Shown piece by piece: positions 1-40,888 of a stretch of DNA of 40,888 bases; position 1 is the stretch's first letter; each line of letters begins with the position of its first letter. A program made the translations under genes and the position numbers. Source of the stretch: Sulfurimonas sp. (lineage in GTDB: Bacteria > Campylobacterota > Campylobacteria > Campylobacterales > Sulfurimonadaceae); NCBI RefSeq assembly GCF_014859695.1, contig NZ_JACUTS010000013.1, positions 1 through 40,888 of the forward strand, in the 5' to 3' direction. Under the pieces are notes generated by a model. That model made no database searches and was not told the origin of the DNA. It was given only the letters and a program-made list of their open reading frames with translations.

Positions 1-87
1 GTGCAATACTTTTGGATTGTTTTTTTGGTAAATTAGGTGCGAAAGTTGAGTTATAAATTAAATGAAACTTCAAAAACTATTCTTGTT

Positions 88-122
88 AAACCAAACCAAA
101 CCAAATCAAACCAAACAAAACC
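88..122. repeat. Short tandem CCAAA-type repeat at the element edge
   Basis: A run of imperfect AAACC units (AAACC, AAACC, AAACC, AAATC, AAACC, AAACA, AAACC) lies about 140 bases beyond the 3' end of the integrase gene, inside the integrated element. Short direct repeats near an integrase could be arm-type binding sites, but that is only a guess. Positions 1-261 otherwise hold no open frame I would call a gene, only this repeat and two hairpins. Confidence 0.6.
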
Positions 123-140
123 GAGTTGTCGTGAGACATT

Positions 141-162
141 CGTATTTTCGATAGAAAATACG
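141..162. repeat. Perfect 9-bp inverted repeat with GATA loop
   Basis: CGTATTTTC (141-149) pairs perfectly with GAAAATACG (154-162) across a GATA loop. It lies downstream of the minus-strand integrase and is followed on neither strand by a clear T-run, so a role as an intrinsic terminator is not obvious. It sits 13 bases from a second, longer hairpin at 176-210. Confidence 0.6.
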
Positions 163-175
163 GATAAGTTGAACG

Positions 176-210
176 GTTAAACTTTCTTACGACAGTAAGA
201 GAAGTTTAAC
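176..210. repeat. Long hairpin downstream of the integrase
   Basis: GTTAAACTT (176-184) pairs with AAGTTTAAC (202-210), and the stem continues inward (TCTTAC at 185-190 with GTAAGA at 195-200) with a single bulged G at 201 and a GACA loop. That gives about 15 paired bases. In the minus direction it lies 52 bases after the integrase stop. It could end integrase transcription or be a recombination-associated structure; no T-run follows it. Confidence 0.6.
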
Positions 211-261
211 ACTTGATTTACTTTATGCGAAGTGTAGACAAAATTTATTGTTTTAATTAGT

Positions 262-1737
262 TTAACAGAATTCAATATCTTCATCTTTAATATTTTCAAT
301 AGATATAATGTTTATATATGATATTTGATTTATAATATCTCTCATTTTTTTTATATTTATTTTTTCTTGATTATATGTTGTGAAAGTTATATCTCTTAAC
401 TGAGAATGTCCGATTATATACTTTCTTAAATTTATATCATCACATACATTAAACAACTTCTGTGTGAAATTCTTTCTAAATGAGTGAATAGTTTTGTTTA
501 TATTAAGTGTTTTTTTAATATGTCTATTTATTCGTTTCTGAACTAAATCTTTTCCTCTTGTGTCGAAGAAAATATGTTCTCTATCACTTTTTACATAATC
601 ATTTAAAATATTAAAGATTTTATTGTGAATAGTAATCTTTCTAACTCCTGAGAGAGTTTTATCGTCAATGATATTAAGTGTTTTAAGTTCTAAGTTTATG
701 TTTTCTTTACGAATATTTAACACACTTGATAATCTCATTCCTGTATGTAATAGAACATTAAAGAAGTCCTTTATTTCATTATCTTTTGTATCTTTTAGTA
801 GTTTATTGATTTCATCTTCTGAAAATGAGTTATGAGGATTTTCGATAGTGTTTAGTGATAGTAATTTATCAAGAGGATTAGTTTTTATCTTTTTAAACAA
901 TACTAAGTAATTTAGAAATTGATTATAAGATATAAAGTGTTTATTTATTGTTTTTGAGTTTAATAAAACTGTTTCTTTATCATTCTCGTCATTTTCTTCA
1001 ATTATGTTATAAACTATGTCGTCTATATCTAAACCGTCCTTATATCGTCTAAGAAAGTTGTTTGGTAATGTAGTTAATAAATCTCTGTATTCTATCCATT
1101 TATTTATATCTTCTAATTCATAAATTTTCAAAGTCTTCTTATAATCTAATAACAACCATCTAAAACTTGTTTCATATTGTTTAAAAGTATCTTCTTTTAT
1201 TCTCTTAACCTTTCTACTATATTCTATAAAACTCTTAAATACTTCCTCTATTGTTTCAAAGTTTTTATCATATTCTGTTTTAGTTGATATTGTTGAGATT
1301 TTATCTGTTTTCTGTTTCTCTTTTAACAATACTTGTTCTAATTTTTTAATAATTCTTTGACTTTCTTGTTCATCATCATTTTCTTCTACTAAAAAACCTA
1401 TTTGTAGATTTGTATTTAGACTGAAATCCATTTTTTTTAACCACTTTATAATTTTAATTTTGATTATATTACTATATTTTAAATTAGTAGTCTTTAAAGT
1501 GATTTTAACTATTTTCTTATTTACTCTAAGAACAAAATAATATCTATTGTTGATTAGTTGTAAATATTCAGTGTTAGTAGTTATATAATGATTATAATCA
1601 TACTTTTGTTGTAAAAATGTTGTAAAAAACTCGTCTTTTAGAGTGTTTAATTCTTCGAAAGTCCGTGTTTTAGGGGTTTGTTTAAGTGTGGCTCCGAATA
1701 CTGGATTCGAACCAGTGGCCAAGTGATTAACAGTCAC
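262..1737 (-). CDS. Tyrosine recombinase (integrase) of a tRNA-Asn-integrated element
   Basis: Site-specific recombinase that would integrate and excise a mobile element at tRNA-Asn. The catalytic set is complete: R335 (HTGMRLSSV), K360 (IDDKTLSG), H418 and R421 (HSFR), H444 (IGHS) and the nucleophile Y455 (TTYNQ). An N-terminal domain with RYYFVLRV and LKTTN (about 65-85) and a core-binding domain (about 160-290) precede it. The N-terminus is odd. The only in-frame ATG/GTG/TTG codons before the next ATG (codon 103, inside the folded domain) are a GTG (codon 1) and a TTG (codon 6), both inside the tRNA-Asn gene, so translation must start within the tRNA sequence or at a non-standard codon. 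It reads in the same direction as the tRNA and could be transcribed from its promoter. The gene is visibly more AT-rich than its chromosomal neighbours, as expected for acquired DNA. The rest of the element lies left of the window. Confidence 0.88.
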   Translation of the reverse strand: MTVNHLATGSNPVFGATLKQTPKTRTFEELNTLKDEFFTTFLQQKYDYNHYITTNTEYLQLINNRYYFVLRVNKKIVKITLKTTNLKYSNIIKIKIIKWLKKMDFSLNTNLQIGFLVEENDDEQESQRIIKKLEQVLLKEKQKTDKISTISTKTEYDKNFETIEEVFKSFIEYSRKVKRIKEDTFKQYETSFRWLLLDYKKTLKIYELEDINKWIEYRDLLTTLPNNFLRRYKDGLDIDDIVYNIIEENDENDKETVLLNSKTINKHFISYNQFLNYLVLFKKIKTNPLDKLLSLNTIENPHNSFSEDEINKLLKDTKDNEIKDFFNVLLHTGMRLSSVLNIRKENINLELKTLNIIDDKTLSGVRKITIHNKIFNILNDYVKSDREHIFFDTRGKDLVQKRINRHIKKTLNINKTIHSFRKNFTQKLFNVCDDINLRKYIIGHSQLRDITFTTYNQEKINIKKMRDIINQISYINIISIENIKDEDIEFC

Positions 1738-1763
1738 CTACTCTACCGCTGAGCTAATTCGGA
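1689..1763 (-). tRNA. tRNA-Asn (GTT)
   Basis: The minus strand folds as a cloverleaf: a 7-bp acceptor stem (TCCGAAT with ATTCGGA), a D arm containing TAGCTCAGCGGTAGAG, an anticodon loop CTGTTAA (anticodon GTT, Asn), and a T arm with GGTTCGAATCC. The CCA end is encoded at 1689-1691. It is the attachment site of the element to its left: the integrase reading frame begins inside its 3' half. Confidence 0.97.
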
Positions 1764-1788
1764 ATGCTTAAATGTTTGATAGGTCGGA

Positions 1789-1817
1789 ATTATACTCAAT
1801 GGGTTTTAAAAAGTCAA
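1789..1817 (-). promoter_or_regulatory. Sigma-70 promoter of tRNA-Asn
   Basis: On the minus strand TTGACT (1817-1812) and TATAAT (1794-1789) are separated by exactly 17 bp, with the tRNA 5' end 25 bp further on. This is a near-consensus housekeeping promoter. It may also drive the integrase that follows the tRNA, since no other promoter can fit between them without lying in the tRNA. Confidence 0.85.
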
Positions 1818-1829
1818 GAAGTATGAGGG

Positions 1830-2762
1830 TTACTTGGAGCGTTTTCTCTTCTCGTTTTCGTGCAGGATGAAAAATTCTAAATTTCCGACCTTTTTTATGA
1901 CTATTTTTGCATCAGATATGAGGCTATGAAGCCTTTTTTTGCTCTCTTCATCAAAGAGCAGGTTGATATCATCCATGGTTAGCGGTCTTTTATCCAGCGT
2001 GTTTAAAATCTCTTCATCGTCGTAGTGGCTGTTGTTCGGCTCAGCATGAACTCTTGAAGCTATATGGATGGGAAGAGATGCGTCAAAGAGCAGGGATGCG
2101 TTATGTAGCTCTTTGTAGCTTAGTCCACTTACCGGATATGCGGGCGGGCGGTCTATTGTGCCTAGATCAACTCTTGCGACGTTTAGTTTGAGTAAAACAT
2201 CATTTAGTTTTTTTATCTCATCTTCTGTGTCGTTGAGTCCGTGAACAAAGAGAATCTCTATGAAAAGTTTTCCTTTAAATATTTTGCTAAACTCTATGAC
2301 TCTTTGGACAATATCTTTTATCTCTATACCCGCATGAGGTCTGTCGATTCTCTTAAAAACACTCTCACTTACACCGTCTAGAGAGAGCTTGACTTGGTCA
2401 AGTTTTAAAAGAGAGTTAAAAACTTTCTCATCAACAAGCGTTGCACTGTTCGTGAGTATAAGCGTTTGAGTGCCGTTCTTTATCTTGTTTATCTCATCTA
2501 TAAGTTCATCAAGATATGGGTAGAGGGTAGGTTCGCCGTTTGCAGTTATGGTTATGACGTCTATTTTCTCGTTTAGATGCTCTTTTAACTCGGCAATAAT
2601 CGTAGAGACATCTACGATATTTGTTTGTTTATCAGTCGTAGCACTTGGAGCAAGTTCGCAGTATAAGCAGTCAAAATTGCACTGTTTTAGAGCAGGGGAG
2701 AGATCTATACCCAAAGAAGAACCGAATCTTCTTGAGTTTATGGGACCGAAAATCGTCTTCAC
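1830..2762 (-). CDS. Radical SAM protein, COG0731-like
   Basis: A 310-residue radical SAM enzyme. The SAM-binding cluster motif C28-x3-C32-x2-C35 (CNFDCLYC) follows the N-terminal FGPINSRRFGSSLGID, which is typical of the COG0731 group related to wyosine-synthesis enzymes. ITANGEPTL (about 72-80) matches the GGE-like SAM-contact strand of the family. The bacterial members have no established substrate that I know of, so a role in tRNA modification would be inference. Its ATG directly abuts the stop codon of hemE upstream on the same strand, so the two are almost certainly co-transcribed. A hemE-radical SAM pairing also occurs in Campylobacter as I remember it. Confidence 0.85.
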   Translation of the reverse strand: MKTIFGPINSRRFGSSLGIDLSPALKQCNFDCLYCELAPSATTDKQTNIVDVSTIIAELKEHLNEKIDVITITANGEPTLYPYLDELIDEINKIKNGTQTLILTNSATLVDEKVFNSLLKLDQVKLSLDGVSESVFKRIDRPHAGIEIKDIVQRVIEFSKIFKGKLFIEILFVHGLNDTEDEIKKLNDVLLKLNVARVDLGTIDRPPAYPVSGLSYKELHNASLLFDASLPIHIASRVHAEPNNSHYDDEEILNTLDKRPLTMDDINLLFDEESKKRLHSLISDAKIVIKKVGNLEFFILHENEKRKRSK

Positions 2763-3794
2763 TTACTTTTTGCTAACTCTATGGCATTCAGCTATAAAGT
2801 GTTTTGCATTTTCTACCGGAACGTCAGGAAGGATTCCATGACCAAGGTTAAATATGTGTCTTTTTCCACCCATAATGTTTTGTAGTGTTTCTACACACTC
2901 GGTAGTTGCCTCTTTTGAGTAGAGTCTGCATGGCTCCATGTTCCCTTGAAGGATATACTTCTCACCCAGTTTCTCACGTGCCAGAGCCATAGGAGTAGAC
3001 CAGTCAACGCCAAATACCTCAAAATTTCCGTAAACTTTGTCTAAAAATGCAGGAATACCTTTAGGGAACATAATGATTGGGATATGAGGATATTTCGCTT
3101 TCAAGTAGTCTGCAATCTCGACCATATATTTCCAAGAAAATTCATCATATTTTGAAGGCTCGATCGCCGCAGCCCATGAGTCAAATATCTGAACAACGTC
3201 AATACCCGCTTCAATCTGCTTCTGCATATAGAGCTTTACGACTTCAGTTACTTTTGCAAGTATCTTATGTAGAAGTTCTGGATCAGAGTACATCATTTTT
3301 TTACAGATATTGTAAGTTTTTGTGCCTTCTCCCTCTATCATATAGGTTGCAAGTGTCCATGGAGCACCGCAAAATCCTATAAGAGCTTTGTCGTCTGCCA
3401 ACTGCTCTTTTATAAGCTTTATAGTGTCGTAAACATAAGTAAGTCTAGATGCAGCTTCTTCACCGCCGAGAAGTCTGTTTAAATCTGCTTCACTTTTGAT
3501 TGGGTCGTTAAATTTAGGACCTTCGCCCTTTATAAACTCCAAATCCATCCCCATCTCATCAGGAATAACCAAAATATCGCTAAATAGTATAGCTGCATCG
3601 ACTCCAACTATGTCAACAGGTTGAAGTGTGACTTCGCAAGCTTTTTTCGGGTCATGACAAAGGCTTAAGAAATCTCCGGCTTGAGCGCGAACCTCCATAT
3701 ATTGTGGAAGGTAACGACCCGCCTGTCTCATCATCCAAACAGGAGTGTATGGAGTCTCTTTGCCAAAACATGCATCTACAAATATTTTACTCAT
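2763..3794 (-). CDS. hemE: Uroporphyrinogen III decarboxylase
   Basis: Cytoplasmic haem-pathway enzyme removing the four acetate carboxyls of uroporphyrinogen III to give coproporphyrinogen III. The 343-residue length is normal for HemE. The signature [13 protein letters not shown] (20-32) carries the substrate-binding arginines R23 and R27, and the catalytic aspartate is in [12 protein letters not shown] (D73). [16 protein letters not shown] and the C-terminal FNLGHGI are also characteristic. It is followed without a gap by the radical SAM gene, forming a two-gene unit. Nothing unusual is seen in the gene itself. Confidence 0.97.
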
Positions 3795-3842
3795 TGATTG
3801 CCTTTATATAAGTGAATTTTTAGTGAGGGCGGTAGCCCAGAT

Positions 3843-3870
3843 AAAGAGAGAAGTTCCCCATTCTCTCTTT
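3843..3870 (-). terminator. Inverted repeat behind the yqhA-like gene, possible terminator
   Basis: AAAGAGAGAA (3843-3852) and TTCTCTCTTT (3861-3870) form a perfect 10-bp stem around an 8-base loop, directly after the stop of the YqhA-like gene. No T-run follows on the minus strand, so this is at best a weak intrinsic terminator separating asd-yqhA from hemE. Confidence 0.4.
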
Positions 3871-3876
3871 GAGTAA

Positions 3877-4395
3877 TTAATGACTTTTTCCTACTTTGCC
3901 TAAGAAGAAAAGTCCAATTGCTACAGCAGTAATTGATAGCGCTAAGTATAGCATATCAAGCGCACCATTATACTCTATATGACCAACTTTTTGAAAAAAG
4001 CCTACAACAAGTACCATTACTATTACTTTTGATATTTTGTCTTTTAACTGATCAAGAGAGTGGATTGCCAAAAGTTGAGTCTCGTCATGTTTGGACTCTT
4101 TTGCAGGGTCGATTTCAGATATAAAAAGCTCATATAGACCAAAAGAGAAAAGGAGCATAACTACGCCGATAAGATAGAGATCAACTGCTCCTATAATTCC
4201 GCTTATAATGTTTTCATGAAAATGCTCTGGATGCTCATGATTTAGGTAAGTCGTAATAATATATTTCGCAGTATCGTAGATATCAAAGCTTGCAACGATA
4301 AAGAGTGAAACAGCTCCAACAAGACCGAAAAATACTGCAAGAATTACAATAAACCTTGAATTCCATAAAACATTTTCAAATATTCTCTCTAACAT
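3877..4395 (-). CDS. YqhA/UPF0114-family membrane protein
   Basis: A 172-residue integral membrane protein of the UPF0114 (YqhA) family. The N-terminus (LERIFENVLWNSRFIVILAV) with a first membrane segment around 13-35, a second near 65-92, then a charged linker (ESKHDETQ) and two further hydrophobic segments near 122-140 and 145-167 match the usual family layout. The linker phrase LAIHSLDQLKDKISKVIVMV is also family-like. The function is unknown. It starts 3 bases after the asd stop, so it is probably co-transcribed with asd. Confidence 0.8.
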   Translation of the reverse strand: MLERIFENVLWNSRFIVILAVFFGLVGAVSLFIVASFDIYDTAKYIITTYLNHEHPEHFHENIISGIIGAVDLYLIGVVMLLFSFGLYELFISEIDPAKESKHDETQLLAIHSLDQLKDKISKVIVMVLVVGFFQKVGHIEYNGALDMLYLALSITAVAIGLFFLGKVGKSH

Positions 4396-4398
4396 TTT

Positions 4399-5433
4399 TT
4401 ATTTCTCCTCTTCCATCTCTACCCATTTTTGGGCAATTCTAACTGCATTTGTAGCCGCACCTACTCTCAAGTTGTCCGCAACTATAAACATATGCAGCAT
4501 ATTTTTTGAGAAGGTATCGTTTCTAATACGTCCTACAAATGTCTCGTTTTTCTCTAAAGATATTGACGGCATAGGGTAAATAGATTCACTCGGATTGTCC
4601 AAAACAATGATGTTTGGAGCTTTTTTAAGAAGTTCTCTCGCTTCGTTTGCATCAACATCTTGAGCGAATGTAAGGGTAAGAGCCTCTGCATGACCGCGAA
4701 GAGTAGGGACACGAACACATGTCGCACTTAGAGGAATTTCTCTATGCATGATTTTAGTGGTCTCGTTTACCATCTTCATCTCCTCTTTTGTGTAACCGTT
4801 TTCTAGAAAAACATCTATTTGAGGGATTACATTTAGAGCGATTTGGTGTTTAAACGCTTTGTGTTCACTATCGCCGAGTTTAAATGAAAAGAAATCTTTC
4901 ATCTGTGTTACAAGCTCTTCCATGGCGCTTTTCCCCGCACCTGAAGTCGCCTGATATGTGCTAACGTCAACCCTTGTCAAGGTGTATGCTTCATCAAGAG
5001 GTTTCAGCGCTTGAACCATCTGGATTGTTGAACAGTTAGGATTTGCGATAATTCCCGATTTTTTCCATTTTGCAATATCCTCAGGATTGACTTCTGGCAC
5101 TACAAGAGGGATGTTCTTATCCATTCTAAAGTGAGAAGTGTTGTCGATTACGACTGCTCCTGCTCTCACGGCAGCCTCCGCAAACTGAGCGCTTACGCTT
5201 CCTCCTGCAGAAAAAAGAGCAATCTCTATATTTTCTTCTTCAAAAACAGTGTCGGTAAGCTCTTTGATTGCTATCTCTCTGTTTCCAAACTCGACACTCT
5301 TTCCTAGGCTTCTAGAGCTAGCTAGCGGAACAAGCTTGTTGATTGGAAAAGAGACCTCATGCAAAATTGCCAATATCTCTTCACCGACGGCTCCGTTTGC
5401 TCCGACTACCGCTACATTATATTTTTTTGACAC
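4399..5433 (-). CDS. asd: Aspartate-semialdehyde dehydrogenase
   Basis: Reduces aspartyl phosphate to aspartate semialdehyde with NADPH, the branch-point step for diaminopimelate/lysine, methionine and threonine. The N-terminal NADP fold motif is VVGANGAVGEEIL (9-21). The catalytic cysteine is C134 in ANPNCSTIQ, and GAGKSAMEEL and the HxxR-like MHREIPLSATCVRVP follow as in the family. The length of 344 residues is normal. The gene lies 9 bases downstream of flgR and 3 bases upstream of the yqhA-like gene, in the order seen in C. jejuni (Cj1023 asd next to flgR). Confidence 0.96.
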   Translation of the reverse strand: MSKKYNVAVVGANGAVGEEILAILHEVSFPINKLVPLASSRSLGKSVEFGNREIAIKELTDTVFEEENIEIALFSAGGSVSAQFAEAAVRAGAVVIDNTSHFRMDKNIPLVVPEVNPEDIAKWKKSGIIANPNCSTIQMVQALKPLDEAYTLTRVDVSTYQATSGAGKSAMEELVTQMKDFFSFKLGDSEHKAFKHQIALNVIPQIDVFLENGYTKEEMKMVNETTKIMHREIPLSATCVRVPTLRGHAEALTLTFAQDVDANEARELLKKAPNIIVLDNPSESIYPMPSISLEKNETFVGRIRNDTFSKNMLHMFIVADNLRVGAATNAVRIAQKWVEMEEEK

Positions 5434-5442
5434 TTCTACTCC

Positions 5443-6735
5443 TTATAGTTTATAATTTTTAATCTTTTTTTCTAAATTTGCTCTGCTCATGCCGAGTGTT
5501 TTGGAAGCTTTCTCAACATCGCCATTAGTAGAGGTCAACACCTCTTCAATCAGCTCTTTTTCCATAGACGCGATATCTTTTGTATTTATGAGTCCTCTTT
5601 GCTCCAAAAAGAGCTCATCTGGTGTTATTTCACTCTCTTCGCTCAAAATCACAGCTCTCTCAACAACGGAGATAAGTTCTCTTATATTGCCAGGCCAGTG
5701 GTAATCTAGTAGCTGTTTTATAGCCTCATCTGAAAAGCTTTTTAAATCAAAACCGTATTTTATACAATTTTGCTCTAAAACTTTTTGCGCTATCTGCAAT
5801 ATTTCATCTTTTCTCTCTCTTAGAGGCGGAATACTTACAGGAATTGTATTGAGACGAAAATAGAGGTCGTTTCTAAATTCGCCTTTTTTTATTCTCTCGT
5901 TTAGATCCGCATTTGTAGCAGAGATAACTCTAATGTCTATTTTTATGCCTTTTGATGAACCTAATCTTCGCACCTCTTTTTCTTGAAGCGCACGAAGGAT
6001 TTTAGCTTGAACGCCGTAGGGCATCTCACCAATCTCATCTAAAAACAGTGTTCCGCCGTTTGCCTGTTCAAACTGTCCCGCTTTTGCTTCGCTTGCATCT
6101 GTGAAAGCACCCTTTTCAAAACCAAACAGCTCGCTCTCAATAAGGTTGTCTGGGATTGCTGCCATATTGATAGCTACAAAAGGCTTTTTTGCTCTAGGAG
6201 AATTTTTATGGATGTAAGAGGCAAAAACCTCTTTGCCTACACCGCTCTCTCCCAAAAGAAGAATACTTGCATCGGTTTTTGAGGCTTTGTCTGCAATTTT
6301 AAGAGCTGCTTCTAAAGCTTTTGAAGTTCCATAAAAACTGCTCGCTGCGTTATTGTCACTATTTTGAGGTAGCGTTTTTTTTACTTTTTGTATCTTGTCT
6401 TCTCTTTTGATTGCGTTTATAAGCGTATCCACGTCAAAAGGTTTTAGCAAGAAGTCTTTAACTCCGAGGTGAATCGACTCAATGGCTCTTTGAAGAGTTG
6501 CGTTACCGGTCATTATGATTACTTCAAACTTTCCGCCGAGCGTTTTAACAAACTCTATACCATCCATGCCGGGCATATTTATGTCTGTAATAACGAGGTT
6601 AAAGCTATCGTCAATACCTTTTAGTGCATCTTTTGCATTTTTAAATGTTTGAATTTCAAACTCTTTATAGTCGCTCATAGCGATTTCAAGAGATTTTCTC
6701 ATATTGATATCATCTTCAACTATTGCAATTTTCAC
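5443..6735 (-). CDS. flgR: Sigma-54-dependent flagellar response regulator FlgR
   Basis: NtrC-type activator of sigma-54 flagellar genes, known in Campylobacter to be phosphorylated by FlgS. Receiver domain 1-115 has acidic E7-D8-D9, phospho-acceptor D51 (ITDINMPG), T76 and K98. The AAA+ domain has Walker A GESGVGKE (162-169) and the sigma-54 contact loop GAFTDA. It ends in a Fis-type helix-turn-helix ([21 protein letters not shown]). Length (430) is like C. jejuni FlgR and unlike the H. pylori protein, which lacks the DNA-binding end. The assignment to FlgR rather than another NtrC-type regulator rests on the neighbours: asd downstream and flgQ, flgP, gyrA upstream, as in C. jejuni. The partner kinase is not in this window. 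Confidence 0.88.
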
Positions 6736-6769
6736 TAAAAAGCCTTAGGATTTGAGTGTTTTGGCACCC

Positions 6770-7183
6770 TTATTTTAAAGGTGCGATTGTAGCAAAATTA
6801 TCATTAAAGTCGACTTTGAAGCAAGTCGTCTTAAGTGTCAGTACCGTTGTATAGCTGTTTTGCAGATTTATTGTTTTCTCGTCGTGGTTAACGTGCATAC
6901 CGAGTTTATGAATATACTCTATAAACTCTTGGGGGTTTTTAGATATAAGTTTTTTTAAATTATCTTCAGAACTATTTTGTAAAATAAACTCCTCTTGCGG
7001 AGTTCCTTCACATTTTGTCATTGCTTTGGAGATAAGCAGTGTTTCGTTGTAGAGAATTGCATCTTTTACTATATATTTGTAAGAGATAAGGTACTCGCTT
7101 GCACTAAGTGCGAGCGAGCTAAAGAGTATGACTACTGAGCAAAGTCTGCGTGAGAAATTAAGATTTCCATCTCTACTTCGCAT
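6770..7183 (-). CDS. flgQ: FlgQ-like exported flagellar protein
   Basis: A 137-residue protein with an N-terminal signal sequence (basic FSRRL, then a hydrophobic CSVVILFSSLALSA; likely cleavage near residue 28). No conserved catalytic motif is visible. Position is the main evidence: in C. jejuni the gene between flgR and flgP is flgQ (Cj1025), needed for motility and for FlgP stability or localisation. The start overlaps the end of flgP by 52 bases in another frame. I see no alternative ATG, GTG or TTG before the signal peptide, and AAGAGGG precedes the ATG, so the overlap looks real and suggests translational coupling. The sequence assignment alone is weak; the synteny is good. Confidence 0.7.
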   Translation of the reverse strand: MRSRDGNLNFSRRLCSVVILFSSLALSASEYLISYKYIVKDAILYNETLLISKAMTKCEGTPQEEFILQNSSEDNLKKLISKNPQEFIEYIHKLGMHVNHDEKTINLQNSYTTVLTLKTTCFKVDFNDNFATIAPLK

Positions 7184-7728
7184 AAGCCCTCTTTAAAAGT
7201 GGTCTCGACGATGTCTGCATTTCTTACCATAGCTTGAACGTAGGTGCGTACAGTTGATCTTTGAACCATCATATTTTTAATGGTATCTTGTCCATCTATA
7301 CGAACACCTTTGACTTTTTCTGCAATAGCTCTATACGCGTCAGCAATAGCCGCTCTTTTTGCAAGTGCGTAAGCTTGGGCCGGAGATGATGTGTTCATCG
7401 GAGCAACACCTTGCCCGATAACAGATATATGTACGCTCTTGTTTTTTCTTAAAACTTCTTCTTTAGCTGTAGCAGTTGCTATCTCTTCTTCTTTCTCGGC
7501 TTTAGCAACAGCCAACTCTTCTACAACTCTTTGGCTCTCTTTTTTTGCCTCACACGCTTGAGCTGTCGCTTGGGCAGCATCTAGTTTTGCTTGAGCTATT
7601 TCAGCTCTTACCTTGGATAGCTCCGCATTTGTCTGCTCAATTGCCGCAGCATCTACGGTTTGAACTTTGTCTGCTCCAGAGAGTGTCGAAATACTTAAAA
7701 GCATTGCAATCAGTATGGAATATTTCAT
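7132..7728 (-). CDS. flgP: FlgP-like LPP20-domain flagellar protein, non-lipidated form
   Basis: 198 residues from the ATG at 7728, chosen because AAGGG lies 7 bases upstream and a signal peptide begins there; an upstream start would add 14 residues with no purpose. The signal is MKYSILIAMLLSISTLSGA. The C-terminal half (about 100-195) is an LPP20/FlgP-type domain with KGVRIDGQDTIKNMM and TYVQAMVRNADIVE. In C. jejuni FlgP is an outer-membrane lipoprotein forming the basal disk around the flagellar motor. Two differences show here: there is no lipobox cysteine after the signal peptide, and an Ala/Glu/Lys-rich heptad-like stretch (about 30-97), probably coiled coil, lies between signal and domain. 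It follows gyrA by 45 bases and overlaps flgQ. Confidence 0.82.
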   Translation of the reverse strand: MKYSILIAMLLSISTLSGADKVQTVDAAAIEQTNAELSKVRAEIAQAKLDAAQATAQACEAKKESQRVVEELAVAKAEKEEEIATATAKEEVLRKNKSVHISVIGQGVAPMNTSSPAQAYALAKRAAIADAYRAIAEKVKGVRIDGQDTIKNMMVQRSTVRTYVQAMVRNADIVETTFKEGLCEVEMEILISHADFAQ

Positions 7729-7773
7729 TGTTTGTCCCTTGACATGGTTTTTATACTGCAGTAACAGCAACTA

Positions 7774-10266
7774 TTATTCCAATTCATCCGAACCAAGCAA
7801 TGTGCCTTCGCCTTCTTCATCATACTCTTCTTCAATAGGCTGTTTTGGACAGCGAGAAACATTTGCCACATCATCGCCTTTTACTATATAGACACCGCTT
7901 GTATTTCTGCTCGATTTGGATATGGTCTGCATATCTACTCTTATCATTTTGCCTGCTTTTGTAAGCGCCATCATGTCCATGTTCTCATCAACCATTAGAC
8001 ATCCGACTACATGCTTGCCCGTTTTTGCAGTCATTTTCATAGCAATAACACCAGAACCGCCACGGTTTGTTAAACGGTATTCGCCTGCATCGGTACGTTT
8101 TCCGATACCTTTTTCACTAACAATCAGTATCTCTTCCTCATCGTTTGCGATAATATTTGCATCAACAACTTCATCAGAAGCATGTTTAAACTTGATACCT
8201 CTAACACCCCTTGTATTTCTACCTTGGTCACGAGTTTTTTCTATGTCAAATTTTATACACTGTGCAAGTTTTGTTACGATAAAGAGATACTTTATGCCTT
8301 TGTCAGCAATTTTTGCTGTAATGATAGAGTCATCATCATCAAGGCTAATAGCTCTGACGCCGTTGCTTCTGATATTTGAGAATTCGCTTAGGTTTGTTCT
8401 CTTTACAACGCCTTTTTTCGTGAAGAATACAAGAGATTTCTCTTCGCTGAAGTCTGTTGTCGGATTGATAGACTGAATCTGTTCCTCTGCAACTAGATTA
8501 AGCAGGTTGACAACCGCCTTACCTTTTGCGGTTCTGCTTCCTTCAGGAATTTTGTATACTTTTAACCAGTGGAGTTGTCCGCGGTCTGTTACAAAAAGAA
8601 GAGTGTCATGTGTATTACATGTAAAGAATCTCTCGATAAAGTCATCTTCATAAGTAGTAACGGCTATTTTTCCTTTACCGCCTCTTTTTTGTTTTTCGTA
8701 CTGTGCCAAAGGAACTCTTTTGATGTAACCTCTGTGAGTAATAGTTACAACCATAGGCTCGTTAGGGATAAGGTCTTCTACATCAATATCGTCATAATCA
8801 TCTTCAATGTCAGTTCTTCTTGCGTCCGTGTAGGTAGCAAGGATCTCGTCAAACTCCTGATCTATGATTCCGTGAAGAACCTCTTCGCTTTTTAAAATTG
8901 AGTCTAAATACTCTATAAGTGCAAGAAGCTCACGAAGTTCATTTTCGATTTTTTCACGCTCTAGACCCGTGAGTCTTCCAAGACGCATATCCACGATGCT
9001 CTGCGCTTGAATAGTGCTGAAATCAAACTCTGAAACCAAGTTGTCTCTTGCTTCTTCAATATTTTTGCTTGACTTGATAACCCTGATAATCTCATCTATA
9101 ATATCAAGAGCTTTTTTGAGACCCTCTAAGATGTGCGCTCTAGCCTTTGCTTTTTCAAGGTCAAAGATAGTACGGCGGATTATGATGGTTTTACGGTGAT
9201 TTATAAAGTGTTTTAGTATTTCGATAATGCCGAATATTCTTGGTTCTTGATTTAATATAGATAGCATGATAATACCAAAAGTAGTCTGCATACTTGTCTG
9301 CTTGAAAAGGTTGTTGAGAACTATTTCACTCATCGCATCTTTTTTAAGCTCTATAACAACACGGATACCGTCGCGGTCTGATTCGTCACGAATCTCTGAA
9401 ACACCGTCAATCATCTTGTCTTTTACAAGATTTGCTATGCTCTCAATTAGTCGCGCTTTGTTTACCTGATAAGGAAGTTCGTCAATAACGATAACGTCTC
9501 TGTTACCTTTTTTCTCAATATGAGTTTTTGCACGAACTTTTATACGCCCGCGACCTGTCTCGTAGGCATCCATAATACCTTTTTTGCCAAATATCGTTCC
9601 GCCTGTTGGAAAGTCCGGAGCTTTGATGTGTTCCATAAGTTCATAGAGTTCAATGTCGGGATTTGCCAAAAGAGCTTTTAAACCCATCATGACCTCTTTT
9701 GGATTGTGAGGAGGGATATTTGTCGCCATACCAACGGCAATACCCGAAGAGCCGTTAATAAGTAAGTTTGGTACGCGCGTCGGCATAACATCAGGCTCAA
9801 CGGTAGTCCCGTCATAGTTTTCGATCATATTGACCGTGTTTTTTTCCAAATCTTTTAGAAGTTCACCTGCATATTTTGTCATTCTTGCTTCGGTATAACG
9901 CATAGCTGCCGCGCTGTCGCCATCAACTGAACCAAAGTTTCCTTGACCGTCAACCAGCTCCATTCTCATAGAGAAGTGCTGCGCCATACGAACTAAAGCA
10001 TCATAAACCGCAGTATCTCCGTGCGGGTGGTACTGACCGATAACGTCACCGACGATACGCGCAGATTTTTTAAACTTTGCTCCGTGTGAAAGACTTAGTT
10101 TATCCATAGCGTAGAGGATTCTTCTGTGAACCGGTTTAAGTCCGTCACGAACATCAGGAAGCGCACGACCGACGATTACACTCATGGAGTAATCAAGGTA
10201 GCTACTCTGAAGAGTCTCTTCAATGTTTATGCTCTGTATATTATCGTTGTTTAACAAGTTGCCCAT
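7774..10266 (-). CDS. gyrA: DNA gyrase subunit A
   Basis: Breaking-rejoining subunit of DNA gyrase, 830 residues from the ATG at 10266. I prefer this start over a GTG 9 bases upstream because AGGTG lies 7 bases before it. The catalytic tyrosine is Y124 ([10 protein letters not shown]). The quinolone-determining segment reads [15 protein letters not shown], with T85 and D89 at the positions where resistance changes usually occur; these are the wild-type residues of Campylobacter. The C-terminal wrapping domain carries the GyrA box as QKRGGKGK. The protein ends in an acidic tail ([10 protein letters not shown]). Upstream of flgP, as in C. jejuni. Confidence 0.98.
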
Positions 10267-10423
10267 ATATAACACCTAATCTTTATAATATTGAAAAATA
10301 AATTCCATAGATAGTACCTTATTGTCGCTTAAGAGTTGCGTAAATAGAGGAAACTTTTTTAGAAGTTTAAAGCAGTGTGCAAATGCGTTGCAAAACGTAT
10401 AAAGGAACAAGAGATGTTACCGC

Positions 10424-10449
10424 AAACAACTGCTTTTAAGCAGTTGTTT
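10424..10449 (-). terminator. Strong hairpin, probable terminator of the cytochrome-porin gene
   Basis: AAACAACTGCTT (10424-10435) pairs perfectly over 12 bp with AAGCAGTTGTTT (10438-10449), with only a two-base loop between. It lies 55 bases after the stop of the minus-strand cytochrome-porin gene and in front of gyrA. The T-run is short (TTT at the stem end), so it is plausible rather than textbook. The 238-base gap between gyrA and the porin gene holds only this and the gyrA upstream region. Confidence 0.6.
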
Positions 10450-10504
10450 TACGATATAAATGGTTTTAGGAGAGATAGAAGTTGATGTTTTTTTTCTAAT
10501 AAAA

Positions 10505-11773
10505 TTAGAATGACATCATAGACATAAATAGAATGTCGCCTCCTGAATATTGAGTTGTAGAAGTATCAGCTCTGTCGCTTGAAGTGTAAGAGTACTCTAC
10601 GGTAAAACGTACGTTTTGTCTCATGTTATACTCTAAACCAAGAGAGTAGACATTGAAGTCTCTGTCTGCTGTTACATCGTCAGTGACGCCCAATATAGCT
10701 GCTTTGACGCCAAATTTTTCTACCGGATTAATCTGCATATCTAAATGGTAACCTGTTTTGTCCTGCGCACTTGTTGTAAGGACAGCATAATCGTCTTTAT
10801 AAGAAACATAGTCATTCTTAAACACATAACCGCCGGTTACCATAACCGACATATTAGCTATAGCGCTCTCAATCTGAAGGTCGATGCCAGCCGAGTCCCT
10901 ATCAAGCGCATCTTGATCTAGACCATGTACTTTATCGGCTAAAGATGTTGTGTCATCAGAATCTTGCAGCCTATCTCTGAGTTTTTTTCCAGAATCTCCG
11001 CCAATATAGTATCCGCCTAGAGCGATTGTTGAACTGCCTATATCAAACTCATATGCAGCTCTTGCCAAAGCTTTAAAAGAGTCGGTTCCAGTCTCACCAC
11101 TTGCTGCAAACATAGGAACATATGCGCCTACTGTTGCATAGAAGCCATTTGCTCTATAGTAAACTTGAACACCTGTAGCTTCACCATCCCCGATACCTAA
11201 GCTTTGGAAGATGTTTGTTTTTTTACGATTCTCAAACTGGCGAACCGGTCTGTATAGACCCGTAGTATATATCTCCGTTCCCGCAAATGCACCGAGTGCA
11301 TCAGTCATGTGGTAAGTTGCACCTACTCTTCCGCCCAGAGCTTCTGTAGCAAATGTTATCTTGCCCCCAATTAAACCTTCGGCAAACTCCATAGAGGTAC
11401 CTACATTGTCAGCTATCTTGCCGCCGAAGATAAAAGCAGATTCATCAAAAATCTCTGTTTTAGTCTCCACGTCGTCACTTTTATCTTCAAGTACACGAGC
11501 TTTTATAACAAAAGCCATATTTAGAGTTTCAGGCATTCCTAAACCGCCGTTTGGCTCACTCTTTATCTCTTTACCGCTTGTCATCGTAAAGCCCGACATC
11601 TTAAAATCTCTACCGAAAGCATTCAGCTTTGGCATGTTTTGAAAGTGACAAGACATACAATCTGCATCCATTTGCCTAGCAAACGCAGGTGTTGCCTCCG
11701 CTGCCGTAGCACACATTAGTGTTAAACCAACCATAGAGATGATTTTTTTTGCCGAAATTCTAGCTTTCATCAT
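10505..11773 (-). CDS. Cyc2-like outer-membrane cytochrome-porin fusion
   Basis: A 422-residue exported protein. A signal peptide (about 1-27) is followed directly by one haem c motif, C39-M-S-C42-H43, set in PAFARQ...CHFQNMPKLNAFGRDFKMSGF. This arrangement (P-x-FARQ, CxxCH, P-x-L-N-x-x-GR-x-FK-x-x-G) is the signature I know for the Cyc2 family, outer-membrane proteins in which a small haem domain plugs or abuts a beta-barrel and which include iron(II) oxidases. The rest (about 90-422) alternates polar and hydrophobic residues with aromatic strand ends and finishes in F, as expected of a barrel. It stands alone, with no other cytochrome gene nearby. Iron oxidation is not shown; related proteins of unknown substrate are likely in sulfur oxidisers. 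AAGGGG precedes the ATG by 5 bases. Confidence 0.72.
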   Translation of the reverse strand: MMKARISAKKIISMVGLTLMCATAAEATPAFARQMDADCMSCHFQNMPKLNAFGRDFKMSGFTMTSGKEIKSEPNGGLGMPETLNMAFVIKARVLEDKSDDVETKTEIFDESAFIFGGKIADNVGTSMEFAEGLIGGKITFATEALGGRVGATYHMTDALGAFAGTEIYTTGLYRPVRQFENRKKTNIFQSLGIGDGEATGVQVYYRANGFYATVGAYVPMFAASGETGTDSFKALARAAYEFDIGSSTIALGGYYIGGDSGKKLRDRLQDSDDTTSLADKVHGLDQDALDRDSAGIDLQIESAIANMSVMVTGGYVFKNDYVSYKDDYAVLTTSAQDKTGYHLDMQINPVEKFGVKAAILGVTDDVTADRDFNVYSLGLEYNMRQNVRFTVEYSYTSSDRADTSTTQYSGGDILFMSMMSF

Positions 11774-11950
11774 GAAAACCCCTTATTATAAATAAATATT
11801 ATGAATAAATCAAATTTATGCATAAGTAGAAATCATATAACTATAAAATTTAAAGCTAACTTAAATCTGTGTTTTTTGGGAAATTTGTCAAAAAGTGTGA
11901 AGTGATTAAAAAATAATCAGTTTTTTGTTGTATTGCAAACTTGGATGGTA

Positions 11951-11977
11951 TATAATTTGGCAGATTAAAAAAAAGGA
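11951..11977 (+). promoter_or_regulatory. -10 box and ribosome binding site of the first amt gene
   Basis: TATAAT at 11951-11956, preceded by TGG, has no good -35 at 16-18 bp, which is common for housekeeping promoters in Campylobacterota. AAGGA at 11973-11977 precedes the ATG at 11985 by 7 bases. I see no clear sigma-54 site (GG-N10-GC) here although ammonium transporters are often nitrogen-regulated elsewhere. The 211-base gap to the divergent porin gene holds nothing else I can identify. Confidence 0.5.
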
Positions 11978-11984
11978 TTGAAAA

Positions 11985-13238
11985 ATGAAGAGGTTTTTGT
12001 TTGGTATGTTGTTTCTACCCTCCTTTGTGTTTGCAGAGGATGTGTTAAACAGCGGCGACACAGCGTGGATGTTGGTTGCTACGGCTTTTGTTATGCTTAT
12101 GACGCCTGCCGGATTAGCGCTCTTTTACGGTGGTTTGACTCGCTCTAAAAATGTGCTCAACACAATAGGCATGAGCTTGGGTGCTTATGCGGTCGGTACT
12201 TTGGTTTGGGTTTTAGTCGGTTACTCTATCGCTTTTGGCGAAGGTGATATCATCGGCAGCGGCAAGGCACTTTTGAGCGGCATTACGCCACAGAGCCTCA
12301 GCGGAACAATTCCTGAGCTTCTTTTTGTCGCATTTCAGGGAACATTTGCAGCTATTGCGGTTGCAATCGCAAGCGGCTCAATGATTGAGCGCGTAAAGTT
12401 CTCTACCTATATAGTATTTGCGGCTTTGTGGATAGCTGTTGTTTACGCGCCTATTACACACTGGGCATGGGGCGGCGGAGAGACACTTAACTTTGGCGAG
12501 ATGGATTTTGCAGGAGGAACAGTTGTTCACTTAAATGCAGGTGTTGCGGGTCTGGTTGTAGCACTTATTTTGGGAAGAAGAAGAGATTACGGCAAAGCTG
12601 CAATCAAACCCTTTTCCCCTGTTTTAGTAGCACTTGGAGCTGCACTCTTATGGTTTGGATGGTTCGGTTTTAATGCAGGCTCACAATTGGCAGCTGATGG
12701 TGTAGCGGCATCCGCATTTTTAGTAACAAACGTTGCGGCATCACTTGGTGTAATGGGATGGATAGTTGCTGAATGGATTGTTTACAAAAAGGCTACTATA
12801 GTGGGAGGAGCTTCTGGTGCAGTTGCAGGTCTTGTGGCCATTACTCCGGCTTCAGGAAGTGCGGGTGTAGAAGGTGCTATTATCATCGGTTTAGTCGGCG
12901 GTATTTTGGGATTCCTTGCTGTTTCAAAACTCAAAAACATGTTCAGAGTGGATGATGCACTCGATGCTTTTTGGATACACGGTTTAGTCGGTATCTGGGG
13001 TTCAATAGCTACGGCACTTTTTCTAGCTCCATATGCGATGCCAGAGGCTTACAGTATGGCTTCTCAGTTGCTGAGCCAATTTAAAGCTATTGCTCTAACT
13101 ATCGTATATAGTGCTGTTGCGACTGCAGCTGTCTACTTTGTAGCTTCCATGATTACAGGCGGAGGACGAGTCGATGATGAGAGTGAAAACAGAGGACTTG
13201 ATGAGACTGTACATGGAGAAAAAGCAATAAATCTATAG
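11985..13238 (+). CDS. amt: Ammonium transporter Amt, first copy
   Basis: Inner-membrane ammonium channel, 417 residues, eleven membrane segments expected. An N-terminal signal-like segment ends near FVFA (17), as in E. coli AmtB, which is processed. The two pore histidines are visible: H182 (GGTVVHLNAG) and H331 (DAFWIHGLVGIWG). FQGTFAAIA supplies the aromatic gate, and D175 lies in the conserved GEMDFAGGT. The C-terminal tail with GLDETVHGE is the segment that docks PII proteins. It is followed by the PII gene after 57 bases, the usual amtB-glnK pairing, with a second amt gene beyond. Confidence 0.95.
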   Translation: MKRFLFGMLFLPSFVFAEDVLNSGDTAWMLVATAFVMLMTPAGLALFYGGLTRSKNVLNTIGMSLGAYAVGTLVWVLVGYSIAFGEGDIIGSGKALLSGITPQSLSGTIPELLFVAFQGTFAAIAVAIASGSMIERVKFSTYIVFAALWIAVVYAPITHWAWGGGETLNFGEMDFAGGTVVHLNAGVAGLVVALILGRRRDYGKAAIKPFSPVLVALGAALLWFGWFGFNAGSQLAADGVAASAFLVTNVAASLGVMGWIVAEWIVYKKATIVGGASGAVAGLVAITPASGSAGVEGAIIIGLVGGILGFLAVSKLKNMFRVDDALDAFWIHGLVGIWGSIATALFLAPYAMPEAYSMASQLLSQFKAIALTIVYSAVATAAVYFVASMITGGGRVDDESENRGLDETVHGEKAINL

Positions 13239-13280
13239 TGTTGCTTAAAAGCATAAAAATGGTTACAATTTTAAACTTAA

Positions 13281-13633
<353 letters not shown>

Positions 13634-13634
<1 letters not shown>

Positions 13635-13653
13635 AAAGGAGGTAATTCCTTTT
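13634..13653 (+). terminator. Weak hairpin after the PII gene
   Basis: AAAAGGA (13634-13640) pairs with TCCTTTT (13647-13653) across a 6-base loop, starting at the PII stop codon. The T residues are part of the stem, so it may only attenuate transcription. A TATAAT at 13728-13733 without a clear -35 could start transcription of the second amt gene separately. Confidence 0.4.
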
Positions 13654-13760
13654 GGCTACGCTTGCCACTAAGACACTACTGATTAAAAATTAATCAACTA
13701 AAGTATATTTAATATCTTTGATAAAGTTATAATCTCCTTTAATTTTTTAAAGGATTTTAT

Positions 13761-14936
13761 ATGCTAGAGACAGATCTTAAATATATCCTCGATACTTTCT
13801 TTACACTCTTTACAATGACACTTATCATCTTTATGGTTCCTGGTTTTGCGATGCTTGAAGCGGGTTTGGTTCGAACCAAAAACGTCTCGGCGGTTCTTAC
13901 GATAAACGTGATGATATATGCGGTTGCATCTTTGGCGTTTTTGCTTGTCGGGTATAAACTTGCTTTTGGCAGTTGGGATAGTGTCTCTAGCAGTATCTGG
14001 GCTGTTTTTATGTTTCAGATGGCATTTGTAGGTAAAACGGTAAACATCATGAGTGGCGGGGTTAGTGAGCGTGTGCGCATAATTCCTTTGGCTATTTTTA
14101 CCGTTGTTATGGGAGCCGTTATCTATCCGCTTGTCGTAAATATTAGCTGGGGAGCGGATATGATTGCGGGAACTCTGCTAGACATTGAGATGCATGATTT
14201 AGCAGGTTCTAGTGTAATTCACTCAACAGGCGGATGGGCTCTTTTGGCGGCAATTCTTATCATTGGTGCGAGACGTGGGCGTTATGTCGGCGGTAAAATC
14301 AGAGTAATCCCGGCTTCAAATATTCCGCTTGTTGTTTTAGGAGCGCTTCTTCTTTGGATAGGGTGGTTTGGGTTTAACGGCGGAAGCGTAGGCTCAATCT
14401 CAAGTGTTGAAAATGCAAACCTTGTTGCAAAAACCATTATGAATACAAACACGGCAGGACTCAGCGGCGCTATTATTGCCGCAATACTGATGCATATCAG
14501 GTATAAACTTCTTGATATTACGATGATACTAAACGGAGCTTTAGGCGGCTTGGTTGCTGTAACGGCGGGACCTGATTTGTATGATATCTACACGCCGATT
14601 TTGGTGGGTGCAATCGGCGGTGCTTTGGTTGTTTTCGCAGTTCCGATTTTTGACAAACTTCGTCTTGATGACCCTGTTGGAGCGCTCTCTGTGCATTTGG
14701 TAAACGGAATATGGGGAACTTTGGCTGTAGGAATTTTTGTCCAAGATGTCTCTTTTGTATCGCAGTTAAAAGGGGTCGTTGTTATAGGAGTTTTTGCTTT
14801 TAGCGTCTCCTATGCTGTTTTATTTCTCATCAATAAGTTTTCAAAGTTTAGAGCAAGCGATGAGGCGCAACTTATCGGGATGGATATTAACGAGTGCGGG
14901 GTCGAGTCTTATCCGGAATTTAAAAGTTCAATCTGA
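13761..14936 (+). CDS. amt: Ammonium transporter Amt, second copy
   Basis: A 391-residue Amt paralogue clearly diverged from the copy upstream. It starts directly with a membrane segment, without a signal-peptide-like extension. The pore histidines are kept: H154 (SSVIHSTGGW) and H312 (GALSVHLVNGIWG). The HWAWG stretch of the first copy is replaced by NISWGAD, so the outer vestibule differs. The cytoplasmic tail still has a PII-docking-like G-x-D-x-x-E (GMDINECG). A good AAAGGA lies 8 bases before the ATG. The stop codon TGA is the start of a dispersed structured repeat (14933-15000), so that element may have reshaped the very C-terminus. Confidence 0.92.
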   Translation: MLETDLKYILDTFFTLFTMTLIIFMVPGFAMLEAGLVRTKNVSAVLTINVMIYAVASLAFLLVGYKLAFGSWDSVSSSIWAVFMFQMAFVGKTVNIMSGGVSERVRIIPLAIFTVVMGAVIYPLVVNISWGADMIAGTLLDIEMHDLAGSSVIHSTGGWALLAAILIIGARRGRYVGGKIRVIPASNIPLVVLGALLLWIGWFGFNGGSVGSISSVENANLVAKTIMNTNTAGLSGAIIAAILMHIRYKLLDITMILNGALGGLVAVTAGPDLYDIYTPILVGAIGGALVVFAVPIFDKLRLDDPVGALSVHLVNGIWGTLAVGIFVQDVSFVSQLKGVVVIGVFAFSVSYAVLFLINKFSKFRASDEAQLIGMDINECGVESYPEFKSSI

Positions 14937-15000
14937 TGTTACGCACTAAAACGAACTCGTCCGTTTTAGTGGCAGGGACAAGATGTCCCTTGCAACCCCC
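14933..15000 (+). repeat. Structured dispersed repeat, copy 1
   Basis: A two-stem element. Stem A is CACTAAAACG (14944-14953) with CGTTTTAGTG (14962-14971) and an 8-base loop. Stem B is AGGGAC (14974-14979) with GTCCCT (14985-14990). It begins CTGATGTTACGCAC, whose TGA is the stop codon of the second amt gene, and ends in CAACCCCC. Copy 2 lies at 34316-34381 on the minus strand. The first 47 positions differ at only two sites, and those two changes restore the same base pair of stem A (T-A here, C-G there). Confidence 0.85.
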
Positions 15001-15010
15001 TTGTCATGGA

Positions 15011-15059
15011 GTATGCCATTGGTTAGCATACCTAGAAGCTACGAAAAAAAAGTTTTTCG
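15011..15059 (+). repeat. Two further hairpins in the amt-tonB gap
   Basis: GTATGC (15011-15016) pairs with GCATAC (15026-15031), and CGAAAAA (15042-15048) pairs with TTTTTCG (15053-15059). They follow the dispersed repeat, so the 231-base gap between amt and tonB is almost wholly occupied by potential secondary structure. The second hairpin, ending in a T-run, is the likeliest transcription stop for the amt genes. Confidence 0.5.
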
Positions 15060-15137
15060 AGATTTATAGAGTATTTTACGAATTTTTTTGCAAAAGTGCG
15101 TAAGGTTAGCTTTAGTATGAAACGCATTTAACAAAGT

Positions 15138-15158
15138 AGTAACAATCTTTTTGTTACT
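15138..15158 (+). promoter_or_regulatory. Perfect palindrome directly before tonB
   Basis: AGTAACAA (15138-15145) and TTGTTACT (15151-15158) form a perfect 8-bp inverted repeat with a 5-base spacer, ending 9 bases before the tonB ATG. The space is where a ribosome binding site should be, and none is recognisable. It could be a repressor operator or an RNA hairpin controlling translation. It does not resemble the Fur box I would expect for tonB. Confidence 0.5.
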
Positions 15159-15167
15159 ATCTCTTTT

Positions 15168-15968
15168 ATGATTAGACACTCCAGCTCCTTTTTTATCTCT
15201 ATTGTTGTTCATCTGGCTCTCTTGTTTGGTGCATATTTTGCATGGAGCAGTTACGCAGAGACCAAAGAGGAGTGTCTGGAAGAGTCTTTGTGCCTACAGC
15301 TACGCAATGTTAAGAACGAACAAGAGAAGGTAGAGCCAAAAAAAGAGCAGAAGAAAATCGAGCAGCCAAAAAAAGAGATAGAGAAGAAGATAGAGAAGAA
15401 GATAGAGAAGAAGATAGAGAAGAAGATAGAGAAGAAGATAGAGAAGAAGGCAGAGCAACCTCCCGAGCCAAAAACCCCAAAAAAAGAGGTTGCAGTAGAA
15501 AAATCTTTGCCAAAAGTGCAAGAGATACAAAAGAACGAAGAAGTTAAAGAAGAGATAATCGAAGAAAAAAGTATAATAACAGAGAAAGAAGAGATAGAGC
15601 GGATTGTTGCAACCGCTCAAAAAAAGATGCCAAAAGAGCAAAAAGAGCAAAAAGCAGAGCCCAAACAGATTAAGCAAGTAGATGAGACGCAGGAGTATCT
15701 TAGAGTAAATACGCAAATGATAAGCGCACTTATAAGAGAGAATCTCTACTACCCTATGGCGGCAAGAAAGAGAAATATTACGGGCAGAGTTAGCGTAAAA
15801 TTTACTTTGTGTCAGGATGGAAAAGTGAGCGATATTAAAATAATAGACTCAAGCAGTGATATTTTAAGCCGCGCGGCACTAAAAACCATAGAAGAACTCT
15901 CGGGAAAATTTCCAAAACCCAGAACCAATATAACTCTTACACTACCGATAGACTATAGTTTGAACTAA
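15168..15968 (+). CDS. tonB: TonB-like energy transducer
   Basis: Periplasm-spanning protein coupling the inner-membrane proton gradient to outer-membrane receptors. A single membrane anchor (about 7-29, FFISIVVHLALLFGAYFAW) with a histidine inside the segment is typical of TonB. The middle (50-170) is Lys/Glu/Pro-rich, with six exact IEKK units. The C-terminal domain (about 175-266) has YPMAARKRNITGRVSVKF and ends in LTLPIDYSLN, as in the family. No exbB or exbD gene is adjacent, so its partners must be elsewhere. The start is fixed by the membrane anchor; no upstream in-frame start exists before a stop, but there is also no clear ribosome binding site, only a palindrome. 15169-onward neighbours give no substrate clue. 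Confidence 0.88.
   Translation: MIRHSSSFFISIVVHLALLFGAYFAWSSYAETKEECLEESLCLQLRNVKNEQEKVEPKKEQKKIEQPKKEIEKKIEKKIEKKIEKKIEKKIEKKAEQPPEPKTPKKEVAVEKSLPKVQEIQKNEEVKEEIIEEKSIITEKEEIERIVATAQKKMPKEQKEQKAEPKQIKQVDETQEYLRVNTQMISALIRENLYYPMAARKRNITGRVSVKFTLCQDGKVSDIKIIDSSSDILSRAALKTIEELSGKFPKPRTNITLTLPIDYSLN
15378..15449 (+). repeat. Six exact 12-bp tandem repeats inside tonB
   Basis: Six identical copies of ATAGAGAAGAAG, encoding IEKK, run without a mismatch. Each unit is four codons, so gain or loss changes the length of the periplasmic spacer without a frameshift. The absence of silent drift indicates recent expansion or continuing slippage. Confidence 0.95.
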
Positions 15969-15980
15969 TAATTTTAATGA

Positions 15981-15996
15981 AGTATTTTTTAATACT
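15981..15996 (+). terminator. Short AT-rich hairpin after tonB
   Basis: AGTATT (15981-15986) pairs with AATACT (15991-15996) across TTTT, 13 bases after the tonB stop. It is short, A/T only in most pairs, and has no T-run behind it, so terminator function is uncertain. Confidence 0.3.
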
Positions 15997-16068
15997 ATAA
16001 ACGTTAAAGTGACAAATTATAGTATTTTTACACGGCGCCAAAGCTAAGCTTGCAAAAAGGGGTCTGTT

Positions 16069-17127
16069 ATGTCGTTAAAAAAAGTTTTAATCGCTATTTT
16101 TACCGCTCTTATTGTAGCAATACTCCTCTACAGCTATCTTACTCTGAACAAAGATTTTCTTATTATATATGCTACGATAGTCACGCTAATCGCCTTTACA
16201 TCCGTATACTTCTTAATAAAGAGCTCTTCTAAAAACACCGAAAATGCAGAGTCCATAAAGATAGACAACGGTGAAACTAGAGAGTTTAAAATATCGCAAA
16301 AAGAGTGTAAGAGCTTGATTGAAAACTCACAAATCGGTATTTTTACTACAACAATTGAAGGAGAGGTGCTTTATGCAAACGACTCACTAATGAAAATAAT
16401 GGGCTACGAATCACTCGATGAGCTTAGAGGTAAAAATATTATCAACGCATATAAAGATCCAGCGCAAAGGGCTTGTTTTCTCTCTGAGCTTAGAGAGCAT
16501 GGCAGGGTTGATAATATTGAGATGAATTTTTTAACAAAAAATAGAGAAGAAAAAGTTATACAAATCAGCGCGCATATTGAGGGAAATATTATCTCAGGGA
16601 TCTGCACCGACATAACAGAGAGAGTAGAGATGGAAAAAAATCTTGAAAAACTTGCGACGACTGATAAGCTTACATGCATATACAACCGCCATAAATTTGA
16701 TGAGATATTTAAAACTGAAGTAGAGCGTGCCTCAAGGTATAAAACTCCATTGACGCTAATAATGTTTGACATTGACCACTTTAAATATGTCAATGACAAC
16801 CATGGTCACGGTACAGGTGATGAGGTTTTACAAGGCGTTGTAAATATCGTAAAGAAAAACATAAGGGATGCAGATATTTTTGCAAGATGGGGAGGGGAGG
16901 AGTTTGTTATTTTGTCTCCTCAAACTGACAGCAAGAGCGCAACTGCTTTGACTGAGAAGTTAAGAAAAACGATAGAGAGTTATTCGTTTGTCAAAGACCT
17001 TACTATTACATGCAGCTTCGGCATTGCTTTTTATGAAGACAAAGATAGCACAGAGACTCTTATTAAGCGTGCAGATGCAGCTTTGTATAGAGCAAAAAAT
17101 CAAGGAAGAAACAGGGTCGAGGTGTAA
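16069..17127 (+). CDS. Membrane PAS-GGDEF diguanylate cyclase
   Basis: 352 residues. Two membrane segments (about 5-25 and 30-50) anchor a cytoplasmic PAS domain (about 77-190, with LIENSQIGIFTT and an ICTDITERVEMEK exit helix) and a GGDEF domain (191-352). The active-site motif is intact as GGEEF (275-279), and an inhibitory I-site R266-D-A-D269 lies five residues before it, so it should make cyclic di-GMP under product feedback. FDIDHFKYVNDNHGHGTGDEVL contains the metal-binding aspartate. AAAAGGGG precedes the ATG. The gene ends 7 bases from the convergent second cyclase. Diguanylate cyclases are generally lacking in C. jejuni, which supports an environmental relative. Confidence 0.93.
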   Translation: MSLKKVLIAIFTALIVAILLYSYLTLNKDFLIIYATIVTLIAFTSVYFLIKSSSKNTENAESIKIDNGETREFKISQKECKSLIENSQIGIFTTTIEGEVLYANDSLMKIMGYESLDELRGKNIINAYKDPAQRACFLSELREHGRVDNIEMNFLTKNREEKVIQISAHIEGNIISGICTDITERVEMEKNLEKLATTDKLTCIYNRHKFDEIFKTEVERASRYKTPLTLIMFDIDHFKYVNDNHGHGTGDEVLQGVVNIVKKNIRDADIFARWGGEEFVILSPQTDSKSATALTEKLRKTIESYSFVKDLTITCSFGIAFYEDKDSTETLIKRADAALYRAKNQGRNRVEV

Positions 17128-17134
17128 AATTTCT

Positions 17135-19774
17135 TTATGACCTAACCTGATTTCTGCCGCCTCTTTTTGCCTCATAGAGCTTATCATCCGCTCTTTTTAT
17201 ACTCTCTTCAATTTTATCACTCTGCTCATGAAGTGCAACTCCAAAACTGCAGGTTATGGTAGGCAGGTCGTCAAACTTGTGGTTTTGTATAACAAATCTT
17301 AAGTGTTCTGCCTGTCTTATAACATCTTCTACGGTTTTGGCATACATAACCACAATAAACTCCTCTCCGCCCCATCTAATGAGCTTGTCCTCTTTTCTTA
17401 TATAGCGCTCCACTAGCTTGACAAGCGTTTTTAAAACTTCATCGCCGGCATTGTGCCCGTAGTTGTCATTGACATCTTTGAAGTGGTCAATATCAAAGAG
17501 GATGATTCCGGTTTTGCCGTTTTGATTCTCGTTGTTATTGATAATACTCTGTATTGAGGAGTCAAAAAATGCTCTGTTGTAAGCGTCTGTAAGCGGGTCT
17601 TTAATCGCTTTTTGCTTCAGCTGCAGCTTCTCAAACATGGTGTCGCTTATGTCGCTGAAGTTTATTATATATGTTTGCGGATCGTAGTTATTTATGGAGA
17701 CCGAAAAAGCATGAGGCTTTTTATTTTTACTTAGCATAGATACGATTTTCTCTCTGCCTTGGAGATTTAGCAGACTTCTTATCCAGTGCTCCTCTTTTGG
17801 AAGCATTTTGCCCGCATGAAAGAATGTGTCGTCTTTTACAAAGAGATTGCTTATGCAGTGGTACTCTTTTGTAAAATCTTCTAAATCTTCATATCCGAAA
17901 AAATCGAAAAATTTCTGATTGGCAAAGAGTATTTTTCTAGAGTCAGTCAAAAGAACGATACTATCTTGAATATCTATAAATTTGCGAAGTTTATCCAAGT
18001 TGTTTTTTTGATCTGTGATATCCGTAATAACTCCCTCAATGCTCTCCACACCATTTTCGTCCATGCTAATCTTGGCACTCTCTTTAACCCACACGGTATC
18101 TCCGAGCGAGTTTACAATCCTGTACTCCATGGAGTACTCTTTGTCGTTGTTTAGCGCCTCTTTGATTCTTGCCTCTACGGCTTCTCTATCTTGGGGGTGA
18201 ATTATATCTCTGTAGTTTCTTACTCTGTTTAAGATAAATCCTTGAGCTTTATAGCCGGTAATTTTATGTACGGCACTGTTTATAAACAACATGGTCATGT
18301 CGCTATCAGTTTTAGACCTAAAGATGATGTCAGGAATATGATTGACTATGGATTCAAGCTCATTTTGCATAGATGAGATCTTTTTTTCATACTCAATGAT
18401 ATTCGTTATATCATGAACGGTTCCAACCGAGTGGATATGTCTGCCTTTTTCGTCATATGAGTGATGTGCATACTCATTTAAGTAGGCTATGGATCTGTCC
18501 TCTTTTATGATTCTGTGTTGAAGTTGATAGACGCTTTTTGTATCTATTGACTCTCTCCAAGTGTTGTCTAGCCTCTCTTTGTCATCCGGGTGAACATAGT
18601 TTAGAAAAATCTCATAAGTAGGTTCAAAAGATTGAGGTTGCGTATTCAAAATATTATATATTTCATCGCTCCATGTTAGCTTGTTTGTTTTTGCATCAAG
18701 CTCCCATGAGCCAAGCTTTGCAATGTGCTGTATCTCATTTAGTGTTTTGTTGCTTTTTTCAAAGCTCTTCTGTTTCTTTCGGACTTTATAGTAAAAATAT
18801 GTAAGCAGAGCAAGAAAAAAAACAATAATAGTGTCGATTACTCTATCTTTTTTAAACATATACTTAAGAGATGGATTTGAGCGGTTGACGACTATATAAG
18901 CAACATGTTGATTTGAGTATTTATTAAAAATAGGTATAAAAGTGGTTATATAAAATTTATCATCTAGACAGGTAAAAAAGTTAAAAGCATCGCCGCTTAA
19001 AATTTTCTCGCTTAAGTCGGGATGTTTGCCGATTAAATCTTCTATAAGCTTGTTTCCTTCTCCTGAAATGCTCTTCTCATAAAAATAGTTGCTGTTGATT
19101 TTGCTTTGTAAATAGTTGCTTTTTTCATTGTCAAAAACTTTTTTCTCGACAATATCTTTTTTGATTATAAACTCAACATCGGCAATAGCCTCATCCCTTA
19201 GATGCTTTACTATTTCATACATAGAGACCGAAATCTCTACGCTTCCATAGTGTTCTTCTTCATGGATGATGGGGTAGATGAATCTATAGCCGTTAAAAAT
19301 TCTTCCCTCTTCAAAGCCTGACACTGGTTCTTTGTATTTGTTCACATAAGCAACCGTGTCTCTTACTCCTTCTAGGCTATCTCCATACTTATCCACTCTG
19401 TGAAATCTCAAAAAACTCTCGTTATTTGGCAGATGAAAGTGAAGCTGCTTTATTTTAAAGAGCTGCATGGAGTTATAACTGTCTATTAAAAGAGAGTAGA
19501 GTTCCCCCCGTGCGCTGTTTTTCTCTGCAATATCTGTGCTGTTTGCTTTTTTCATCAAAGCATGAACTTCCGGCACGTTTATTTTAGTAGCGAAATATAT
19601 CTCAGAGTGAGTTTTATAGGCTTTTGTAATCGTGTTGTAGGTTATGCTAAGCATCTCTTTTTCTTGCTTTAAAACCTCTTTTTCATGGTTTTTTATTTGA
19701 TAGTAGGAGACAAAAAGAGTCGCCGCACTAATAGAGATAAAAAAAAGAAGATACTTTATAATTTCCTTGTTCAT
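17135..19774 (-). CDS. Cache-PAS-PAS-PAS-GGDEF diguanylate cyclase
   Basis: 879 residues. A membrane segment (about 7-26) leads into a long periplasmic sensor (about 30-310). Phrases there such as HFHLPNNESFLRFHR, GFEEGRIFNGYRFIYPI and YGSVEISVSMYEIV fit a double-Cache type ligand-binding domain. A second membrane segment lies around 312-330. Three PAS-like domains follow (about 345-465, 470-590 and 600-710), then the GGDEF domain with GGEEF (802-806) and I-site R793-K-E-D796. It is thus a predicted active cyclase responding to an external ligand. No phosphodiesterase domain is present. It is unrelated in sensor architecture to the neighbouring cyclase and is transcribed toward it. Confidence 0.92.
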   Translation of the reverse strand: MNKEIIKYLLFFISISAATLFVSYYQIKNHEKEVLKQEKEMLSITYNTITKAYKTHSEIYFATKINVPEVHALMKKANSTDIAEKNSARGELYSLLIDSYNSMQLFKIKQLHFHLPNNESFLRFHRVDKYGDSLEGVRDTVAYVNKYKEPVSGFEEGRIFNGYRFIYPIIHEEEHYGSVEISVSMYEIVKHLRDEAIADVEFIIKKDIVEKKVFDNEKSNYLQSKINSNYFYEKSISGEGNKLIEDLIGKHPDLSEKILSGDAFNFFTCLDDKFYITTFIPIFNKYSNQHVAYIVVNRSNPSLKYMFKKDRVIDTIIVFFLALLTYFYYKVRKKQKSFEKSNKTLNEIQHIAKLGSWELDAKTNKLTWSDEIYNILNTQPQSFEPTYEIFLNYVHPDDKERLDNTWRESIDTKSVYQLQHRIIKEDRSIAYLNEYAHHSYDEKGRHIHSVGTVHDITNIIEYEKKISSMQNELESIVNHIPDIIFRSKTDSDMTMLFINSAVHKITGYKAQGFILNRVRNYRDIIHPQDREAVEARIKEALNNDKEYSMEYRIVNSLGDTVWVKESAKISMDENGVESIEGVITDITDQKNNLDKLRKFIDIQDSIVLLTDSRKILFANQKFFDFFGYEDLEDFTKEYHCISNLFVKDDTFFHAGKMLPKEEHWIRSLLNLQGREKIVSMLSKNKKPHAFSVSINNYDPQTYIINFSDISDTMFEKLQLKQKAIKDPLTDAYNRAFFDSSIQSIINNNENQNGKTGIILFDIDHFKDVNDNYGHNAGDEVLKTLVKLVERYIRKEDKLIRWGGEEFIVVMYAKTVEDVIRQAEHLRFVIQNHKFDDLPTITCSFGVALHEQSDKIEESIKRADDKLYEAKRGGRNQVRS

Positions 19775-19808
19775 TAAAGCCTATTTTTGTAGAGAAATTT
19801 ATGGCGCA

Positions 19809-19814
19809 ATTATA
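19809..19814 (-). promoter_or_regulatory. Possible -10 box of the Cache-PAS cyclase
   Basis: TATAAT on the minus strand, 34 bases before the ATG at 19774, in the short gap behind tRNA-Glu. No good -35 is present at the proper distance, which is usual in this phylum. Confidence 0.45.
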
Positions 19815-19886
19815 GCGTTAATTTTTGAGGGCATAATAAAGACAATTTATTAATTAGTTTAAAAAAAGGAGTTTATAGAAAAAAGT

Positions 19887-19961
19887 TGGTGACCCCGAGG
19901 AGAATTGAACTCCTGTAACATGGATGAAAACCATGGATCCTTACCGCTAGACGACGGGGCC
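19887..19961 (-). tRNA. tRNA-Glu (TTC)
   Basis: Minus-strand cloverleaf with acceptor GGCCCCG paired to CGGGGTC (one G-T pair), D arm GTCTAGCGGTAAGG, anticodon loop TTTTCAT (anticodon TTC), T arm GGAGTTCAATTCTCC and an encoded CCA (19887-19889). It lies 117 bases downstream of tRNA-Lys and is probably in the same transcript. Confidence 0.96.
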
Positions 19962-20078
19962 AAATTTTATTTTTCTCTGCGTCAAATCTAATTTTTCATT
20001 CGTCATGTACCATTTGTACACTTCCTCATTAAAAAAATCAAATTTTCCTTGACAAAAGAAAAAATTAATATCTATATA

Positions 20079-20154
20079 TGGTGTCCTGTGATGGATTCGA
20101 ACCATCGGCCACATCATTAAAAGTGACGTGCTCTACCAGCTGAGCTAACAGGAC
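20079..20154 (-). tRNA. tRNA-Lys (TTT)
   Basis: Minus-strand cloverleaf with acceptor GTCCTGT paired to ACAGGAC, D arm TAGCTCAGCTGGTAGAGC, anticodon loop CTTTTAA (anticodon TTT), T arm GATGGTTCGAATCCATC and encoded CCA (20079-20081). First gene behind the strong promoter at 20192-20220. Confidence 0.97.
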
Positions 20155-20191
20155 TTGTTTTATGCCTCAAACCTATTGTTTGTGGACGCGA

Positions 20192-20220
20192 ATTATAGAC
20201 AAATAGGAACTGCTTGTCAA
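20192..20220 (-). promoter_or_regulatory. Consensus sigma-70 promoter of the tRNA-Lys/tRNA-Glu unit
   Basis: TTGACA (20220-20215) and TATAAT (20197-20192) on the minus strand are exact consensus boxes with 17-bp spacing, 37 bp before the tRNA-Lys 5' end. It faces away from the Bat genes that start at 20266. Confidence 0.9.
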
Positions 20221-20265
20221 GAAAAAAGAGTATAAATTTGAAAATTTTTAGTTAAAATACATTTA

Positions 20266-21189
20266 ATGAATTACTTTAGTTTTGAATATGCCTATCTTAT
20301 CCTACTATTGCTTCCCATTTTATACTGTATGTATAAGTGCAGGGAGCAGATGAAGTCTAGATTTTTCGTCCATCTGCACTTTTTATCTGCAAAAAAGAGT
20401 TTCATAAAACTTGAGAGGCTTTTAAAAATCATTATCTTTATCTTGCTCTGCGCTGCGCTCGCTTCACCTATAGTCGTAGATAAATTTAACCCCCTAAACA
20501 GGCACGGAAAAGATATCGTCCTCTCAATCGACGGGAGCGGTTCTATGGGCTCATCGGGGTTTGATATGGAAGATGAGATTAGCAAAGGAGAGAGACTTAG
20601 CCGTTTTGAGATTGCAAAACTTATTACTGCTGATTTTATATACAAACGTGAGAGCGACAACATAGGAGTAGTGCTCTTTGGCGATTTCGCTTTTATCGCC
20701 TCTCCCATAACTTACGAAAAAGAGATAGTTGTTGATATGCTTAACTACCTGACACACGGCATGGCAGGACAAAATACGGCAATAGGAGAGGGCATAGCTC
20801 TAGGAGTGCGAGCGTTTAAACACTCAAAAGCAAAAAGCAAAATCATCATACTTTTTACGGACGGTGAGCACAACAGCGGAGATATCTCACCAAAAGATGC
20901 CATAGAGCTGGCAAAAGAGCGTGGTATTAAGATATATACAGTCGGCATGGGCAACAGAGGCGAGGCAGATGAGGCGCTTTTGCAAAAGATTGCCCATGAG
21001 AGCGGCGGCGAGTTTTTTTATGCAGAATCGGCAGGGGAGTTAAAAAAGATCTGCAAGAAGATTAATGAACTCGAATCCTCAAAGATAAAGAGCAGGGAGT
21101 ATCTCTTGAAAGATTACTACTACTGGACGGCTCTGCTTCTAGCGCTGGCTATTTTGCTCTTTTTACTCTATAGAGAGGCAAAAAAATGA
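20266..21189 (+). CDS. BatA-like VWA membrane protein, set 1
   Basis: 307 residues: membrane segments near 8-22 and 52-72, a von Willebrand A domain (about 83-265) and a C-terminal membrane segment (about 283-302), the BatA layout. The metal-ion site is intact (D89-G-S-G-S93, with FTDGEHNSG as the later motif). Bat proteins are thought to act with a MoxR ATPase in envelope maintenance or stress tolerance; the molecular role is not settled. It is a paralogue of the protein at 30071-31000: both share DNIG-V-FG, FIASP-TY and GMAG. It opens a 14-kb same-strand run. No ribosome binding site is obvious before the ATG. It overlaps the next gene by 4 bases. Confidence 0.88.
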   Translation: MNYFSFEYAYLILLLLPILYCMYKCREQMKSRFFVHLHFLSAKKSFIKLERLLKIIIFILLCAALASPIVVDKFNPLNRHGKDIVLSIDGSGSMGSSGFDMEDEISKGERLSRFEIAKLITADFIYKRESDNIGVVLFGDFAFIASPITYEKEIVVDMLNYLTHGMAGQNTAIGEGIALGVRAFKHSKAKSKIIILFTDGEHNSGDISPKDAIELAKERGIKIYTVGMGNRGEADEALLQKIAHESGGEFFYAESAGELKKICKKINELESSKIKSREYLLKDYYYWTALLLALAILLFLLYREAKK

Positions 21190-22607
21190 CCCTGTTGTAT
21201 CCGCAATATTTCTGGCTTTTACTGCTGCTTCTGCCACTTTTTATAAAGAGGGATATAAGAGAGTTTAGAGTGAGCGTGTACGGCTACATGCTAACTTTTC
21301 TTTTTATCGTTGCGGCGCTCTCAAGACCCGTCATAGAACAAGAGCCTATTGAGTCAAAACAGATGCTTAGCGACGTTATCATAGGAGTTGACCTCTCTTT
21401 CTCCATGCAGGGAAGCGATTTGGAGCCGACAAGGCTTGGCTTTGCAAAAGAGATGTTAAAAAAACTGGTTGAAGTTGAACAAAAGAGCAGGTTCAGCGTT
21501 CTTGGATTTACTACAAATGCGATTGTCCTCTCTCCGCTAACCGAAGATAGGGAGCTTTTGCTTCACCTTTTTGGCGCACTTGATGAGAAGTTTATCATTA
21601 CGCAGGGAAGCTCTATCATGTCGGCTCTTAAACTCTCAAGAAAGATGTCCGCTTCAAAAAAAGCTACGGTTGTGCTCTTTAGCGACGGCGGAGATGAGCT
21701 TGGTTACGAGGCGGAGGCGCATTTTGCCAAAGAGAACTCTTTGGTTGTAAATATTTTTATGACAGCCTCCGCAACGGGTTCAACTCTAAGGCAAGAAAAC
21801 GGAGAACTTTTAAAAGATGAGCTGGGCGATATTGTCGTAAGCCGCCAAAACAGTGCATCTAAAGAGATTTGCGATGCTACGGGCGGAGTCTATACCAAAG
21901 ATTTTGACGAGCTTCTTGATGCACTTGATGCGCAAAAGAGCAAAGATAAAGAGAGTAAAACGACCATCATGAGAAATTTGGAGCTTTTTCAGTACTTTAT
22001 AGCCTTGGCGATTATCACCTTTTTGGTAAGCGTGACGACTCTAAAGAGATATGTAGTTATGTTTTTGCTTCTCTTTGGTGTGCATCTGAGTGCAAGCCAA
22101 AACATGGAGTTTTTCAATAAAGCGACACAGTTTTACAGAAGCGGCGAGTATGAAAAAGCGCTGCAAAATTTTGAGATGCTAAGGTCAGCCGATGCAGAGA
22201 CTAAATCCATAATCTACTACAATATAGGAAACTCTTTTGTAAGACTTCAGCAGTTTAAAAAGGCAAGAGAGGCGTATATAAAATCTTTAACGCTCATCTA
22301 CTCCAAAGAGGCGGATGAAAATCTGGAGTTTATCCGCGGGGTTGGAGAGAAAAAAGAGATGAGTACAGGGCAACAGCAGAGCAAAGAGAAGTCGGCACTT
22401 GCAAAAAAAGAGCAGAGCAAAAAGCAAAAAGAGGGCGGCGGTTCAAACATGCAAGTGAGTGCGGCTGCAAGCAGCGGGTCGGACGATAAGGGTAAGAAAG
22501 CAAAAGCCCAAAGCCGGATAAATTTAGACGGCGGCAAAGCAAAACTCAGCTCAAGGCAGTATGAGCTTATAAACAAGAGGAGGGTAGATGAAAAAAAGCC
22601 TTGGTAG
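21186..22607 (+). CDS. BatB-BatC fusion (VWA plus TPR), set 1
   Basis: 473 residues. N-terminal membrane segments (about 8-20 and 34-48) and a VWA domain (about 62-250) with metal-site D69-L-S-F-S73 and FSDGGDELG are BatB-like. After a membrane segment (about 270-298) comes a periplasmic TPR region (about 310-385, with YYNIGNSFVRLQQFKKAREAY) as in BatC, then a Lys/Ser/Gly-rich tail ending in KKPW. In several bacteria BatB and BatC are separate genes. The paralogue at 30997-32808 has the same fused order and also ends in KPW, so the fusion preceded the duplication. It overlaps BatA by 4 and BatD by 20 bases. Confidence 0.87.
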   Translation: MTLLYPQYFWLLLLLLPLFIKRDIREFRVSVYGYMLTFLFIVAALSRPVIEQEPIESKQMLSDVIIGVDLSFSMQGSDLEPTRLGFAKEMLKKLVEVEQKSRFSVLGFTTNAIVLSPLTEDRELLLHLFGALDEKFIITQGSSIMSALKLSRKMSASKKATVVLFSDGGDELGYEAEAHFAKENSLVVNIFMTASATGSTLRQENGELLKDELGDIVVSRQNSASKEICDATGGVYTKDFDELLDALDAQKSKDKESKTTIMRNLELFQYFIALAIITFLVSVTTLKRYVVMFLLLFGVHLSASQNMEFFNKATQFYRSGEYEKALQNFEMLRSADAETKSIIYYNIGNSFVRLQQFKKAREAYIKSLTLIYSKEADENLEFIRGVGEKKEMSTGQQQSKEKSALAKKEQSKKQKEGGGSNMQVSAAASSGSDDKGKKAKAQSRINLDGGKAKLSSRQYELINKRRVDEKKPW

Positions 22608-23691
22608 AGTATTTTTAATAGTTTTTATATTTTTGCAAGCAGGACTTTTTGCTTCGACATATACATGGAGTGCCTACGCAAACAAAACTACTGCGTATCT
22701 TCATGAAGCTATCCATCTTAAATATGTTTGCAGTTTCAGCGATGCTTCGGAACTATATACCATTGAGTTTAATCCCTCAGGAGAGTATGAGAAATTCACT
22801 CTTAAAAACCTAAGAAGCAGTGAGCAGATAGTTGATGGCAAGAGGGTAAACAGTTATGAGTTTGTAGCGTTTGCAAAAGAAGCGCTCGAGATAGAGTTTG
22901 CGTTTGAAGCCATCATGAAAAAGACCACAAAAGAGTCGATTGAAGATACCGTCATTGGAAGAGACAATGTCAAAAAAGAGGACTTTAAAAAAGAGCCTTT
23001 TAAGCAGAAGGTTTTAAGAGTTAATGTCAAAGAGACAAACACTCCGCTTGTCGGAGATTTTGCCATTGAAACAAAAAAAAATGAGCCAAAAGTAAAGGCG
23101 TATGAGCCGTACCGCATGCAGGTGTCAATCAAGGGAGTGGGAAATTTTGAAGCACTAAAACCTATAGCCTTTAATATCGAGGGCGTAAGAGTTTTTGCAG
23201 AAGAGATTGCTCGGGATTATAAACTTAGCGAAGATGGTTTACATGGAGAGTGGATACAGAAATTTGCGTTTGTCTCAGAGAAAGATTTTAGGGTTCCAAG
23301 GGTTGAGATAGAGTATTTCAGTCTTAGGGAGCAAAAATTGAAAAAGTTTGTCATAAATGCTCTAGATGTGAGCGTTGAAGCAGGCTTTAGCAAAGAGGAG
23401 CTTCTTGATGAGGAGCCAAAGAAAAGTTTTGAGTTTGACTATAGTTACCTCTACTATCTTTTAGCATTTGTAGCAGGATTTTTAGTTGCAAAAATAAAGG
23501 TAAAAAAAAGAGTTGCCAAGAAAAGCAGCGATGAAGAGTTTAGACAAAAGGTGCAAGAGGCAAAATCACTTGATGAGCTGATGATTTTGCTGGTTTTAAA
23601 AGATGCAAAGAGGTATGAGAAGATTATCTCTGATATTGAGACAAAAAAAGTAGCTTCGCTTAAAAATGCAAAGAGGTTAATAGTAGATTAA
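22588..23691 (+). CDS. BatD-like protein, set 1
   Basis: 367 residues. A signal peptide (about 1-22), a periplasmic beta-sandwich type region, a late membrane segment (about 283-299) and a basic cytoplasmic tail reproduce the BatD layout in shortened form. The stretch LVGDFAIE, then GVGNFEALKPIAF and FAFVSEKDFRVPRVEIEYF, is matched closely in the larger paralogue at 32822-34249 (LVGDFAIE, GEGNLEDIKSF, IAFVADRDFTIP). About 100 residues of the N-terminal part of that paralogue are missing here. The gene starts inside the end of the BatB-BatC gene. It closes set 1, which has no moxR, DUF58 or DUF4381-like gene of its own. Confidence 0.82.
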   Translation: MKKSLGRVFLIVFIFLQAGLFASTYTWSAYANKTTAYLHEAIHLKYVCSFSDASELYTIEFNPSGEYEKFTLKNLRSSEQIVDGKRVNSYEFVAFAKEALEIEFAFEAIMKKTTKESIEDTVIGRDNVKKEDFKKEPFKQKVLRVNVKETNTPLVGDFAIETKKNEPKVKAYEPYRMQVSIKGVGNFEALKPIAFNIEGVRVFAEEIARDYKLSEDGLHGEWIQKFAFVSEKDFRVPRVEIEYFSLREQKLKKFVINALDVSVEAGFSKEELLDEEPKKSFEFDYSYLYYLLAFVAGFLVAKIKVKKRVAKKSSDEEFRQKVQEAKSLDELMILLVLKDAKRYEKIISDIETKKVASLKNAKRLIVD

Positions 23692-23741
23692 ATCTTTTTT
23701 AACTAGAATGATTTAAAATATATACATACAGTGGAGTGGAA

Positions 23742-24476
23742 GTGAGATATTTTTTAATAATTGCTACATTTTTTTTGGCTTTAGCTCTTGCGGATAAGAG
23801 CGTAGTTAAGAGTATTACGATAAACCAGATGCTCTACCCCGATAAAACGTTTTTACAAGTCAAAGAGATAGCTTTAGATGAGGTAAAAAAGGCGGCTGCA
23901 AAAGAGATATACGGCGAAGTTCTAATCTCTGAGACGGTAATGTTAGGCGGTAAAGTCTTAGATGATGTGGTACGCGAACAAGCGGGCGGCTTGGTGCGTA
24001 TAAAGGGAGAGCCCAAGTTTAGAAACGGCGAGAATTTCGGGGACATTGTAGTAACCGTTGAGGCGTATGCAACGGATGAAGATCTAAAAAACAGAGCCAA
24101 TCAGAGCAGTAGCAAAGAGTTTGACATTGACACGGCAGATGAGAGAATATCTCAGATAAGGCGCGGTTTTTACGGTGTGTGGAGCGGATTTATTATGAAG
24201 AGTGGCGGAAGCAGCAGCGATGTTCTTATAAAGATAACAGACTCGGGAGAAGCTACCATAAGATATATTGCTTCAAACTGCGGCGGGGAGCTCATTATCC
24301 AAAGGAAGAGTCCGACAAAAGTAAGATTCCAGCAGAAACTAAACTACGGAGACGACAGGTGCGCAGATAGGCTTTTTGTCGAGCTCAAGAAGATAAACGA
24401 TACACAATCTCTATATATGCTCCTTGATGAAGATGATAGGGAAGTAGCCAAAGGCACGCTCTATAGAGAGGAGTAG
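23742..24476 (+). CDS. Exported protein of unknown function, FlgT-N/LPP20-like N-terminus
   Basis: I do not recognise this gene as a whole. I chose the GTG at 23742 because GGAG lies 5 bases before it; another GTG at 23736 has no such site. A signal peptide (RYFLIIATFFLALALA) is followed by a region (about 25-115) in which an AAAKEIYGEVLI helix, conserved Gly-Gly turns and a final VTVEAYAT strand resemble the FlgT N-terminal or LPP20-type fold. A C-terminal part (about 135-244) starts GVWSGFI and has two cysteines (SNCGGEL and DDRCADR) that could form a disulfide, like small secreted beta-sandwich domains. It abuts the LPP20 lipoprotein gene without a gap, so it probably works with it in the envelope. 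Confidence 0.7.
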   Translation: MRYFLIIATFFLALALADKSVVKSITINQMLYPDKTFLQVKEIALDEVKKAAAKEIYGEVLISETVMLGGKVLDDVVREQAGGLVRIKGEPKFRNGENFGDIVVTVEAYATDEDLKNRANQSSSKEFDIDTADERISQIRRGFYGVWSGFIMKSGGSSSDVLIKITDSGEATIRYIASNCGGELIIQRKSPTKVRFQQKLNYGDDRCADRLFVELKKINDTQSLYMLLDEDDREVAKGTLYREE

Positions 24477-25367
24477 ATGATAAGACTTATATATAAAATA
24501 TTTTTGTTATTTTTACTCTACGCACTAAGCGGATGTACGCCGGAACCAAAACCAAAAGAGCACGAAGAGCTCCCGTCATGGGTAAGCGAACACTCTTTAA
24601 CGCAAGCGGTAGGCTCAAGCGAGGCCAACTTTCAAGGGATTTATACCCAAAGAGCAGCTGCCCTAAATGAGGCAAAGAGCTCTTTGGCGCATAATATACG
24701 CTCATACATAGCATCTTCACTTCAAAGCCACTCAAAAGTGGGCAACAGTGAGATCTCAAACAAGTACAAAGACAAAATAGTCGCTCTCTCAGAGCTCTTT
24801 TTAAGCGACGCTCATCAGGTCGATGCATTTTTTGACTCGCAGAGGAGGCTCTACATCTTGGTAGAGAGCCTACAAGAGAGTATTGACAGAGTAGTTGGTT
24901 TGGATGTGCAAAAAAAGAGAACTTCTCTGCCTCTTTTGAGAACACGCCCTTTTGAAAAAGAGGAGCTGATAGAGAGCAGATGCTACCAAAAAGAGCTTTT
25001 AGAGAGCATCAATACAAAAAGTGAACTTTTTCAGAACAAACCTGTCTGGTTTTTTAGACCAAATCAGAGTGGAGTCTTAGGCTCTGTGGGAATTGCCGAA
25101 AAAGAGGAAGGCAGAACGCTTGAAGAGCAGAAAAAAGTGGCACTTTCTCTTGCAAAATCAGCTCTGATAAAAGAGAAAAAGATGCAGATGAAGTCCAGAC
25201 ATGAGCTCTTGAAGATAGTCAATGATGAGCTAAATGCAGAGATATTTGACTCCTCGGCGGTTATAAGAAGTGCGGACAAATCGACTCCCGTAGAGGTAAA
25301 AGATATCTGGCTAGACCCGCAGAGCTGTGAGCTCTATGTCTGGATTGTTGAGAGTGATGAGGTATAA
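24477..25367 (+). CDS. LPP20-family lipoprotein with two repeats
   Basis: 296 residues. A lipoprotein signal with lipobox LSGC (C20) gives a mature lipoprotein; the +2 residue is T, so outer-membrane sorting is expected. Two related segments are seen: PSWVSEHSLTQAVGSSEAN with following ALNEAKSSLAHNIRSYI (about 32-80), and PVWFFRPNQSGVLGSVGIA with LSLAKSALIKEKKM (about 188-240). This tryptophan plus G-S-x-(E/G) plus long helix pattern is that of LPP20-type lipoproteins. Similar lipoproteins lie beside COG3014 and LpoB genes in gammaproteobacteria, as I recall. It starts directly at the stop of the preceding gene and ends within the start region of the next. Confidence 0.8.
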   Translation: MIRLIYKIFLLFLLYALSGCTPEPKPKEHEELPSWVSEHSLTQAVGSSEANFQGIYTQRAAALNEAKSSLAHNIRSYIASSLQSHSKVGNSEISNKYKDKIVALSELFLSDAHQVDAFFDSQRRLYILVESLQESIDRVVGLDVQKKRTSLPLLRTRPFEKEELIESRCYQKELLESINTKSELFQNKPVWFFRPNQSGVLGSVGIAEKEEGRTLEEQKKVALSLAKSALIKEKKMQMKSRHELLKIVNDELNAEIFDSSAVIRSADKSTPVEVKDIWLDPQSCELYVWIVESDEV

Positions 25368-25374
25368 AAGCAGC

Positions 25375-26784
25375 ATGGTAAAACTCTTTAGAATTGCACT
25401 CTTACTCTTTGTGCCTCTTTTTTTTAGTGGATGTATGGCAAATTTGGCAAATTCTGTAGGAGTAGATATCGGCAGCTCTACGCAGAGTTACGCAAAGTTT
25501 GTTGCGGGTGAATATAAAGCCTCCGCTCAAATAGCAATGAAAGAGAAGAGTAAAACGGCAAAACTCGATGACGCGAATCTTCTTCCAACACTCCAAGCCG
25601 CAAACAGTTATCTTTTTGCCAAGGAGTACAGAAGCAGTATAGAGCTTTTGGATGAGGCTGAGGCTATTATAAAGTTTCATCATCAAAAGACGATATCCGG
25701 CAGTGCGAGTGACTATTTAACAGGGGTAATGTTAAACGACGCGGCAAGAGATTACCAAGCATCCATTTCGGAAGCCATCATGGTAAATACATATAAAGCC
25801 CTTGATTATATGGCGCTTGGAGAGTTTGAAAAAGTACGCGTCGAGCTTAACCGCGCAGTCGATAGAGTGCGTCGTGCAAAAGAGACCTATGCGGAGCTTA
25901 TTGGAAAACAAAAAGAGGCGATAGCTCAAAAAAAGAGAGAGCAGGGATCAGGAGCTATTGATAATACGCTTAACAATCAACAGGTAAAGGGTATCATCTC
26001 CCAAAACTACTCCTCTCTTGGGCAATATGCGGCATATCCTGAGTTCGTGAACCCTTTTACCCTCTATCTGGCAGGTCTCTTTTTTGCAATAGAGGGCGAT
26101 TATGCAAAAGCATCGTCACTGCTTAAAGAGGTTTACGCAATGGTGCCGCAGAACAAAACTGTAGAGTCTGATTTTGAGATGGTCGAGTACGCTCTTGAGG
26201 GCAGAGCTGTAGAAGATAGATATGTCTGGGTTATCTATGAAAACGGTTTGGGAGCCGCAAAGAGTGAGTTTAAAATAAACGTTCCTATCTTTTTGGCGTC
26301 AAACAAAGTTATCTACACGGGCATAGCGCTGCCTAGAATGAAGAGGGGGATGGGCGCAAGTGAGGCTATTAGTGTCATCTCAGATGGGAAAACTCTCTCA
26401 AAAACCTCAGTGGTTGGCGATATGGAGAGTGTAGTACTTACGGAGTTTAACTACTCATATAACGACATTTTAACTCGCGCAATATTCTCCGCAGCACTTA
26501 AAACCTATGCACAGTATGAGGCAACGAGGGATAACCCTTACATGGGGCTTGCTGCGGCGGCATTTCAACTCTTAACAACTCACGCCGATACCAGAAGTTG
26601 GAATACTTTGCCAAAAGATTTTCAGGTAACAAGAGTTAAAATACCCGCTAACAATAAACTTTTGCTAAAAACTGGAGTGCACAATATAGAGGTAGAGCTC
26701 TCAAAGAGTGCAAAACACGCTATAGTTTATGTTAAAATACCTGCAGCTACTTCAAAACCGAGTGTAACAGTTATGGAGTTTTAA
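25375..26784 (+). CDS. COG3014-like outer-membrane lipoprotein
   Basis: 469 residues from the ATG at 25375, which gives a standard signal with lipobox FFSGC (C20). An ATG at 25357, overlapping the previous gene, is equally possible and only lengthens the signal; neither has a strong ribosome site. The mature part has TPR-like helices (about 60-110, 130-190, 230-280), e.g. YLAGLFFAIEGDYAKASSLL, and a C-terminal part with KINVPIFLASNKVIYTGIALP and a small beta domain. This matches an uncharacterised family I know as COG3014, often next to LpoB/YcfL genes. Function unknown; the context suggests a role in peptidoglycan or outer-membrane maintenance. Confidence 0.78.
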   Translation: MVKLFRIALLLFVPLFFSGCMANLANSVGVDIGSSTQSYAKFVAGEYKASAQIAMKEKSKTAKLDDANLLPTLQAANSYLFAKEYRSSIELLDEAEAIIKFHHQKTISGSASDYLTGVMLNDAARDYQASISEAIMVNTYKALDYMALGEFEKVRVELNRAVDRVRRAKETYAELIGKQKEAIAQKKREQGSGAIDNTLNNQQVKGIISQNYSSLGQYAAYPEFVNPFTLYLAGLFFAIEGDYAKASSLLKEVYAMVPQNKTVESDFEMVEYALEGRAVEDRYVWVIYENGLGAAKSEFKINVPIFLASNKVIYTGIALPRMKRGMGASEAISVISDGKTLSKTSVVGDMESVVLTEFNYSYNDILTRAIFSAALKTYAQYEATRDNPYMGLAAAAFQLLTTHADTRSWNTLPKDFQVTRVKIPANNKLLLKTGVHNIEVELSKSAKHAIVYVKIPAATSKPSVTVMEF

Positions 26785-26793
26785 GGAGTTTAA

Positions 26794-27201
26794 ATGAGAT
26801 TAATCGGATATATCGCTTTTTTAGTTTTACTCTTTGGCGGTTGTGCCAAAGAGCCACAGATGAGCGACCAAATAGTCAAAGTTATAAGCAGTTGCGGCAA
26901 CAGCGATATAGCGGTAACGGATATTAAAGGGCGTAAAAAGTCTGATGGCTTTATGCAGGCGCAAGTTATCGGAGAGAATAGGTCTGATAATTATCAACTT
27001 CTTGAGTATCAGATCATCTGGTTTGATAAAGAGGGCTTTAAGATAGAGAGTATACTCTCAAAGTACAATACGGTTCCTGCCTATGCAAATCAACCGTTTC
27101 AAATCAATGCGATATCGCCAAATACTAAGGCGACTACATTTCGCTTATATATAAAATCACAAAAGGAAGTAATATGCGACGAACAATACAATGGACACTG
27201 A
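26794..27201 (+). CDS. YcfL-like (DUF1425) lipoprotein
   Basis: 135 residues with lipobox LFGGC (C17). The mature domain is a small beta-sandwich type: the stretch from AQVIGENRSDNYQLLEYQI through WFDKEGFKIES and ending in AISPNTKATTFRLYI is characteristic of DUF1425. In E. coli ycfL sits directly before lpoB, and the same order is seen here. TAAGGAG overlaps the preceding stop and lies 4 bases before the ATG. Its 3' end overlaps the LpoB start by 28 bases. Function unknown. Confidence 0.82.
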   Translation: MRLIGYIAFLVLLFGGCAKEPQMSDQIVKVISSCGNSDIAVTDIKGRKKSDGFMQAQVIGENRSDNYQLLEYQIIWFDKEGFKIESILSKYNTVPAYANQPFQINAISPNTKATTFRLYIKSQKEVICDEQYNGH

Positions 27202-27791
27202 TTTTAGCGGCTCTTGGAGTTCTATTTAGCGGCTGTGAGACAAAAACTACAAACATAGATATAGACAATGACAAAGGTGATGCGGTTATGGGTCTTGACT
27301 ATAGAGACTTTCAGGGTGCAGCACAAGATATGATAGAGTCACTGCTGGCATCGGGCGCAGTAGATAAAAAGAACGGTGAGCGCTATGTTCTCGTGGTTTC
27401 AAGAATCGTAAACGACACGATGCAACATATAGATACGGATCAACTGGTTAAAAAGATTCGCGTAGGGCTTTTACAAAGCGGCAAAGTGGTTGTAACGACC
27501 GCGGTCGGACTTAAGGGCGCGGAAGATGAGATGTCCATGCACGCAAGAGAGACGCTAAGAGGCAACACGGAGTTTGACCAAAAGAGCGTTGCAGGCAAAG
27601 GGAGCATGATTGCACCCGACTTGAGCTTATCGGGTAAGATTCTTCAAAGAAGCATCAAGGTTGATAGTAAAACCCAAAGAGTCGAGTACTATTTTCAGAT
27701 GTCTTTGACTGAAATAAAGACGGGTCTGGCATATTGGGAAGATGAGCGTATAGTTGCAAAAAGAGGGAGCAATAAAGCTGTTTCATGGTAA
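27174..27791 (+). CDS. lpoB: LpoB-like penicillin-binding-protein activator
   Basis: 205 residues, lipobox LFSGC (C21), then a short polar linker. It lacks the long proline-rich spacer of E. coli LpoB, so its reach across the periplasm is shorter. The folded domain has YVLVVSRIVNDTMQHIDTDQL, RVGLLQSGKVVV and a C-terminal YYFQMSLTEIKTGLAYWEDE, the family core. In E. coli LpoB is an outer-membrane lipoprotein that activates the peptidoglycan synthase PBP1B. AAAGGAA before the ATG supports the overlapping start. An 87-base gap then leads to moxR; TATAAT in that gap lies too close to the moxR ATG to be convincing as its promoter. Confidence 0.85.
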   Translation: MRRTIQWTLILAALGVLFSGCETKTTNIDIDNDKGDAVMGLDYRDFQGAAQDMIESLLASGAVDKKNGERYVLVVSRIVNDTMQHIDTDQLVKKIRVGLLQSGKVVVTTAVGLKGAEDEMSMHARETLRGNTEFDQKSVAGKGSMIAPDLSLSGKILQRSIKVDSKTQRVEYYFQMSLTEIKTGLAYWEDERIVAKRGSNKAVSW

Positions 27792-27878
27792 TTTAGTTTT
27801 TTTTACCGTGAGTTAACGCCGTTTTGCTATGCTTTGAGCCAAGAAAAGAGTAATTTTTACAACAAGGTTTATAATTAA

Positions 27879-28826
27879 ATGATTTCTAAGATAGAGTTGA
27901 TTAAAAAAGAGGTTTCTAAGGTAGTTGTCGGGCAGGAGAAGATGATCGATTCTCTTCTTATTGCTCTTTTGTGTGAAGGGCATATCCTCATAGAGGGTGT
28001 TCCCGGACTTGCTAAAACCACAACGGTAAATGCGCTTGCAAAAACTCTCGGGCTTAATTTTAAGCGTGCACAGTTTACGCCCGACCTTCTTCCCTCAGAC
28101 ATACTCGGTGCAGAGATATATGACCCCCAAAACAACAGCTTTAAGATAAAAAAAGGTCCGATATTTACAAACCTTCTTTTGGCGGATGAGATAAACCGCT
28201 CTCCTGCAAAAGTTCAGTCTGCTCTGCTTGAAGTTATGCAGGAGAAGCAGGTAACGCTTGGAGATACAACATTCAAGTTAGAGCCTCCGTTTTTTGTTAT
28301 GGCTACACAAAACCCAGTTGAACAGGAAGGTGTCTATCAACTCCCAGAAGCGCAGCTTGATAGATTTATGCTAAAACTCATTGTGGATTACAACACAAAA
28401 GAGGAGGAGCTTGAGATTGCAAGACGCATCTCAAGCGGCAATTTTGAGGCGATAGAGAGTGTGATAACGCATGAAGACTTGGATGAGCTAAAAACGGCTG
28501 TAAAAAACGTACATGTAGACGAGCAGGTTGAAGAGTATATGATTGAGTTGGTCAATGCGACAAGAAACCCTCATGAGTACGGACTTGATGAGATAAAAGA
28601 CTTCATCCAGTTCGGTGCATCGCCGCGTGTAAGCATAGATATGTTCAAAGCAGTAAAGGCTATGGCATTTATGAGAGGCAAAGATTTTGTTACACCCGTT
28701 GATGTTGCTTACATCGCAAAAGAGCTTATGCGCCACCGCATTGTTTTAACATACGAGGCTGAGGCTGAGGGAGTTACAACCGATGAGATTATAGAAAAAG
28801 TGCTCCAAGCCGTAGCAATACCGTAG
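27879..28826 (+). CDS. MoxR-family AAA+ ATPase
   Basis: 315 residues, chaperone-like ATPase of the MoxR branch. Walker A is G40-VPGLAKT-47, Walker B LLLADE (99-104), sensor 1 is in MATQNP, and PLxxLPSDILG (DLLPSDILG) and the arginine-finger region EAQLDRFMLK follow. The C-terminal lid domain includes GASPRVSIDMFKA. MoxR proteins act with DUF58 and VWA proteins encoded alongside, which are exactly the following genes. It is the only moxR in view, so it could serve both Bat sets. Confidence 0.95.
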   Translation: MISKIELIKKEVSKVVVGQEKMIDSLLIALLCEGHILIEGVPGLAKTTTVNALAKTLGLNFKRAQFTPDLLPSDILGAEIYDPQNNSFKIKKGPIFTNLLLADEINRSPAKVQSALLEVMQEKQVTLGDTTFKLEPPFFVMATQNPVEQEGVYQLPEAQLDRFMLKLIVDYNTKEEELEIARRISSGNFEAIESVITHEDLDELKTAVKNVHVDEQVEEYMIELVNATRNPHEYGLDEIKDFIQFGASPRVSIDMFKAVKAMAFMRGKDFVTPVDVAYIAKELMRHRIVLTYEAEAEGVTTDEIIEKVLQAVAIP

Positions 28827-28840
28827 ATTTGATATAAACT

Positions 28841-29671
28841 ATGAGTAAACTGCAAAAGATATTGGTTCGCGCAAGACGTCAGGTTTTTAGCGAAATGGTC
28901 GGAAACAACCCATCCATTTTTCAGGGTGAGGGGTATGACTTTATTGAGTTAAGAGAGTACATGCCTGGCGATGACATCCGCCATATCGACTGGAATATTA
29001 CCGCCAAGATGCAAAAACCATTTATCAAGATATTTCGCGAAGAGAGAGAGCTTAGTGTAGTAGTGGTATCTGTATTAAACGGAAGCGTGCATTTTGGCTC
29101 CAAGAGATTTAAGCAAGAAGCCATCGCCGAAATTGCCGCTCTTCTAGGGTTTTCAACGCTTAAAAACGGTGACTTGCTAAGTTCTTATATCTTTACGGAT
29201 GAGATGGTTTCGCACGCAAAACCGAGTAAGAAACTGCATCAAATCCAAAAAAATGTCCAAGACATCTTAGAGTTTGACGCCATAAACAAAAAGGTTGATT
29301 TCAAAGTAATCGCCGATACGCTCTTTAAAAGGCTTAAGAGAAAATCTCTCATCCTGATTATCGGCGACTACTTTGAGATACCGGACTTTAGACTTCTGGC
29401 AAGAAAACATGAGGTGCTCTGTGTTATAGTGAGAGACCATCTTGAAGAGCATCCGCCGGAGATGGGTTTTGCATCGCTCATCGACCCTGAGAGCGGAGCG
29501 GTTTTAGAGGGCGATTTTAACGCTTCAAGCGTGAGAGCATACAGCCAAAAGGTCGCGGCACATGACCACAGACTCTTTGAGAGGCTAAGACGTGACGGCA
29601 TACGATTTACAAAAGTATATACCGACTCTATTGCAGGCGTGAAGCTTCGCAGACTTTTTGAGGGCAGATAA
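28841..29671 (+). CDS. DUF58-domain protein
   Basis: 276 residues with the DUF58 signature: YDFIELREYMPGDDIRHIDW, then a strand-turn region and a degenerate VWA-like C-terminal half. It lacks the membrane segments found in some longer DUF58 proteins, so it is likely cytoplasmic. It is the standard partner between moxR and the BatA genes. It starts 14 bases after moxR, and its stop overlaps the next ATG. Confidence 0.92.
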   Translation: MSKLQKILVRARRQVFSEMVGNNPSIFQGEGYDFIELREYMPGDDIRHIDWNITAKMQKPFIKIFREERELSVVVVSVLNGSVHFGSKRFKQEAIAEIAALLGFSTLKNGDLLSSYIFTDEMVSHAKPSKKLHQIQKNVQDILEFDAINKKVDFKVIADTLFKRLKRKSLILIIGDYFEIPDFRLLARKHEVLCVIVRDHLEEHPPEMGFASLIDPESGAVLEGDFNASSVRAYSQKVAAHDHRLFERLRRDGIRFTKVYTDSIAGVKLRRLFEGR

Positions 29672-30078
29672 TGGCACAAGAGCAAAGTTACGATATCCCG
29701 CTTCATGATATAAAACCTATTGTTGAGGTACAGGAGTATTCGCTCTACTATTTTTTAGGAGTTGTCTTTATAGTGCTTCTTTTGGTTGCGGCACTCGGCT
29801 ATCTCATCTATAAGTATTTTAAAAAACGAAATGCCTTTAATCTGCGAAAAGAGCACTTCAAGCTTCTAAATTCGCTTGATTTAAAAAAGACTAAAGAGAG
29901 CGCATACCTCATTACCTCTTTGGGCGCTACGTTTAAAGATGACAGTCCAAGACATCAAGAGATGTATGAAAACCTCACAAACCGTCTTGAAGAGTATAAG
30001 TACAAAAAAGAGGTGAATGAGTTTAGCCAAGAGACTTTGGGCTACATAGAGCTTTACAAGGAGATGATCGATGTTTGA
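29671..30078 (+). CDS. DUF4381-like small membrane protein of the Bat operon
   Basis: 135 residues. A short N-terminal stretch with DIPLHDIKPIVEV (similar to the L-DI-P phrase of DUF4381 proteins), one membrane segment (about 28-49) and a cytoplasmic helical domain. Position between DUF58 and BatA is where a DUF4381 protein usually lies in MoxR-Bat operons. Overlaps 1 base with DUF58 and 8 bases with BatA. No counterpart exists in set 1. Confidence 0.7.
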   Translation: MAQEQSYDIPLHDIKPIVEVQEYSLYYFLGVVFIVLLLVAALGYLIYKYFKKRNAFNLRKEHFKLLNSLDLKKTKESAYLITSLGATFKDDSPRHQEMYENLTNRLEEYKYKKEVNEFSQETLGYIELYKEMIDV

Positions 30079-31000
30079 TGGAATCTATTTTGAATTTCCA
30101 CAAATTGCACTCCTTATCATCTTTTTTATTTTGTGCGCTTTTCTTTGCAAGATGAAGCTTCCATCCATCTATTTTCCACATACTCACGACTTTTTAAACC
30201 GTAGTGTCTCGGCATCAAAAACACTACTCTTTTTAAAGTGGTTCGGAGTCGTTATGATGATACTCTCTCTTATGTCGCCCGTAAAAGATGAGCCTTATGA
30301 ACTTGAACCAAAAGAGGGATATGAAATAGCTCTGATTCTGGATGCTTCGGAGTCTATGCAGGCGGAGGGGTTTGATGCCAAAAACCCATATTTTACAAGG
30401 TTTGACGCTGTAAAAGAGATTGTCGGCGAATTTATAAAAGAGAGGCAAAACGACAATATAGGTCTGGTCGTATTTGGCGCATACTCTTTTATTGCGTCGC
30501 CTCCGACTTATGATGCGGATATTTTAAACAAAATTCTCTCACAGCTCTCAATCGGAATGGCGGGAAAATATACGGCGCTTCATACATCTCTGGCACAGGG
30601 CGTAAATCTTTTAAAGATGGGAAACTCAAAGACAAAAATAGCAATCTTGCTAACAGACGGTCACAGCACCCCTCAAATCGACAAAATCCCGCTTGACGTG
30701 GCGCTCGATATGGCAAAAAAAGAGGGTGTAAAGGTTTACCCCATAGGCATAGGAATGCCGCATGAGTATAACCAAGATGTACTGCTTCGTATTGCAAACG
30801 AGAGTGGCGGGGTGGCGTTTGGCGCTTCAAATGCCAATGAGCTAAAAGAGGTCTATAGAACAATAGATAAGTTAGAGAAGTCTGAGATAAGGGGAGAGAC
30901 ATTTACAAATCTGAAGTACTACTACCAGTTCCCTCTTTTTATCTCTCTGCTCTCGCTGATGCTCTACGTCTACCTTAGAAACAAGAGGGGTTATGCATGA
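30071..31000 (+). CDS. BatA-like VWA membrane protein, set 2
   Basis: 309 residues with membrane segments near 12-28 and 52-70, a VWA domain (about 84-270) and a C-terminal membrane segment (about 287-303). The metal site D91-A-S-E-S95 and LTDGHSTPQ are intact. The set 1 homologue at 20266-21189 shares the same order and the phrases SFIASPPTY and GMAGKYTA (GMAGQNTA there). It overlaps both neighbours by a few bases, indicating translational coupling. Confidence 0.92.
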   Translation: MFDGIYFEFPQIALLIIFFILCAFLCKMKLPSIYFPHTHDFLNRSVSASKTLLFLKWFGVVMMILSLMSPVKDEPYELEPKEGYEIALILDASESMQAEGFDAKNPYFTRFDAVKEIVGEFIKERQNDNIGLVVFGAYSFIASPPTYDADILNKILSQLSIGMAGKYTALHTSLAQGVNLLKMGNSKTKIAILLTDGHSTPQIDKIPLDVALDMAKKEGVKVYPIGIGMPHEYNQDVLLRIANESGGVAFGASNANELKEVYRTIDKLEKSEIRGETFTNLKYYYQFPLFISLLSLMLYVYLRNKRGYA

Positions 31001-32808
31001 CATTTTTACACCCTGAATTTCTCTACTACATGCTGCCTCCGCTCTTTATCCTCTTCGGACTTCTGCTTACTCAAAAGGAGCAGTTTGCAACATTTTTTGC
31101 TCCGGATGTGATGGATAGGCTCCGCGCAACTACAAACTCTATGACGCTCAAAGCAAGAAATGCACTCTTTTTTCTTGTGGGATTTTTGATGATAGTAGCA
31201 CTCGCCGAGCCTGCCATCAAAGAAGGCACAGTTGAGGTAAAAGCAAAAAGCGCGGACATTATGATTGCTTTTGATATCTCAGACTCCATGTTGGCGCCCG
31301 ATATCTATCCAAGCAGGCTCGAAGCCGCAAAACAAAAAGTATTGACTCTTTTGGAGGAGGCGCCAAATGAGCGTATAGGCATAGTCGCGTTTGCAAAAAA
31401 CTCCTATCTTGTCTCTCCTCTTAGTTTTGACACCGCTGCAGTGGCATTTTTGCTGCGCAAGCTTGATACGTCATCGATTACAGAGAAGGGAACAGACTTT
31501 TTGTCTGTTTTGGATGTTGTAAGTAAAACTCAAAAAAATGAGGGCAAAAAGTATCTTCTTCTCTTAAGCGACGGCGGAGATAAAGATGATTTTTCCAAAG
31601 AGATTGAAGCGGCAAAAAAACATAATATTGTTGTTTTTGTATTGGGTGTTGCTACAAAAAAAGGCTCACCAATAAAGCTTGAAGATGGAACCCTTGTAAA
31701 ATACAAAGGCGAGATAATTATCTCAAAGCTTAATGAAAATATTGCAGATTTGGCTACAAAAACAGGCGGAGTCTATATACAAAGTTCGACATCCTCGGAT
31801 GATATTAAGAGAATGTTTAAAGAGATAACCGAGATAAGTGAAGAGCGGGAGCTCAAAAGCCAAGAGATACAAAAACATAAACCCCTATTTTACTATCCGC
31901 TTGCAGCGGCACTCTCTCTTCTGCTCATTGCGACAAGTTCACTAGGCAAAATAAAAAACGGCGCAGCTGTGTTTATTTTATCTATTGCTCTTTTTAATGC
32001 TCCACATGCAGAGGCGGGAATTTTGGATTTTATGGACTTAAAAAAGGCGAAAGAGGCGTATGAGAGCGGCAGTTACTCTGAGGCGGCAAAGCTCTACGAT
32101 GAACATGCACAAAACTCCCAAAATCCACAAAGCTACTACAATGCGGCAAATGCCTACTATAAAGATAAAAAGTATCAAGAGGCGATAGAAGCATACAAAA
32201 AAGCGGTATTTGAAGAGGAGAGTCTTAAGGCGAAAAACCTCTCAAATCTTGGCAATGCCTTTGCAAAAGAGGGCGATTTGCAAAAGGCTGTTGAAGCCTA
32301 CGAGAGCTCTTTGGAGATTTTGGACGACATAGAGACAAGAGAGAATTTAGAAGAGGTCAAAAAACGTTTAGATAAACAAAAAAGCGACTCAAAAGAGGGC
32401 GATGATAAGCAAGAGAAGCAAGAGCAGAGCGATAAAGAGCAGAACTCAAAAGATGATGAGAGCGGCGATGAAGATAGCTCTAAAAAAGATGAGAAGGGCG
32501 ATAAAAAAGAGGACTCAAAAGAGGAAAACAGTGGAGAGAAAAAAGATAACTCAGAAGAGAAAGAGTCTGAAGCAAAAGAGAGCGATGACAACAAAGCAGA
32601 GCAAAAGAGTAAAGCCCAAGATATGAAAGAGAGCGAAAAAAGTGATGAAAACAGCTCTGCCAAAACAGAGTCGATGCAAAATGAGATGATGAGCGATGAA
32701 GAGCAGATGAAGTGGTTAGAACAGCTCAACATGGGCAACGCTACATTTCTTTATAGGCTAAACGATGAAGAGACAACTCAAGAAAATTCAGATGAGAAAC
32801 CATGGTAA
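30997..32808 (+). CDS. BatB-BatC fusion (VWA plus TPR) with long charged tail, set 2
   Basis: 603 residues. BatB part: membrane segments (about 10-24, 56-72), VWA domain with D93-I-S-D-S97 and LSDGGDKDD. After further hydrophobic stretches (about 298-338) comes the BatC part: TPR motifs (about 345-455) such as YESGSYSEAAKLYDEHA and YYNAANAYYKDKKYQEAIEAY. The tail (about 465-575) is almost wholly Lys, Glu, Asp and Ser, certainly disordered, and longer than in set 1. The protein ends in EKPW; set 1 ends in KKPW. It overlaps BatA by 4 bases and leads BatD by 13. Confidence 0.91.
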   Translation: MTFLHPEFLYYMLPPLFILFGLLLTQKEQFATFFAPDVMDRLRATTNSMTLKARNALFFLVGFLMIVALAEPAIKEGTVEVKAKSADIMIAFDISDSMLAPDIYPSRLEAAKQKVLTLLEEAPNERIGIVAFAKNSYLVSPLSFDTAAVAFLLRKLDTSSITEKGTDFLSVLDVVSKTQKNEGKKYLLLLSDGGDKDDFSKEIEAAKKHNIVVFVLGVATKKGSPIKLEDGTLVKYKGEIIISKLNENIADLATKTGGVYIQSSTSSDDIKRMFKEITEISEERELKSQEIQKHKPLFYYPLAAALSLLLIATSSLGKIKNGAAVFILSIALFNAPHAEAGILDFMDLKKAKEAYESGSYSEAAKLYDEHAQNSQNPQSYYNAANAYYKDKKYQEAIEAYKKAVFEEESLKAKNLSNLGNAFAKEGDLQKAVEAYESSLEILDDIETRENLEEVKKRLDKQKSDSKEGDDKQEKQEQSDKEQNSKDDESGDEDSSKKDEKGDKKEDSKEENSGEKKDNSEEKESEAKESDDNKAEQKSKAQDMKESEKSDENSSAKTESMQNEMMSDEEQMKWLEQLNMGNATFLYRLNDEETTQENSDEKPW

Positions 32809-32821
32809 CGAATAAAGGCGA

Positions 32822-34249
32822 ATGATGAGAACTATTACTAAAGTACTATTTTTACTACTGCTGTTTTTAAGTACGGCAAATGCGCAGGTTGTCGCAAAAG
32901 TAACCCCAAAAGAGGTAGAGCTAGGCGAGATGGTTACATACTCGCTCACCATCTCAGGAGAGGATATAACAAGACCAAATATACGCAGATTGTGCGATAG
33001 CGATGTTATATCTACAAGTTCTCAAACAAACATACAGATAACAAACGGACCAATCAGTAAAAACTACGCGCTAAGCTATAGATTTGTTCCTCAAAAAAGC
33101 TGTATAATCAGTCCGATTGAGGTTGAAGTTGACGGTAAAACAGAGCTTAGCAATAGTGTAGAGGTAAAAGTAGTTCCAGTCAGCGGCGCAAAAGATTTGG
33201 ACTTTGTTTTAAAGATAGAGAGTAGTAAAAAAGAGCTTTTTGTAGGAGAAGCGTTTGACTTGACGCTCACTTTTAAGCAAAGAAGCGATGCTGAGGCGGT
33301 TGACAGTCAGTTTACTCCGCCCGAGCTAAAAGGGTTTTGGATAAAAAGCGAGACGCAGCCAAAGAGGTATCAGGATTCAAAATATACAATCACGGAGATA
33401 GTCTACTCTTTAGCACCTCAAAGAGCAGGAGAGCTTAAAATTCCACAAGCGCAGATGAGAATAGCCTCAAGAGGCTCAAGAGCGAGCAGTTGGGGAGACT
33501 GGATTCCTACAATTAAGTGGAAAACATACTTTTCAAACGAGTTGAGTTTTGATGTGAAACCGCTTCCCTCAGGTGTTAGTTTGGTCGGAGATTTTGCCAT
33601 AGAAGCGGTAGTTGATAAAAGTCAAATCAAAGCAAATGAGGCGGTAAATATCAAGATAAACGTGAGCGGCGAGGGAAACTTAGAGGATATAAAAAGTTTT
33701 AAGCCAGAGATGGATGATGTTGCCGTATTTGATGAAAAAATTGTTATAGAGGGTAAAAAACTTACCCAAAAGATAGCTTTTGTAGCAGATAGAGACTTTA
33801 CGATACCATCCTTTTCACTGCGCTATTTTGACCATGAGACAAAAGAGGTAAAAGAAGTTTCTACAAAAGAGATAAAAATTGATGTTATAAACGAGCAGAT
33901 AAAAGAGGAGCTGGTGGTTAAAAAAGAGGAGGCTGTTGCGGAGTATGAAGAACATGCAACGCCTACTAAAGAGTACAACACGCTTACTCTTGTCTTTATT
34001 TTCATCGCTGGAGTAGTTGTTGGTGTTGTTAGTATGCTCTATAAACCATATTTTAGCTCTGTAAAAAAGTCAAAAGAGGGCTCCATAAAAGATCCAAAGA
34101 CTCTTTTAACAAAACTATTGCCTTTTAAAGATGATAAAGAGGTTTGTGAGATAGTAGAGATACTGGAGAAGAATATCTACTCCCATCAGAAGATAGAGAT
34201 AGATAAAAAAGCCCTCAAAGAGCTCTTAAAAAAGTATAAGATTGACTAA
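32822..34249 (+). CDS. BatD-like protein, set 2
   Basis: 475 residues. Signal peptide (about 1-21, ending in TANA), three beta-sandwich type repeats in the periplasm (starting VVAKVTPKEVELGEMVTYSL, then FVLKIESSKKELFVGEAFDL, then FAIEAVVDKSQIKANEAVNI; each begins with an exported strand followed by a (G/A)E(A/M) phrase), a membrane segment (about 384-403) and a short cytoplasmic tail. This is the full BatD architecture; the set 1 BatD keeps less of it. The last gene of the plus-strand run. Behind it lie a strong hairpin and a copy of the dispersed repeat. Confidence 0.9.
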   Translation: MMRTITKVLFLLLLFLSTANAQVVAKVTPKEVELGEMVTYSLTISGEDITRPNIRRLCDSDVISTSSQTNIQITNGPISKNYALSYRFVPQKSCIISPIEVEVDGKTELSNSVEVKVVPVSGAKDLDFVLKIESSKKELFVGEAFDLTLTFKQRSDAEAVDSQFTPPELKGFWIKSETQPKRYQDSKYTITEIVYSLAPQRAGELKIPQAQMRIASRGSRASSWGDWIPTIKWKTYFSNELSFDVKPLPSGVSLVGDFAIEAVVDKSQIKANEAVNIKINVSGEGNLEDIKSFKPEMDDVAVFDEKIVIEGKKLTQKIAFVADRDFTIPSFSLRYFDHETKEVKEVSTKEIKIDVINEQIKEELVVKKEEAVAEYEEHATPTKEYNTLTLVFIFIAGVVVGVVSMLYKPYFSSVKKSKEGSIKDPKTLLTKLLPFKDDKEVCEIVEILEKNIYSHQKIEIDKKALKELLKKYKID

Positions 34250-34277
34250 CTGACCTTTCGCTCTTTTGCGTAAGATC

Positions 34278-34312
34278 AGCTAGTCTCCCCTATCCGAGAG
34301 ATAGGGGTAGCT
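34278..34312. terminator. Strong hairpin between BatD and tyrA
   Basis: CCCCTATC (34287-34294) pairs with GATAGGGG (34300-34307) around a 5-base loop, and AGCTA (34278-34282) pairs further out with TAGCT (34308-34312), leaving a 4-base bulge. It lies in the gap between convergent genes, where a bidirectional terminator is expected. No long T-run follows on the plus strand. It adjoins the dispersed repeat copy 2 and may be part of the same element. Confidence 0.55.
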
Positions 34313-34315
34313 TTA

Positions 34316-34381
34316 GGGGGTTGTAGGGACTTTAGTCCCTGCCACCAAAACGGACGAGTTCGTTTTGGTGCGTAACATCAG
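34316..34381 (-). repeat. Structured dispersed repeat, copy 2
   Basis: Minus-strand copy of the element at 14933-15000. Stem A is CACCAAAACG with CGTTTTGGTG (plus-strand 34343-34352 and 34361-34370), stem B AGGGAC with GTCCCT (34325-34330 and 34335-34340). It starts 3 bases after the tyrA stop and, like copy 1, has the same orientation as the gene in front of it. A diverged second occurrence of its outer motif (TGCGTAAGATCAG) lies at 34268-34280, so the region 34268-34381 is bounded by imperfect direct repeats. Confidence 0.85.
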
Positions 34382-34384
34382 TGA

Positions 34385-35215
34385 CTAGTCTAAAATATCA
34401 TGAAGCCTGTTTCCGGCTTCTATATTTTTATGAACCTCTTCCCAATTCTCATTTTCTATATGCCCTTTTAGGATGCTTAACTCATTTTCAAAGAGCGTTA
34501 TAGCTTCGAGCAGATTTTCTCTGTTTTGTCTGAAAATATCTTCCCACATGTTTGCAGAACTCTTTGCCAAACGACTCATAGAGCGAAAACCACCCGCAGC
34601 AAGAGCTAAGATATTGTGTTTGTTCTCTTGATTCATTACGGTGTTTGCAAGAGAGTATGATATGGCATGAGGCATATGAGAGATAAATGCGGCGTGACGG
34701 TCATGACTCTTTGCCGACATGAAGTACTTTTTCATCTTAAGCGCACTAAATATCTTTTTGGCAATGTCGGCTTGAGCTTCTCCGCTGTGTTCTAAATCAC
34801 ATATAACGACCGCTTTGTCTGTGTAGAGATTCTCAACCGCAGCAGTTGGACCGAAATTTTCCGTTCCCGTCATCGGGTGCGCAGCTACAAAATTTTCTCT
34901 AATGCTTTGAGGTACAGAGTCGATAATCTTTGTTTTGGTACTTCCAAGGTCTATAATAGTCGTACTCTTTTTTATGTCTCTTAAGTTTTCTAGCGCAGCA
35001 ATTATCCCATCTACCGGAATTACCAGAAAAATAACATCATAATTTTTAACATCTTCAAATTCTACAATTTTATCAACTAAGCCAAGTGTCATGGCCTCTT
35101 GCTGGTGGATTTTATTGTGATCACTTCCCACAACAGTGCTAATAAAATCAAGTTTTTTTAGACTTATGGCAAGAGAACCGCCCATAAGTCCAAGTCCTAC
35201 TATCGCTACTTTCAT
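34385..35215 (-). CDS. tyrA: Prephenate dehydrogenase
   Basis: 276 residues. It oxidises prephenate to 4-hydroxyphenylpyruvate in tyrosine synthesis. The NAD-binding motif is VGLGLMGGSLA (6-16). FLVIPVDGI, DLGSTKTKI, HPMTGTENFGP and SHMPHAISYSLA are characteristic of the family and include the catalytic histidine of the HPM motif. No chorismate mutase or ACT domain is fused, so this is the short, monofunctional form. It diverges from bamA; the tyrA-bamA neighbourhood is also known from C. jejuni (Cj0129/Cj0130). Confidence 0.95.
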   Translation of the reverse strand: MKVAIVGLGLMGGSLAISLKKLDFISTVVGSDHNKIHQQEAMTLGLVDKIVEFEDVKNYDVIFLVIPVDGIIAALENLRDIKKSTTIIDLGSTKTKIIDSVPQSIRENFVAAHPMTGTENFGPTAAVENLYTDKAVVICDLEHSGEAQADIAKKIFSALKMKKYFMSAKSHDRHAAFISHMPHAISYSLANTVMNQENKHNILALAAGGFRSMSRLAKSSANMWEDIFRQNRENLLEAITLFENELSILKGHIENENWEEVHKNIEAGNRLHDILD

Positions 35216-35241
35216 CTCAATTCTTTATTTTAATTTTTCAA

Positions 35242-35247
35242 ATTATA
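35242..35247 (-). promoter_or_regulatory. Possible -10 box of tyrA
   Basis: TATAAT on the minus strand, 26 bases before the tyrA ATG, without a good -35. The 101-base gap must also hold the bamA promoter on the other strand; TAAAAT at 35279-35284 is a possible -10 for it. Confidence 0.45.
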
Positions 35248-35316
35248 CAGAGTTTACTTAATATTAACCTCATAAAAGGTAAAATCCTCTCTTATTTTAC
35301 AACTGATGGAAACTTA

Positions 35317-37590
35317 ATGAAAAAATTTTTAGCACTCTTTCTGACCTTGCTGGCGGTAAACTCCTTCGCATACACAATTAAATCTATTAAATATGAGGGC
35401 ATGGTCAACATGTCAGAGTCCGTAGCGTTACGAATGCTTAAGTTTGAAGTCGGTGATAGTGTCGATGAGAAGATGCTTGATGAGTCAATCAAGGCTTATT
35501 ATAAGCAGGGCTATTTTGAAGATATCTGGACAACTATGGATAACGATGGTGTTTTAACGTTTCACTTTAAAGAGAAGCCTCTTATATCAAAAATAGAGTT
35601 AAAGGGCTACAAAGAGAATGACAGCGGGATAAAAGAGAGTGTGATTCAGATAAAAGTCGGCTCACTTTATGATGAGAAAAAGATAGAAGCAGCAAAAAAA
35701 AGAATCATAGAGATGATAAGTCAGGACGGGAAGATTGACAGTGTTGTAGAGATTCAAAAAGAGCTTTTAGAAAACGGAAGTTATAAGATTACTTTTTTAG
35801 TAAATGAAGGCGAAGAGATTATTATTGAAGAGCTTCTTTATAGCGGAGTATCGGGTCTTGATAGTGATGATTTTAATGATATGATTGCCAATAAAGAGAG
35901 AGAGTTTATGGGCTGGTTTTGGGGGAGAAACGACGGTAAGATGCGAGTTGGTGATTTGGCATACGATCCTCTTAGAATACGTGATCTCTACATGCAGCAT
36001 GGCTATTTAGATATTGATGTAAAAGAGCCTTTTGCAAAAGTAAATTTTGACAACTATACGGCAGAGATGAGCTACCAGATACAAGAGGGCGAAGTATATA
36101 ACGTTAGCGCTATTACGATAGATCAGCAAAAACATGTCATAGACGAGGAGAAGATTAGAGAGCTTATAAAGTTGGAGGTCGGTAAAGCTTTTAACGTTGA
36201 GACGTTTCGTAACGACTCGCAGAGAATAAAGACTCTTATTGCAGATCAAAGTTACGCTTTTGTGCAGATAGTTCCGGATTTGAAAAAAGATAAGGAAAAA
36301 AGGGAGGTTGAGGTTGTCTTTAAGATTATGCCGGGAGAGAGAGTTAAAATAAGGAATGTAATCATTTCCGGAAACAACAGAACACTTGACAGAATCATAA
36401 GAAGAGAGCTCTACCTTGGACCGGGAGACATGTACTCGCTTACAGATCTCTCTGACTCTAGAAACGCACTCGGACGACTCGGTTTTTTTGAAGGAAACAC
36501 CATAGAAGAAAAAAGAGTCGACAATAAAACTATGGACCTAATAGTCAAGGTAAAAGAGGCACCTACGGGCAATATTCAACTTGGAGGCGGTTATGGAAGT
36601 TACGGCGGGCTCCTTGTTAGCGTAGCAGTAGATGATAGAAATGTTTGGGGTTCTGGAATAAATGTTGGAGTAAAAGCTGAGCGCTCATCTTTGACCTCTA
36701 ACTACTCTTTTAGTCTCTCTAACCCTAGACTAAACGATAGTGACTTTAGCGGTAACTTCTCCCTCTATACCAGTGATTATGAGTATAACGACTATACCGT
36801 TATGTCTGATGGATTAACCCTTGGAGTTGGTCATAGATTTACAAGATATATAAGCGGGCATATAGGGTACGGTTTTTCTGCAAATAGTTATGAAATAGAA
36901 GAAGACGCCAATCTGTCTGGAATAGATGAATATTTTTTTGAAGATTATTCAAAAAGTTCGGTTACGGTAAGTGCAAAGTTTGATAATACCGATGACTTTT
37001 ATCTTCCAAGAAAAGGTTTTATGCTTAGTCAAAGTTTTGAGTATGCAGGACTTGGTGCAGATTCTGATTTTCTTAAAAGCAGAACAAATTTTAGTGCTTA
37101 CAAAGGGCTTGAAGATTGGTTTGGATTTGACGTGATTGCAAGATATAAAGCAAGAGTTTACTATGTAAAAGAGACGGGTTATCTTCCTGTTGCAGAGAGA
37201 TTTTATATGGGTGGTATAGGAAGTGTTAGAGGGTATGAGTCATACTCTCTCGCTCCTACAATAGAGGATAGTGACCCTGCTGAGACCGAAGATAGACGAA
37301 TCGGCGGGGAACTTACGGCATCAAATAGTTTTGAGCTTAGTTTTCCTCTTGTTCCAAAAGCAAAAATGCGTTTGGTTACCTATCTTGACTGGGGATATAT
37401 AGGAGCTTCCGGCGATTCATTGGGTAGTGAAGCGTATCTCTCAAACGATATCTCTCGCGGTGGTTTTGGTGCAGGTCTTGAGTGGTTCTCTCCTGTTGGA
37501 CCGATTCAGCTAATGTTCTCTAAACCTCTAGGAGAAGAAGAGGGTGACAAGACTGCGGTCTTTGAGTTTACGATGGGGCAGAGATTTTAG
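35317..37590 (+). CDS. bamA: Outer-membrane protein assembly factor BamA
   Basis: 757 residues. It folds and inserts outer-membrane beta-barrel proteins. Signal peptide MKKFLALFLTLLAVNSFA, then five POTRA-like repeats (about 20-405), each with an I-x-G-N/Y-x type strand and GD or G-x-x-Y-D turns; the last begins VKIRNVIISGNNRTLDRIIRRELYL. The barrel (about 420-757) includes GGYGSYGGLLVSVAV, the lid-lock-like motif VRGYE (GGIGSVRGYES) and the C-terminal F of GQRF. Length and order are normal. It stands alone, divergent from tyrA. Confidence 0.97.
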   Translation: MKKFLALFLTLLAVNSFAYTIKSIKYEGMVNMSESVALRMLKFEVGDSVDEKMLDESIKAYYKQGYFEDIWTTMDNDGVLTFHFKEKPLISKIELKGYKENDSGIKESVIQIKVGSLYDEKKIEAAKKRIIEMISQDGKIDSVVEIQKELLENGSYKITFLVNEGEEIIIEELLYSGVSGLDSDDFNDMIANKEREFMGWFWGRNDGKMRVGDLAYDPLRIRDLYMQHGYLDIDVKEPFAKVNFDNYTAEMSYQIQEGEVYNVSAITIDQQKHVIDEEKIRELIKLEVGKAFNVETFRNDSQRIKTLIADQSYAFVQIVPDLKKDKEKREVEVVFKIMPGERVKIRNVIISGNNRTLDRIIRRELYLGPGDMYSLTDLSDSRNALGRLGFFEGNTIEEKRVDNKTMDLIVKVKEAPTGNIQLGGGYGSYGGLLVSVAVDDRNVWGSGINVGVKAERSSLTSNYSFSLSNPRLNDSDFSGNFSLYTSDYEYNDYTVMSDGLTLGVGHRFTRYISGHIGYGFSANSYEIEEDANLSGIDEYFFEDYSKSSVTVSAKFDNTDDFYLPRKGFMLSQSFEYAGLGADSDFLKSRTNFSAYKGLEDWFGFDVIARYKARVYYVKETGYLPVAERFYMGGIGSVRGYESYSLAPTIEDSDPAETEDRRIGGELTASNSFELSFPLVPKAKMRLVTYLDWGYIGASGDSLGSEAYLSNDISRGGFGAGLEWFSPVGPIQLMFSKPLGEEEGDKTAVFEFTMGQRF

Positions 37591-37623
37591 ACTCTTTGCT
37601 TTCTCTGGTCGGAGTGAGTTAAA

Positions 37624-39099
37624 TTATAAAGTATAAAATGAGATTTCTATGCTTTTATTTGTTAAAGTCTCCAATTTGTTGACGCTCTCTTTTGCCAGAT
37701 AGAGACTATTTTTAGATTCAACTTTAAGTTTTGACTCCTCAAAGCTAAGCGTAAAATCAATATTTCGAGGGTAGTGACTCAAAAGAGTTACAGCTAAGGA
37801 GAGTAGATAGCTTAGCGCTTCTAGCTGCGCTGAATCAGGAAGAAGATTTTTAAACTTTTGTATATGAGATTGTGAGGGGAGCTTTCTTTTTGCATATCTT
37901 GTTAGAGTTGCGATTAAAATTATCTGTTCATGAGTAAAGCCAAACTCTAGAGCGTCTTTTATGAGGTTGTAGCTATTTTTGTTGTGTGAGTAGTAGTGGA
38001 TGTTGTTTCCGCTCATGCAGAGTTTTGCGGCAATTGCCAACTCGTAGCGGTATTTTTCTTCTATTTTTAACTCTTTATGCATGAGATCAAAAAGCATTTT
38101 AGAGACTTTACAGAGCTGATTTGCATAAGAAAGATTATCAACGTGAGCATCGAGTATATACCGCACAGAGCTGTTGTAGTTTGGGGGAAATCTATCGTTT
38201 GAGTTTCTAAGCAGATCGGTTAAAAAAAGACCTTCTCTTACGCCGGCACCGCTTGTTACAAGTTTTTCTATCTTGAATCTCTCTAAGACTCTCAAGAGAA
38301 TAAGTGCCCCCGGTTTAATAACGTCAAATCTGCTGCTTTTTATACCAAGGTTTTTGAGCTCATCCTCGTCTGAGTTGATTATCTTTTTTAACAGTGTCTG
38401 AAATTCATCACAATTTGGCTCATAAGCATGAAGTTTGTCTATCGGGTAACCGCTTTTAGTGAGGATTGCATTGGATATTGCTCTAAATGTTCCGCCTATG
38501 CCGATAATTGTAGATATATTTGTTGCATCTAAGTGTTTTAGCTGAGAGTCGATGTAGATTGTTGCACCGTCGATGTCGCCTTTGTCAAAAAAAAGCTCTT
38601 TTAGTCTGACCGTGCCTAAATCCACCGAGATATTTGAGTCTGTTTTCTGCTCATCTATAAGCGAGAACTCTGTCGAACCGCCGCCTATATCGATGCTTAG
38701 TGCATTTCTTTGCCGCGGTAAAAGATTGATGCATGCAACAGCTCCAAGGTAGGCTTCTCTTTGCCCGTCTATGACCTTGATATTTAGACCAATAGAGTTT
38801 CTGACTCTGTTAATAAAATCTTTCTTATTGGGAGCATCTCTAAGCGCGGAGGTTGCAATACAGAGCGTTTTTCTAGCTTTAAAAGATGAGACAATGGATA
38901 GGAAGTCTCTAAGAGCATCAAAAGCTCTTTGTATCGGAATTTCCTGAAGATTTCCGCTGTTTTGATAGGCATTTTCAGAGATTCTCACTCTGCTTTTTGC
39001 CTCATGAAGTATATGAAAAGCAAAACGTGATGTCTTCTCATAAATAACCATTCTAACAGAGTTAGAACCTATATCTATGACCGCTACGCGTTTCGCCAA
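37624..39099 (-). CDS. Ppx/GppA-family phosphatase
   Basis: 491 residues. The actin-like ATPase fold has phosphate-1 motif AVIDIGSNSVRMVIYE (near residue 5), phosphate-2 SIDIGGGSTEFSLID (about 134-148) and IIGIGGTFRAIS. The C-terminal part (about 310-491) is helical and HD-like, as in exopolyphosphatases of this family. The reaction is hydrolysis of polyphosphate and/or pppGpp to ppGpp; which one cannot be told from sequence alone. It follows the ferredoxin gene by 4 bases and converges on bamA with 33 bases between them. Confidence 0.93.
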   Translation of the reverse strand: MAKRVAVIDIGSNSVRMVIYEKTSRFAFHILHEAKSRVRISENAYQNSGNLQEIPIQRAFDALRDFLSIVSSFKARKTLCIATSALRDAPNKKDFINRVRNSIGLNIKVIDGQREAYLGAVACINLLPRQRNALSIDIGGGSTEFSLIDEQKTDSNISVDLGTVRLKELFFDKGDIDGATIYIDSQLKHLDATNISTIIGIGGTFRAISNAILTKSGYPIDKLHAYEPNCDEFQTLLKKIINSDEDELKNLGIKSSRFDVIKPGALILLRVLERFKIEKLVTSGAGVREGLFLTDLLRNSNDRFPPNYNSSVRYILDAHVDNLSYANQLCKVSKMLFDLMHKELKIEEKYRYELAIAAKLCMSGNNIHYYSHNKNSYNLIKDALEFGFTHEQIILIATLTRYAKRKLPSQSHIQKFKNLLPDSAQLEALSYLLSLAVTLLSHYPRNIDFTLSFEESKLKVESKNSLYLAKESVNKLETLTNKSIEISFYTL

Positions 39100-39103
39100 A
39101 CCT

Positions 39104-39355
39104 CTACTCTTCTGCTAGAATATTTTTATATTTAAACTGAAGCTCTGCAATGGACTCTACGTTGTCTTTATCTGGAATAATGCAGTCAACCGGACATACG
39201 GATATACATGCAGGTTCGTCATAAACACTTACGCATTCGGTACAACGATCAGGATCGATAAAGTAAATAGGATCACCCTCTTCAATAGCCATAGTAGGGC
39301 ACTCTTCGCGGCAAGCATCACACGCAATACACTCATCATTTATTAATAAAGCCAT
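39104..39355 (-). CDS. YfhL-type 2[4Fe-4S] ferredoxin
   Basis: 83 residues from the ATG at 39355; a TTG one codon earlier is less likely, and AAGG lies 8 bases before the ATG. Two cluster motifs: C9-x2-C12-x2-C15-x3-C19-P, and C38-x2-C41-x8-C50-x3-C54-P, with an extra cysteine C58. The eight-residue insertion between the second and third cysteines of cluster two is the mark of the YfhL/Allochromatium-type ferredoxins, known for very low potentials. The electron partner is unknown. It is co-directional with the Ppx/GppA gene behind it. Confidence 0.93.
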   Translation of the reverse strand: MALLINDECIACDACREECPTMAIEEGDPIYFIDPDRCTECVSVYDEPACISVCPVDCIIPDKDNVESIAELQFKYKNILAEE

Positions 39356-39455
39356 CAAAATACCTTCTAGTTTTAAATATATGTAAAATACATAATTTTA
39401 TGTGCCCGATTTATAGCAGAATAAAGCTTTATTATTTTTTAAATTTTGTTATTAT

Positions 39456-40754
39456 TTACTTGGCTGGAAGAATACAAGAGAGTTTTGAACTAAGGTTGAG
39501 AGTTGCTACCGTTCCTGTTACACCATCAGTTCTGTTTTTAATGCTTATTTTGGCTCCCAGTGCATCTGCACCACTTTTTGCCAAAAAGAGTCCTAAACCC
39601 ACGCCCGACTTGCTGCCTTCTCTTTTAAACGGTGCGAAAAGATCCGAACTCTCATCTATGCCACACCCTTCGTCAATTACTTCAATAAGTAGCCCATAAT
39701 CGTTTAGCGAGCTCCTTAAAATAACGCTCTTATTTTTTGGAGTAAATTTTAGAGCATTTTGTAAAAAGTTTTGTACAATTTGGTTAAGAAGACTTACCTG
39801 GAGCAGTGCCATAAAACCGTTGGGTTCAAAGTACATGTGAAGTGTTTTGCCCTCATTGGCTGCTAACAACTTAAAGTCGTCGGCTTTTTGCTTTAAAAGC
39901 TCAATTACATCAACCTCTTGAGGTTTTTCTAGTTGAGCCCCCTCTTGTCTGCCGATATTGAGTATATTTGAGACAATGACATTCATCTCATCAACCGTCT
40001 TATTTGTTACTTTTATGGCATCTATGTACTCTTCAATAGAGCGTTTTTTAATTAATGTTACTTGGTTTTTCAGCTTTATTACCGCAAGAGGAGTTTTTAG
40101 CTCATGCGCAGTCCCTATAAATAGCTCTTTTTGGTACTTTACAAAGTTTTGAATTCTTGAGATTAGGTGATTGATTGTTTCACCCAGAGATTCAAACTCC
40201 TCAGGAAGCTCTTCGGTTTTTATTGGGCGTAGAAGATGCTCGTTCATATTTGAGAGCTTGTTGCTTAGTGTCTTAATAGGTGTGACTAGCATTTTAGATA
40301 AAGCAATTGCATAAATTATAACCAGTAAAAAACCTGCTATATTTATAATAAAAATATAGTGAAGAATTTTGTCAATAAGCGCTCTAGTTGGTGTTATGTC
40401 TTTTGTAATCTTGATGTAGCTTAGCTCTTCAATATCAAATGGATGCATTAAAACCAGATACGATTTATTATCTTTTGAAGTTTCAAAAAAATCTATATCC
40501 AGCAGGGATTGCTTAAGGTGTATTACTTCAATGCTGAGACCTAAGTATGCTTCCGGAGTAGGAACGTCAGGACCGTAAATTGATTGATCGGTAGAGATGT
40601 TTTTTGCGTAAACTAGGAGCTCTTTGTATTTCTCTTCAAGTATAGAGTTTTCAATGTAAAAATATAAAATTGATGAAAATATAAGAATAAGAGAGGCCGA
40701 AGAGATTATGAGCTGAATTAAAAAATTGAGTCTGATGCTTGTTTTTGAGAACAT
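39456..40754 (-). CDS. Sensor histidine kinase
   Basis: 432 residues. Membrane segments near 13-33 and 133-153 flank a periplasmic sensor of about 100 residues with no recognised fold. HAMP-like linker with P-x-KTL (about 154-205), then the dimerisation domain with phospho-acceptor H217 in TAHELKTPL, and the ATPase domain with N-box NFLQNALKFTP, G1 DEGCGID and G2 GVGLGLFLAK. All key residues are present. No response-regulator gene adjoins downstream (ferredoxin lies there) and the upstream side runs off the window, so the partner is unknown. CAGG lies 9 bases before the ATG. Confidence 0.92.
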   Translation of the reverse strand: MFSKTSIRLNFLIQLIISSASLILIFSSILYFYIENSILEEKYKELLVYAKNISTDQSIYGPDVPTPEAYLGLSIEVIHLKQSLLDIDFFETSKDNKSYLVLMHPFDIEELSYIKITKDITPTRALIDKILHYIFIINIAGFLLVIIYAIALSKMLVTPIKTLSNKLSNMNEHLLRPIKTEELPEEFESLGETINHLISRIQNFVKYQKELFIGTAHELKTPLAVIKLKNQVTLIKKRSIEEYIDAIKVTNKTVDEMNVIVSNILNIGRQEGAQLEKPQEVDVIELLKQKADDFKLLAANEGKTLHMYFEPNGFMALLQVSLLNQIVQNFLQNALKFTPKNKSVILRSSLNDYGLLIEVIDEGCGIDESSDLFAPFKREGSKSGVGLGLFLAKSGADALGAKISIKNRTDGVTGTVATLNLSSKLSCILPAK

Positions 40755-40864
40755 AATCGTTACCTGCGGCCATTAATAAAAGTATGTAATTGTAGCTTAT
40801 TTGAATTTAAAAGAGAAGTTTGCGGTTTGATTGTCCACGGCTGATTCATACAAAGGAATAAAAA

Positions 40865-40888
40865 ATGCTTTATAGGGAGCATGAAAGA
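40865..40888 (+). CDS. Possible 5' end of a plus-strand gene, cut by the window edge
   Basis: An ATG at 40865 is preceded at 7 bases by AAAGGA (40852-40857), a good ribosome binding site, and the frame stays open for the eight codons in view. It would diverge from the histidine kinase. Too little is present to identify a product. A competing minus-strand frame overlaps it (see rejected items). Confidence 0.35.

Follow-up and report, generated by a model that had tools for sequence, protein, structure and literature searches.

Within the window, by which we mean the whole 40,888-nucleotide stretch of Sulfurimonas DNA that was analysed, an ORF with an ATG start and 422 codons occupies exactly positions 10505-11773 of the minus strand (Table 1). 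It is flanked by an amt-glnK-amt group and, at its other end, by gyrA, FlgP/FlgQ-like ORFs and an NtrC-type regulator; these names were assigned by eye. The product appears to be an exported precursor; with the cleavage site as read from the sequence, the mature N terminus is TPAFARQMDADCMSCHFQNMPKLNAFGRDFKMSGFTM. The haem-motif context, ATPAFARQMDADCMSCHFQNMPKLNAFGRDFK, consists of P29-A-F-A-R-Q34 and P48-K-L-N-A-F-G-R-D-F-K58, and CMSCH (residues 39-43), the sole CxxCH in the 422 residues, begins 11 residues past the likely cleavage site. The initial annotation had described just this arrangement, a single CxxCH after the signal peptide in a P-x-FARQ...P-x-LN-x-x-GR-x-FK context, and it is present at residues 29-58.

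Table 1. Features at the haem-porin locus (window coordinates)
Feature	Position	Strand	Basis and remarks
Cyc2-like cytochrome-porin gene	10505..11773	-	422 aa, probably monocistronic; ORF, purifying selection, relatives
Signal peptide, residues 1-27	11693..11773	-	cleavage placed by eye between AEA and TP; pattern recurs in subfamily A members
Putative monohaem cytochrome segment, residues 28-64, TPAFARQMDADCMSCHFQNMPKLNAFGRDFKMSGFTM	11582..11692	-	lone CxxCH; motif unchanged among relatives
Predicted outer-membrane beta-barrel of 16 strands ending in Phe, residues 85-422	10508..11521	-	alternation, profiles, model; Porin_4 at residues 305-400, sub-threshold
Stem-loop downstream of the gene, probably a (bidirectional) terminator	10418..10456	-	folding energy of the RNA -19.6 kcal/mol, z -6.3
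Promoter-like TTGATT-17-TATAAT preceding the ATG	11785..11813	-	consensus match only
Segment of about 1.5 kb that the nearest relative, G032, lacks in this slot (gene with its stem-loop and upstream region)	10396..11899		blastn, empty slot against both flanks

The gyrA-amt slot

Given the stable stem-loop downstream, the gene is probably transcribed alone. A simple terminator scan did not detect that stem-loop, and promoter-like matches in the region were no more numerous than in shuffled sequences. No partner gene adjoins the haem-porin at the locus, and no porin of the MtrB/PioB type was found in the window's genome, in keeping with the earlier remark that the gene stands alone. Eighteen matches to class I cytochrome c in the same genome represent possible electron partners.

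In most Sulfurimonas genomes that have both genes, gyrA and amt1 are divergent and about 200 bp apart. A gene of the window's type (subfamily A, below) lies inside this slot in six genomes (the window, G005, G021, G104, G051 and, as a broken copy, G065), beside gyrA in G031, and elsewhere in G016 and CG2_30_36_10. G032, with a GyrA 97% identical to that of the window, has an empty slot, which blastn aligns with both flanks, over 155 bp up to window position 10395 and over about 105 bp from 11900. Segment 10396-11899 is therefore gained or lost as a unit, and the gene is an accessory one in this slot. Its GC3 of 0.35 is near that of the neighbours and gives no hint of a recent foreign source. 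The nitrogen and flagellar genes to which the initial annotation had drawn attention are indeed there, but they give no functional clue, because the gene is a removable cassette and most relatives lack any gene in the slot; for the same reason we discarded a role linked to ammonium transport or flagella.

The slot itself (window 10276-11984) is a site of gene turnover, being mostly empty and holding different, unrelated genes in G134, G133, G115, G116 and G044. A palindrome, TGATTA-n-TAATCA, at about 11900-11930 is conserved upstream of amt1, also where the haem-porin is absent. Since it is kept in empty slots, it belongs to amt, where it is probably bound by a regulator of ammonium transport. 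Disrupted subfamily A genes were seen at L070 8046-9119 (G065, stops) and L004 7932-9262 (Kmv12, a frameshift in which an assembly error is possible).

Conservation, barrel and family

The pattern PxFAR[QK]-(3-5)-CxxCH has a single occurrence in the window, whereas 100 base-shuffled windows contain none. Across 27 aligned relatives, with overall identity down to 17%, the barrels differ greatly, but the motif residues vary little or not at all: fixed throughout are A27, F31, R33, Q34, C39, C42, H43, L50, G54, R55 and F57, plus five barrel positions. Comparison with G005 and KA11, which carry the two nearest orthologues, gives a dN of 0-0.03 for the haem segment and a dN/dS of 0.27-0.28 for the barrel; more distant orthologues give barrel ratios of 0.16-0.31, which are rough owing to large dS. 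Judged from these comparisons, the ORF is a real gene under purifying selection.

An outer-membrane barrel following the haem segment, as the initial annotation had proposed, is likely. Family-averaged, strand-like alternation of hydrophobicity covers 69 positions, against 32 +/- 11 in shuffles (0/200 reach 69), and all nine subfamily A members end in Phe. Two AlphaFold2 runs on few sequences (the window protein and related loci), and thus on shallow alignments, gave low-confidence models (mean pLDDT 39 and 42) that lend slight support. The initial annotation had suggested a structure prediction to look for one haem domain on a 14-16-strand barrel; the pLDDT-42 model has 16 strands after residue 85, with short turns alternating with long loops. 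Its best PDB matches by Foldseek are general porins (Vibrio cholerae OmpT, Rhodobacter porin 2por, PorB and Campylobacter jejuni MOMP), and a sequence search with the 422-residue protein returned no meaningful match to any PDB chain. The 16 strands, and a haem segment at the periplasmic mouth, are thus predicted features. Pfam Porin_4 scores 21.1 bits (cut-off 27) over residues 305-400 only, short of what would mark an ordinary Gram-negative porin, and a Pfam scan of the protein for PF11854 (MtrB/PioB porin) gave no match. An NCBIfam cytochrome c7 match (16.6 bits against a cut-off of 120) was set aside as reflecting the haem motif alone.

Some family member was found in 31 of the 135 Sulfurimonas genomes searched, and a scan of named genomes placed close relatives in Sulfurimonas KA11, CG2_30_36_10, RIFCSPLOWO2_12_36_12 and Kmv12. 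In a phylum sample, 33 of 397 Campylobacterota genomes matched, many of them weakly through C-terminal resemblance to ordinary porins; matches at E 1e-6 to 1e-3 in the C-terminal third were discarded as ordinary porins or FadL-like proteins, lacking CxxCH where inspected. Searches of viral contigs found no relatives, and a plasmid collection gave partial, motif-centred matches only, to proteins of the Burkholderiales/Methylocystis type.

A tree of 42 full-length haem-porins, with long branches and unsure deep joins, falls into six groups (A, B1, B2, C, D and E), each one side of a branch. Subfamily A, the window's type, is monophyletic (support 100/99) and comprises nine sequences from Sulfurimonadaceae, one of them from another genus of that family. 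B1 and B2, which form tandem pairs, are jointly its sister (99/98), and D joins C (100/99). Group E, which includes plasmid-borne proteins of Caballeronia, Paraburkholderia, Ideonella and Methylocystis, is set off by an internal branch of 1.7 changes per column.

Barrel profiles were compared with hhalign after removal of the first 60 mature residues. A matched B over its full length (100%, score 420), C+D at 98.8% (score 121 over 308 columns) and E at 89% locally over 177 columns and 97% globally; reversed-sequence controls in local mode gave 2% or less. Ordinary Campylobacterota porins reached 94%, but over only 74 C-terminal columns. By these profiles the barrels of all haem-porin groups are related, A being homologous over its full length to CxxCH-porins and only C-terminally to ordinary porins.

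Comparison with Cyc2 and other conduits

Cyc2 proteins have been defined (Keffer et al. 2021, PMC8406198) by a single CxxCH after the signal peptide, AxPxFAR[Q/K][T/Y], PxL four residues downstream, a length of at least 365 aa and a 16-strand porin, and this motif defines a family whose Mariprofundus member oxidises Fe(II). The window protein has the single N-terminal CxxCH, has PxL exactly four residues after it (CMSCH-FQNM-PKL, a spacing kept in 9/9 A members) and is 422 aa long; with its signal peptide, AxPxFARQ and predicted 16-strand porin it resembles cluster 1, that of Mariprofundus ferrooxydans PV-1 and other neutrophilic iron oxidisers. It differs at one position, having Met where those proteins have Thr or Tyr after FARQ. 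Eight of nine A members (the exception, L045, has Thr) and six of seven D members carry Met at this residue, 35, which is Thr in the other groups; a database built with a PxFAR[QK][TY] filter would miss most of A and all of D.

Set against Cyc2 by the published criteria, and in a tree built from sequences other than characterised Cyc2 proteins, the window protein is best placed in a Cyc2-like sister subfamily that probably works like Cyc2. The fused single-haem cytochrome-porin and its Cyc2-type kinship, both put forward in the initial annotation, thus gain support from motif, architecture and barrel profiles, and of the options named there the best fit is a sister family, since A is a clade by itself and departs from the published motif filter at one residue. 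Campylobacterota Cyc2 nested in Zetaproteobacteria has already been reported (PMC12442345) and may be A, C, D or none of these, and Sulfurimonas pluma has been reported without Cyc2 (PMC10066037). We found no paper in the open-access literature describing Sulfurimonas haem-porin subfamilies; one candidate on a monohaem protein and porin (PMC13322032) concerns MtrAB-type clusters, another family. MtrAB, MtoAB and PioAB complexes likewise carry electrons across the outer membrane through a barrel, but they use a separate decahaem cytochrome and a 26-strand barrel.

The groups also differ in their surroundings. The plasmid proteins of Burkholderiales and Methylocystis, mostly annotated "cytochrome C", and the Campylobacterota E members, which probably correspond to clusters 2/3, share the haem motif, the barrel and profile-detectable homology with A, but have FPELT or FPALT after CxxCH and a long branch to all others. 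Unlike A, three of the four plasmid relatives directly adjoin a c-type cytochrome gene, the fourth has one within 3 kb, and in one case a HiPIP gene is present too; such company would be expected for electron-transfer modules. The B1-B2 pairs of other Sulfurimonas (for example G049, G015 and G050), although closest to A, are two tandem genes beside a divergent class I cytochrome c gene (L072, L073, L074, L084 and parts of L075/L076), with a LuxR-type regulator gene and, in some genomes, a DUF2202 protein gene near those tested; A is single and alone. A D member in a complete genome (L079 7258-8514, G011:C1) adjoins CopB and a multicopper oxidase (Pfam), with a copper-type P-ATPase nearby (by eye). 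It thus looks like a Cyc2-like protein in a copper-resistance locus, and members of the superfamily need not all serve iron.

Genes for C and E haem-porins (L077, L078, L080, L081 and L083) were seen among TonB-receptor, BtuF-like, ABC-transporter and cob genes, named mostly by eye (Pfam in the case of Peripla_BP_2), a puzzling association with the uptake of corrinoids or metals.

Electron donor and direction of flow

At the level of sequence, then, this is an exported precursor with a single CxxCH in a Cyc2-like context, a conserved barrel, homologues in a wider haem-porin family that match it in both haem segment and barrel, and gain or loss as one gene. From these features we infer haem attachment, location, donor, direction and partner. 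We imagine, after the Mariprofundus Cyc2 model of Keffer et al. (PMC8406198), that the haem segment plugs the periplasmic mouth of the 16-strand barrel. The pore would admit a dissolved reduced metal ion, Fe2+ being the most likely, whose electron would pass to the haem and then to a class I cytochrome c of the periplasm, which would feed the usual Sulfurimonas oxidases or the nitrate-reduction chain. One can envision the gene as an accessory module for electron entry, of use to a sulfur oxidiser in habitats that contain Fe(II). Sites that we take to be iron-rich, Crystal Geyser (CG2_30_36_10) and Rifle (RIFCSPLOWO2_12_36_12), are the source of two near relatives, and to our knowledge all biochemically tested members of the cytochrome-porin architecture oxidise Fe(II). 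To an outer-membrane cytochrome-porin of the Cyc2 type, a single-haem electron entry fed most likely by dissolved Fe2+, we give an even chance; for this probable conduit dissolved Fe(II) is the most likely donor, though an unproven one. The direct route for metal sulfides or a cathode that the initial annotation had entertained finds no support, Keffer et al. (PMC8406198) having argued that a narrow pore with a single haem at its periplasmic mouth calls for a dissolved donor.

The same conduit might instead serve another donor, such as Cu+, Mn2+, a reduced sulfur compound or an organic shuttle, or might detoxify a metal rather than gain energy. The genus lives on sulfur compounds, A shares Met35 with D, and the six groups differ in genomic setting, from the copper locus of D, the cytochrome c of B1-B2 and the TonB/BtuF/cob genes of C and E to the isolation of A. 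That isolation also counts the other way, with no copper or sulfur genes beside A, and the haem context and barrel are conserved between A and the other groups; together with the Fe(II) oxidation by the tested proteins, this leaves another donor on the unlikely side. A wider form of the proposal, in which Sulfurimonas radiated single-haem porin conduits (A, B1, B2, C, D and E) for different donors, A being specific to Campylobacterota with a donor other than iron, seems to us rather doubtful.

Electrons might also leave the cell, from periplasmic cytochromes through the protein to a shuttle or a soluble acceptor outside. A plug with one haem could conduct in either direction, the window's genome is without another outer-membrane conduit of the MtrB type, and a Sulfurimonas reducing Mn(IV) oxide with sulfide is cited in PMC11748539. 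The characterised relatives are nonetheless oxidases of external Fe(II), and a solid acceptor would be out of reach for a narrow pore with one haem (an argument of PMC8406198), so that electron exit strikes us as improbable. Barely credible is an ordinary porin without covalent haem, its CxxCH there by chance or for structural reasons: the weak Porin_4 match, the porin-like last strands and the Foldseek matches point that way, but an invariant haem context in 27 highly diverged relatives, a haem-segment dN near zero and full-length barrel similarity to other CxxCH-porins only led us to reject the chance-motif porin raised in the initial annotation.

Cyc2-like genes serve as markers of iron oxidation in metagenomes. 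With several Cyc2-like subfamilies in a sulfur-oxidising genus, one with a member in a copper locus (D) and one mostly dropped by the motif filter (A), it becomes testable whether the architecture stands for iron oxidation or for a broader kind of electron entry. If A oxidises Fe(II), abundant sulfur, hydrogen and nitrate chemolithotrophs would gain a second donor; if its donor is not iron, "Cyc2-like" would denote a general one-haem electron entry at the outer membrane rather than iron oxidation.

Elsewhere in the window, positions 20266-23691 and 27879-34249 hold two tandem-like sets of VWA/Bat-type and MoxR-type genes (assigned by eye), with lipoprotein-like genes between them.
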